Shown: positions 1 to 29,704 of the stretch, in pieces
Position numbering within the stretch: position 1 is the stretch's first letter
Layout of the letters: every line of letters begins with the position of its first letter
From: a virus
Strand: one strand, 5' to 3'
Virus record (IMG/VR): IMGVR_UViG_3300042555_000631
Location: 1-29,704 of that record
DNA length: 29,704 nucleotides
Notes under the pieces: generated by a model
What the model was told of the DNA's origin: nothing
Seen by the model: only the letters and a program-made list of their open reading frames with translations
Database searches by the model: none
Program-made: the position numbers and the translations under genes

Positions 1-145
1 AAGCAATCCTTATACTGTTGATAACACAATCGGTTATAGTGTAATATCAGACAAATTTGAAGATTATTTGGCAGGCGTAAATTTAACTTTTAACATAAAT
101 ACAATTTCAGATTATGATGCGTGTAATATGCCTTTTATTGGTTAG
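1..145 (+). CDS. 3' end of an unidentified phage protein (partial)
   Basis: Reading from base 2 there is an open frame to a TAG at 143-145, giving about 47 C-terminal residues that end in DYDACNMPFIG. The 5' part lies outside the window. The last 32 bases overlap the tail-fibre-like gene in another frame, which is normal for this tightly packed genome. The residue pattern (LAGVNLTFNI followed by a single Cys near the end) resembles the ends of Bacteroidota phage structural proteins, but I cannot name the family. If the phage genome is circularly permuted, this gene would lie between the portal gene and the tail fibre, so a connector or tail role is a guess from position only. Confidence 0.6.
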   Translation, partial: SNPYTVDNTIGYSVISDKFEDYLAGVNLTFNINTISDYDACNMPFIG

Positions 146-2222
146 TGTTATTGCAATACAATTGAATGCACAACAATACACAAAGTTCAATGGTTATGGC
201 TTTCAAGCAGATAGATTGAAAGCAGATAGTATTTCAATACATCCAAGCGATACAGTAAGAAACAAAGCAGCGAGAAGCATTGCAGTATTGAATGGAATGT
301 TTTATATTGCTGATGGAACAAAATGGAAAGTAGTTGGAACAGATACAACTTCACTTTCAAATAGGATTGATGCAAGGGTAAAGTATACTGATACTGCTTT
401 GATGCTTTCTCCTTATTTACGTAAGGCAGATACAACTTCACTTTCAAATAGAATAAATTTGAAGTTAAATATTGCGGATACTGCAACAATGCTTTCTCCT
501 TACTCTAAATTAAAAAGTGTAGGATTGTCAATGCCATCTGCTTTTAATGTGGCTAATTCACCTTTAACAAGCAATGGAACAATAGCAGTAACAGGAGCAG
601 GAACATCAAGTCAATATGTAAGAGGAGATGGGCAACTTGCAAACTTTCCGAGCAATGGGGGAGGTGGTTCATCGGTTAATTACTATTTAAATGGAAGTGT
701 TAATCAGGGAACAATTGGTGGTGATACTTACTACCAATTAAGTAAAGTACCTATAATAGGCACAGGAACTGATTTCACAAGAACAAATGCACAAGGTAAT
801 GGCTATATCGCTTCGTTTATTACGGATGCAGGAGACCCTGCTTTATTGAATATTCCAGGTGGTAATTGGAACTTAGAATTTTATTTTTCTGCTTCATCAG
901 GGGGTAGCACTCCATCGTTTTATGCAGAGATTTATAAGGTTAGTTCTGCCAATGTATTTACTCTTATTGCAAATGGCTCAACGAATCCTGAAGGCATTAC
1001 ACAGGGAACTGTTGTAGACCAATATTTTACTTCAGTTCCTGTCCCACAAACTACTATACTTGCAACCGATAGAATAGCAATAAGAATATTTGTAACAACA
1101 AGTGGAAGAACTATAACCTTACATACAGAAGACAATAATTTATCAGAAGTTTTAACTACGTTTTCAACAGGGTTAAATGCTTTGAATGGGCTTACTTCAC
1201 AAGTACAATACTTTGCAACAGGAACAAGCGGAAGTGATTTCAATATTTCATCTGCAACCAATACACATACATTTAATTTACCTACTGCATCAGGTGCAAA
1301 TAGAGGTGCTTTATCAAGTGCAGATTGGACTACATTTAATAATAAATTAAGTTTAAGTGATACATTTACAATCAGCACAAGAGCATGGAGGCAAAAAGGA
1401 TTGGATAGTTTGGCTGCTATTGAATTGAATGTTGCTGATACTGCAACAATGTTAAATCCTTATACAAGGGGAAGCGGAACAAATGGACAAGTTGCTTATT
1501 GGAATGCAACAAGAAGTTTGACAGGGAATAATAATTTATTTTGGGATAATACCAATGCAAGATTGGGGATTGGTACGACTACACCACAAAATACATTTGA
1601 TGTTGTAAGAGGAACTGCTGGTGCTATGTTAAGAAGTCAATATGAATCTGCATCTTTTTCTTTTAATGCTGATTCGAAAGTTGGAATATATACGGCTTCA
1701 TCAAATACTGCACATGGTGCGGGTTTAATTTTTGGGCAAACAAATCTTCAAGCAAGTTCTGTTTATCCATCTTTTGAAATACAATATGTTTATAGTTCAA
1801 CAGTAGCAGATAATAATTGGAGAGTAAATTATACAGGTAGAAGTTCAAGCGGATTGGTAACAACTTATGCAGCTAATTTATTTAATGTATATGCCGATGG
1901 AAGAGTAATATTAAATCCTGCTGCATCTGGTGTTACAGCAAGTGCAAAATTATTAATAGGAACATCAACCGACGCAGGCTTTAGATTAGATGTTAATGGA
2001 ACAGCAAGGGTGCAATCAACACTTAAAGTAGGAGCAACAACAACACAAAACGCATCAGCGGTTCTTGATGTTGAATCAACAACTCGTGGCTTCCTTCCAC
2101 CAAGAATGACAACAGCACAAAGAGATTTAATTGCAACCCCTGCAGCAGGACTTGTGATATATAATACATCAACAAACAAACATCAAGGGTACAATGGTAC
2201 AACTTGGAATGATTTCTATTAA
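114..2222 (+). CDS. Tail-fibre-like structural protein with N-terminal signal peptide
   Basis: 702 residues. Residues 1-20 look like a Sec signal peptide: Met-Met-Arg, a hydrophobic stretch (ICLLLVSVIAIQL) and a possible cleavage site after LNA. Residues 75-140 hold two repeats of about 29 residues (TDTTSLSNRI ... TATMLSPY), with a third partial copy near residue 440. The middle is Gly/Ser/Thr/Asn-rich and probably beta-structured. The last 80 residues have the pattern LDVESTTRGFLPPRMTTAQR ... IYNTSTNKHQGYNGTTWNDF, common at the C-terminus of Bacteroidota tail-fibre and surface proteins. It is followed 12 bases later by a small gene and then the lysis cassette, the usual place for a fibre gene. 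The second Met (base 117) is an equally possible start. A host-binding role is inferred. Confidence 0.75.
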   Translation: MMRVICLLLVSVIAIQLNAQQYTKFNGYGFQADRLKADSISIHPSDTVRNKAARSIAVLNGMFYIADGTKWKVVGTDTTSLSNRIDARVKYTDTALMLSPYLRKADTTSLSNRINLKLNIADTATMLSPYSKLKSVGLSMPSAFNVANSPLTSNGTIAVTGAGTSSQYVRGDGQLANFPSNGGGGSSVNYYLNGSVNQGTIGGDTYYQLSKVPIIGTGTDFTRTNAQGNGYIASFITDAGDPALLNIPGGNWNLEFYFSASSGGSTPSFYAEIYKVSSANVFTLIANGSTNPEGITQGTVVDQYFTSVPVPQTTILATDRIAIRIFVTTSGRTITLHTEDNNLSEVLTTFSTGLNALNGLTSQVQYFATGTSGSDFNISSATNTHTFNLPTASGANRGALSSADWTTFNNKLSLSDTFTISTRAWRQKGLDSLAAIELNVADTATMLNPYTRGSGTNGQVAYWNATRSLTGNNNLFWDNTNARLGIGTTTPQNTFDVVRGTAGAMLRSQYESASFSFNADSKVGIYTASSNTAHGAGLIFGQTNLQASSVYPSFEIQYVYSSTVADNNWRVNYTGRSSSGLVTTYAANLFNVYADGRVILNPAASGVTASAKLLIGTSTDAGFRLDVNGTARVQSTLKVGATTTQNASAVLDVESTTRGFLPPRMTTAQRDLIATPAAGLVIYNTSTNKHQGYNGTTWNDFY
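340..512 (+). repeat. 87-bp coding direct repeats in the tail-fibre-like gene
   Basis: The word starting CAGATACAACTTCACTTTCA occurs at 340 and again at 427, a period of 87 bp (29 codons). The linked word for DTAxMLSPY follows at about 385 and 478, and a diverged copy lies at about 1438. In-frame repeats of this kind are common in fibre stalks and allow length change by recombination. Confidence 0.75.
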
Positions 2223-2234
2223 AAATAAAAAACA

Positions 2235-2483
2235 ATGAAACAAATTCAACCGGTTAGTATTTGGCAAAATGGTCAAACAAAAGAAGCAACAGTTTTAAAT
2301 GCTTATGTAGTTAGTGATAATTTAATTGATACTGCTACATTTTATTATGCATTATTAACAGATAATAATGAACAATTATCTGAAGGAAATCTTACCATGA
2401 GTGGTGAAGATTACAAAGGTTTTGTAAGCAATGATTATGCTTATAATTGGATTGCAAAAGAATTGAAATTACAAATTTTATAA
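2235..2483 (+). CDS. Small phage protein of unknown function (82 aa)
   Basis: Begins 12 bases after the tail-fibre gene with ATG preceded by an A-rich leader. The 82 residues start MKQIQPVSIWQNGQTKEA and are predicted soluble and mixed alpha/beta, with no signal peptide, membrane helix or cysteines. The pattern (a start with x-P-x-x-I-W-x-N-G and an end with a WxAKEL helix) looks like a small protein I associate with Bacteroidota phages next to fibre and lysis genes, but I know no function. Position allows a fibre chaperone or tail accessory role; this is inference only. Confidence 0.7.
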   Translation: MKQIQPVSIWQNGQTKEATVLNAYVVSDNLIDTATFYYALLTDNNEQLSEGNLTMSGEDYKGFVSNDYAYNWIAKELKLQIL

Positions 2484-2492
2484 AGTAATAAA

Positions 2493-2669
2493 ATGCAACA
2501 AGTAGATACAACAAGCATAAGGGGAACAATTATCACTTTTATTGCTTCATATTTTAGCTTCCAAGCGATAACTCCTGTATTGCAATTTGTATCTTTGATA
2601 GTTGCATTGGCAGCAGGTGGAACAACTTTATATCTTAACCTTAAAAAAATAAAAAAAGATGGATTATAA
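2493..2669 (+). CDS. Holin-like small membrane protein (58 aa)
   Basis: A 58-codon frame starting MQQVDTTSIRGTIITF. It has two probable membrane helices (about residues 11-26 and 29-47) and a basic tail KKIKKDG, the usual size and layout of a class II holin. It lies 9 bases after the previous stop and overlaps the next membrane gene by 11 bases. The endolysin downstream has no signal sequence and so needs a holin to cross the inner membrane, which supports the role. It could equally be the antiholin of a pair with the next gene. Confidence 0.65.
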   Translation: MQQVDTTSIRGTIITFIASYFSFQAITPVLQFVSLIVALAAGGTTLYLNLKKIKKDGL

Positions 2670-2925
2670 CTATTTAATTTTAGCTTATATAGGCTTACTT
2701 TTGCATTATCTTTTCAGATGGAAAGAAGTTGTTGATGAAAATAAACAAGTGAATTATAAGGCTGAATTGCCATCATTCATTATATCAATAATTGCAACAG
2801 GAATAATGGTTTATCTTGGTGATGACATGAAAGATATATATCCATTAACTCCTGCAACTGCATTATTACTTGGTTATGGCAATCAATCAATATTTAATAA
2901 GTTAGTAAAAAGTAAAAATTTATGA
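2659..2925 (+). CDS. Holin-like membrane protein (88 aa)
   Basis: 88 residues with helices at about 5-19, 39-55 and a shorter one at 64-75, separated by a charged segment (WKEVVDENKQVNYKAE). Starts inside the end of the 58-aa membrane gene and ends in an ATGA overlap with the lipoprotein gene, so the three are translationally linked. Size, helix number and position between a small holin-like gene and spanin/endolysin genes fit a holin or antiholin. No family-specific motif was recognised, so the name rests on topology and context. Confidence 0.6.
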   Translation: MDYNYLILAYIGLLLHYLFRWKEVVDENKQVNYKAELPSFIISIIATGIMVYLGDDMKDIYPLTPATALLLGYGNQSIFNKLVKSKNL

Positions 2926-3410
2926 AGTATATTTTAATTTTGTGTTTATTGATTGCAGGTTGTTCAGCAGTAAAAAGAGTATTGAAAGATAACAATAAAA
3001 TTGAAATCGTTGGCAGAGAATGGGAGAAAAAGAATCCTTGTGTTAATGATTCCTTTGTTACTTTTTTAAGTGATACATTGATAAAATTTGATACTACTTA
3101 TAAATTCAAATTTGATACTATCAACAAAGTTGATATTGTCAAGTTAGTTGATACTGTTTTAATCAAAAAAACAATCAGAATTAAAGATACATTTAAAGTA
3201 TTCATAAATGATAATAGAAGGCTCAACATTGCCTTAGATTCAGTTAATCACTATAAAGGCTTATCTGCATATTACAAAGTGCAATTTAATGAACAAACTG
3301 AACAAACGAAAGTGCAAAAATATAGAGCTAATTGGTGGATGATAAGATTTTGGTTATTATTCTTATTAATGTTGATTATATTTGTATTGTATCAAAAATT
3401 CAATAAATAA
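2922..3410 (+). CDS. Lipoprotein with C-terminal membrane anchor, candidate unimolecular spanin
   Basis: 162 residues. The N-terminus is a lipoprotein signal: MKYILILCLLIAGC with lipobox I-A-G-C and modified Cys14, so the mature protein would be tethered to the outer membrane. Residues 28-130 are hydrophilic, rich in Lys, Asp and Val/Ile, with repeated FDT/VDT/KDT words. Residues about 139-158 form a strong helix (WLLFLLMLIIFVLY) followed by a short basic end, a C-terminal inner-membrane anchor. A lipobox at one end and a membrane helix at the other is the known topology of unimolecular spanins such as phage T1 gp11, which disrupt the outer membrane after endolysin action. Neighbours are holin-like genes and the endolysin. 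Topology is seen; function is inferred. Confidence 0.65.
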   Translation: MKYILILCLLIAGCSAVKRVLKDNNKIEIVGREWEKKNPCVNDSFVTFLSDTLIKFDTTYKFKFDTINKVDIVKLVDTVLIKKTIRIKDTFKVFINDNRRLNIALDSVNHYKGLSAYYKVQFNEQTEQTKVQKYRANWWMIRFWLLFLLMLIIFVLYQKFNK

Positions 3411-3413
3411 TTT

Positions 3414-3596
3414 ATGAAGCAGTATACAGTTTATTTTGAAATATTTGGAAAGAAATTGAAGATTAATTTGTATGCTAAATCAATGGCAGATGCCAAAGAA
3501 AAAATATTGAAGAAAAAAGATGAAGCCTTTAATATTTTAAAGATAGAATGTCCTGATGATGTAACATTTCTTAAAGATATATTTGGATTCAAATGA
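3414..3596 (+). CDS. Small protein in the lysis cassette (60 aa), function unknown
   Basis: 60 residues starting MKQYTVYFEIFGKKLKIN. It is a basic, soluble protein without membrane helices. The pattern beta-beta-alpha-beta (YTVYFEI, KLKINLYA, a helix ADAKEKILKKK, then FNILKIEC) suggests a compact fold. It sits between the spanin candidate and the endolysin, 3 bases after the former and with an ATGA overlap to the latter. It could regulate endolysin translation or lysis timing, but there is no motif that shows this. Confidence 0.65.
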   Translation: MKQYTVYFEIFGKKLKINLYAKSMADAKEKILKKKDEAFNILKIECPDDVTFLKDIFGFK

Positions 3597-4042
3597 TAAT
3601 AGTAAATAAAGCGTGTATTGATTTAATCAAACATTTTGAAGGCTTATTTTTGAAGCCATATCTTTGCCCTGCAAATGTTGCTACCATTGGTTATGGAACA
3701 ATTCGTTATCCAAACGGAACGAAAGTAAGATTAACCGATGCACCAATAACTGAAGCAAAAGCAATGGAATATTTGATGTTTGAAATTAATCAAAAAGCAA
3801 GAGCAATTGATCCGATGTTAAGAGAAGATTTAACAGAAAATCAATTTGCTGCATTGATTTCATTTGCCTATAATTTAGGCGAAGGAGCATTGCGTAAATC
3901 AACCTTACTAAAAAAGGTTAATGAGAATCCATTAGATGCGCAAATTCGCAATGAATTTCAGAAGTGGATATATGCAGACGGAAGAAAATTAAACGGCTTA
4001 TTAAGGCGCAGAAATGCAGAAGCGGATTTATATTTCAGCTAA
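3593..4042 (+). CDS. Endolysin, GH24 (T4-type) lysozyme
   Basis: 149 residues, the usual length of a phage muramidase cleaving the MurNAc-GlcNAc bond of peptidoglycan. The catalytic pattern is E16-x8-C25-x5-T31 (HFEG ... YLC ... ATIGYGT), the E-8-D/C-5-T arrangement of GH24 lysozymes with Cys in place of the T4 Asp20. Further family features are LTENQFAALISFAYNLG near residue 100 and a C-terminal GLLRRRNAEADL. There is no signal peptide or SAR helix, so export should depend on the holin. It overlaps the upstream 60-aa gene by ATGA. High confidence in family; substrate linkage is by family knowledge. Confidence 0.93.
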   Translation: MIIVNKACIDLIKHFEGLFLKPYLCPANVATIGYGTIRYPNGTKVRLTDAPITEAKAMEYLMFEINQKARAIDPMLREDLTENQFAALISFAYNLGEGALRKSTLLKKVNENPLDAQIRNEFQKWIYADGRKLNGLLRRRNAEADLYFS

Positions 4043-4051
4043 AAAAAACTT

Positions 4052-4768
4052 ATGATAATTAGACCTCGATTAACACAGGAGGAGTATTTATTTTTAAAAA
4101 AGAATTACAGAGCAAAGAAAGGAAACAGAGTATTAGCAATCGGTGATTTGCATGAGCCTTTCTGCCTTGATGGTTATCTTGATTTCTGCAAAGAAGTATA
4201 TGCAAAATATCAATGTAACAAAGTTGTATTTATTGGCGATGTAATTGATAACCATTATTCATCATATCATGAAACTGATGTGGATGGTTTAAGCGGTGGT
4301 CAGGAGTTAGAGTTAGCGATTTTAAAACTTGCTGCATGGTATCAAGCCTTTCCTATTGCTGATGTAACTATTGGCAATCATGATAGATTGATAATGAGAA
4401 AGGCACAAACAGGAGCAGTTCCAAAGGCTTGGATAAAGGAATATAAAGAAGTGTTGAACGTGCCGGGTTGGAATTTTACTGAAAGGATTGTTGTTGATGG
4501 TGTGCAATACATTCATGGCGAAGCAGGAACTGCGCAAGCTAAATGCAGAGCAGATATGATGTCAACAGTACAAGGGCATTTGCATACACAAGCCTATACA
4601 CAATGGTTTGTTGGTGCAAACTTTCGTATCTTTGGAATGCAGTTAGGTTGTGGCATAGATCATAACTCTTATGCTATGGCTTATGCAAAATCCGGAAAGA
4701 AACCTGCAATCGGTTGCGGAGTGATTATTGATGGCGATGTTGCAATTAATGAATTGATGAAACTATAA
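4052..4768 (+). CDS. Calcineurin-like metallophosphoesterase
   Basis: 238 residues with the full dimetal phosphoesterase motif set: GDLH (D32, H34), GDVID (D63), GNHD (N109, H110, D111), a His at 155 and GHLH (H176, H178). These bind two metal ions and hydrolyse phosphomono- or diesters. Phage members of this superfamily act on nucleic-acid ends or on nucleotides, but the substrate cannot be read from the sequence. It starts 9 bases after the endolysin and is read in the same direction as the small early-type genes that follow, so it may belong to that group rather than to lysis. A DNA end-processing role is one possibility. Confidence 0.88.
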   Translation: MIIRPRLTQEEYLFLKKNYRAKKGNRVLAIGDLHEPFCLDGYLDFCKEVYAKYQCNKVVFIGDVIDNHYSSYHETDVDGLSGGQELELAILKLAAWYQAFPIADVTIGNHDRLIMRKAQTGAVPKAWIKEYKEVLNVPGWNFTERIVVDGVQYIHGEAGTAQAKCRADMMSTVQGHLHTQAYTQWFVGANFRIFGMQLGCGIDHNSYAMAYAKSGKKPAIGCGVIIDGDVAINELMKL

Positions 4769-4778
4769 TAAAACTAAA

Positions 4779-4958
4779 ATGAAAAAACCAAAGGGATTTA
4801 ACAAGATGACTTTAAGAGAGCAAGAGATATGGCTAATTGCAGAACGTGAAGCAATCAACAAAGCATTAGCTGCAAACAGCAAACAACTTGCAATAGTTCG
4901 TGGTGGGCAGAAGGTAGAATTAAGCGATTACGAAAGGCATGATTTGGAAAAAGTATAA
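4779..4958 (+). CDS. Small charged protein (59 aa), unknown
   Basis: A 59-codon frame starting MKKPKGFNKMTLREQEIW and ending YERHDLEKV. It is highly charged, mostly helical and lacks hydrophobic segments. It begins 10 bases after the phosphoesterase stop with an A-rich leader (AATAAAACTAAA). The end overlaps an upstream-extended reading of the next gene, but not its preferred start at 4969. No family recognised. Confidence 0.6.
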   Translation: MKKPKGFNKMTLREQEIWLIAEREAINKALAANSKQLAIVRGGQKVELSDYERHDLEKV

Positions 4959-4968
4959 ATTAAAAACT

Positions 4969-5166
4969 ATGACAGTAGTAGAACAGTTATTTGAGAAATT
5001 ATGGAATGAACCAAAAGATAAATTAACTTGGTATCATTTATTAAAATTAGCAAAAGAGATGGAGAAGGAACAGATAATCAAAGCCTATAATAAGTCATTT
5101 GAGAATAGATATTTACCATATCATACAGCAGAACAATATTACAATGACACCTATATCAAAAAGTAA
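4969..5166 (+). CDS. Small conserved-type phage protein (65 aa)
   Basis: 65 residues from ATG at 4969 (MTVVEQLFEKLWNEPKDK). A longer frame begins at 4939 but would overlap the previous gene by 20 bases and adds a basic stretch, while 4969 has the typical A-rich leader (TAAATTAAAAACT), so I prefer 4969. The pattern of an N-terminal VEQLFEKL helix, then LAKEMEKEQIIKAY and AEQYYNDTY, matches a small protein I have seen repeatedly in Bacteroidota phages near replication or early genes. Its function is unknown. Predicted all-helical and soluble. Confidence 0.7.
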   Translation: MTVVEQLFEKLWNEPKDKLTWYHLLKLAKEMEKEQIIKAYNKSFENRYLPYHTAEQYYNDTYIKK

Positions 5167-5235
5167 AGTGAGCAAAAAACTTGACAAATCTATGTTCAAA
5201 AAAATGTAACCAAACACAATTATTGAAACCAAAAA

Positions 5236-5331
5236 ATGATACGCAAATATTCGATAATATATGAACAATCATCTGAACTAATCAAGTTACCAATAGGTCA
5301 TGCAGGTATCAATCCTGCGGTGGTTGTTTAA
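5236..5331 (+). CDS. Possible 31-aa peptide in the 5167-5342 gap
   Basis: The gap 5167-5342 holds one small frame, MIRKYSIIYEQSSELIKLPI followed by GHAGINPAVVV, ending 11 bases before the next gene. The leader is A-rich (GAAACCAAAAA). Its size makes chance likely. The same stretch has a 5-bp hairpin at 5302-5318 (GCAGG, loop TATCAAT, CCTGC) without a T-tract. Nothing else was seen in the gap. Confidence 0.3.
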   Translation: MIRKYSIIYEQSSELIKLPIGHAGINPAVVV

Positions 5332-5342
5332 AATTAAAAAAT

Positions 5343-5573
5343 ATGCAAGATAAAATAGTTGAATCAGTAATAAACAAATATCAGCAAAGAAGTGAAGTAG
5401 GCATTGGTAAATACAACACAACTTTAGAAAATAACAATGAAGATGATTTCTTACTTCATGCACAACAGGAAGCAATGGATTTCTCTTTGTATTTAGAAAA
5501 GATAATGCAGATTGTGAAAGAAACTCCAAACGATGCAGAACTTGGAGCTAAAATAAGAATGATGTCAAGATGA
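5343..5573 (+). CDS. Small phage protein (76 aa), MazG/DUF5664-like appearance
   Basis: 76 residues: MQDKIVESVINKYQQRSEVG, then KYNTTL, then FLLHAQQEAMDFSLYLEKIM. The order (a helix, RSEVGIGKYNTTL, then a helix with HAQQEAMD and LYLEK) resembles small phage proteins related to the all-alpha NTP pyrophosphohydrolase/DUF5664 group, in which acidic residues on paired helices bind Mg2+. Here the protein is short and the complete ExxE/ExxD set is not evident, so activity is doubtful. It overlaps the HExxH gene by ATGA and is probably co-translated with it. Confidence 0.65.
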   Translation: MQDKIVESVINKYQQRSEVGIGKYNTTLENNNEDDFLLHAQQEAMDFSLYLEKIMQIVKETPNDAELGAKIRMMSR

Positions 5574-5839
5574 TAACTAAAATAATATATAAGAAATTAG
5601 GAAGGGAAAAGTTATGGGGTGAAGCAGATTTAGAAGATAATTCTATTGTATTAGATATTCGATTGAAAGGCAAAAAGCATCTTGAAATATTAACACATGA
5701 ATCGTTGCATATATTATTACCGGGAGCAAACGAAGAAGAAATAGTTAGAATATCAACTGCACTCACAAAAGTATTGTGGAAAGAAAATTATAGAAGGATT
5801 GATTCTGAAGATAATATTCCACTTCAAGATGGGAGTTAG
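5570..5839 (+). CDS. Miniature HExxH protein (89 aa), putative metallopeptidase fold
   Basis: 89 residues. The motif T42-H43-E44-S45-L46-H47 is a textbook zincin HExxH, in the helix after a beta strand (NSIVLDIRL then KKHLEILTHESLHILL). Glu residues at 55-57 follow and could give a third ligand, as in small gluzincin-like proteins; the C-terminal half is one more helix (IVRISTALTKVLW). It would be one of the smallest such domains. It may be an active peptidase, a toxin-like protein, or an inactive binding domain. ATGA-coupled to the upstream gene and last gene before the convergent junction. Confidence 0.6.
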   Translation: MITKIIYKKLGREKLWGEADLEDNSIVLDIRLKGKKHLEILTHESLHILLPGANEEEIVRISTALTKVLWKENYRRIDSEDNIPLQDGS

Positions 5840-5893
5840 ATTATAACATTAAATAAATATAGTAACTGCGACAATACAAGTGTTATAAACAAT

Positions 5894-5908
5894 AACATGA
5901 AACATGTT
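5894..5908. repeat. Short inverted repeat (AACATG-AAA-CATGTT)
   Basis: Perfect 6-bp inverted repeat with a 3-base spacer in the non-coding stretch after the HExxH gene. It is followed by AAAAATTG rather than a T-tract. It could be a small operator or part of the 3' end structure; no function can be shown. Confidence 0.35.
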
Positions 5909-5920
5909 AAAAATTGAATA

Positions 5921-5949
5921 AATAAGTTCCCATTTAGGGAACATTTATT
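5921..5949. terminator. Hairpin at the convergent junction, probable bidirectional terminator
   Basis: GTTCCC (5926-5931), loop ATTTA, GGGAAC (5937-5942), with AATAA upstream and TTATT after a 2-base bulge extending the stem. T-rich sequence lies on the right (ATTTATTATCCTT) and A-rich sequence on the left, so it could stop plus-strand transcripts after 5839 and minus-strand transcripts after 5968. The G+C part of the stem is short, so efficiency is uncertain. Confidence 0.5.
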
Positions 5950-5967
5950 ATCCTTGCATCGTGAAAG

Positions 5968-6108
5968 TTATTGCAAAAAGTACACAATTACAACCTTCAT
6001 ATACCATTCTTGCATTCCCCAATAATTATTGGGAGTTATCAAAGCACTACGCATAACATTATTTTGCTGCAATAGTGGCTTGACGTTCTTAATTTCATCT
6101 TTGTGCAT
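5968..6108 (-). CDS. Possible 46-aa protein at the end of the minus-strand operon
   Basis: A frame of 46 codons, MHKDEIKNVKPLLQQNNVMR, then SALITPNNYW, ending VIVYFLQ. An in-frame stop lies 21 bases upstream, so the ATG at 6108 is the only Met start; the leader is A-rich (AAAACTAAAAGCAG), similar to real genes of this operon. A perfect 16-bp palindrome (CCCAATAATTATTGGG, 6018-6033) lies inside. The opposite strand has a 31-codon GTG frame (5961-6056) that is less convincing. No family recognised. Confidence 0.4.
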   Translation of the reverse strand: MHKDEIKNVKPLLQQNNVMRSALITPNNYWGMQEWYMKVVIVYFLQ

Positions 6109-6178
6109 ATAATCTGCTTTTAGTTTTTATTTCAACTTTTGTTTTCAAAATGCCACTACTGACAGCAATACCTGCTCG

Positions 6179-6640
6179 TTACAATCCCAACACATAATCA
6201 TATAATACAAAAAACTCATCAGGTGTTGATATAAACTCATATATACCACCTGATTTCCTTTCCAATGCTTGTTCAGTTAATTGATATTCTGATGCTTTAT
6301 CCTTACCAACTTTGATTTCTATCATTACTGATCTTCCTTTAATGGTTGCAGATATATCAGCAGTTCCTTTTCTTGTTGTACCGGGAATCCATTTCTTTAC
6401 AGATAGATGCAAACCGCTTGCAGTTTTTTCAATGCCATCAATTAGCCTGCCTGTTGAGTTTACTCTCGTTGCTCTCCATCCTTTCCATAAAATATAGTTA
6501 GTTATAAATTTAGTCAATCCATTTGCCGTCTTATATTTTGGAAGCGTTGGCGCACAATAGAAGCCATCTGCAACTACTTGTGGATATTTCACTTTATAAT
6601 ATTCTAAATGTGCTTCGTTGTATCTTTCTTTGAAAGTCAT
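6179..6640 (-). CDS. VRR-NUC / PD-(D/E)xK-type nuclease
   Basis: 153 residues. The catalytic pattern is K-G-T-A-D95-I, then M-I-E108-I-K110, then Q120 in a following helix (KASEYQLTEQALERK), which is the D-ExK-Q layout of VRR-NUC and Holliday-junction-resolvase-like nucleases. The N-terminal 50 residues (a helix starting MTFKERYNEA and an LTKFITNYILWKGW segment) are an extra part. Such enzymes cut branched or flapped DNA. It is encoded with an ERF annealing protein and an SSB-like protein, which supports a recombination or replication-intermediate role. The start overlaps the upstream 59-aa gene by ATGA. Confidence 0.8.
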   Translation of the reverse strand: MTFKERYNEAHLEYYKVKYPQVVADGFYCAPTLPKYKTANGLTKFITNYILWKGWRATRVNSTGRLIDGIEKTASGLHLSVKKWIPGTTRKGTADISATIKGRSVMIEIKVGKDKASEYQLTEQALERKSGGIYEFISTPDEFFVLYDYVLGL

Positions 6641-6816
6641 GTCAATGGATTTAACGCTTTAAATAAATCTGCTTTGTTGCCTATCATGTAAACTTTGCCA
6701 TTGTACTTTAAAGCATTTTTTATCTTACCTGTTACTGATGATTTTAATTTAACTTCAGTACAAACTTTCTTGAATTGCTCAAAGTTATTTTTCTCTGATT
6801 TATTGATTTGTGGCAT
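6637..6816 (-). CDS. Small basic protein (59 aa), unknown
   Basis: 59 codons starting MPQINKSEKNNFEQFKKV and ending LFKALNPLT; rich in Lys, no membrane segment, one Cys. It is ATGA-coupled to the nuclease downstream and preceded by a strong hairpin (6829-6848) that separates it from the SSB-like gene. The position suggests a DNA-metabolism helper, but there is no motif. The frame has codon use like its neighbours. Confidence 0.65.
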   Translation of the reverse strand: MPQINKSEKNNFEQFKKVCTEVKLKSSVTGKIKNALKYNGKVYMIGNKADLFKALNPLT

Positions 6817-6828
6817 GGGTGAAATTTA

Positions 6829-6848
6829 AGGGAGTGTTTCCACTCCCT
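6829..6848 (-). terminator. GAAA-tetraloop hairpin downstream of the SSB-like gene
   Basis: Read on the minus strand: AGGGAGTG, loop GAAA, CACTCCCT, then TTAAATTT. The 8-bp stem is perfect and the loop is a GNRA tetraloop. The T-tract is weak, so it may act as an attenuator or RNA 3'-end stabiliser rather than a full stop, leaving some transcription into the nuclease genes. A near-identical hairpin follows the major capsid gene (27547-27565). Confidence 0.65.
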
Positions 6849-6865
6849 ATTAATCAAAACTAAAA

Positions 6866-7141
6866 CTAAAATGGCAAATCTTCAATTACTGCATTATTTA
6901 CAGGCGATGTTGCTGCTGCTAATGGCTGCTTAATATTGCCGATGTATACTTTTTTTTCTCCTGCTTCTCTTTCTGCTTTAGATTGGCTTAATTGAATGCT
7001 TCCAATATTACCATATTGGTCTAATTCATCATTTACCCAAACATTGATGTTCAGATACTTTTTACCATTCTTTTCTGAAGTGGTGATTTTTTCTTTTGGG
7101 ATATCTGTTAAACAGATTGATCCGTTATACAATTTACTCAT
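6866..7141 (-). CDS. SSB-like single-stranded DNA-binding protein
   Basis: 91 residues. It starts MSKLYNGSICLTDIPKEKI and runs through strands KYLNINVWVND and VYIGNIKQ, consistent with a short OB-like domain, then a low-complexity linker (AAATSPVNNA) and the terminal I-E-D-L-P-F. The last residues match the SSB-type acidic tip (D-D-I/L-P-F) that recruits partner proteins. At 91 residues it is shorter than bacterial SSB (about 110-180). Its leader (7142-7174) is a near-copy of the leader of the ERF gene. Role in coating ssDNA during replication and annealing is inferred from the tip, the fold pattern and the neighbours. Confidence 0.65.
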   Translation of the reverse strand: MSKLYNGSICLTDIPKEKITTSEKNGKKYLNINVWVNDELDQYGNIGSIQLSQSKAEREAGEKKVYIGNIKQPLAAATSPVNNAVIEDLPF

Positions 7142-7174
7142 GTTATTGCAGGATATAGGGAGCCTGTGCCTTTA
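7142..7174 (-). promoter_or_regulatory. Duplicated leader hairpin element, copy B (before the SSB-like gene)
   Basis: The whole spacer from the stop codon (TAA, 7172-7174) to the ATG at 7141 is 33 nt and 26 of the 33 match the spacer before the ERF gene (8688-8720). On the minus-strand RNA it reads CAGG (7166-7163), loop CTCCCTATAT, CCTG (7152-7149). The loop and flanks (TAAAGGCA before, CA-TAAC-ATG after) are the same as in copy A. The stem differs but still pairs. This pattern indicates an RNA element near the start codon, possibly a translational operator. Confidence 0.6.
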
Positions 7175-7456
7175 AAAGTTTTCCTTTATAAACTCAGCCA
7201 ATAAATCTGCTTTGTTTACTTTAGGTATTGTATGAAATATTTCTGCTTGTTTGTCTCTATCAAGTTTGCCTTCATACTTTCGATATGGTGGCAATTCAAT
7301 TGTTCGCAGCGAAGATAGTAATATTGGCTTTACAAATTCGCAAATACTACCAAAAAATGATTTTGTTTTTTGGTATTCTTTATGAAGCATCTGCCTGTAT
7401 AATTGTGCAACTCTGTAATGTTCTGCAATCATCCATTCTTTAAATTCTGTTCTCAT
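7172..7456 (-). CDS. Unknown protein of the recombination operon (94 aa)
   Basis: 94 residues starting MRTEFKEWMIAEHYRVAQLY, mostly helical in the first half, with a Ser/Leu stretch (KPILLSSLRTIELPPY) and a charged end (KADLLAEFIKENF). No membrane segment, no metal-binding pattern. It overlaps the preceding gene by 4 bases and ends at the start of the duplicated leader element. Family not recognised; function unknown. Confidence 0.65.
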   Translation of the reverse strand: MRTEFKEWMIAEHYRVAQLYRQMLHKEYQKTKSFFGSICEFVKPILLSSLRTIELPPYRKYEGKLDRDKQAEIFHTIPKVNKADLLAEFIKENF

Positions 7457-7677
7457 AGTTTTTCTATTTCTTGTTTAACTTGGCGATACCATTGATGATC
7501 ATTATAATCAATCCTTACTTCATTGATTATTTCATCAACTAATTTTAAAGCGCACATTTTATAATATTTGTTATTCGGGCCTGTTATTTCCATTCTATCC
7601 AATGTCCAATTGTAAACAGTATGATTTCCAAATTTATAAAACTCTACCAACTCTTTTGCTTTTTCTTTTGCTGTCAT
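7453..7677 (-). CDS. Small protein, first of two tandem paralogues (74 aa)
   Basis: 74 residues: MTAKEKAKELVEFYK, then KMCALKLVDEIINEV, then WYRQVKQEIEKL. It shares the order [T-x-K-x-K-A-K-x-L-V], [C/A-x-x-x-x-x-I-x-E-I/L] and [W-x-x-V-K-x-E-I] with the upstream neighbour at 7674-7859, so the two are probably an old duplication. Proteins with this pattern are common and often multicopy in Bacteroidota phages, function unknown. ATGA overlap with the paralogue, and a further 4-base overlap with the downstream gene. Confidence 0.7.
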   Translation of the reverse strand: MTAKEKAKELVEFYKFGNHTVYNWTLDRMEITGPNNKYYKMCALKLVDEIINEVRIDYNDHQWYRQVKQEIEKL

Positions 7678-7859
7678 AAAAAATTTATTTCGTTTTTAAC
7701 ATTCTGCCAATATTTAAAAGGCAAATCTTCTTCATCAACAACTAATTCTTTAATCTTAATAAGTTCCATGATAATTGCATTAATACAATTGACTGCATAC
7801 TCTTTGCCGAAAATATTTACTAAATACTTTGCTTTTTGTTTTGGTGTTTGATTATCCAT
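7674..7859 (-). CDS. Small protein, second of two tandem paralogues (61 aa)
   Basis: 61 residues: MDNQTPKQKAKYLVNIFGKE, then CINAIIMELIKIKELV, then YWQNVKNEINFL. It resembles the gene at 7453-7677 in its three blocks but lacks a segment of about 12 residues between the first two. Predicted as two or three amphipathic helices. Preceded by a 92-base spacer that holds a long inverted repeat (7878-7945). Function unknown. Confidence 0.7.
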   Translation of the reverse strand: MDNQTPKQKAKYLVNIFGKEYAVNCINAIIMELIKIKELVVDEEDLPFKYWQNVKNEINFL

Positions 7860-7877
7860 TTTTAAGATTTTAAAAAC

Positions 7878-7945
7878 TCCTGCCCTTTTGCCAATTAACT
7901 ACTAACTAACCATCACGTTATTAATGTTTAAGGTTAAGGGCAGGA
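7878..7945 (-). repeat. 10-bp inverted repeat with long loop in an operon spacer
   Basis: TCCTGCCCTT (7878-7887) and AAGGGCAGGA (7936-7945) are perfect inverted copies 48 bases apart, inside the 92-base non-coding spacer 7860-7951. On the minus strand the second arm is followed by GTTTTTAAAA, so it could act as a large-loop terminator or attenuator, or form the closing stem of a small structured RNA. No coding frame was seen in the spacer. Confidence 0.5.
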
Positions 7946-7951
7946 ATAAGG

Positions 7952-8173
7952 TTATGAATTATATTCTTCGTCTAATTTTGCTTTTCTTTTCTGATAGGCT
8001 ATTTCCCTTTCTCTATCTGCATCTGTTATTTCTATTGATAGTATCTCTTGCAATGTAGTCTTTCGATTGAAATCCCAAATTGCTTTACCACTACTTCCAG
8101 AAGTTATTGGTGGAACTATCTCACCATTCCTGTCTATTGGGTAACTATCATTTAACGTATCAAGCGTTCTCAT
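7952..8173 (-). CDS. Unknown protein after ERF (73 aa)
   Basis: 73 residues starting MRTLDTLNDSYPIDRNGEIV and ending in a charged helix (TDADREREIAYQKRKAKLDE). It overlaps the ERF gene by 14 bases, so it is probably translationally coupled to it. The middle is Gly/Ser-rich. A partner or regulator of the annealing protein is possible by position only. Confidence 0.6.
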   Translation of the reverse strand: MRTLDTLNDSYPIDRNGEIVPPITSGSSGKAIWDFNRKTTLQEILSIEITDADREREIAYQKRKAKLDEEYNS

Positions 8174-8687
8174 ATTCTAATGCTTTTAGTTTGAATGATG
8201 CAATTACTTGTTCTGTTTTATCTGCTGCTGATAATTGCTGCCAAATGTTTGTCAATTCTGCTTTGCTTGTTGCTGATGCAATCTTTTGCATTACTGATGT
8301 ATCAGATTTTACAGGTGCTTGTGAATCTGCATCTTTGGTATCATCAATAAGGAACAATCCATTAAGGCAATACTTTCGTGCATATGAACTTGCCGCACCG
8401 GAAACTTGCGAACCATCCATTCCTTTTTTGCTTTCCTCTTCTCTTGCCAATGCTGATACTGTTACAACTCCATCTTCGCTTTTGAATTTTGCAGTTGCTT
8501 TGATATAGAATCTTGTTCCAATGTTTACTACTTCATCTGATATAATTAGTTTGCAATCATACTTGGCAAGTAATGGTTTGACTGCTTCAAGAATATCTTC
8601 ACAATTTCGGTATTTATACTTTCCGAATGAATTGTACTGATTCTTTGGTGCTTTGAGTTCCGATTGGATTTGTGTGAGTTTGTTCAT
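8160..8687 (-). CDS. erf: ERF-family single-strand annealing recombinase
   Basis: 175 residues. The N-terminal domain has the ERF family pattern: helix MNKLTQIQSELKAPKNQY, then FGKYKYRNCEDILEAVKPLL, then strands DCKLIISDEVV and FYIKATAKF, then SQVSGAASSYARKYCLNGLF followed by DDTKDADS. The C-terminal part (residues 125-175) is a linker plus a helical tail (ELTNIWQQLSAAD). ERF proteins anneal complementary ssDNA and help circularise or repair phage genomes. It is encoded with an SSB-like protein and a VRR-NUC nuclease. Its start is preceded by the duplicated hairpin leader. A longer reading is blocked by the upstream stop at 8718. Confidence 0.92.
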   Translation of the reverse strand: MNKLTQIQSELKAPKNQYNSFGKYKYRNCEDILEAVKPLLAKYDCKLIISDEVVNIGTRFYIKATAKFKSEDGVVTVSALAREEESKKGMDGSQVSGAASSYARKYCLNGLFLIDDTKDADSQAPVKSDTSVMQKIASATSKAELTNIWQQLSAADKTEQVIASFKLKALEYENA

Positions 8688-8720
8688 GTTAATGGCTGAT
8701 ATAGGGAGCAGCTGCCTTTA
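8688..8720 (-). promoter_or_regulatory. Duplicated leader hairpin element, copy A (before ERF)
   Basis: Spacer of 33 nt from the stop TAA (8718-8720) to the ERF ATG at 8687. On the minus-strand RNA: GCTG (8712-8709), loop CTCCCTATAT, CAGC (8698-8695). It shares 26 of 33 bases with 7142-7174. Six of the seven differences are three paired changes within the stem, each keeping a Watson-Crick pair; the seventh is a single base in the 3' flank. Conserved loop plus compensatory stem is the signature of an RNA structure recognised by a protein or another RNA. Confidence 0.6.
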
Positions 8721-8810
8721 TTTTTTTATAAATTTATGATAAATAATTGAAACAATAATTATTTCAATAACAAAGGTTATTATATAACCTACAATGAATT
8801 TTAATATCAT
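8718..8810 (-). CDS. Micro membrane peptide (30 aa)
   Basis: A 30-codon frame, MILKFIVGYIITFVIEIIIV then SIIYHKFIKK. It is one hydrophobic helix with a basic C-terminal end, which fits a single-pass inner-membrane peptide. The start overlaps the stop of the DnaA-like gene as ATGA, strong support for translation, and its stop begins the duplicated leader of ERF. Too short for gene finders. Role unknown. Confidence 0.6.
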   Translation of the reverse strand: MILKFIVGYIITFVIEIIIVSIIYHKFIKK

Positions 8811-9172
8811 ATCTGATTATTTAAGGTGTTAAAGTCATACATGAATCCATGCTCTTTGGTTGCAATGTAATCATGTGTTTGTTTCATGTGATGAACTATT
8901 GTTGTGTGATCTGATACCGAAGGATGAAGCATTGCAGCAATATTTGTAGTTGTCAAAGATGTATTCATACGCAAAAAATAAATGATAAATCTTCTGCATG
9001 AAACGTATTCTTTCTTTCTGTTTTTCTTTACCAATTGCTCAAATGATATTCCAAAATGATTGCAACAAATATCTATTATTCTATCTGTCTGCATCTTTTG
9101 AGATAGTTTAAATTCGCCGTCTAAATCTTTTGATTTGCGAAGTCCAGGTATTGCGTATGCGCTATAAATCAT
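8807..9172 (-). CDS. Stand-alone DnaA domain IV-like DNA-binding protein
   Basis: 121 residues. Residues 27-105 look like the C-terminal DNA-binding domain of DnaA: IIDICCNHFGISFEQLVKKN (helix with the usual IxxxVxxxFxIxxxxL spacing), then YVSCRRFIIYFLR, then NIAAMLHPSVSDHTTIVHHM. The S-D-H-T-T-I-V-H-H segment (87-95) matches the DnaA signature (R-D-H-T-T-V-x-H), which reads the CAC part of DnaA boxes. There is no AAA+ ATPase domain and no domain I. It may bind phage origin boxes (see 13619-13804) or compete with host DnaA. It lies between two micro membrane genes with stop/start overlaps on both sides. Confidence 0.8.
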   Translation of the reverse strand: MIYSAYAIPGLRKSKDLDGEFKLSQKMQTDRIIDICCNHFGISFEQLVKKNRKKEYVSCRRFIIYFLRMNTSLTTTNIAAMLHPSVSDHTTIVHHMKQTHDYIATKEHGFMYDFNTLNNQI

Positions 9173-9234
9173 TAGTTAAATATTATGTATAATGTTAAAA
9201 TTAAAATGATGATCTCAATAATTGTTTGTTTCAT
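9172..9234 (-). CDS. Micro membrane peptide (20 aa)
   Basis: Twenty codons: MKQTIIEIIILILTLYIIFN, almost entirely one hydrophobic helix. The start lies inside the end of the 64-aa gene and the stop overlaps the start of the DnaA-like gene (TAATG), which is how genes are packed here. At 20 residues a chance frame is possible, so confidence is moderate. It may simply couple translation between its neighbours. Confidence 0.4.
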   Translation of the reverse strand: MKQTIIEIIILILTLYIIFN

Positions 9235-9409
9235 GAGTTGGTGGGTTTATTTTTACTTCTTTAAACATTCCTGCTAATTCTGCTGAATGCAATATTTGTT
9301 CAATAGCAGTAAATCCGACATTGGAGTTTTGAATGAGGTGAGTTACTTTACCCACCATTTCGATTTTTTCTTGTAGGCTTAATTCAAGCCATGAGTTACA
9401 GTTTGCCAT
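9215..9409 (-). CDS. Small helical protein (64 aa), unknown
   Basis: 64 residues starting MANCNSWLELSLQEKIEMVG, then KVTHLIQNSNVGFTAIEQIL and HSAELAGMF, with a Pro/His tail. Two or three amphipathic helices, no membrane segment. The leader is TTAAAACTAAAACAA, the same A-rich word that precedes the first gene of the operon (9703-9724), probably a translation enhancer in place of a Shine-Dalgarno. Family not recognised, although the pattern looks familiar from Bacteroidota phages. Confidence 0.65.
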   Translation of the reverse strand: MANCNSWLELSLQEKIEMVGKVTHLIQNSNVGFTAIEQILHSAELAGMFKEVKINPPTHETNNY

Positions 9410-9427
9410 TTGTTTTAGTTTTAAGGG

Positions 9428-9514
9428 TTATAAAAAATAATTGTCTTGTAATAATGCAGTAATAACTGCTGCAATGATGATGAAGATTAGTGCTTGTTTG
9501 TTTTCTTTTTTCAT
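9428..9514 (-). CDS. Micro membrane peptide (28 aa)
   Basis: A 28-codon frame, MKKENKQALIFIIIAAVITA then LLQDNYFL: short basic start, one strong hydrophobic helix, short end. It begins 2 bases after the stop of the 61-aa gene, consistent with operon packing. One of three such peptides in this operon. Role unknown; inhibition of a host membrane process or superinfection is possible. Confidence 0.5.
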   Translation of the reverse strand: MKKENKQALIFIIIAAVITALLQDNYFL

Positions 9515-9516
9515 AA

Positions 9517-9702
9517 TTAATTATTTTTATTTTTACGAATGATTTCTTTTTTCAATTCTTTTATTGCAGTTATCTTACCATCCCGAGCATCATCAATTGC
9601 TGTTGTATTATTAGAAATACAAGATATTTCTTTATTGTAATAATTAGTAGTTATTTTAAAATGACCATAACCATTTGATGTAATTGTTAGTTGATTTTTC
9701 AT
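9517..9702 (-). CDS. First gene of the minus-strand early operon (61 aa), unknown
   Basis: 61 residues: strands MKNQLTITSNGYGHFKITTN, then YNKEISCISNNTTAIDDARD and a basic helical tail (ITAIKELKKEIIRKNKNN). The beta hairpin plus basic helix could bind nucleic acid, but no family is recognised. It is the promoter-proximal gene, with the -7 box about 33 bases upstream and an A-rich leader, so it should be expressed early and strongly. Confidence 0.65.
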   Translation of the reverse strand: MKNQLTITSNGYGHFKITTNYYNKEISCISNNTTAIDDARDGKITAIKELKKEIIRKNKNN

Positions 9703-9734
9703 AGTTTTTTTGTTTTAGTTTTAATTTGATAGAG

Positions 9735-9742
9735 CAAATATA
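9735..9742 (-). promoter_or_regulatory. Bacteroidota-type -7 box for the minus-strand operon
   Basis: On the minus strand this reads TATATTTG, a full match to the TAnnTTTG -7 box of Bacteroidota sigma-ABfr promoters. It is placed to start transcription near 9728, giving a leader of about 26 bases before the ATG at 9702. No clear -33 TTTG was found; A/T tracts upstream may act as an UP-like element. Confidence 0.65.
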
Positions 9743-9811
9743 AAAGCATTATTCCGAATAAAAAAATATTTTTTTAAAAAAATAAATTTTTTTTTTAAAA
9801 TTCTTTTTGTA
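9743..9811. other. A/T-tract core between the divergent promoters
   Basis: This stretch is almost pure A/T with long runs, including the perfect palindrome AAAAAAATATTTTTTT (9760-9775). Such phased A-tracts are usually curved DNA and can serve as UP elements for both promoters or as a binding site for a regulator. No repeat that looks like a classic repressor operator was seen. Confidence 0.4.
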
Positions 9812-9819
9812 TACATTTG
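9812..9819 (+). promoter_or_regulatory. Bacteroidota-type -7 box for the plus-strand replication operon
   Basis: TACATTTG, a full match to TAnnTTTG, 22 bases before the ATG at 9841. Transcription should start near 9825. Because the box overlaps the in-frame ATG at 9817, that upstream Met cannot be the usual start of the following gene. Confidence 0.7.
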
Positions 9820-9840
9820 CAGCAACTAAATAATCTTATT

Positions 9841-10038
9841 ATGAAAAACGGAAAAACAGTTGAACTTTCAACAAAGCAAGTAACTAAACTTCAAAAAGAA
9901 TTAGATCAGTATCGAGTCAAAAAAGATTTTGAACGTAAACACAACATCTCTGTAATGACAGTTTATAATGTTGTAAGTAACAAAAGATGCAGCGAAAGAA
10001 TTTATCAATCACTATTTAAAACCACGAAATCATGTTAG
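9841..10038 (+). CDS. Small helix-turn-helix protein (65 aa), candidate early regulator
   Basis: 65 residues from ATG 9841. A Met at 9817 lies in frame but falls inside the promoter -7 box, so it is rejected as the start. Residues 10-30 form a basic amphipathic helix (TKQVTKLQKELDQYRVKKDF) and residues 33-58 (HNISVMTVYNVVSNKRCSER) resemble a helix-turn-helix with T-V-Y in the recognition helix. As first gene on one side of a divergent promoter pair it is placed like a Cro-type or autoregulatory protein. Overlaps the next gene by 7 bases. The regulatory role is inferred from the HTH pattern and position. Confidence 0.6.
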   Translation: MKNGKTVELSTKQVTKLQKELDQYRVKKDFERKHNISVMTVYNVVSNKRCSERIYQSLFKTTKSC

Positions 10039-10265
10039 AACATTATAATGAATTAGAACCAACTTCAAGACAAGAAGCAGAAAGATTGCTTAATGAATTT
10101 AAAGCATTAGGTTTAAGCCATATTGTATCAACCGCATGTGCAGTTAAAGTATGTGAGAATGTTTTAAATAGCACAATGCATAATTATTTCACTCAAGAAC
10201 ATTGGAAGGAAGTAAAAAAAGATTTACTTTACAACCCTATTGGTAACACCGAATTAATATTTTAA
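10032..10265 (+). CDS. Small helical protein before the primase-helicase (77 aa)
   Basis: 77 residues starting MLEHYNELEPTSRQEAERLL, with a long first helix and a second part containing two Cys (ACAVKVCENVLN) and an HWKEVKKDLL helix. No membrane segment. It overlaps the HTH gene by 7 bases and ends 1 base before the primase-helicase, so it belongs to the replication operon. No family recognised. Confidence 0.65.
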   Translation: MLEHYNELEPTSRQEAERLLNEFKALGLSHIVSTACAVKVCENVLNSTMHNYFTQEHWKEVKKDLLYNPIGNTELIF

Positions 10266-10266
10266 T

Positions 10267-12483
10267 ATGCTAAAACAAATCTTCACCGAATATAAATCAA
10301 TCGGACTTAAAGTAATTCCGATTGAATGGGATGTTGCTAATATGCAACCTGTAAGTCATCACAATTGGAGTGAAGATAAAGAATGGAAGTTGCAAGAAAA
10401 GCATAATGCAATTATGATTCAAACAAAGGATTGTTATGCTGCTATTGATGTGGACATTAAGAATAGTAATGACAAAGAACTTTTCACAAAGTGGTTAAAG
10501 ATTATTACCAACTCCGAGCCTGATATACTTGATAAAGTTTACATTGAGAAAACGAAATCCAATGGCTATCATGTTTGGATAAAATATTGTAAACTGACAA
10601 AGAAAACGCAACTTGCAGGAAATGAGAAAGGAGCAGAAGTAATTGCTTTATATGCTAACGGTCCTTTGGTTTATACTTACCCAACTCCAGGCTATTCTGA
10701 ATTTCATCAATCAATGGCAGATGTTGAAGAACTTACTGATGATGAATACAACTATCTTATTCAAGTATCACAATACTTCAATGAGTACAAACCAACGTAT
10801 GATCCTACAAAGAAAGCTATCAGCTACCCAAAAGGATTTGAAGCAGAGTTGTCAAATTATGACAAATCACTTTCTGACGAATCATGGGAACTGCTATTGA
10901 ATGACATTGGTTTAGAACCATTGCAAAACTTCAGATATAATAAGAAGGATTTATTTGCTGCATATAAGCGAAAGGAATCAACATCGAATGCTATTTCTGC
11001 AAAGGTTTACTTTAAAAGTAAAAGAGTATTATTATTCACAGCATCAATGCATGACTTCCCTAATTGGCATAACAAAGAACAATATCCGATATGGGCTTTA
11101 CCTCCATCATTTGTACTTTACTATAAGTTTGGCAGAGATTGGGATGCAGTATTGAAATACATCGGTTGCAGTAAGCCATTGGCTATTGATTTTCCTTTTG
11201 AGATATTCCCAGAAAAAATAAGGCAATCAATATTTGATGTAGCAAAGGAAAGGTCATTGAATCCTTTATTTCTTGCAACTGCAGGACTTTGGACTATATC
11301 TTCTTTAGCAGGAACTTGTTATACTTCTGCATTCGGAAACGATGGTAAGAACATTCTATTCTGCATGTTGATTGCTCCTGTATCTGTTGGTAAAACTCCT
11401 GCTTACAAAGCAATGTGTGAATCTCCATTAAAACAATTGCAAGAGATTGAAGATGAAAAATTCAAAACTGATGTTGCTAATTGGAATGCTGAAAAGATGC
11501 AAGCATTGAATGACAAGAAACAATTCACAAAACCAAAGCCAAAGCGATTCATCCCATTTGCAGTTGATGGAACTACTGAAGGTTACATCGGACTTTGCCA
11601 AGATCAATCGGCAGGAATAGGAGTGTATCATGATGAAGCAGAAACCATCCTAAATGCTGGTAGTTTCAAATCAAACAATGATTCTATCAGTTTCTTTACA
11701 CAAGCCTTTGGCGGTGGTAGATATACTCAAATTAGAGCAGATAGAGACAAAGAAAGAGTTGTGCAAGATTTGAACATCAATCTACTTATGGGAACGCAAC
11801 CAAGTAGAATGAAGAACATCTTTACTGAAGATAGAATCGCTAATGGTTTCGCATCCAGATTTCTTATGGTTGAATCTGAATACTTACAACTAAACGAAGA
11901 TGCAGATCCTTTCACAAGCAGTAGGCAGATATGTAATGAATGGGTTAATCTAATACATGACTTGTATAATGTTAATAAAACATATTGCGAGAATGAAGCA
12001 ACACCATTGCATATTGAAATAACTGAAGGGGCAAAACAATTGTATCGGAAGTATTATAAAGAGAATCTACAATCCGCAAATCAAAGAATTGCAGATAATA
12101 TCGAAGGTCATATTATCGGAACACAAGCAAAGATGTCAACCTACATTCCTCGATTAACACAACTGATTGCAATAATTAATCAACCTTTACAACCTATTGT
12201 TACTGAAGAAGTTGTGGAGTTAGGGCAGCGTTTATTTCGTTTCTATTCCAATAGTACGATTTCAATTATTTCAAAGATATTCATGGAAGCAGATACAGGA
12301 CTTCCTAATGATTTGGAATTACTTTACAATGCTTTGCCGGATACATTCACCAATAAACAAGCGGAAGAAACCTGCATCAAGTTGAATTTACCAAGTCGAA
12401 AGTATAAAATAGCACTCCGGCGGAAGGATTTTGGCAAACTATTTCGGAAGGTTAAACATGGAGAATATACTAAAACAACATAA
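10267..12483 (+). CDS. Primase-helicase (AEP-like primase domain plus DUF3987-like ATPase)
   Basis: 738 residues. The N-terminal part has primase-polymerase signs: A-A-I-D61-V-D63 (metal-binding DxD after a strand), then K-S-N-G-Y-H102-V-W (the SxxxH nucleotide-binding motif), and a GAEVIALYANGPLVYTYP stretch. The middle and C-terminal part has an ATPase core: Walker A-like A-P-V-S-V-G-K-T (370-377), Walker B-like V-Y-H-D-E-A-E (453-459), and NLLMGTQPSRMKNIF and NGFASRFLMV segments typical of DUF3987 helicase-like proteins. Together they would prime and unwind DNA at the phage fork. It is followed 3 bases later by the methyltransferase gene. The domain assignment is by motif; no separate DNA polymerase gene is seen in the window, so host polymerase is probably used. 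Confidence 0.85.
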   Translation: MLKQIFTEYKSIGLKVIPIEWDVANMQPVSHHNWSEDKEWKLQEKHNAIMIQTKDCYAAIDVDIKNSNDKELFTKWLKIITNSEPDILDKVYIEKTKSNGYHVWIKYCKLTKKTQLAGNEKGAEVIALYANGPLVYTYPTPGYSEFHQSMADVEELTDDEYNYLIQVSQYFNEYKPTYDPTKKAISYPKGFEAELSNYDKSLSDESWELLLNDIGLEPLQNFRYNKKDLFAAYKRKESTSNAISAKVYFKSKRVLLFTASMHDFPNWHNKEQYPIWALPPSFVLYYKFGRDWDAVLKYIGCSKPLAIDFPFEIFPEKIRQSIFDVAKERSLNPLFLATAGLWTISSLAGTCYTSAFGNDGKNILFCMLIAPVSVGKTPAYKAMCESPLKQLQEIEDEKFKTDVANWNAEKMQALNDKKQFTKPKPKRFIPFAVDGTTEGYIGLCQDQSAGIGVYHDEAETILNAGSFKSNNDSISFFTQAFGGGRYTQIRADRDKERVVQDLNINLLMGTQPSRMKNIFTEDRIANGFASRFLMVESEYLQLNEDADPFTSSRQICNEWVNLIHDLYNVNKTYCENEATPLHIEITEGAKQLYRKYYKENLQSANQRIADNIEGHIIGTQAKMSTYIPRLTQLIAIINQPLQPIVTEEVVELGQRLFRFYSNSTISIISKIFMEADTGLPNDLELLYNALPDTFTNKQAEETCIKLNLPSRKYKIALRRKDFGKLFRKVKHGEYTKTT

Positions 12484-12486
12484 ACT

Positions 12487-13566
12487 ATGAAAAATAAAAA
12501 ACACAATTTTCCCTACAAATGGACTTTAAAGGATGCAGTATTTACAAAAGACAAAGGCAAAGTATTTAGTTGCTTTGCATGTGGTGGTGGCTCTACAATG
12601 GGATATAAATTAGCTGGATTTGATGTGATAGGGCATAATGATATTGATAAAAAAATGATTGAAGTATATCAAGAAAATCATAAACCTAAATTTTCATTTT
12701 TAGAAAGTATTACAACTTTTGCAAAGCGTAAAGATTTACCTAAAGAACTTTATGAACTGGATATTTTAGATGGTTCGCCACCTTGTTCAAGTTTTTCAAT
12801 GGCTGGTAATCGTGAAAAGGATTGGGGAAAAGAAAAGAAATTTCGAGAAGGTCAAGAAATGCAGGTTTTAGATACATTGTTTTTTGATTTTATTGATTTG
12901 GCTAAAGAACTGCAACCGAAAGTGGTCGTTGCTGAAAATGTAAAAGGTCTTTTATTGGGTGCTGCTAAAGAATACGTTCGTAAAATTTACAACGCATTTG
13001 ATGAAGCTGGTTATTATTGCCAACACTTTTTGCTTGATGCTTCAAAAATGGGTGTACCTCAAAGACGTGAAAGAGTATTTTTTATTTGTTTACGCAAAGA
13101 TTTATCAAGTAAGTTTTTACATTGGCAAGATATGTTTACAGAAGTTCCGAAAATTGAAATGGAATTTAACGAGCCTGGTATATTATTTAGAGAAGTTTAT
13201 AATAATTATACGGATAGGCCACTATCTAAAAATATGAAAAAAATATGGGACTTAAGAATAATTGGAGATGGAGATTTTGAACATATAAATAAAAGAGAAT
13301 TTAACAGGCCAAATATTAATTTTAATCACAAATTTATTTATACAGACAGCTCTAATATTAATACAATTACAGCAGGAGACCAATGTGTTTTATTTGATGA
13401 ACCAAGATATAGAAATTTTGATGAACTTTGTAATTGTGGCACCTACCCAAAAGATTATAATTTTAAAAATAATAAACCTGAATATTTAATAGGAATGTCA
13501 GTTCCTCCAGTTATGACCGCACAAATAGCAAAACAAGTATATGACCAATGGTTATCAAAATTATAA
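12487..13566 (+). CDS. DNA (cytosine-5) methyltransferase
   Basis: 359 residues with the ordered C5 methyltransferase motifs: motif I F-S-C-F-A-C-G-G-G-S-T (27-37, a variant of DLFxGxGG), motif IV G-S-P-P-C100-S-S-F-S with the catalytic Cys, motif VI E150-N-V, motif VIII Q192-R-R-E-R, and near the end N-T-I-T-A-G (motif IX region) and IGMSVPPVMTAQIAKQVY (motif X). It transfers methyl from SAM to cytosine C5; the target is set by the variable region 200-320 and cannot be read. No restriction partner is nearby, so it is an orphan enzyme, probably protecting phage DNA from host restriction or marking the adjacent origin. It ends just before a strong terminator. Confidence 0.93.
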   Translation: MKNKKHNFPYKWTLKDAVFTKDKGKVFSCFACGGGSTMGYKLAGFDVIGHNDIDKKMIEVYQENHKPKFSFLESITTFAKRKDLPKELYELDILDGSPPCSSFSMAGNREKDWGKEKKFREGQEMQVLDTLFFDFIDLAKELQPKVVVAENVKGLLLGAAKEYVRKIYNAFDEAGYYCQHFLLDASKMGVPQRRERVFFICLRKDLSSKFLHWQDMFTEVPKIEMEFNEPGILFREVYNNYTDRPLSKNMKKIWDLRIIGDGDFEHINKREFNRPNINFNHKFIYTDSSNINTITAGDQCVLFDEPRYRNFDELCNCGTYPKDYNFKNNKPEYLIGMSVPPVMTAQIAKQVYDQWLSKL

Positions 13567-13586
13567 AAACTTCGGCGGAATACACT

Positions 13587-13612
13587 AAAGCACTATAAAA
13601 AGTGCTTTTTTT
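13587..13612 (+). terminator. Intrinsic terminator of the replication operon
   Basis: Perfect 8-bp stem AAAGCACT (13587-13594) and AGTGCTTT (13601-13608) with loop ATAAAA, running into a T-tract to 13612. Located 20 bases after the methyltransferase stop. Confidence 0.85.
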
Positions 13613-13618
13613 ATGTCG

Positions 13619-13804
13619 ATATGCACCTCATTTGCACCTCATTTGCACCTCTGAAACCCTTACCTGTAAAGGATATGCACCATAAACAGTGCTTTTCTAG
13701 AATTATTAGAAGTAAATATTATTATTATTAAAAAAAAAGTATTTCAAAAAAAATGGTGCATATGGTGCAAATCCTTACCACCATTGACTTTGAGAGGTGC
13801 AAAT
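13619..13804. repeat. Seven-iteron array, candidate replication origin
   Basis: The 9-mer ATWTGCACC occurs seven times in the non-coding region 13567-13883. Four copies point right at 13619, 13630, 13641 (exact 11-bp tandem) and 13673. Three copies point left at 13753-13763, 13762-13772 and 13794-13804. The two bases after the 9-mer are TC, TC, TC, AT on the right-pointing copies and AT, AT, TC on the left-pointing ones, a mirror order. The inner copies are part of a larger inverted repeat (13666-13683 and 13762-13778). The centre is A/T-rich. Each site holds the core TWTNCAC of a DnaA box. Iterons with an A/T-rich core beside primase genes fit an origin; operator function is the alternative. 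Confidence 0.65.
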
Positions 13805-13883
13805 CAAGTGTTTTTGAGGTGATTATGGTGTTTTTCAAAAAAATATTTTTTTATATCAAACACTTGTTTTAATTTTAAGTAAG

Positions 13884-14402
13884 TTGAAATGCAATCATTA
13901 CATAGAACAAATATATAAAAGCAAAGAAATAAACTCTTTTATTGCTTCAATTCATCCTGTTTCATTACAAGACGATTTAAGGCAAGAATTGGCTTTGGCT
14001 TTACTTTCTATCGACTGCGATAAAATAATCGAAATTTCGGCTTCTAATGGCTTAATGGGATACTCTATAAAGATTCTCAGCAACATGGCTTTCAGTAATA
14101 CATCACCTTTCTATAAAAAATTCAAAAAAGATGAGTATGAAAAAGCTATCGCCTACATGAGAAGTCAAATGAACTTACCTGTATTGAATCCTAAACTTTC
14201 TAAATTGGTAAATGAAAGATTATTACTAAAATACTCCATTGATGAAATGGAAGCACATGAAGCAATTCTATTCAATAAATACGTTGAAGTAAGAAGTTGT
14301 CAACAAGTTGCTGATTACTATTCAATTCCTTTAAAGCATGTCAAAGACGTTATTCGTAAAACTAAAAAAGAACTTAAAGACTTATGTACATCACAATTCT
14401 AG
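13884..14402 (+). CDS. Putative phage sigma factor (sigma-70/ECF-like), TTG start
   Basis: 172 residues from TTG at 13884; the next ATG would remove 58 residues including the conserved-looking LQDDLRQELALALLSI helix, so TTG is preferred. The N-terminal half is helical with the region-2-like DDLRQELALALL pattern. The C-terminal end (A-H-E-A-I-L-F-N-K-Y, then SCQQVADYYSIPLKHVKDVI and RKTKKELKDL) has the shape of a sigma region 4 helix-turn-helix. Bacteroidota phages often carry such a gene just before the packaging and structural genes, so it may switch on late transcription. Overlaps the next gene by 19 bases. The family call is by fold pattern, moderate confidence. Confidence 0.6.
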   Translation: MKCNHYIEQIYKSKEINSFIASIHPVSLQDDLRQELALALLSIDCDKIIEISASNGLMGYSIKILSNMAFSNTSPFYKKFKKDEYEKAIAYMRSQMNLPVLNPKLSKLVNERLLLKYSIDEMEAHEAILFNKYVEVRSCQQVADYYSIPLKHVKDVIRKTKKELKDLCTSQF

Positions 14403-14623
14403 CAGCATGGTTATTTGCCTACTACTTTGTAAAAGTGGCATTACTACCTAACAAAATCAAGAATCTTTACAACATTCCATATACCAAACGCATCAAGCCT
14501 TTTGATTGTGTTACCTGTCTTTCAGTATGGAGTGCTGCAATACTTTACTTCCTTCCCATTGAAGTATCACAATTCCTTGTCATCACTTTTGGTGCAGGAT
14601 TCATCGGCCAAATAATTAAATAA
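14384..14623 (+). CDS. Small membrane protein with CxxC (79 aa)
   Basis: 79 residues with helices at about 2-20 (ITILAAWLFAYYFVKVALL), 46-57 and 60-77. A loop between them has P-F-D-C42-V-T-C45-L-S-V-W, a CxxC pair seen in DUF1360-type small membrane proteins. Overlaps the sigma-like gene by 19 bases and shares its last base with the start of the next gene. Function unknown; possible metal or disulfide site is inferred from the Cys pair. Confidence 0.65.
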   Translation: MYITILAAWLFAYYFVKVALLPNKIKNLYNIPYTKRIKPFDCVTCLSVWSAAILYFLPIEVSQFLVITFGAGFIGQIIK

Positions 14624-14739
14624 TGAAGAACACTACTAACAACAAAACTTGCTTCGGTAAACGTAAGCATGGTAAAGCGAAGAAATCCTACAACAAAAAT
14701 GATAGGAAAGAACGCAATTATAGGGGGCAAGGAAGATGA
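14623..14739 (+). CDS. Basic mini-protein (38 aa)
   Basis: A 38-codon frame starting MKNTTNNKTCFGKRKHGKAK and ending YRGQGR, with about a third of residues Lys or Arg and no hydrophobic core. The start overlaps the previous stop (TAATG) and the end is ATGA-coupled to the glycosyltransferase. The tight coupling and the K-R-K-H-G-K-A-K-K-S-Y-N-K motif, which I recall from other Bacteroidota phages, support it being real. It may bind RNA or DNA; this is inferred from charge only. Confidence 0.65.
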   Translation: MKNTTNNKTCFGKRKHGKAKKSYNKNDRKERNYRGQGR

Positions 14740-15740
14740 GAGTATTAGGGCTAATGAGCAAGTGGTCGGGATGTGGTTGGCATCGTGTGATGTTACCATT
14801 GGCATTCCTGCCAGATAGCTATAACCATGTTACGAATATTCCTAGTGAAGAACTCTTCAAAGAAAGGCAGTTTGATATTTTACTTTATAATCGTTTCTGC
14901 TTCTTTGATAAAGATTGGGAACTCACAAAATCAATATTCAAAGTCGTAATGGATCTTGATGATGATTGGGAACTTCCTGTTAAACATCCTATGTATCACT
15001 TGTATAAAATGCAAGAAGAAAAGATACTTAACAATATAGCAAATGCTGACTTGATTACTGTTACAAATCAAAGGCTTTATGACAAGGTTTCTAAACTACA
15101 CAATAACGTCGTTATACTTCCGAATGCTATCCCTTTGGGTGAACATCAATATACTGATGAGAAACTTGAATCTGATTTAGTTCGTATCTTTTGGGCAGGT
15201 GGTTCATCTCATCTTGCTGATATGTCTATACTTCGCAATCCTATAAAGAGATTGAACGAACTTAACAATATCGAAATGGTCTTAGGGGGTTACACCGATA
15301 CAGATCCTGTATCAAAGGAATATTGGGTTAAGATGCATAATATCTTTACAAATGGCAATAGGTTTAAGAATAGGAAATTAGAAGGCACAATGCCAAACGG
15401 TTACATGGAGCATTATAAACATGCAGACATTATGCTAATACCTTTAGAAGATAGCAAATGGCATGGCTGCAAATCAAATCTAAAGATTCTTGAAGCAGCA
15501 AGTAAACGAATACCATGTATTGTGTCTAATGTTGAACCATACAATGTAGACAAAGACTGTCCTGTTTTATTTGTCAATAGTCAATCCGATTGGAATAAAC
15601 ATATCAAATATTTAGTTAACAATCCTGAAGAAAGGATAAAATTAGGAGAACAATTATATGAGTGGGCAAAAGAAAAATACAACTATCAAGAAATCAGCCA
15701 AAGAAGATTCGATGCATATTCAAGTCTTATTAAAGCATAA
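14736..15740 (+). CDS. Glycosyltransferase, GT-B fold (GT4-like)
   Basis: 334 residues. The start MRVLGLMSKWSGCGWHRVML is the N-terminal Rossmann strand and loop of a GT-B enzyme. Acidic D-L-D-D-D-W near residue 80, linker V-I-L-P-N-A-I near 125, and second-domain start L-V-R-I-F-W-A-G-G-S-S-H. The donor-binding site is C-K-S-N-L-K-I-L-E-A-A-S (about 245-256), the E-containing motif of GT4-type enzymes. It would move a sugar from a nucleotide-sugar to an acceptor; acceptor (DNA base, capsid or host glycan) unknown. It sits between sigma-like and terminase genes with a SAM methyltransferase two genes on, so the pair may modify the same target. Confidence 0.8.
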   Translation: MRVLGLMSKWSGCGWHRVMLPLAFLPDSYNHVTNIPSEELFKERQFDILLYNRFCFFDKDWELTKSIFKVVMDLDDDWELPVKHPMYHLYKMQEEKILNNIANADLITVTNQRLYDKVSKLHNNVVILPNAIPLGEHQYTDEKLESDLVRIFWAGGSSHLADMSILRNPIKRLNELNNIEMVLGGYTDTDPVSKEYWVKMHNIFTNGNRFKNRKLEGTMPNGYMEHYKHADIMLIPLEDSKWHGCKSNLKILEAASKRIPCIVSNVEPYNVDKDCPVLFVNSQSDWNKHIKYLVNNPEERIKLGEQLYEWAKEKYNYQEISQRRFDAYSSLIKA

Positions 15741-15921
15741 GCATCACTTCGATCTATTTATCAAAACAGGTGAATTGGTAAACTTCAATGCTGATACCCA
15801 AGACGAACTTTTTAATATATATAAACAGAAGTTTCCTAATTATGACTACAACCGTAGATGTCCTGCTTGTGTTGCAGAGTTCATGGTTGCAGTTTATTCT
15901 CATTTTAAAAATGAATTATGA
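15712..15921 (+). CDS. Small CxxC protein (69 aa), unknown
   Basis: 69 residues from ATG 15712 (MHIQVLLKHKHHFDLFIKTG). An earlier in-frame ATG at 15658 would lengthen the overlap with the glycosyltransferase from 29 to 83 bases, so 15712 is preferred. Near the end C-P-A-C-V-A-E-F-M-V-A-V-Y holds a CxxC. The 4-base ATGA overlap with the methyltransferase points to coupling. Function unknown. Confidence 0.65.
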   Translation: MHIQVLLKHKHHFDLFIKTGELVNFNADTQDELFNIYKQKFPNYDYNRRCPACVAEFMVAVYSHFKNEL

Positions 15922-16451
15922 TAACACCTGAAGAGTTCTTGCAAACTGAAATAAATATGGGAATATCATTCCAAAGTGAGCAGTTCGTAAACTTGGCGAA
16001 TTATACTGCTCAACAATTGAATGGTTATCCTATCAAGTCTGTAATGGATTACGGAGCAGGAACAGGCGTTTATGCTGATGCATTTTACAAATTAGGTTAT
16101 GATGTTAAATGCTTTGAAATATGGGAAGCACATCAAAACTATATCAAAGCTAATGCGCCACATTTGCAAATCATCAGTAAGCCTATTACAACCGATTTAA
16201 TGCTATTTATCGAAGTTGCTGAACATATGAATGACAAAGAAATTAAAGCGTTATTTAAGAAGATAAAGCCTAAATACATCTTGTTCAGCTCAACAAGCGA
16301 AAGTAAGCCGGGATGGGATGAACAATGGGGTCATATAAATATTAAACAACAAAATGAATGGGTTGATATGTTCTATGATTTCGGTTATAAATTGAGCAAA
16401 GAACTTTCACAACCTACAACGTATACAAAATTATTTGAGATAAATGGGTAA
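15918..16451 (+). CDS. SAM-dependent methyltransferase, class I
   Basis: 177 residues. Motif I is S-V-M-D-Y-G-A-G-T-G-V-Y (about 41-52), followed by a strand ending in the acidic E (VKCFEIWE) that binds SAM ribose. Later D-L-M-L-F-I-E-V-A-E-H-M is the UbiE/class I pattern (DLxxxxEVxEH), and W-G-H-I-N-I-K near the end resembles small-molecule or glycan methyltransferases. It is not a typical DNA methyltransferase as no DPPY or PCQ motif is seen. Coupled by overlaps to the 69-aa gene and small terminase gene. Possible role in modifying a sugar added by the nearby glycosyltransferase is inference. Confidence 0.78.
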   Translation: MITPEEFLQTEINMGISFQSEQFVNLANYTAQQLNGYPIKSVMDYGAGTGVYADAFYKLGYDVKCFEIWEAHQNYIKANAPHLQIISKPITTDLMLFIEVAEHMNDKEIKALFKKIKPKYILFSSTSESKPGWDEQWGHINIKQQNEWVDMFYDFGYKLSKELSQPTTYTKLFEING

Positions 16452-16851
16452 ACATAAATACATAGAAACTCCTGAAAAGATGTGGGAATACTTCATGGCT
16501 TATAAAGAACAAGTCAAAAGCCATCCAATATTAAAGCATGATTTTGTTGGAGGTGCAGGTAAAGAAATACAAAGGAAATTAGAAAAACCTTTGACAATGG
16601 AAGGATTTAATAACTATCTTTTCATCAATGGGATTTGTGATAATGCTAAACATTATTTTGCTAATTCTGATAACAAATACGATGATTATTTAACCATCTG
16701 TTCGCATATAAGAGAAATAATAAGACAAGATCAGATAGAAGGCGGCATGGCAGGAATATACAATCCATCAATAACACAAAGATTGAATAACTTGGTAGAA
16801 AAGAATGAAACTAAAGTTCATGTTGAACAACCATTCTTTGGCGATGATTAA
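16444..16851 (+). CDS. terS: Terminase small subunit (gp3-like DNA packaging protein)
   Basis: 135 residues: I-E-T-P-E-K-M-W-E-Y-F near the start, KSHPILKHDFVGGAGKEI, the EKPLTMEGFNNYLFINGI block, YFANSDNKYDDYLTICSHIR, then AGIYNPSITQRLNNLVEKNE. This order matches the gp3-like small terminases of Bacteroidota and other phages, which recognise packaging sites on DNA and regulate the large subunit. It ends 2 bases before the large terminase and overlaps the methyltransferase by 8 bases. The short acidic/aromatic tail (QPFFGDD) may contact TerL. Confidence 0.88.
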   Translation: MGKHKYIETPEKMWEYFMAYKEQVKSHPILKHDFVGGAGKEIQRKLEKPLTMEGFNNYLFINGICDNAKHYFANSDNKYDDYLTICSHIREIIRQDQIEGGMAGIYNPSITQRLNNLVEKNETKVHVEQPFFGDD

Positions 16852-16853
16852 CT

Positions 16854-18017
16854 ATGTTCATCAAAACAACTGCAATACGAAAGATTCGTACTCTTACAAA
16901 ATTTGTAAAGGGAATACAAGGCGGAACTTCTGCCGGGAAAACTTATGCCATTATCCCAATACTTTGTGACATTGCAACAAAGAATCCATTATCTGAAATC
17001 AGCATTGTAGCTGAATCCATTCCACATCTCAAAAGAGGTGCAATGAAAGACTTCAAAAAGATAATGGTTGAAACAGGTAGATTCGATGACAACAGATGGA
17101 ATGCTTCAGACTTCAAATACACATTCGCCAATGGCTCACAAATAGAGTTTTTCTCTGCAGATAACGATGCAAAGCTACGAGGTGCAAGACGTGACTACCT
17201 TTACATGAATGAGTGCAATAACATGACCTTCCATTCTTATACCGAACTTGCATCCAGAACAAAGCAAGGTGTGTATTTAGATTGGAATCCTACAAATACA
17301 TTTTGGTTTCATAACGAACTGCTAAATGATGAAGATGTTGACTTCCTTACAATCAACTATACCGATAACGAAGCCTGTCCAGAATCAGCATTGAACTTTA
17401 TTTTAAAAGCAAAAGAGAAAGCAGAACAAGGCAATGCATTTTGGCAGAATTGGTATAAGGTTTATGGGCTTGGCGAGATTGGTAATCTTGAAGGGGTAAT
17501 CTTCAACAATTGGAAGCAGATTGACAAGATACCTGATGAAGCAAAGTTATTAGGCATAGGTTGTGACTTTGGATATACAAATGATCCTACTGCCTTAATT
17601 GAAGTTTATACCTACAATGGCAAAAGATATGTGAATGAGTTAATGTATCGTTCCGGTATGCTCAACTCTGATATTGCCAAGATACTACCTAAAGGAGTGA
17701 TAGTTTATGCTGATAGTTCAGAACCAAAATCCATTGATGAGATAAAAAGATATGGCATATTGATTAAAGGAGTTACTAAAGGAAAGGATTCAATCAAATA
17801 TGGCATTGATGTAATGCAGCAGCAAGAATATTATGTTACAAGTCAAAGTGCCAATCTAATTAAGGAGTTGCGGTCCTACAGTTGGGATAAAGACAAAGAA
17901 GGTAAGAAACTAAATAAGCCTATTGAATACTTCAATCATGCTATTGACGCGCTGCGTTACCATGAAATGGAAGCATTGGGAATAAAAAAGAATTGGGGCA
18001 AATACCATGTCATCTAA
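16854..18017 (+). CDS. terL: Terminase large subunit (packaging ATPase-nuclease)
   Basis: 387 residues. ATPase: Walker A G23-G-T-S-A-G-K-T30, Walker B Y-L-Y-M-N-E120, coupling motif D-W-N-P-T (143-147). Nuclease (RNase H-like): D238 in C-D-F-G-Y-T-N-D-P-T, D287 in V-Y-A-D-S-S-E-P-K, D365 in H-A-I-D-A-L-R-Y. The order and spacing match phage large terminases of the Terminase_3/PBSX type. It drives DNA into the prohead and cuts concatemers. The next gene begins 18 bases on, after an AT-rich TATATATATAA element. Confidence 0.96.
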   Translation: MFIKTTAIRKIRTLTKFVKGIQGGTSAGKTYAIIPILCDIATKNPLSEISIVAESIPHLKRGAMKDFKKIMVETGRFDDNRWNASDFKYTFANGSQIEFFSADNDAKLRGARRDYLYMNECNNMTFHSYTELASRTKQGVYLDWNPTNTFWFHNELLNDEDVDFLTINYTDNEACPESALNFILKAKEKAEQGNAFWQNWYKVYGLGEIGNLEGVIFNNWKQIDKIPDEAKLLGIGCDFGYTNDPTALIEVYTYNGKRYVNELMYRSGMLNSDIAKILPKGVIVYADSSEPKSIDEIKRYGILIKGVTKGKDSIKYGIDVMQQQEYYVTSQSANLIKELRSYSWDKDKEGKKLNKPIEYFNHAIDALRYHEMEALGIKKNWGKYHVI

Positions 18018-18035
18018 AAACTATATATATAACGT

Positions 18036-18698
18036 ATGAAATTAACAATTAAGAAATTTCAGGAGTTGCATTCCATTACTACAATGGAGATGGATGAGTT
18101 CGACAAGTCGGTGAAGTTAGTTGAATGTTTAACTGACAAAACACCTGCACAAGTTGAAGCAATGCCATTGAAAGAGTTTGAAAAGTTATGCAATGATTTA
18201 AACAAGTTATTTGATATAAAGGTAGAGCAGTTGCAGAACTCAAAGCCAAAAGCAATGATAGTAGCAAATGGTAAGCCATATCATTTGAACTTCAATATCA
18301 TGCAACCACCATTCAATGCAGGTAGATATGTAGAGGTAGCAACATTTGCTACTGATACTATTGGGAACTTGCACAATATACTTGCATCAATGGTAACACC
18401 TTTGAAATGGAGTTGGAGAAAGATAAAATATGTAAAGTTGCCTTATGATGCAACACAACATGAGCAATATGCAAATGATATGCTGCATGCGGATTTTGAA
18501 CATGCCTATCATGCGAGTGTTTTTTTTTATCTTGTTTTCACTCATTCAATCAGAAATTCAAAGGATTATTTGGTAGCGGAGATGATAGCAGCGGGAGTGA
18601 AACAGGAGGAGGCAGCAGAATCCATAGAAACTTTATTGAAAGTTTTGGATGGATGTATAACGCAAAAATGGTATCAGAATTTGAAGCTATCAGTTTAG
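18036..18698 (+). CDS. Tail assembly chaperone, short form (zero-frame product)
   Basis: 220 residues, MKLTIKKFQELHSITTMEMD at the start, F-N-I-M-Q-P-P-F-N-A-G-R-Y near residue 87, Y-H-A-S-V-F-F at 158-164 and K-W-Y-Q-N-L-K-L-S-V at the end. This pattern is common in Bacteroidota (pro)phages between terminase and tail genes. The zero frame crosses a T9 run (18520-18528). Reading the -1 frame after it gives a long form ending at 18811, as in the gpG/gpGT pairs of other long-tailed phages. The protein would bind tape measure and tail tube subunits during assembly. The function is inferred from the frameshift architecture and position. Confidence 0.75.
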   Translation: MKLTIKKFQELHSITTMEMDEFDKSVKLVECLTDKTPAQVEAMPLKEFEKLCNDLNKLFDIKVEQLQNSKPKAMIVANGKPYHLNFNIMQPPFNAGRYVEVATFATDTIGNLHNILASMVTPLKWSWRKIKYVKLPYDATQHEQYANDMLHADFEHAYHASVFFYLVFTHSIRNSKDYLVAEMIAAGVKQEEAAESIETLLKVLDGCITQKWYQNLKLSV

Positions 18699-18811
18699 AT
18701 GCCGTTTGGGATTTACCTGTGGTTCAATTCTTAAACGACTTGAACTACCTGAAGCAAAAAAGATTAGTTGATGATGAACAACAACAAAAGTTGATAAATG
18801 AATATAAGTAA
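18036..18811 (+). CDS. Tail assembly chaperone, long form by -1 frameshift
   Basis: If ribosomes slip -1 on T-TTT-TTT (zero-frame codons 163-164, 18522-18527), translation continues from 18527 in the -1 frame for 94 more codons to the stop at 18809-18811, giving about 258 residues. That frame is open from 18500. It encodes a hydrophilic Gly/Ser linker (FGSGDDSSGSETGGG), then NFIESFGWMYNAKMVSEFEA and VWDLPVVQFLNDLNYLKQKR, a protein-like segment that would otherwise have only a 47-codon frame from an ATG at 18668. Both ends look like real protein, which favours programmed frameshifting over a sequencing error. Confidence 0.7.
18520..18528 (+). other. T9 slippery run for -1 frameshifting
   Basis: Nine T in the frame GTT-TTT-TTT-TAT. 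The heptamer T-TTT-TTT allows both P- and A-site tRNAs to re-pair one base back. A homopolymer could also allow transcriptional slippage. The 47-codon ORF 18668-18811 is in the -1 frame relative to the short chaperone. Confidence 0.7.
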
Positions 18812-19403
18812 AACAGACCTTCTCAATCTTGAATTATTTAGACAAGAAGGAATAGGTGAATTTGTCCAGGTTACTGAAGCAATGGATAGAGTTGCAAAGA
18901 TGTTTCTTGAAAATTTAGAAGCAAATATCAATGCAGCAAAATTTTCAGGTAGTGGATCATTGCTTTCAACTATGGATTATAGAGTTTCTGATGATGGTAA
19001 GTCAGTTGATATAATACTTAACAATTATTATGATTATGTCAATCAAGGGGTGAAAGGTTGGGGAAGTTCAACTAATGCGCCAAATTCACCTTATGCTTAT
19101 AGCAAGAAAGCAAAGTCAAGTTCAAATGGCGATTTTAGAAGATCAATAACAGAATATATTTCATCAGGAAAAGCAAAATTAAGAAATGTGCAAAATGATA
19201 GAGCATTCGGGATTGGTATTGAAGGAAAAAGAAAATCATTGATTGATGCAAGAGTTGATACAATGATGTATCTGATTAGAAGATTCGGAGTTAAAGCAAC
19301 AAACTATTTCACAAAGACAGTAAATGAAAGTAGAGATGACATTCAATTAATTATAGCAGAAGCCGTAGGTAAAGATTTCGTTTTAAAATTTAAAGTTAAA
19401 TGA
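18798..19403 (+). CDS. Tail/neck structural protein, HK97 gp10-like candidate
   Basis: 201 residues. The middle (GSLLSTMDYRVSDDGKSVDI, then ILNNYYDYVNQGVKGWG) with a pattern of strands, a Tyr-Val and a following VNQGVKG loop resembles HK97 gp10-type tail completion proteins that sit between head connectors and the tail tube. Overlaps the long chaperone by 14 bases and is coupled by ATGA to the next gene. No signal peptide or membrane helix. The call is moderate because the similarity is by pattern only. Confidence 0.5.
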   Translation: MNISKTDLLNLELFRQEGIGEFVQVTEAMDRVAKMFLENLEANINAAKFSGSGSLLSTMDYRVSDDGKSVDIILNNYYDYVNQGVKGWGSSTNAPNSPYAYSKKAKSSSNGDFRRSITEYISSGKAKLRNVQNDRAFGIGIEGKRKSLIDARVDTMMYLIRRFGVKATNYFTKTVNESRDDIQLIIAEAVGKDFVLKFKVK

Positions 19404-20542
19404 TAACACAATTAGCATATCCATCAGGAGAGCCAACAGTACAAGATGCACTTTGGCATGTATTTTCAACCAATGTTTCAGGACAAACAGACTTTAAGTT
19501 TGTATTTGATTTATACGTTGGCGGAGTTCAACAATCAAGAGTAAAGCTATTCCCAGAGCCAAACAATGGCAAAGGTTACTTTGATGCAGCACCTGTAATA
19601 CGTAACACATTCACTTATGAGTGGTTTTTACCTGACGTTTCATTTTTTAATGGTGAGCCAAATGTAAGCGGTGAGATAGGTCAAACATATCAATATCGCA
19701 TAGGCGAAGAATATTCAGGGGTAACGTATTTGAATTTAGCAAGTGGCAATATTACTGCATATAATTGGAATGCTCCTTTGTTTAAGCGTAGGCAATCTGA
19801 TTTAACTGCAAAGCAAAACAAGTTCATGACTAATCGACCTAATACAATCAATGCAAGTTTAGGAGATAATGTGTTTATGGGTGTTTATGATAATAACTTT
19901 GCATGTGAAGTTATTACTTATAATGCAAGTAATAATGTTATCAATACCGATGTAATCGGTGTTTCGAATGATAAATTTGTTCAAGTAAATATAGGACCGA
20001 ATGGAATCAATGATGCATTAGGTGCTAATTTCATTGATTCAAATGTTAAGTATTACGAAATCAAATCAGTTTCTCCATCAACATTATTAACAAGAGTTAA
20101 TCTTGAATGCAATCCAAAATACGAATCTTACAATCTTCACTTCCTAAATGATTGGGGGATGTTCGATACTGCAAAGTTCGGTTTAGTTTCAAAGCTAACA
20201 ATGGATATTGAACGCAAAGGATTTGAAAAACGTGATTATTCTCTTGGAAGTAATTCAGTAACTTATTACACAAATAATAAGTACAATGAAAGCAAAATCA
20301 ACTATCAAAATAAAAAGGATTATAGCTACAAGCTAACAATGGATGCGCCAACAGATGCAGAATATGAATGGTTGGCAGAATTGGTAGCATCTCCGCAAAT
20401 ATACTTTGAGAAAGATGGTTATTATTATCCTGTAACAATCAAAGCTACTAACTATGAGTTCAGTAAATATGTAAACAATAGATTAAGAGTTTTTGAAGTA
20501 GAAATAGAAATGAATCAAACAAGATACAGTCAAATAAGATAA
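19400..20542 (+). CDS. Tail protein of unknown exact role (380 aa)
   Basis: 380 residues, rich in Asn, Tyr, Phe and beta strands, e.g. DFKFVFDLYVGG and SRVKLFPEPNNGKGYFDAAP near the start and KDYSYKLTMDAPTDAEYEWL near the end. The start pattern (AYPSGEPTVQDALWHVFST) is one I know from Bacteroidota phages in the same position. It lies between the chaperone genes and the tape measure, so it is very likely a tail or baseplate component, e.g. a distal tail protein, but nothing in the sequence fixes this. It is 1 base from the following gene. Confidence 0.6.
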   Translation: MITQLAYPSGEPTVQDALWHVFSTNVSGQTDFKFVFDLYVGGVQQSRVKLFPEPNNGKGYFDAAPVIRNTFTYEWFLPDVSFFNGEPNVSGEIGQTYQYRIGEEYSGVTYLNLASGNITAYNWNAPLFKRRQSDLTAKQNKFMTNRPNTINASLGDNVFMGVYDNNFACEVITYNASNNVINTDVIGVSNDKFVQVNIGPNGINDALGANFIDSNVKYYEIKSVSPSTLLTRVNLECNPKYESYNLHFLNDWGMFDTAKFGLVSKLTMDIERKGFEKRDYSLGSNSVTYYTNNKYNESKINYQNKKDYSYKLTMDAPTDAEYEWLAELVASPQIYFEKDGYYYPVTIKATNYEFSKYVNNRLRVFEVEIEMNQTRYSQIR

Positions 20543-20543
20543 G

Positions 20544-22595
20544 ATGACAAAAATATTTATCGAAGGCTATGAATTGGACTTAAGCAAAGGTTTATCTAAT
20601 CAGTTAACCTATGCCATTGATGACTTGAATAATTTAGATAGCAAGGCAACAACATTCAGTAAGACAATAGTATTGCCGGGAACTGCAAACAATAACTATC
20701 TATTAGGCAACATCTTTGAGTTCAACAATGCAAACTTCACAAATGATAACGCACCGAATGTAATGTATAACTACAATGCAAGTAAATCAGCAGTTTGTAG
20801 AATCGAAGTTGATGGATTGCAGATTGTAAAGGGAGTGTTTAGGTTGTTAGAGATAATCAGAGATGGCGAGAACATAGAGTACGAATGTGCGGTGTTCGGT
20901 GAACTTGGCGGATTGGTTACTGCATTAGGAAATAAGAGATTAGAAGATTTAGATTTCTCTGCATATAACCATGATTATACTTATGCGAATATTACTTCAT
21001 CATGGAATAATACATCAACAACAGGATATGTTTATCCATTAGTTGATTATGGTAACTACTCAACTAACAAAAAAGATTTTCAATATAAAACATTCCGACC
21101 TGCATTATTTTTAAAGGAGTATTTTGATAAGATAATGGCAAGCGCAGGTTATACTTACACAAGCACATTTCTTAATACTGCTTTCTTTAAAAGGTTAATA
21201 ATTCCATGTAATCAAAAGAGATTAACAAGAAATAGCACTACATCATTTGATGTATCATTTTCAGGAACACAAAACTATGGAAGTGATGGAACAACAGGAC
21301 CTTTCTACGAAAGATTATCGCAACCAACACAACCGACATTAGGTTCATTTACAACATCAAACAATAAGACTTTCACATACACAGGCGCAGCAACATTAAC
21401 AGGATTATTGACAGTTAGAATTGTTGGAACTTTCGCAAATGCTTTAGCAAACAATTTAACTCTTGTTGCTCAATGTGGAAGTGCAAATGCATTTTATGAT
21501 TTCCCTTTAGACAATACAGGTAATGATCCTTTCGACATTACTTTAAATTTAAACATATCAATAAATAATAACGATACTTTTTTTATTGCAGCAAGTACAT
21601 TTGATGATACCATTCCTTTTCAATTATCAATCACAAGCATATCTTCTAAAATAGTTGGCACAGTTACACAACCTGTTGAAGTAAATTTAGGAGAAGCGAT
21701 TATTATGAATGATGCAATTCCTAAAGGTATCTTTCAAAAAGATTTGTTTACTTCAGTATTGAAGATGTTTAACCTTATGGCAGTTGAGGATAAATTCACA
21801 GAAAAACATTTAAACATTGAGCCTTACATTGATTTCTACACAGGTAATGTAATTGATTGGTCAGATAAATTAGACAGAGGTAAGCCTATCAGATTAAAGC
21901 CAATGAGTGAAGCAAACGCAAGGTATTACGAATTGAAATGGAAGCAAGATAATGACTTCTACAATGAAGATTATCGCAAGAAGTATAATGAAGGTTATGG
22001 AGATAGAATATTCGATAATGGACTTGAATTTGCTAAAGACAAAGAAACAGTTGATGTAATCTTTGCGGCATCTGCATTGTATGGAACTTCAGGTGAGGAC
22101 AAAGTATTCCCTGCAATCTATAAGAAGTCAGACAACAATACAAAAGAAGATCAGATTGAACACATTGTTAGATTGATGCAAATAAAGAAACTCACAGGAG
22201 TTGCAAGTTGGAATATCTTAAATGGTGCAACTAATTTAGGAAGCAACACTACATACTTATATGCAGGACATTTTGACGATCCAGATGCACCAAATGCTGA
22301 TTTAAACTTCGGAGCAACAAAGGAATTGTATTTTGATTTGGTAGCCGGTAACTTAAGCAATAATCTTTTCAATGTTTACTATTCACCTTATTTGGCAGAG
22401 ATAACAGATAAGGATAGCAGATTGTTAACTGCAAACTTTAAATTGACACAACAAGATATTTTTAATCTTGACTTCAGTATATTTATATATATAGATGGTG
22501 GATTGTATCGTTTAAGTAAAGTGATTGATTATACACCTGAAACAAACGAAGTAACTAAATGCGAATTATTAAGAGTAATAAATAAAACATATTAA
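20544..22595 (+). CDS. Large tail/baseplate-type protein (683 aa)
   Basis: 683 residues: MTKIFIEGYELDLSKGLSNQ, then DLNNLDSKATTFSKTIVLPG, a Thr/Asn/Gly-rich beta section in the middle (residues 230-380) and a hydrophilic C-terminal part with ARYYELKWKQDNDFYNEDYR. The start (I-x-G-x-x-x-D-L with K-T-I-x-L-P-G-T) looks like the first domain of baseplate hub or tail-spike base proteins that insert in the tail tip, and it is common in Bacteroidota phages. Its stop overlaps the start of the tape measure gene by one base (TAATG). The role is inferred from size, beta content and place. Confidence 0.6.
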   Translation: MTKIFIEGYELDLSKGLSNQLTYAIDDLNNLDSKATTFSKTIVLPGTANNNYLLGNIFEFNNANFTNDNAPNVMYNYNASKSAVCRIEVDGLQIVKGVFRLLEIIRDGENIEYECAVFGELGGLVTALGNKRLEDLDFSAYNHDYTYANITSSWNNTSTTGYVYPLVDYGNYSTNKKDFQYKTFRPALFLKEYFDKIMASAGYTYTSTFLNTAFFKRLIIPCNQKRLTRNSTTSFDVSFSGTQNYGSDGTTGPFYERLSQPTQPTLGSFTTSNNKTFTYTGAATLTGLLTVRIVGTFANALANNLTLVAQCGSANAFYDFPLDNTGNDPFDITLNLNISINNNDTFFIAASTFDDTIPFQLSITSISSKIVGTVTQPVEVNLGEAIIMNDAIPKGIFQKDLFTSVLKMFNLMAVEDKFTEKHLNIEPYIDFYTGNVIDWSDKLDRGKPIRLKPMSEANARYYELKWKQDNDFYNEDYRKKYNEGYGDRIFDNGLEFAKDKETVDVIFAASALYGTSGEDKVFPAIYKKSDNNTKEDQIEHIVRLMQIKKLTGVASWNILNGATNLGSNTTYLYAGHFDDPDAPNADLNFGATKELYFDLVAGNLSNNLFNVYYSPYLAEITDKDSRLLTANFKLTQQDIFNLDFSIFIYIDGGLYRLSKVIDYTPETNEVTKCELLRVINKTY

Positions 22596-24553
22596 TGGCA
22601 GCCAATAACAATACAACAGTAGCGATAACCATTTCAGCGAATACAGAACCTGCTGAAACATCGGTTAAGAGTTTTAAGACACAATTACGAGAAGCCAATG
22701 GTGAGTTAGTTGCAATGTCAGAGAAGTTTGGTGCTGCATCAACAGAAGCAGTTGCAGCAGCAAAAAAAGTAGCAGGGTTAAAGGATGCCATTGGAGATGC
22801 AAAGGCATTGGCAGAAACATTCAACCCTGATAAAAAGTTCGTTGCATTAGGCGGAGCAATACAAGGAGCGGTAAGTGGGTTTAGTGCTTTGCAGGGTGCG
22901 TCTGCATTATTTGGTGGTGAAAGCAAAGAACTTGAAAAGACATTGTTGAAAGTTCAATCTGCGATGGCATTGCAGCAGGGAATAAGTGGTATATTCAATT
23001 CGATTGATAGTTTTAAGTTGTTGGCTAATACTATCAAAACAAATGTAGTTACTTCATTAACTACTTTAAGAGGTGCATTAATAGCAACAGGATTAGGTGC
23101 ATTATCGGTTGGACTTGGTTTACTTATTGCAAACTTTGATAAAGTTAAGCAAGTAGTATTGAATTTAATTCCAGGACTTGCTTCTGTTGGTAAGTTTGTT
23201 GGTGGTTTAGTTGATAGAATTACTGACTTCATCGGTGTTACTTCTGATGCTTCAAGAGAATTGGCAAAGATGCGACAAGAAGCGGATAAATCTTTGACAT
23301 TAAATAACAAGTATTTAGCACAGCATGGCGATCAGTTGGACAAATATACAAAGGCAAAGATTGAAGCAAAGAATAGATACTTAGAAGCGGTAAAGGATGA
23401 AACAAATTCCGAGAAAGATAGGATTGAATTTGCAAAGAAATTAAACAGAGAACTTGCAGCAGCAGATAAAGAAAGGTCAGATGATGCAGCAAAAGCAAAA
23501 GCAGAAGCAGCAAAGAAAGCAGCAGATAAACAAAAGGAAATTGATGATAAAAAAGCAGCAGCAGAACAAAAAAGATTAGCTGAAGAAGAAAAATTTCAAC
23601 AATTAAGAGCAGAATTTTTAGGCAAAGCAGAACTTGCAATACAAAAAAGTGAATTTGATAGAGCAAGAGTACAAGTATTGATTAATGATGAAGCGAAACG
23701 TAGAGAAATAAATCAAATTAAAGATGCAAAAAAAAGAAGTGAATTAATTATTTTACTTGAACAAGAAACTGCAAATGAATTATTAAAGATTGCAACTGAT
23801 GAAGCAGAAAAAAATAAAGAAATTCAAGCTAAAAGATTAGCAGATTTAAATAAAAAAGTTGAAGATAATTTAGCATTAGATAAAAAAAGAATTGATGCAA
23901 CAAGAAAAGAACAAGAAGATCAACAAGCACTTGCAATTGAATTAGTTGAAAAAGGTAAAACAAAAGACCAACAAGAACTTGATAATCTTGAAGCACTTTA
24001 TGAAAAGAAAAGAGAAATAGCAAAAGGCAATGCAACATTGCTTTTAATGGTTGAAGAAGATTATCAAAAAGCAAAAGCACAACTTCAATTTTTACAACAA
24101 GAAAGGGAACTTTCGATGTATAGTGAAGTAGCAGGTAGATTTGCTGATATAGTTGGTAGGCAAACAGCAGCAGGTAAAGCACTTGCAATTGCACAAGCAA
24201 CTATTGATACTTTTGGAGCAGCTAATAAAGTATTGAACTCAAATAGCCCTACATTTATTATTAATCCTTATTTACGTTTTGCGTCTGCTGCTGCAACTGT
24301 TATAACAGGTATAATGAACATAAAGAAGATTGCATCAACACAAGTTCCGGGAGGTGGTGGCGGCGGTGGTGGTGGTTCAGTTCCAAATGCACCACAAGCA
24401 CCAATGCTCCCACAAGCATCATCCACAACAATTAATCAAGGGCAAATCAATCAGATAGGTAATGTTGCAGCAAGAGCCTTTGTAGTTGAATCAGATGTTA
24501 GCGGAAATCAAGAAAGAATACAAAGATTAAATAGGGCAGCAAGAATCAGTTAA
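22595..24553 (+). CDS. Tail tape measure protein (short, 652 aa)
   Basis: 652 residues. It starts MAANNNTTVAITISANTEPA with Ala/Lys-rich helices, has a hydrophobic segment at about 150-182 (GALIATGLGALSVGLGLLIA), a long charged coiled coil at about 225-500 (KAKAEAAKKAADKQKEIDDK and the like), a second hydrophobic region near 520-580 and a run of nine Gly near 590. These are tape measure features. By the usual rule of about 0.15 nm of tail per residue it would set a tail of roughly 100 nm. It comes after the chaperone pair and two tail proteins. Confidence 0.85.
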   Translation: MAANNNTTVAITISANTEPAETSVKSFKTQLREANGELVAMSEKFGAASTEAVAAAKKVAGLKDAIGDAKALAETFNPDKKFVALGGAIQGAVSGFSALQGASALFGGESKELEKTLLKVQSAMALQQGISGIFNSIDSFKLLANTIKTNVVTSLTTLRGALIATGLGALSVGLGLLIANFDKVKQVVLNLIPGLASVGKFVGGLVDRITDFIGVTSDASRELAKMRQEADKSLTLNNKYLAQHGDQLDKYTKAKIEAKNRYLEAVKDETNSEKDRIEFAKKLNRELAAADKERSDDAAKAKAEAAKKAADKQKEIDDKKAAAEQKRLAEEEKFQQLRAEFLGKAELAIQKSEFDRARVQVLINDEAKRREINQIKDAKKRSELIILLEQETANELLKIATDEAEKNKEIQAKRLADLNKKVEDNLALDKKRIDATRKEQEDQQALAIELVEKGKTKDQQELDNLEALYEKKREIAKGNATLLLMVEEDYQKAKAQLQFLQQERELSMYSEVAGRFADIVGRQTAAGKALAIAQATIDTFGAANKVLNSNSPTFIINPYLRFASAAATVITGIMNIKKIASTQVPGGGGGGGGGSVPNAPQAPMLPQASSTTINQGQINQIGNVAARAFVVESDVSGNQERIQRLNRAARIS

Positions 24554-24587
24554 AAGTACAACAACTCAAAAAATAATATATAATAGT

Positions 24588-25967
24588 ATGGAATTACCTA
24601 TATACGAACTCAAAATAGTTGAAGATTTACAGGATGATGCAGAGGTGTCATTCGTTGCATTGGTAGACAAGCCTGCAATTCAAAAGGACTTTCATGTATT
24701 TAAAAATGAATTTATCGAACCAAGCAAAGGCGAAGATAAACAACCATTCCTACAAAGATGCATTAGTTATGTAATTAACGAAGGCAAAGAAACTGAACAA
24801 GCGGTTGCGATATGCAATTCACTTTGGGAGAATCATTTTGCAGATAAAAATAGTTTTAGTATTTACGGATATAATCCAACACATTTTGATATGTGTCCTG
24901 TAGCAAATAAATTATTTCAGCATTTAGTTACTATGAATGTTGGTATAGAAGAACAGGGAATGATAAGATCAGCCGCACAAATTGCTGATTCAATATTTAG
25001 AATTGAAAAAAATGTAATTGATAGCAACACAGCTACTTCTGAACAAATAAACGAAGCAACTATTTTGTTAGATGATTTTATTGATTTGATGGGTGAGATT
25101 GATAAACTAATAGGCATGAATCATGATGTGTCTTTTATGAATGCTCACATAGAAAAAATAAAGAGTTATTTGCCTAAAACGGAATTTGCAGAAACTTATA
25201 ACGATTACCCAAAGGCAGCAGCAGAGAATGCAAAGATAGCTTTGAGATGGGCAGAAGAAAATGGATGGGGTGAGTGTGGAACTCCTGTAGGAAAAGCAAG
25301 AGCAAATCAATTAGCAAATGGCGAAAATATAAGTGAAGATACTATTGCAAGAATGGCTTCATTTGCAAGACACAAGCAAAACTCACAAAAGGAATTAGGC
25401 GATGGTTGTGGTCGTTTAATGTGGTTAGCATGGGGTGGTGATGAAGGAATTGAATGGGCAAGTAGAAAGTTAGAGCAAATAAGAAAAGAAAATTTTGTAA
25501 AGTTTGAAATAACAAACGAAGAGCAACATATCATATCAGGACCATTGATGTTGGCAGATACTCCGATATATAGAAGCAATTCCAAATTCGGTGAACACTA
25601 TGTTACATTCTCACCAGAAACAATCAAAGATATTGCAATCAAGTTTTCAAAGAAAGGATATCAAAAGAATGTGAATCTGATGCATGATTCAAATATGCAA
25701 GTTGAAGGATTGGTAATGTTTGAAAGTTTCATTGTTGATAAAGCAAGAGGAATATTACCAATGGCAGGATATGAAGATGCAAAAGACGGCAGTTGGTTTG
25801 GATCATTCTATGTAGAGAATCCACAAGTTTGGGAGTTAATAAAACAAGGCAAAGTAAAAGGCTTCAGCGTTGAAGGATATTTTGATTATGCCGCACCAAA
25901 CAAAGAAGAAAGCTATGCAGAAAAAAAGTTAAGAGAACTTTCTGCTTTATTAAAAGTACCTTTTTAA
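24588..25967 (+). CDS. XkdF-type prohead protease fused to extra N-terminal domains
   Basis: 459 residues in several parts. Residues 1-35 are the XkdF-like start (IYELKIVEDLQDDAEVSFVA ... DKPAI). Residues 45-80 hold a C-x(n)-EGKETEQAVAICNSLWENHF segment. Residues 85-195 are a helical domain (YNPTHFDMCPVANKLFQHL). Residues 205-305 form a domain with YPKAAAENAKIALRWAEENG, C-G-T-P-V-G-K-A-R-A-N-Q-L-A and a GDGCGRLMWLAWGGDEGIEW end. Residues 315-440 are the XkdF-like serine protease with N-L-M-H366-D and K-G-F-S427-V-E-G as likely catalytic His and Ser. It should mature the prohead; the capsid scaffold and major capsid genes follow. The extra domains are odd for a protease. Confidence 0.75.
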   Translation: MELPIYELKIVEDLQDDAEVSFVALVDKPAIQKDFHVFKNEFIEPSKGEDKQPFLQRCISYVINEGKETEQAVAICNSLWENHFADKNSFSIYGYNPTHFDMCPVANKLFQHLVTMNVGIEEQGMIRSAAQIADSIFRIEKNVIDSNTATSEQINEATILLDDFIDLMGEIDKLIGMNHDVSFMNAHIEKIKSYLPKTEFAETYNDYPKAAAENAKIALRWAEENGWGECGTPVGKARANQLANGENISEDTIARMASFARHKQNSQKELGDGCGRLMWLAWGGDEGIEWASRKLEQIRKENFVKFEITNEEQHIISGPLMLADTPIYRSNSKFGEHYVTFSPETIKDIAIKFSKKGYQKNVNLMHDSNMQVEGLVMFESFIVDKARGILPMAGYEDAKDGSWFGSFYVENPQVWELIKQGKVKGFSVEGYFDYAAPNKEESYAEKKLRELSALLKVPF

Positions 25968-25987
25968 AAAAAACAATATATACTATT

Positions 25988-26551
25988 ATGGAAAATGCAA
26001 AAACAATTTTAGACAAGGTTTCTATTTTCTTTGCTGAATTAGTAAATTCTCCAATGGCAGATGCAAGTGGTGATGTTAGTGGCGCTCCGAAAGCGGAAGT
26101 TAAAATGATTGCTGCTAAATTAAAAGACGGCACTGAAGTTGAAGTTACTGAATTAGCACTTGGTGGTGTTGTAACAATTCAAGGGCAGCCTGCTCCTGTT
26201 GGTGAACACATGCTTGAAGATGGAACAAAAATAGTTCTTGGTGATAATGGTGTGATCATGGAAATCGAAGCACCTGAAGCTCCAATGGTTGAAGATATGA
26301 GTGCAAAATTTGCTGTATTTGAATCTGCAACAAATGAAAAATTCGCTGCTTATGAAAATAAGTTTGCAGAGTACGAAGTTAAATTAACACAAGCTAACAA
26401 AGTAATTCAAGGCTTGATGGATATATCAAAGTTGTTAGTTGAAGCACCAACTGCAAAAGCAGACGAAAGTGTTAAAACTCAAAACAATTTTAGTAAAGAA
26501 GTTGATGCAAGAAAAGCATTTGAGAATTTTAGTAAATCAATTTGTTCATAA
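25988..26551 (+). CDS. Head scaffolding-type protein (187 aa)
   Basis: 187 residues. The first 80 residues contain DGTEVEVTELALGGVVTIQG followed by EHMLEDGTKIVLGDNGVIME, a repeat-like beta domain; residues 100-155 form a coiled coil (KFAVFESATNEKFAAYENKF). A charged C-terminal end follows. Size, coiled coil and place between the prohead protease and the major capsid protein fit a scaffold, which the protease would cleave during maturation. It starts 20 bases after the protease gene behind an AATATATA element. Direct evidence of scaffold function is lacking. Confidence 0.65.
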   Translation: MENAKTILDKVSIFFAELVNSPMADASGDVSGAPKAEVKMIAAKLKDGTEVEVTELALGGVVTIQGQPAPVGEHMLEDGTKIVLGDNGVIMEIEAPEAPMVEDMSAKFAVFESATNEKFAAYENKFAEYEVKLTQANKVIQGLMDISKLLVEAPTAKADESVKTQNNFSKEVDARKAFENFSKSICS

Positions 26552-26567
26552 TTAAAAATAAAATAAA

Positions 26568-27533
26568 ATGGGATTATCATTTAGTGGTATAAGTTCATAC
26601 AAAAAAGAGTTAATTGCTCCGTTATTAACTGAAGCCGTATTTTCTGCGAAAACACAAAGCCTTATTAAGGCAGGCGGTATCTTATTGCCTAAAACAAAAT
26701 CATCTGTTGCAGTTCCAAAATTAGCAACAAATGCAACTTTCCAAACTGATGCTTGTGGTTGGAATGCAAGCGGTACAACTACCCTTTCTCAAGCTACTGT
26801 AACAGTTGGTAAAATCAAATTAGAAGAATCAATTTGTGTGAAGGATTTCGAAGCATACTTTACTCAAGAAGCATTGAAAGCAGGAAGCACTCCTGAAGAT
26901 ATGGGTTGGGCTGAATTTGCTGATAAATTTGCAGCACAAAAAAATAAGATGATTGCTAAGCAATTAGAAGTTGCTTTATGGCAAGGTGATACTACAGGAA
27001 CTAACACAAACACAAACACTAATAAGTTTGATGGTTTGATTAAGTTAATTGACGGTGGTTCTCCTGTTGATGCTAACGTAAGTGGATTTGTAAGTGGCGG
27101 CCCTATCGCAACTATTACTGCTGCAAACGTAGTATCTTGTATCCAAGCGGTTTACAAAGCTATCCCTGTTGAAGTTGTTGATGCTGAAGATTTACACATC
27201 TTCGTAGGAAACGATGTTTACAGATTGGCAGTATTGGCTTATCAAGCATTGGATTTGTTTAACTACAAAATTGATGCAAGTGCAGATCAAATGTTCGTTA
27301 TCCCGGGAACTAACGTGAAGTTAGCAGCAGTAAACGGATTGAACGGTACAGGTGATATCTACGCTACAACTTTGAGCAACATCGCTTTAGCTTTCGATTT
27401 AGAAGCAGAAGAAGATAACTACTCTCTATGGTATTCAAAAGATAACAATGAGATGCGTTACAGAGTAGCTTTCAAATTAGGAGTGAACGTAGCTTACACA
27501 ACATTGTGTGTGAAGTTCAAATCAGCAATCTAA
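26568..27533 (+). CDS. Major capsid protein (HK97-fold type)
   Basis: 321 residues. It starts MGLSFSGISSYKKELIAPLL, then a segment AGGILLPKTKSSVAVPKL like the start of the mature shell protein, TQEALKAGSTPEDMGWAEFA, a glycine-rich turn near residue 155 and a hydrophobic C-terminal region (IALAFDLEAEEDNYSLWYSK and VAFKLGVNVAYTT). These patterns are common to Bacteroidota phage capsid proteins. It follows protease and scaffold genes, and the strong GAAA hairpin terminator after it is consistent with the most abundant late product. The fold assignment is from context and general pattern. Confidence 0.82.
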   Translation: MGLSFSGISSYKKELIAPLLTEAVFSAKTQSLIKAGGILLPKTKSSVAVPKLATNATFQTDACGWNASGTTTLSQATVTVGKIKLEESICVKDFEAYFTQEALKAGSTPEDMGWAEFADKFAAQKNKMIAKQLEVALWQGDTTGTNTNTNTNKFDGLIKLIDGGSPVDANVSGFVSGGPIATITAANVVSCIQAVYKAIPVEVVDAEDLHIFVGNDVYRLAVLAYQALDLFNYKIDASADQMFVIPGTNVKLAAVNGLNGTGDIYATTLSNIALAFDLEAEEDNYSLWYSKDNNEMRYRVAFKLGVNVAYTTLCVKFKSAI

Positions 27534-27545
27534 ATTTCTTAATAT

Positions 27546-27570
27546 AGGGGAGTAGAAATACTCCCTTTTT
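27546..27570 (+). terminator. GAAA-tetraloop terminator after the major capsid gene
   Basis: Stem GGGAGTA (27548-27554), loop GAAA, TACTCCC (27559-27565), then TTTTT, with A-T and G-T pairs extending the base. It is a strong intrinsic terminator or partial attenuator; downstream tail tube and portal genes may be read through or restarted. Confidence 0.85.
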
Positions 27571-27583
27571 AAAATATAATATT

Positions 27584-28108
27584 ATGCCAGCAGCATGTGC
27601 TATTAGTGCAGGATATACGATAGAATGTAGAGAATCTATCGGTGGTTTACAAGCGGTATTTATCGCTGAATTCGGCAATGTTACAAGTATTGCTGAATCA
27701 AGTGGTTTAGTTACAGGTATAACCAAAGCAACAGGAAAAAGATTCTACAAGTTTGAAGTTCCAAGAGCAGTTGCAAACGCAACATCTAACGGAACAGGTA
27801 GTGAAGAAAATGGCTCATTCTTCTATACTCATCAGGTAGTATTGCCAATCAACAAAAGAGATTCCACAACTGCAAATGTTATTCGTACTTTAGCGAAGAA
27901 CAAGTTAATCGTTGTTACTCTTGACATGGATGGTAACTATCGTATGTATGGAAAAGGTAATGGTTTATTTGTAGCAACAGTTGATAGCGGAAGCGGAACA
28001 GCAGCAGGTGATAGACAAGGCTACAACATTACTTTGACAGGTATTGAAAAAGATGAAATGTTGCAAGTTACAAGTTCAGTTGGTTCAGCATTAGAAACTG
28101 CAGGATAA
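27584..28108 (+). CDS. Probable major tail tube protein (174 aa)
   Basis: 174 residues: CRESIGGLQAVFIAEFGNVT, KATGKRFYKFEVPRAVANAT, SFFYTHQVVLPINKRDSTTA, NVIRTLAKNKLIVVTLDMDG, then YNITLTGIEKDEMLQV. This beta-rich pattern with the FYTHQVVLPI and NKLIVVTLDMDGNYR blocks is typical of Bacteroidota phage structural proteins annotated as tail tube. It follows the major capsid gene behind a terminator and an AATATAATA leader and is followed by a second terminator, as for a single highly expressed gene. A head decoration protein is the alternative. Confidence 0.6.
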   Translation: MPAACAISAGYTIECRESIGGLQAVFIAEFGNVTSIAESSGLVTGITKATGKRFYKFEVPRAVANATSNGTGSEENGSFFYTHQVVLPINKRDSTTANVIRTLAKNKLIVVTLDMDGNYRMYGKGNGLFVATVDSGSGTAAGDRQGYNITLTGIEKDEMLQVTSSVGSALETAG

Positions 28109-28110
28109 TT

Positions 28111-28173
28111 GTTTTAATTATACTTTAAGTTTTATAACATAAGATAGTTTGTTTTAGTCATAGTTTAAGTTTT
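28111..28173 (+). repeat. 40-bp-spaced direct repeat after the tail tube gene
   Basis: GTTTTAATTATACTTTAAGT plus TTT (28111-28133) recurs as GTTTTAGTCATAGTTTAAGT plus TTT (28151-28173) with 20 of 23 bases equal. The repeats lie between the tail tube stop and the terminator in a non-coding stretch of 113 bases. Function unknown. Confidence 0.5.
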
Positions 28174-28178
28174 GGTTT

Positions 28179-28209
28179 ACCCTACCTACTTTGTGTAGGT
28201 GGGGTTTTT
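28179..28209 (+). terminator. Intrinsic terminator after the tail tube gene
   Basis: CCCTACCTAC (28180-28189), loop TTTGT, GTAGGTGGGG (28195-28204), then TTTTT. Ten pairs including one T-G wobble. Strong terminator. Confidence 0.9.
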
Positions 28210-28221
28210 AATATAAAGGAT

Positions 28222-28596
28222 ATGTTACACATTACAAAAGGGGTTGAAGCACAAGTTATATTCACAGGATATGAATTAGCAACATTAACAGATCCAAACT
28301 ATTTGTTTATTTTTACTTCAGCAACAGAAGAGGAAATCAAATTTGTACCAATTCTTTTTTTTATAGAAACGAATAGATATCAAAAAGCACTTATACTTGA
28401 TACACAATTTGCAGATGCTGAAGCAGGTACATGGAGATATAGAATAAGAGAACAAGTTAGCAGCACAAATACGGATGAGGCATTAAGTGGAAATATTGTG
28501 GAAGAAGGTTTTATGATGTTAGAAAATAATACTACATTTGAAGTAGTTGAATATTCAAATCAAGATAATCAATTTATAACATACGATGGTGAATAA
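28222..28596 (+). CDS. Small protein before the portal (124 aa), unknown
   Basis: 124 residues starting MLHITKGVEAQVIFTGYELA, with NYLFIFTSATEEEIKFVPIL, ETNRYQKALILDTQFADAEA and TWRYRIREQVSSTNTDEALS. It looks like a single Ig-like or beta-sandwich domain of the kind found in phage head decoration or neck proteins. It overlaps the portal gene by 11 bases and is preceded by a terminator and an AATATAAAGG leader. I do not recognise the family. Confidence 0.6.
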   Translation: MLHITKGVEAQVIFTGYELATLTDPNYLFIFTSATEEEIKFVPILFFIETNRYQKALILDTQFADAEAGTWRYRIREQVSSTNTDEALSGNIVEEGFMMLENNTTFEVVEYSNQDNQFITYDGE

Positions 28597-29704
28597 TTTA
28601 AGAAATATAATCACACTACAATTTGACCAAGCACAGCAGCCTAAATTTGAAGAAAAGAAAGGCAAGGGCTATGTTGAATTTGGTAGTAAGAATGATTACT
28701 CATTATACTTAATTGACTTGTATAGTGAATCACCAAAACATGGTGCAATTGTTAAAGGCAAAACTAATTACATATACGGCAAAGGATTTGAGGATGTGCC
28801 AAAGGATGCCAATAGTAAGGGCGAAACTTGGAATGATATTTTAAAAAAAGCAGTATTAGACGATGAATTGCATGGTGGATATTACTTACAAATCATTTAC
28901 AATACATTAGGCAATATTGCAGATGTTTATCATTTGCCATTTCAAATGGTTCGTGTTTCAAAAGATGGATTGACTTACTATGTAAAGAATGATTGGAGTG
29001 CAAGCGAGTTTAAAGAAAAGATGCGTGTTTATCCTGCATTTAATTTGAACGATAGAGTAGGCAGTCAAATCTTGTTTGTAAAGCAATACAATCCAAAGAG
29101 TGAGGTATATCCTTTGCCTTCATATTTTCAAGGCTTAAATTACATTGAAAGTGATATACAAGTAAGTAGACATTTATTAGGCAATGCAAAACATAACTTC
29201 GTTGCAACAAAGTTGATTAACTTCAACAATGGTTTGCCACAGGAAGAAGAGCAAGGCGAAGTAGAAGCGGATTTAAAAAGAAAGTTTGGCAGTCATGATG
29301 GAGATAGGTTTGTAATTAGTTTCAATCCATCAAAAGAGAATGCAGTTGATATACAGAATCTTGGTGAAACATCTTTGACAAAAGAAGATTTTACGAATGT
29401 AAATAGTTTAATTCAACAAGAGATATTTGCTGCGCATCAGATTACTTCAAGTCAGTTGTTTGGTATTCAGGGAACATCCGCATTCAGTAGAAACGAATTA
29501 AGAGATGCCTATCAAATATTCAACAATACTTACGTAAATGCAAGACAACAAGATTTAGAGGTTGTATTTTCTAAATTAATGAATGAAGCAGGGATTGCAG
29601 GAGATTGGAAGATAGTTCCGGTTGAGCCTTTGAGTTTTGAGTTTAGCGAAGGTATTCTTGCTGCTAATATGACAAGAGAAGAAATCAGAGAAAAATTAGG
29701 ATTG
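28586..29704 (+). CDS. Portal protein (partial, 3' end outside the window)
   Basis: Starts at ATG 28586 and stays open to the last base (373 codons). Segments include FEEKKGKGYVEFGSKNDYSL, KHGAIVKGKTNYIYGKGFED, HGGYYLQIIYNTLGNIADVY, VRVSKDGLTYYVKNDWS and LTKEDFTNVNSLIQQEIFAA followed by HQITSSQLFGIQGTSAFSRN. These are typical of Bacteroidota phage portals: central stem helices and a C-terminal crown part are expected beyond the edge. The portal forms the dodecameric DNA channel on which TerL docks. It lies well away from TerL here, after the capsid and tail tube genes, an uncommon order. Confidence 0.85.
   Translation, partial: MVNNLRNIITLQFDQAQQPKFEEKKGKGYVEFGSKNDYSLYLIDLYSESPKHGAIVKGKTNYIYGKGFEDVPKDANSKGETWNDILKKAVLDDELHGGYYLQIIYNTLGNIADVYHLPFQMVRVSKDGLTYYVKNDWSASEFKEKMRVYPAFNLNDRVGSQILFVKQYNPKSEVYPLPSYFQGLNYIESDIQVSRHLLGNAKHNFVATKLINFNNGLPQEEEQGEVEADLKRKFGSHDGDRFVISFNPSKENAVDIQNLGETSLTKEDFTNVNSLIQQEIFAAHQITSSQLFGIQGTSAFSRNELRDAYQIFNNTYVNARQQDLEVVFSKLMNEAGIAGDWKIVPVEPLSFEFSEGILAANMTREEIREKLGL

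Follow-up and report, generated by a model that had tools for sequence, protein, structure and literature searches.

The window, i.e. the whole stretch of DNA analysed here, is a 29,704-base IMG/VR virus record. On its minus strand lie a gene for an ERF single-stranded DNA (ssDNA) annealing protein of 175 aa (8160-8687; PF04404, E=1.7e-37) and a gene for a 91-aa protein with the C-terminus ...IEDLPF (6866-7141), which belongs to phrog_24909, a family without assigned function, and is called SSB-like in the following. Near the ERF gene, the same strand encodes at 8807-9172 a protein of 121 aa that carries the C-terminal DNA-binding domain of DnaA (PF08299, E=1.8e-13). The adjacent small ORFs at 7453-7677 and 7674-7859 (minus strand), both assigned to phrog_21441, have the look of a tandem duplication, and a long hairpin CCTGCCC...GGGCAGG followed by T's (7870-7950, minus strand; -26 kcal/mol) between a 73-aa and a 61-aa ORF may serve as a terminator or as a further leader. 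Directly after the SSB-like stop codon, a strong hairpin AGGGAGTG-GAAA-CACTCCCT was found at 6829-6848 (minus strand). Nearly all of the relatives examined have a comparable hairpin behind this gene, and the one in the window probably marks the transcript end. A terminator-like hairpin with the similar TATAGGGGAGTAGAAATACTCCCTTTTT lies on the plus strand at 27543-27570, before the ORF at 27584.

The label SSB-like is based on the C-terminal LP(F/W), which is invariant in the family (most often DLPF) and resembles the tip of SSB, and on the gene neighbours, which are ERF, RecT-like or Sak4-like. The C-terminal tip of SSB binds partner proteins. The protein is a putative ssDNA-binding protein. 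A search for Pfam families gave no match. The first AlphaFold model (mean pLDDT 78) matched no PDB fold and no OB-fold, and the second one matched only viral proteins without names.

The spacers between the upstream stop codons and the two start codons are TAAAGGCAGCTGCTCCCTATATCAGCCATTAAC-ATG for ERF (8720-8688, minus strand) and TAAAGGCACAGGCTCCCTATATCCTGCAATAAC-ATG for the SSB-like gene (7174-7142, minus strand). A previous sequence-only reading of this DNA had described them as equal in length and identical at 26 of 33 positions, with six of the seven differences forming three compensatory pairs. These statements were reproduced: both spacers comprise 33 nt with the upstream TAA stop counted and 30 nt without it, the number of matching positions is 26, and the paired changes are G-C to C-G, C-G to A-U and U-A to G-C. 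The resemblance is not due to chance. When the 33-nt stretches before the 66 ATG ORFs of the window were compared pairwise, this pair was the best with its 26 identities (mean 9.9, next best 22), and the spaced motif matched exactly twice in the window and not at all in 100 dinucleotide shuffles.

While the same reading had assumed a plain 4-bp hairpin, the supposed loop CTCCCTATAT pairs with the 5' flank (AGG:CCU). The strands thus follow each other in the order S1-S2-S1'-S2', which defines an H-type pseudoknot. The weak 4-bp stem had been guessed to need a bound protein or a longer-range pairing, and it is S1, formed by the AGG 5' of the stem and the CCU of the loop, that supplies it. The copy before the SSB-like gene (7142-7171, minus strand) reads AGG-CA-CAGG-CTC-CCT-ATAT-CCTG-CAATAAC with the ATG at 7141 and reaches a covariance model (CM) score of 56.2 bits. 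Its S1 consists of AGG (7169-7171) and CCT (7157-7159, within the former loop) and is backed by S1 covariation in the 36 distinct elements described below, its S2 of CAGG (7163-7166) and CCTG (7149-7152), and a 7-nt spacer CAATAAC (7142-7148) with A at -3 and -6 leads up to the ATG. The copy before ERF (8688-8717, minus strand; 46.4 bits) reads AGG-CA-GCTG-CTC-CCT-ATAT-CAGC-CATTAAC with the ATG at 8687, S1 being formed by AGG (8715-8717) and CCT (8703-8705) and S2 by GCTG (8709-8712) and CAGC (8695-8698).

The layout in relatives was read from the sequences preceding ERF and SSB-like homologues, and 36 distinct elements were compared, almost all of which come from phage contigs of IMG/VR. The element is compact (about 23 nt), stands 6-10 nt before the ATG and follows the pattern S1(3 bp)-NA-S2(4 bp)-C[TC/AA]-S1'-L3(4-5 nt)-S2', with an L1 of 2 nt and an L2 of 3 nt. 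The AA 5' of S1 and an A in L3 are invariant, while L2 varies (CTC, CAA, CAC, AAA). For S1 the variants AGG/CCU, CGG/CCG (L100, L106, L013), ACA/UGU (L093), CCA/UGG (L099), TCA/UGA and CGA/UCG were found, and S2 occurs in seven sequences. Both stems are fully paired in all 36 elements and all 252 pair cells are standard; this complete pairing is not independent evidence, since the rows were selected for pairing of both stems. Double changes occur in six of the seven pairs, and the covariation amounts to 0.552 compared to 0.153 after shuffling (0 of 500) and at most 0.08 with slid partners. The sequence-only reading had proposed further genomes as a check of selection on RNA structure, and these do keep the loop and its flanks with more compensatory stems; both stems are under selection. 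The tree of the SSB-like gene requires 13 changes in S1 and 9 in S2, so that the covariation does not go back to one inherited event. Exchange of the element by recombination may be behind some of the stem changes. The pair below S2 is an A.C mismatch in 31 elements and G.U in five, all five of one lineage, and is replaced as a unit, a swap which is expected for an isosteric wobble in RNA.

Because of this preselection, the least circular evidence comes from the three database scans blind to S1, which are unbiased in this respect. With S2 fixed as CCGG, CTGG or TCGG and S1 left free, S1 was complete in 38 of 48 distinct matches with an ATG 4-12 nt downstream, compared to 3 of 74 without an ATG (Fisher p=8e-19). 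In the reverse scan of the collection, the variable position of S1 and the letters of S2 were left free. Wherever a match preceded the ATG of an SSB-like or ERF gene, S1 and S2 were fully paired, and the remaining matches, mostly one unrelated coding sequence recurring across many phages, plus L134, showed 0-2 of the four S2 pairs. In 1.1 Mb of loci, a strict descriptor matched 37 times with an ATG, and 36 of these matches preceded an SSB-like or ERF gene. In view of these data, a plain 4-bp hairpin or a nested double hairpin has next to no probability. ViennaRNA, which does not predict knots, does fold the SSB-like copy as a nested structure (AGG:CCU within AGG:CCU, -2.6 kcal/mol) and the ERF copy as a 4-bp hairpin. 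However, the nested pairing is impossible in the ERF copy and reaches only 76% of paired cells and a covariation of 0.135 across the family, whereas the crossing S1 pairs are fully kept, and the S1-blind scans already contradict both hairpins. Judged by its pairing pattern, the element is almost certainly a real family of RNA pseudoknots.

For the distribution, 46 whole records were searched with a covariance model containing S2 only. A match was obtained in 44 of them, with one or two strong matches per record. A few extras at E 0.1-1, among which is the only match in L098, probably arose by chance or represent degenerate copies. All strong matches stand on the sense strand and within the recombination cassette, in front of the SSB-like gene, ERF or a second-copy gene, and not at structural genes. 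The claim that the element precedes both ERF and the SSB-like gene holds for the window, but the constant partner is the SSB-like gene, which is preceded by the element in nearly every carrier. A second copy before ERF is confined to the group of the window and L013. Elsewhere, a second copy was found before a ParB-like gene (L182, L183, L195), a 114/122-aa gene (L193, L194, L212) or an 89-aa gene of a Sak4-like cassette (L189). These second-copy genes have the look of modules that were placed between two elements; in L193 and L186, for example, the upstream tRNA tail and the first element are the same. The SSB-like family is the only one general in knot loci, followed by a nuclease (34 of 43) and a RecT-containing cluster (28 of 43), its universality being partly by design, since the loci were gathered mainly via this protein. 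A diverged SSB-like subfamily (MATLINAYITKAKLEQL...; L303, L311, L312, L318, L319, L336, L347) has a replaced N-terminus and the same core, tail and pseudoknot.

Related SSB-like genes of other phages (L218-231 and L240-254), among them a clade with an A-rich leader (L218-230), lack the knot, which is consequently not essential to the SSB-like gene. Among isolated phages the best SSB-like identity was below 60%. The element was also absent from the three isolates read (Polaribacter, Tenacibaculum and Flavobacterium phages) and from all five distant relatives that were the only ones found in bacterial genome contigs. Judging from the named relatives, the carrier phages probably infect Bacteroidota. 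In the window and many carriers the feature upstream of the knot is the stop codon of an ORF and not a tRNA. In RecT-type relatives the knot follows within a few nt of the end of a tRNA-Lys gene of 91-92 nt (L184:1367-1458, L193:1968-2059, L195:1600-1690). Stop-codon readthrough or frameshifting was considered and dropped, since the knot abuts the stop without a spacer, a constant slippery site is missing, and a tRNA instead of an ORF lies upstream in some carriers. Copies within a genome appeared never to be identical; this was seen in the two-copy genomes and is not clearly above chance.

The position next to ssDNA-binding and annealing genes could also be explained by an ssDNA structure or a recombination junction instead of an RNA, a reading that Weinberg et al. 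considered for the STAXI motif (PMC2864571) and that the appearance of second-copy genes as insertions between two elements would suit. However, the constant sense orientation 6-10 nt before an ATG, the small number of copies per record and the exchange of A.C for G.U, which fits RNA, make it very improbable.

The fixed place before the starts points to translation. In Bacteroidia, adenines at -3, -6, -12 and -13 and low structure matter for starts, as cited in PMC9976891. In the leader, the A's at -3 and -6 are retained in the spacer, and -12 and -13 fall within the knot. Since such starts prefer little structure and adenines upstream, a knot at this place should matter and, if held folded, would hinder initiation. 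The element is likely to be a start-codon operator. A Bacteroides-type promoter (TATATTTG) was dismissed as an alternative because the motif fits unrelated chance matches (L004, L100 at 2578) and not the element. A pairing of the loop with AUAGGGAG behind the SSB-like gene (6843-6850) was rejected as well, since this stretch belongs to the terminator-like hairpin and has no loop-matching counterpart in other carriers, e.g. L100.

In T4 and RB69, gp32 represses the mRNA that encodes it through a leader pseudoknot (PMC535899). With this precedent, autogenous repression with co-control of a second gene would be the simplest mechanism. The folded knot would cover the stretch that the Bacteroidia ribosome must bind, so that a protein holding it folded would switch the gene off, and titration of this protein would allow translation. 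While ssDNA is plentiful, the SSB-like protein would sit on the DNA; in excess, it would shut off its own mRNA and that of the second-copy gene. Action on translation, repression and the SSB-like protein as binder are inferred, and autoregulation by the SSB-like protein is about an even matter. Altogether, we give a little better than even chances to the combined reading, in which the H-type pseudoknot is a start-codon translational operator for the SSB-like gene and sometimes for a second cassette gene, here ERF, with the SSB-like protein as the likeliest binder.

The same operator could be bound by another factor, such as a host ribosomal protein, an RNA chaperone or another phage protein, both genes then being set by the infection stage. 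The loop sequence is loose, its variable nucleotides limiting sequence-specific recognition, and the nucleic-acid-binding fold of the SSB-like protein is only putative. A host factor, moreover, requires no co-occurring phage gene, and besides the SSB-like gene none is universal near the element. Nevertheless, the confinement to the SSB cassette and the absence from other operons of the same records speak more for an autogenous loop than for a general factor, and another binder appears rather unlikely. A small downstream protein (MTIHQYIERK...) was discarded as regulator, since its gene is missing from whole knot-bearing clades; its cluster was present in 25 of 43 knot loci and in 0 of 23 loci without a knot.

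The knot could also work without any ligand, as a fixed tuner of translation or as a 5'-end protector. Since tRNA-Lys ends just before S1 in several RecT-type relatives, tRNA 3' processing could leave the knot at the 5' end of the mRNA, and a fixed weak start could be enough to limit the output. We regard this as decidedly unlikely, because the upstream feature in the window and many carriers is the stop codon of an ORF, and a fixed tuner has no need of a 3+4-bp knot maintained by repeated compensatory change.

In a scan of the window against Rfam 15, no family reached or approached its gathering score, the best values in the 121-nt stretch being E 4-10. Together with the literature searches, this agrees with the previous statement that no such element is described in Bacteroidota phages, while T4 gene 32 provides a clear functional precedent elsewhere. 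A small-molecule riboswitch with an H-type pseudoknot would match in size, place and the invariant AA 5' of S1 and A in L3. It is extremely improbable, since L2 and L3 vary, S1 is wholly replaceable, the genes under control are recombination genes and Rfam holds no match.

Compared to known systems, the element resembles the T4/RB69 gene 32 operator as an H-type pseudoknot 5' of the start in the mRNA of a phage ssb gene, which is a putative one here. In both cases the knot persists while the upstream genes differ, and some relatives lack it, RB49 in the case of gene 32 (PMC535899). In T4 about 40 nt with an A/U-rich run separate the knot from the start, whereas here the distance to the ATG is 6-10 nt. 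Since this run of about 40 nt is missing, the element was not filed in the gene 32-type family, though it would work alike. Further differences are its size (about 23 nt, 3+4 bp), the possible copy before a second gene and the lack of sequence homology; the SSB-like protein is unrelated to gp32 as far as the searches reach. The relation to the T4 pseudoknot is best read as analogous, not homologous. A pseudoknot at the start is also found in the E. coli S15 and S4 operators, where the ribosomal protein encoded by the mRNA stabilises the knot at the ribosome-binding site. These operators differ in belonging to cellular genes, in Shine-Dalgarno ribosomes and in size. STAXI likewise comprises pseudoknots near ssb and several other kinds of DNA-handling gene, in the form of 2-3 tandem knots, often with UUCG loops (Weinberg 2010, PMC2864571). 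Here, by contrast, a single knot per gene is fixed to the start codon, with copies before different genes, in phages with named relatives that infect Bacteroidota and in a window region without an Rfam match. The SAS/ESAS of cluster K mycobacteriophages (PMC3203893) are similar as repeated elements tight before starts, with inverted repeats that differ between genomes. The ESAS, however, stand at many genes, each as an imperfect inverted repeat of 17 bp linked to a 13-bp SAS; a pseudoknot is not described for them (PMC3203893), and the 13-bp SAS GGGATAGGAGCCC does not occur in the leader sequence of the window.

The element adds a small, strongly covarying pseudoknot family that Rfam does not contain. 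Its phages probably infect a phylum in which ribosomes ignore Shine-Dalgarno sequences and little is known of translational control. Should the SSB-like protein be the binder, the feedback of T4 gene 32 would have a second example that evolved independently and also covers a recombinase. The wider proposal, which we put forward tentatively and with some doubt, is a new RNA family by which one SSB-like protein sets its own translation and, in trans, that of the recombinase, the dose of the recombination machinery being controlled by the free ssDNA present during infection, on non-Shine-Dalgarno ribosomes and having arisen independently of T4. The size of the knot permits direct structural and mutational tests.

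A variant of the knot, read by eye and lying below the CM threshold, was observed before the SSB-like start codon in L234-L239 (about 2455-2500). It reads TAA-CGT-GC-GCCCG[T/C]-[G/T]-ACG-...-[A/G]CGGGC and comprises a 6-bp S2 and an L2 of 1 nt.

Follow-up and report, generated by a model that had tools for sequence, protein, structure and literature searches.

A mirrored iteron array beside a PrimPol-DUF3987 primase-helicase gene as a probable phage replication origin

Two groups of short repeats that face each other across an A/T-rich centre raise the questions of what such an array does and which protein reads it. The array lies in a window of 29,704 nt (the whole stretch of DNA analysed), a 29.7-kb virus record that encodes a terminase, a tape measure protein, a head protease and an endolysin. 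A Bacteroidota host is likely because the large subunit of the terminase resembles those of Flavobacterium phages, with approximately 52% identity. The repeats had been interpreted from the sequence alone as a phage origin composed of modified DnaA boxes and read by a DnaA-like protein; the origin is well supported by inference, but the DnaA-type initiator is not.

The mirrored array and its counterparts in relatives

The motif ATWTGCACC occurs seven times without mismatch within 186 bp, four copies being forward and three reverse, as the sequence-only reading had described in number, orientation and position. The left half, on the plus strand, consists of iteron 1 (ATATGCACC, 13619-13627), iteron 2 (ATTTGCACC, 13630-13638), iteron 3 (ATTTGCACC, 13641-13649) and the inner iteron 4 (ATATGCACC, 13673-13681), and the right half, on the minus strand, of the inner iteron 5 (ATATGCACC, 13755-13763), iteron 6 (ATTTGCACC, 13764-13772) and iteron 7 (ATTTGCACC, 13796-13804). 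Outer copies end in TC (ATWTGCACCTC) and inner copies in AT (ATWTGCACCAT), and both this mirror order and the A/T-rich centre had been recognized correctly. The centre, the proposed melting site, spans 73 bp (13682-13754), is 86% A/T and has A/T-rich counterparts in most other clades. Two degenerate copies can be added: ATAAACAGT (13682-13690, plus strand), probably the fifth iteron of the left half, matching a second adjacent copy present at this place in relatives such as L047 and L054, and iteron 8, ATAATCACC (13818-13826, minus strand), which is intact as ATATACACC in L010 and L011.

A search for the 9-mer across the whole window, as the sequence-only reading had suggested, found it clustered rather than evenly spread, with eight exact copies where 0.63 were expected, a number that no dinucleotide shuffle out of 100 attained. 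Chance falls far short of explaining the gathering of seven of the eight copies in 186 bp. The earlier reading had noticed no exact copy elsewhere and had thus missed the eighth, at 1293-1301 on the minus strand within a long ORF, which is accounted for by chance. GC skew, the other computation it had proposed, gives no clear sign of a switch at the array in the window. The mirrored halves together make up a long imperfect inverted repeat (13624-13821), a possible stem-loop, whose predicted DNA fold has a z of -3.8 (1 of 200 shuffles was equally stable); z ranges from -2.2 to -9.1 across 23 representative arrays. Any set of inverted iterons will yield such a stem, so the fold does not in itself point to a function of the stem. 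The spacers inside the half-arrays (13650-13672 and 13773-13795) are partly mirrored or repeated (AAACCCTTACC / AAATCCTTACC), with AAAGG or TAAGG before the inner iteron, and in other clades this spacer contains a TGATAATCA-like block on both sides; the spacers are possibly the site of a second protein.

Upstream of the array lie the gene for a 738-aa primase-helicase (10267-12483, plus strand; Pfam DUF3987, 3e-29), the proposed initiator, and a C5 cytosine methyltransferase gene (12487-13566, plus strand; Pfam, 8e-49), a cargo between the initiator gene and the array. The strong terminator reported before the array is real, an intrinsic one at 13587-13611 (plus strand), and the left half starts right after it. 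Scans of viral contigs with the primase-helicase returned approximately 140 loci, many of them overlapping, and the 64 distinct loci with both the protein C-terminus and the downstream DNA constitute the set for array comparison. Scans of bacterial and archaeal genomes for relatives of the primase-helicase gave none that was confirmed, direct searches with the array DNA in named phages gave low-complexity matches only, and relatives of the primase among named phages were only about 20-23% identical, in unannotated gut contigs.

In the comparison set, an array of short words lies 3' of the primase-helicase gene, either directly (for example, L011, L050 and L037) or past one cargo gene (the window, L010, L012 and L032), with only weak arrays in a few of the 64 loci (L047, L048 and L123), those of L047 and L123 being weak or hard to assign. 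The shared layout places forward copies at positions offset by approximately 0, 10, 21, 53 and 62 and, after a gap, reverse copies at approximately 142-155 and 195-225. The centre is 67-92% A/T in 19 of 23 representatives; in the remaining four (L013, L037, L136 and L137), its borders are not sharp. The words themselves vary widely and include ATWTGCACC, AAATACAC, ATAGTTAC, ATTCGCA, ATTCTCA, ATTTGCA, AAATTGC, AAAGTTC/AAGTTCA, AATGTTCA, TTTACAC, GTTTTAC, TTTAGCA, GAAACAC, TATGTAC and AGTTAC, among others, most of those in relatives being unlike DnaA boxes.

The array word and the winged-helix tail

The primase-helicase is composed of an N-terminal PrimPol domain, a DUF3987 P-loop/AAA+ domain and a C-terminal winged helix. 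Pfam matches DUF3987 alone in the 738-aa protein, DUF3987 was matched in 18 of 18 proteins, and a sequence search of solved structures with the primase-helicase gave no match. In an AlphaFold2 (AF2) model built with 18 relatives, the PrimPol domain appears closest to pRN1 ORF904 (versus 1rni, Z 13.8, rmsd 3.5 over 165 residues), and the AAA+ part resembles MCM with Z of about 9, the helicase core being modelled at low confidence. The winged helix, the proposed iteron reader, spans residues 681-738 (12307-12480, plus strand). Folded alone, this tail has an AF2 pLDDT of 88 and an H-E-H-H-E-E pattern, and VIA matches it to the winged helices of Fur, BlaI and MCM with Z up to 6.4; Foldseek of the model against the PDB gave no match at E <= 0.001, so that the assignment is based on secondary structure, VIA-align and covariation. 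Residues 706-719, LNLPSRKYKIALRR (12382-12423, plus strand), end in the recognition helix, which is predicted in the AF2 models to contain residue 715, and residues 714 and 715 track iteron bases.

Changes of word among close relatives point to this tail. In a clade of 20 phages with primases approximately 95-98% identical, those with D at residue 715 (n = 6) have ATTCGCA arrays and those with N (n = 14, two of whose contigs end before the array) have ATTCTCA arrays. Only three of the 104 variable primase residues separate the two words, namely 706 (L/F), 715 (D/N) and 717 (M/I), and the same number of positions does so among 86 in a stricter, gap-free set of 12 phages. When 16 ORF families of the clade were compared (including a few overlapping frames, so not all of them are genes), 7 of 795 variable columns were found to separate the words, residues 706, 715 and 717 among them. 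Natural chimeras, as compared in sequence, indicate that the word goes with the last 48 residues of the primase-helicase. L033 and L062 are 100% identical at residues 501-690 and 92-97% identical before, drop to 77% over those last 48 residues and differ in word (ATTTGCA and AAAGTTC, respectively); L042 and L057, 90-99% identical in four blocks before the tail and 72% at the tail, also have different words; and L033 and L042, only 78-80% identical at 501-690, are 100% identical at the tail and have a common word.

The same association is found across the wider set, for which a few loci with an ambiguous automatic class had their words assigned manually; the subsets of 55 and 27 loci consist of complete, unambiguous rows. 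With whole-protein distance controlled, the difference in word correlates with the difference at residues 703-714 at a partial r of 0.76 (55 loci), against at most 0.29 for 12-residue windows before residue 690, and the value for the 704-719 window was reached in 0 of 2000 label permutations (p <= 0.0005), the covariation tests being partly dependent on one another. In an alignment of the repeats made from the DNA only, the pair of residue 715 and base 8 ranked top of 3906 over the whole protein: D goes with G in 5 of 5 arrays, N with T in 10 of 10, and I, T, S or V with A in 17 of 17, counts that include related arrays and are not independent events. Single cases, M with G in L056 and R with T in L138, carry no weight. 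A firm residue-base rule is given for 715 only, because a simple one-to-one rule for residue 714 broke in some clades, K being paired with G in the FKN context but not in that of FKS.

In the two largest clades, the word must have changed at least 10 times on a tree built from residues 1-690. The proximity of tail and array on the genome adds to the association, since joint recombination alone would give some of it. The recurrence of the identical residue-base pairing in unlike contexts speaks against this as the full explanation and restricts the effect of linkage without abolishing it: N715 accompanies T in FFN, FHN, FKN and FRN, with FKN found beside GTTCA in L035/L062, L041 and L101/L103/L113, and FRN beside TGTTCA in L127. 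Covariation thus indicates that the array word follows the recognition helix predicted in the winged helix of the primase-helicase. Among the ORFs of the relatives' loci, no other protein with this winged helix, such as a possible Odn-like mimic, was found.

A proposed origin and its known counterparts

The most probable reading, to which we assign a probability of roughly 85%, is that the array is the phage replication origin and that the phage-encoded primase-helicase beside it is its reader. Each subunit would bind one 9-bp iteron with its C-terminal winged helix, and the mirrored half-arrays would seat two oppositely facing assemblies around the 73-bp centre. This A/T-rich DNA would next be melted by the AAA+ domains, which would load outward on opposite strands, with the fused PrimPol making the first primers. 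Binding of the winged helix to the array is supported by covariation, whereas melting, loading and priming are expected from the domain make-up and from analogy with PICI/SaPI, P4 alpha and pRN1; it is in this sense that we infer direct binding, two assemblies and origin function. The tail of the initiator and the array, neighbours but for one cargo gene, are swapped or mutate together, and replicon specificity would consequently switch often within PrimPol-DUF3987 phages.

The closest parallel in layout is the pri-rep-ori module of PICIs and SaPIs (PMC6092414, for PICI origins; SaPI Rep is described in PMC7581432). There, as here, the origin or its candidate lies 3' of the initiator gene, here directly or after a cargo gene; two iteron sets flank an A/T-rich region; and specificity resides in the C-terminal domain of the initiator, a feature suggested here by covariation. 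Those elements are satellites, whereas the window belongs to a phage that encodes a terminase, tail and lysis proteins of its own, its initiator is a PrimPol-DUF3987-winged helix protein, and a cargo gene often separates initiator and array. The replicon in the window is thus said to work like a PICI, not to be one. SCCmec Cch2, also an AAA+ helicase, has a C-terminal domain that even in isolation binds short iterons located downstream of its gene; it differs in having a separate polymerase/primase, only three iterons and no mirror layout (PMC7581432).

With respect to the initiator, pRN1 ORF904 also has a PrimPol fused to a helicase and a C-terminal winged helix, and the putative pRN1 origin, approximately 100 bp with a stem-loop, also lies 3' of the gene (PMC4234260). 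pRN1 is reported to be without iterons (PMC4234260), whereas the inverted repeat here is made of them; the pRN1 helicase belongs to SF3, and the DUF3987 domain may be closer to an MCM-type AAA+, which its low-confidence model resembles. Phage P4 alpha, in the account given in PMC4234260, is a single protein that binds the origin by its winged helix, unwinds it and primes at repeats, as is proposed here, although alpha has a Toprim primase and the N-terminus here matches archaeo-eukaryotic PrimPol. In PLE, the DNA-binding domain of the initiator RepA co-varies with the origin and specificity has been swapped repeatedly, as here, and the modularity of RepA/ori, a system that also involves the nuclease Odn, has been demonstrated experimentally (PMC8263062). 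However, RepA is a RepA_N protein of a satellite, with an N-terminal DNA-binding domain and iterons of about 30 bp (PMC8263062), whereas the domain here is C-terminal and the element a phage. For PrimPol proteins, a C-terminal winged helix has been guessed to recognize origins, and DUF3987 has been predicted to be a helicase, in passages of PMC5862659 that do not name target sites for these families; here, covariation supplies both sites and candidate reading residues.

New in this work are such an origin, as proposed, in a phage family with PrimPol-DUF3987 initiators and, as far as sequence comparison can tell, its target sites, the residues that are candidates for reading them and how widely specificity has switched in nature. 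A protein whose DUF3987 domain is of "unknown function" in Pfam thereby gains a target site and a set of residues that may recognize it, and the PICI-like origin layout is placed in phages with their own structural genes. The dozens of natural initiator/origin pairs, some with primases approximately 95-98% identical, offer material for a recognition code of winged helices. A tentative extension, to which we would give somewhat less than even odds, is that replication specificity in these phages is modular and fast-evolving, with a swappable winged helix and a mirrored array, residue 715 setting one base and residue 714 influencing its neighbours, and that conflict among co-infecting phages, satellites or nucleases aimed at origins has driven its diversification, as in PLE/Odn.

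Other readings and neighbouring genes

Of the alternatives, the one that survives best, itself unlikely, is that the primase-helicase binds the array mainly as an operator, to switch the late operon or to regulate its own gene, while replication starts elsewhere. Initiators often double as repressors, and the array sits between a terminator and the gene that opens the downstream operon, which encodes a weakly sigma-70-like HTH protein of 172 aa (13884-14402, plus strand; NCBIfam sigma70-ECF, E 0.003, below cut-off). That gene, however, varies while the array stays: homologues are found 3' of the array in several clades and unrelated genes in others. In addition, PICI origins have the same arrangement of mirrored halves and A/T-rich centre (PMC6092414), and the 9-mer search revealed no second array in the window.

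Considerably less probable is the reading of the repeats as altered DnaA boxes bound by host DnaA or by a 121-aa protein (8807-9172, minus strand) that is a genuine DnaA domain IV (Pfam, 1.8e-13) and has similar solo counterparts in L013, L021, L057, L063, L114 and L123. The iterons of the window clade do contain TWTNCAC, as had been observed, but this likeness characterizes that clade, homologous arrays carrying AGTTAC, AAGTTCA, ATTCGCA, AAATTGC or GTTTTAC. Because the words of homologous arrays change in this way, the repeats are ruled out as DnaA boxes per se. The DnaA-like protein was also rejected as the reader, since its helix-turn-helix is uncoupled from the word across three loci: the window and L013 differ in word (ATAGTTAC in L013) yet have an almost unchanged helix-turn-helix with the same recognition segment, SDHTTIVHHMKQ, and this segment is altered in L010, whose word ATATGCACC is that of the window. 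TWTNCAC is, furthermore, rarer than chance in the window, with 33 occurrences against 46 expected. A phage repeat can therefore resemble a DnaA box incidentally. With up to one mismatch, TTATNCACA is found 36 times in the window, 58 being expected. The solo domain-IV protein may, as a speculation, bind host DnaA boxes.

That the array is a packaging (pac) or partition site read by the terminase small subunit or another neighbour is hardly credible. In its favour, the first gene after the array is a different, possibly terS-like one in the L037 and L057 clades, and terS lies 2.6 kb downstream in the window. Against it, the next gene is unrelated in the window clade, and in the 20-phage clade 0 of 58 variable columns of the ORF right after the array follow the word, whereas the recognition helix of the primase does follow it. 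As candidate readers, downstream sigma-like or terS-like proteins lack matching columns and are not kept between clades.

The interval between the primase-helicase gene and the array appears as a cargo slot, which holds unlike genes or none across relatives. It is occupied at 12487-13566 in the window, 12221-13177 in L010, 3284-3937 in L012, 687-1295 in L065, 3108-3830 in L022 and 5069-5902 in L032; several of the genes are methyltransferase-like, that of L022 is of another kind, and the slot of L011 is empty. Further downstream in the window, 14736-15740 encodes a glycosyltransferase of a phage host-takeover family (PHROG 7162, 1e-58).
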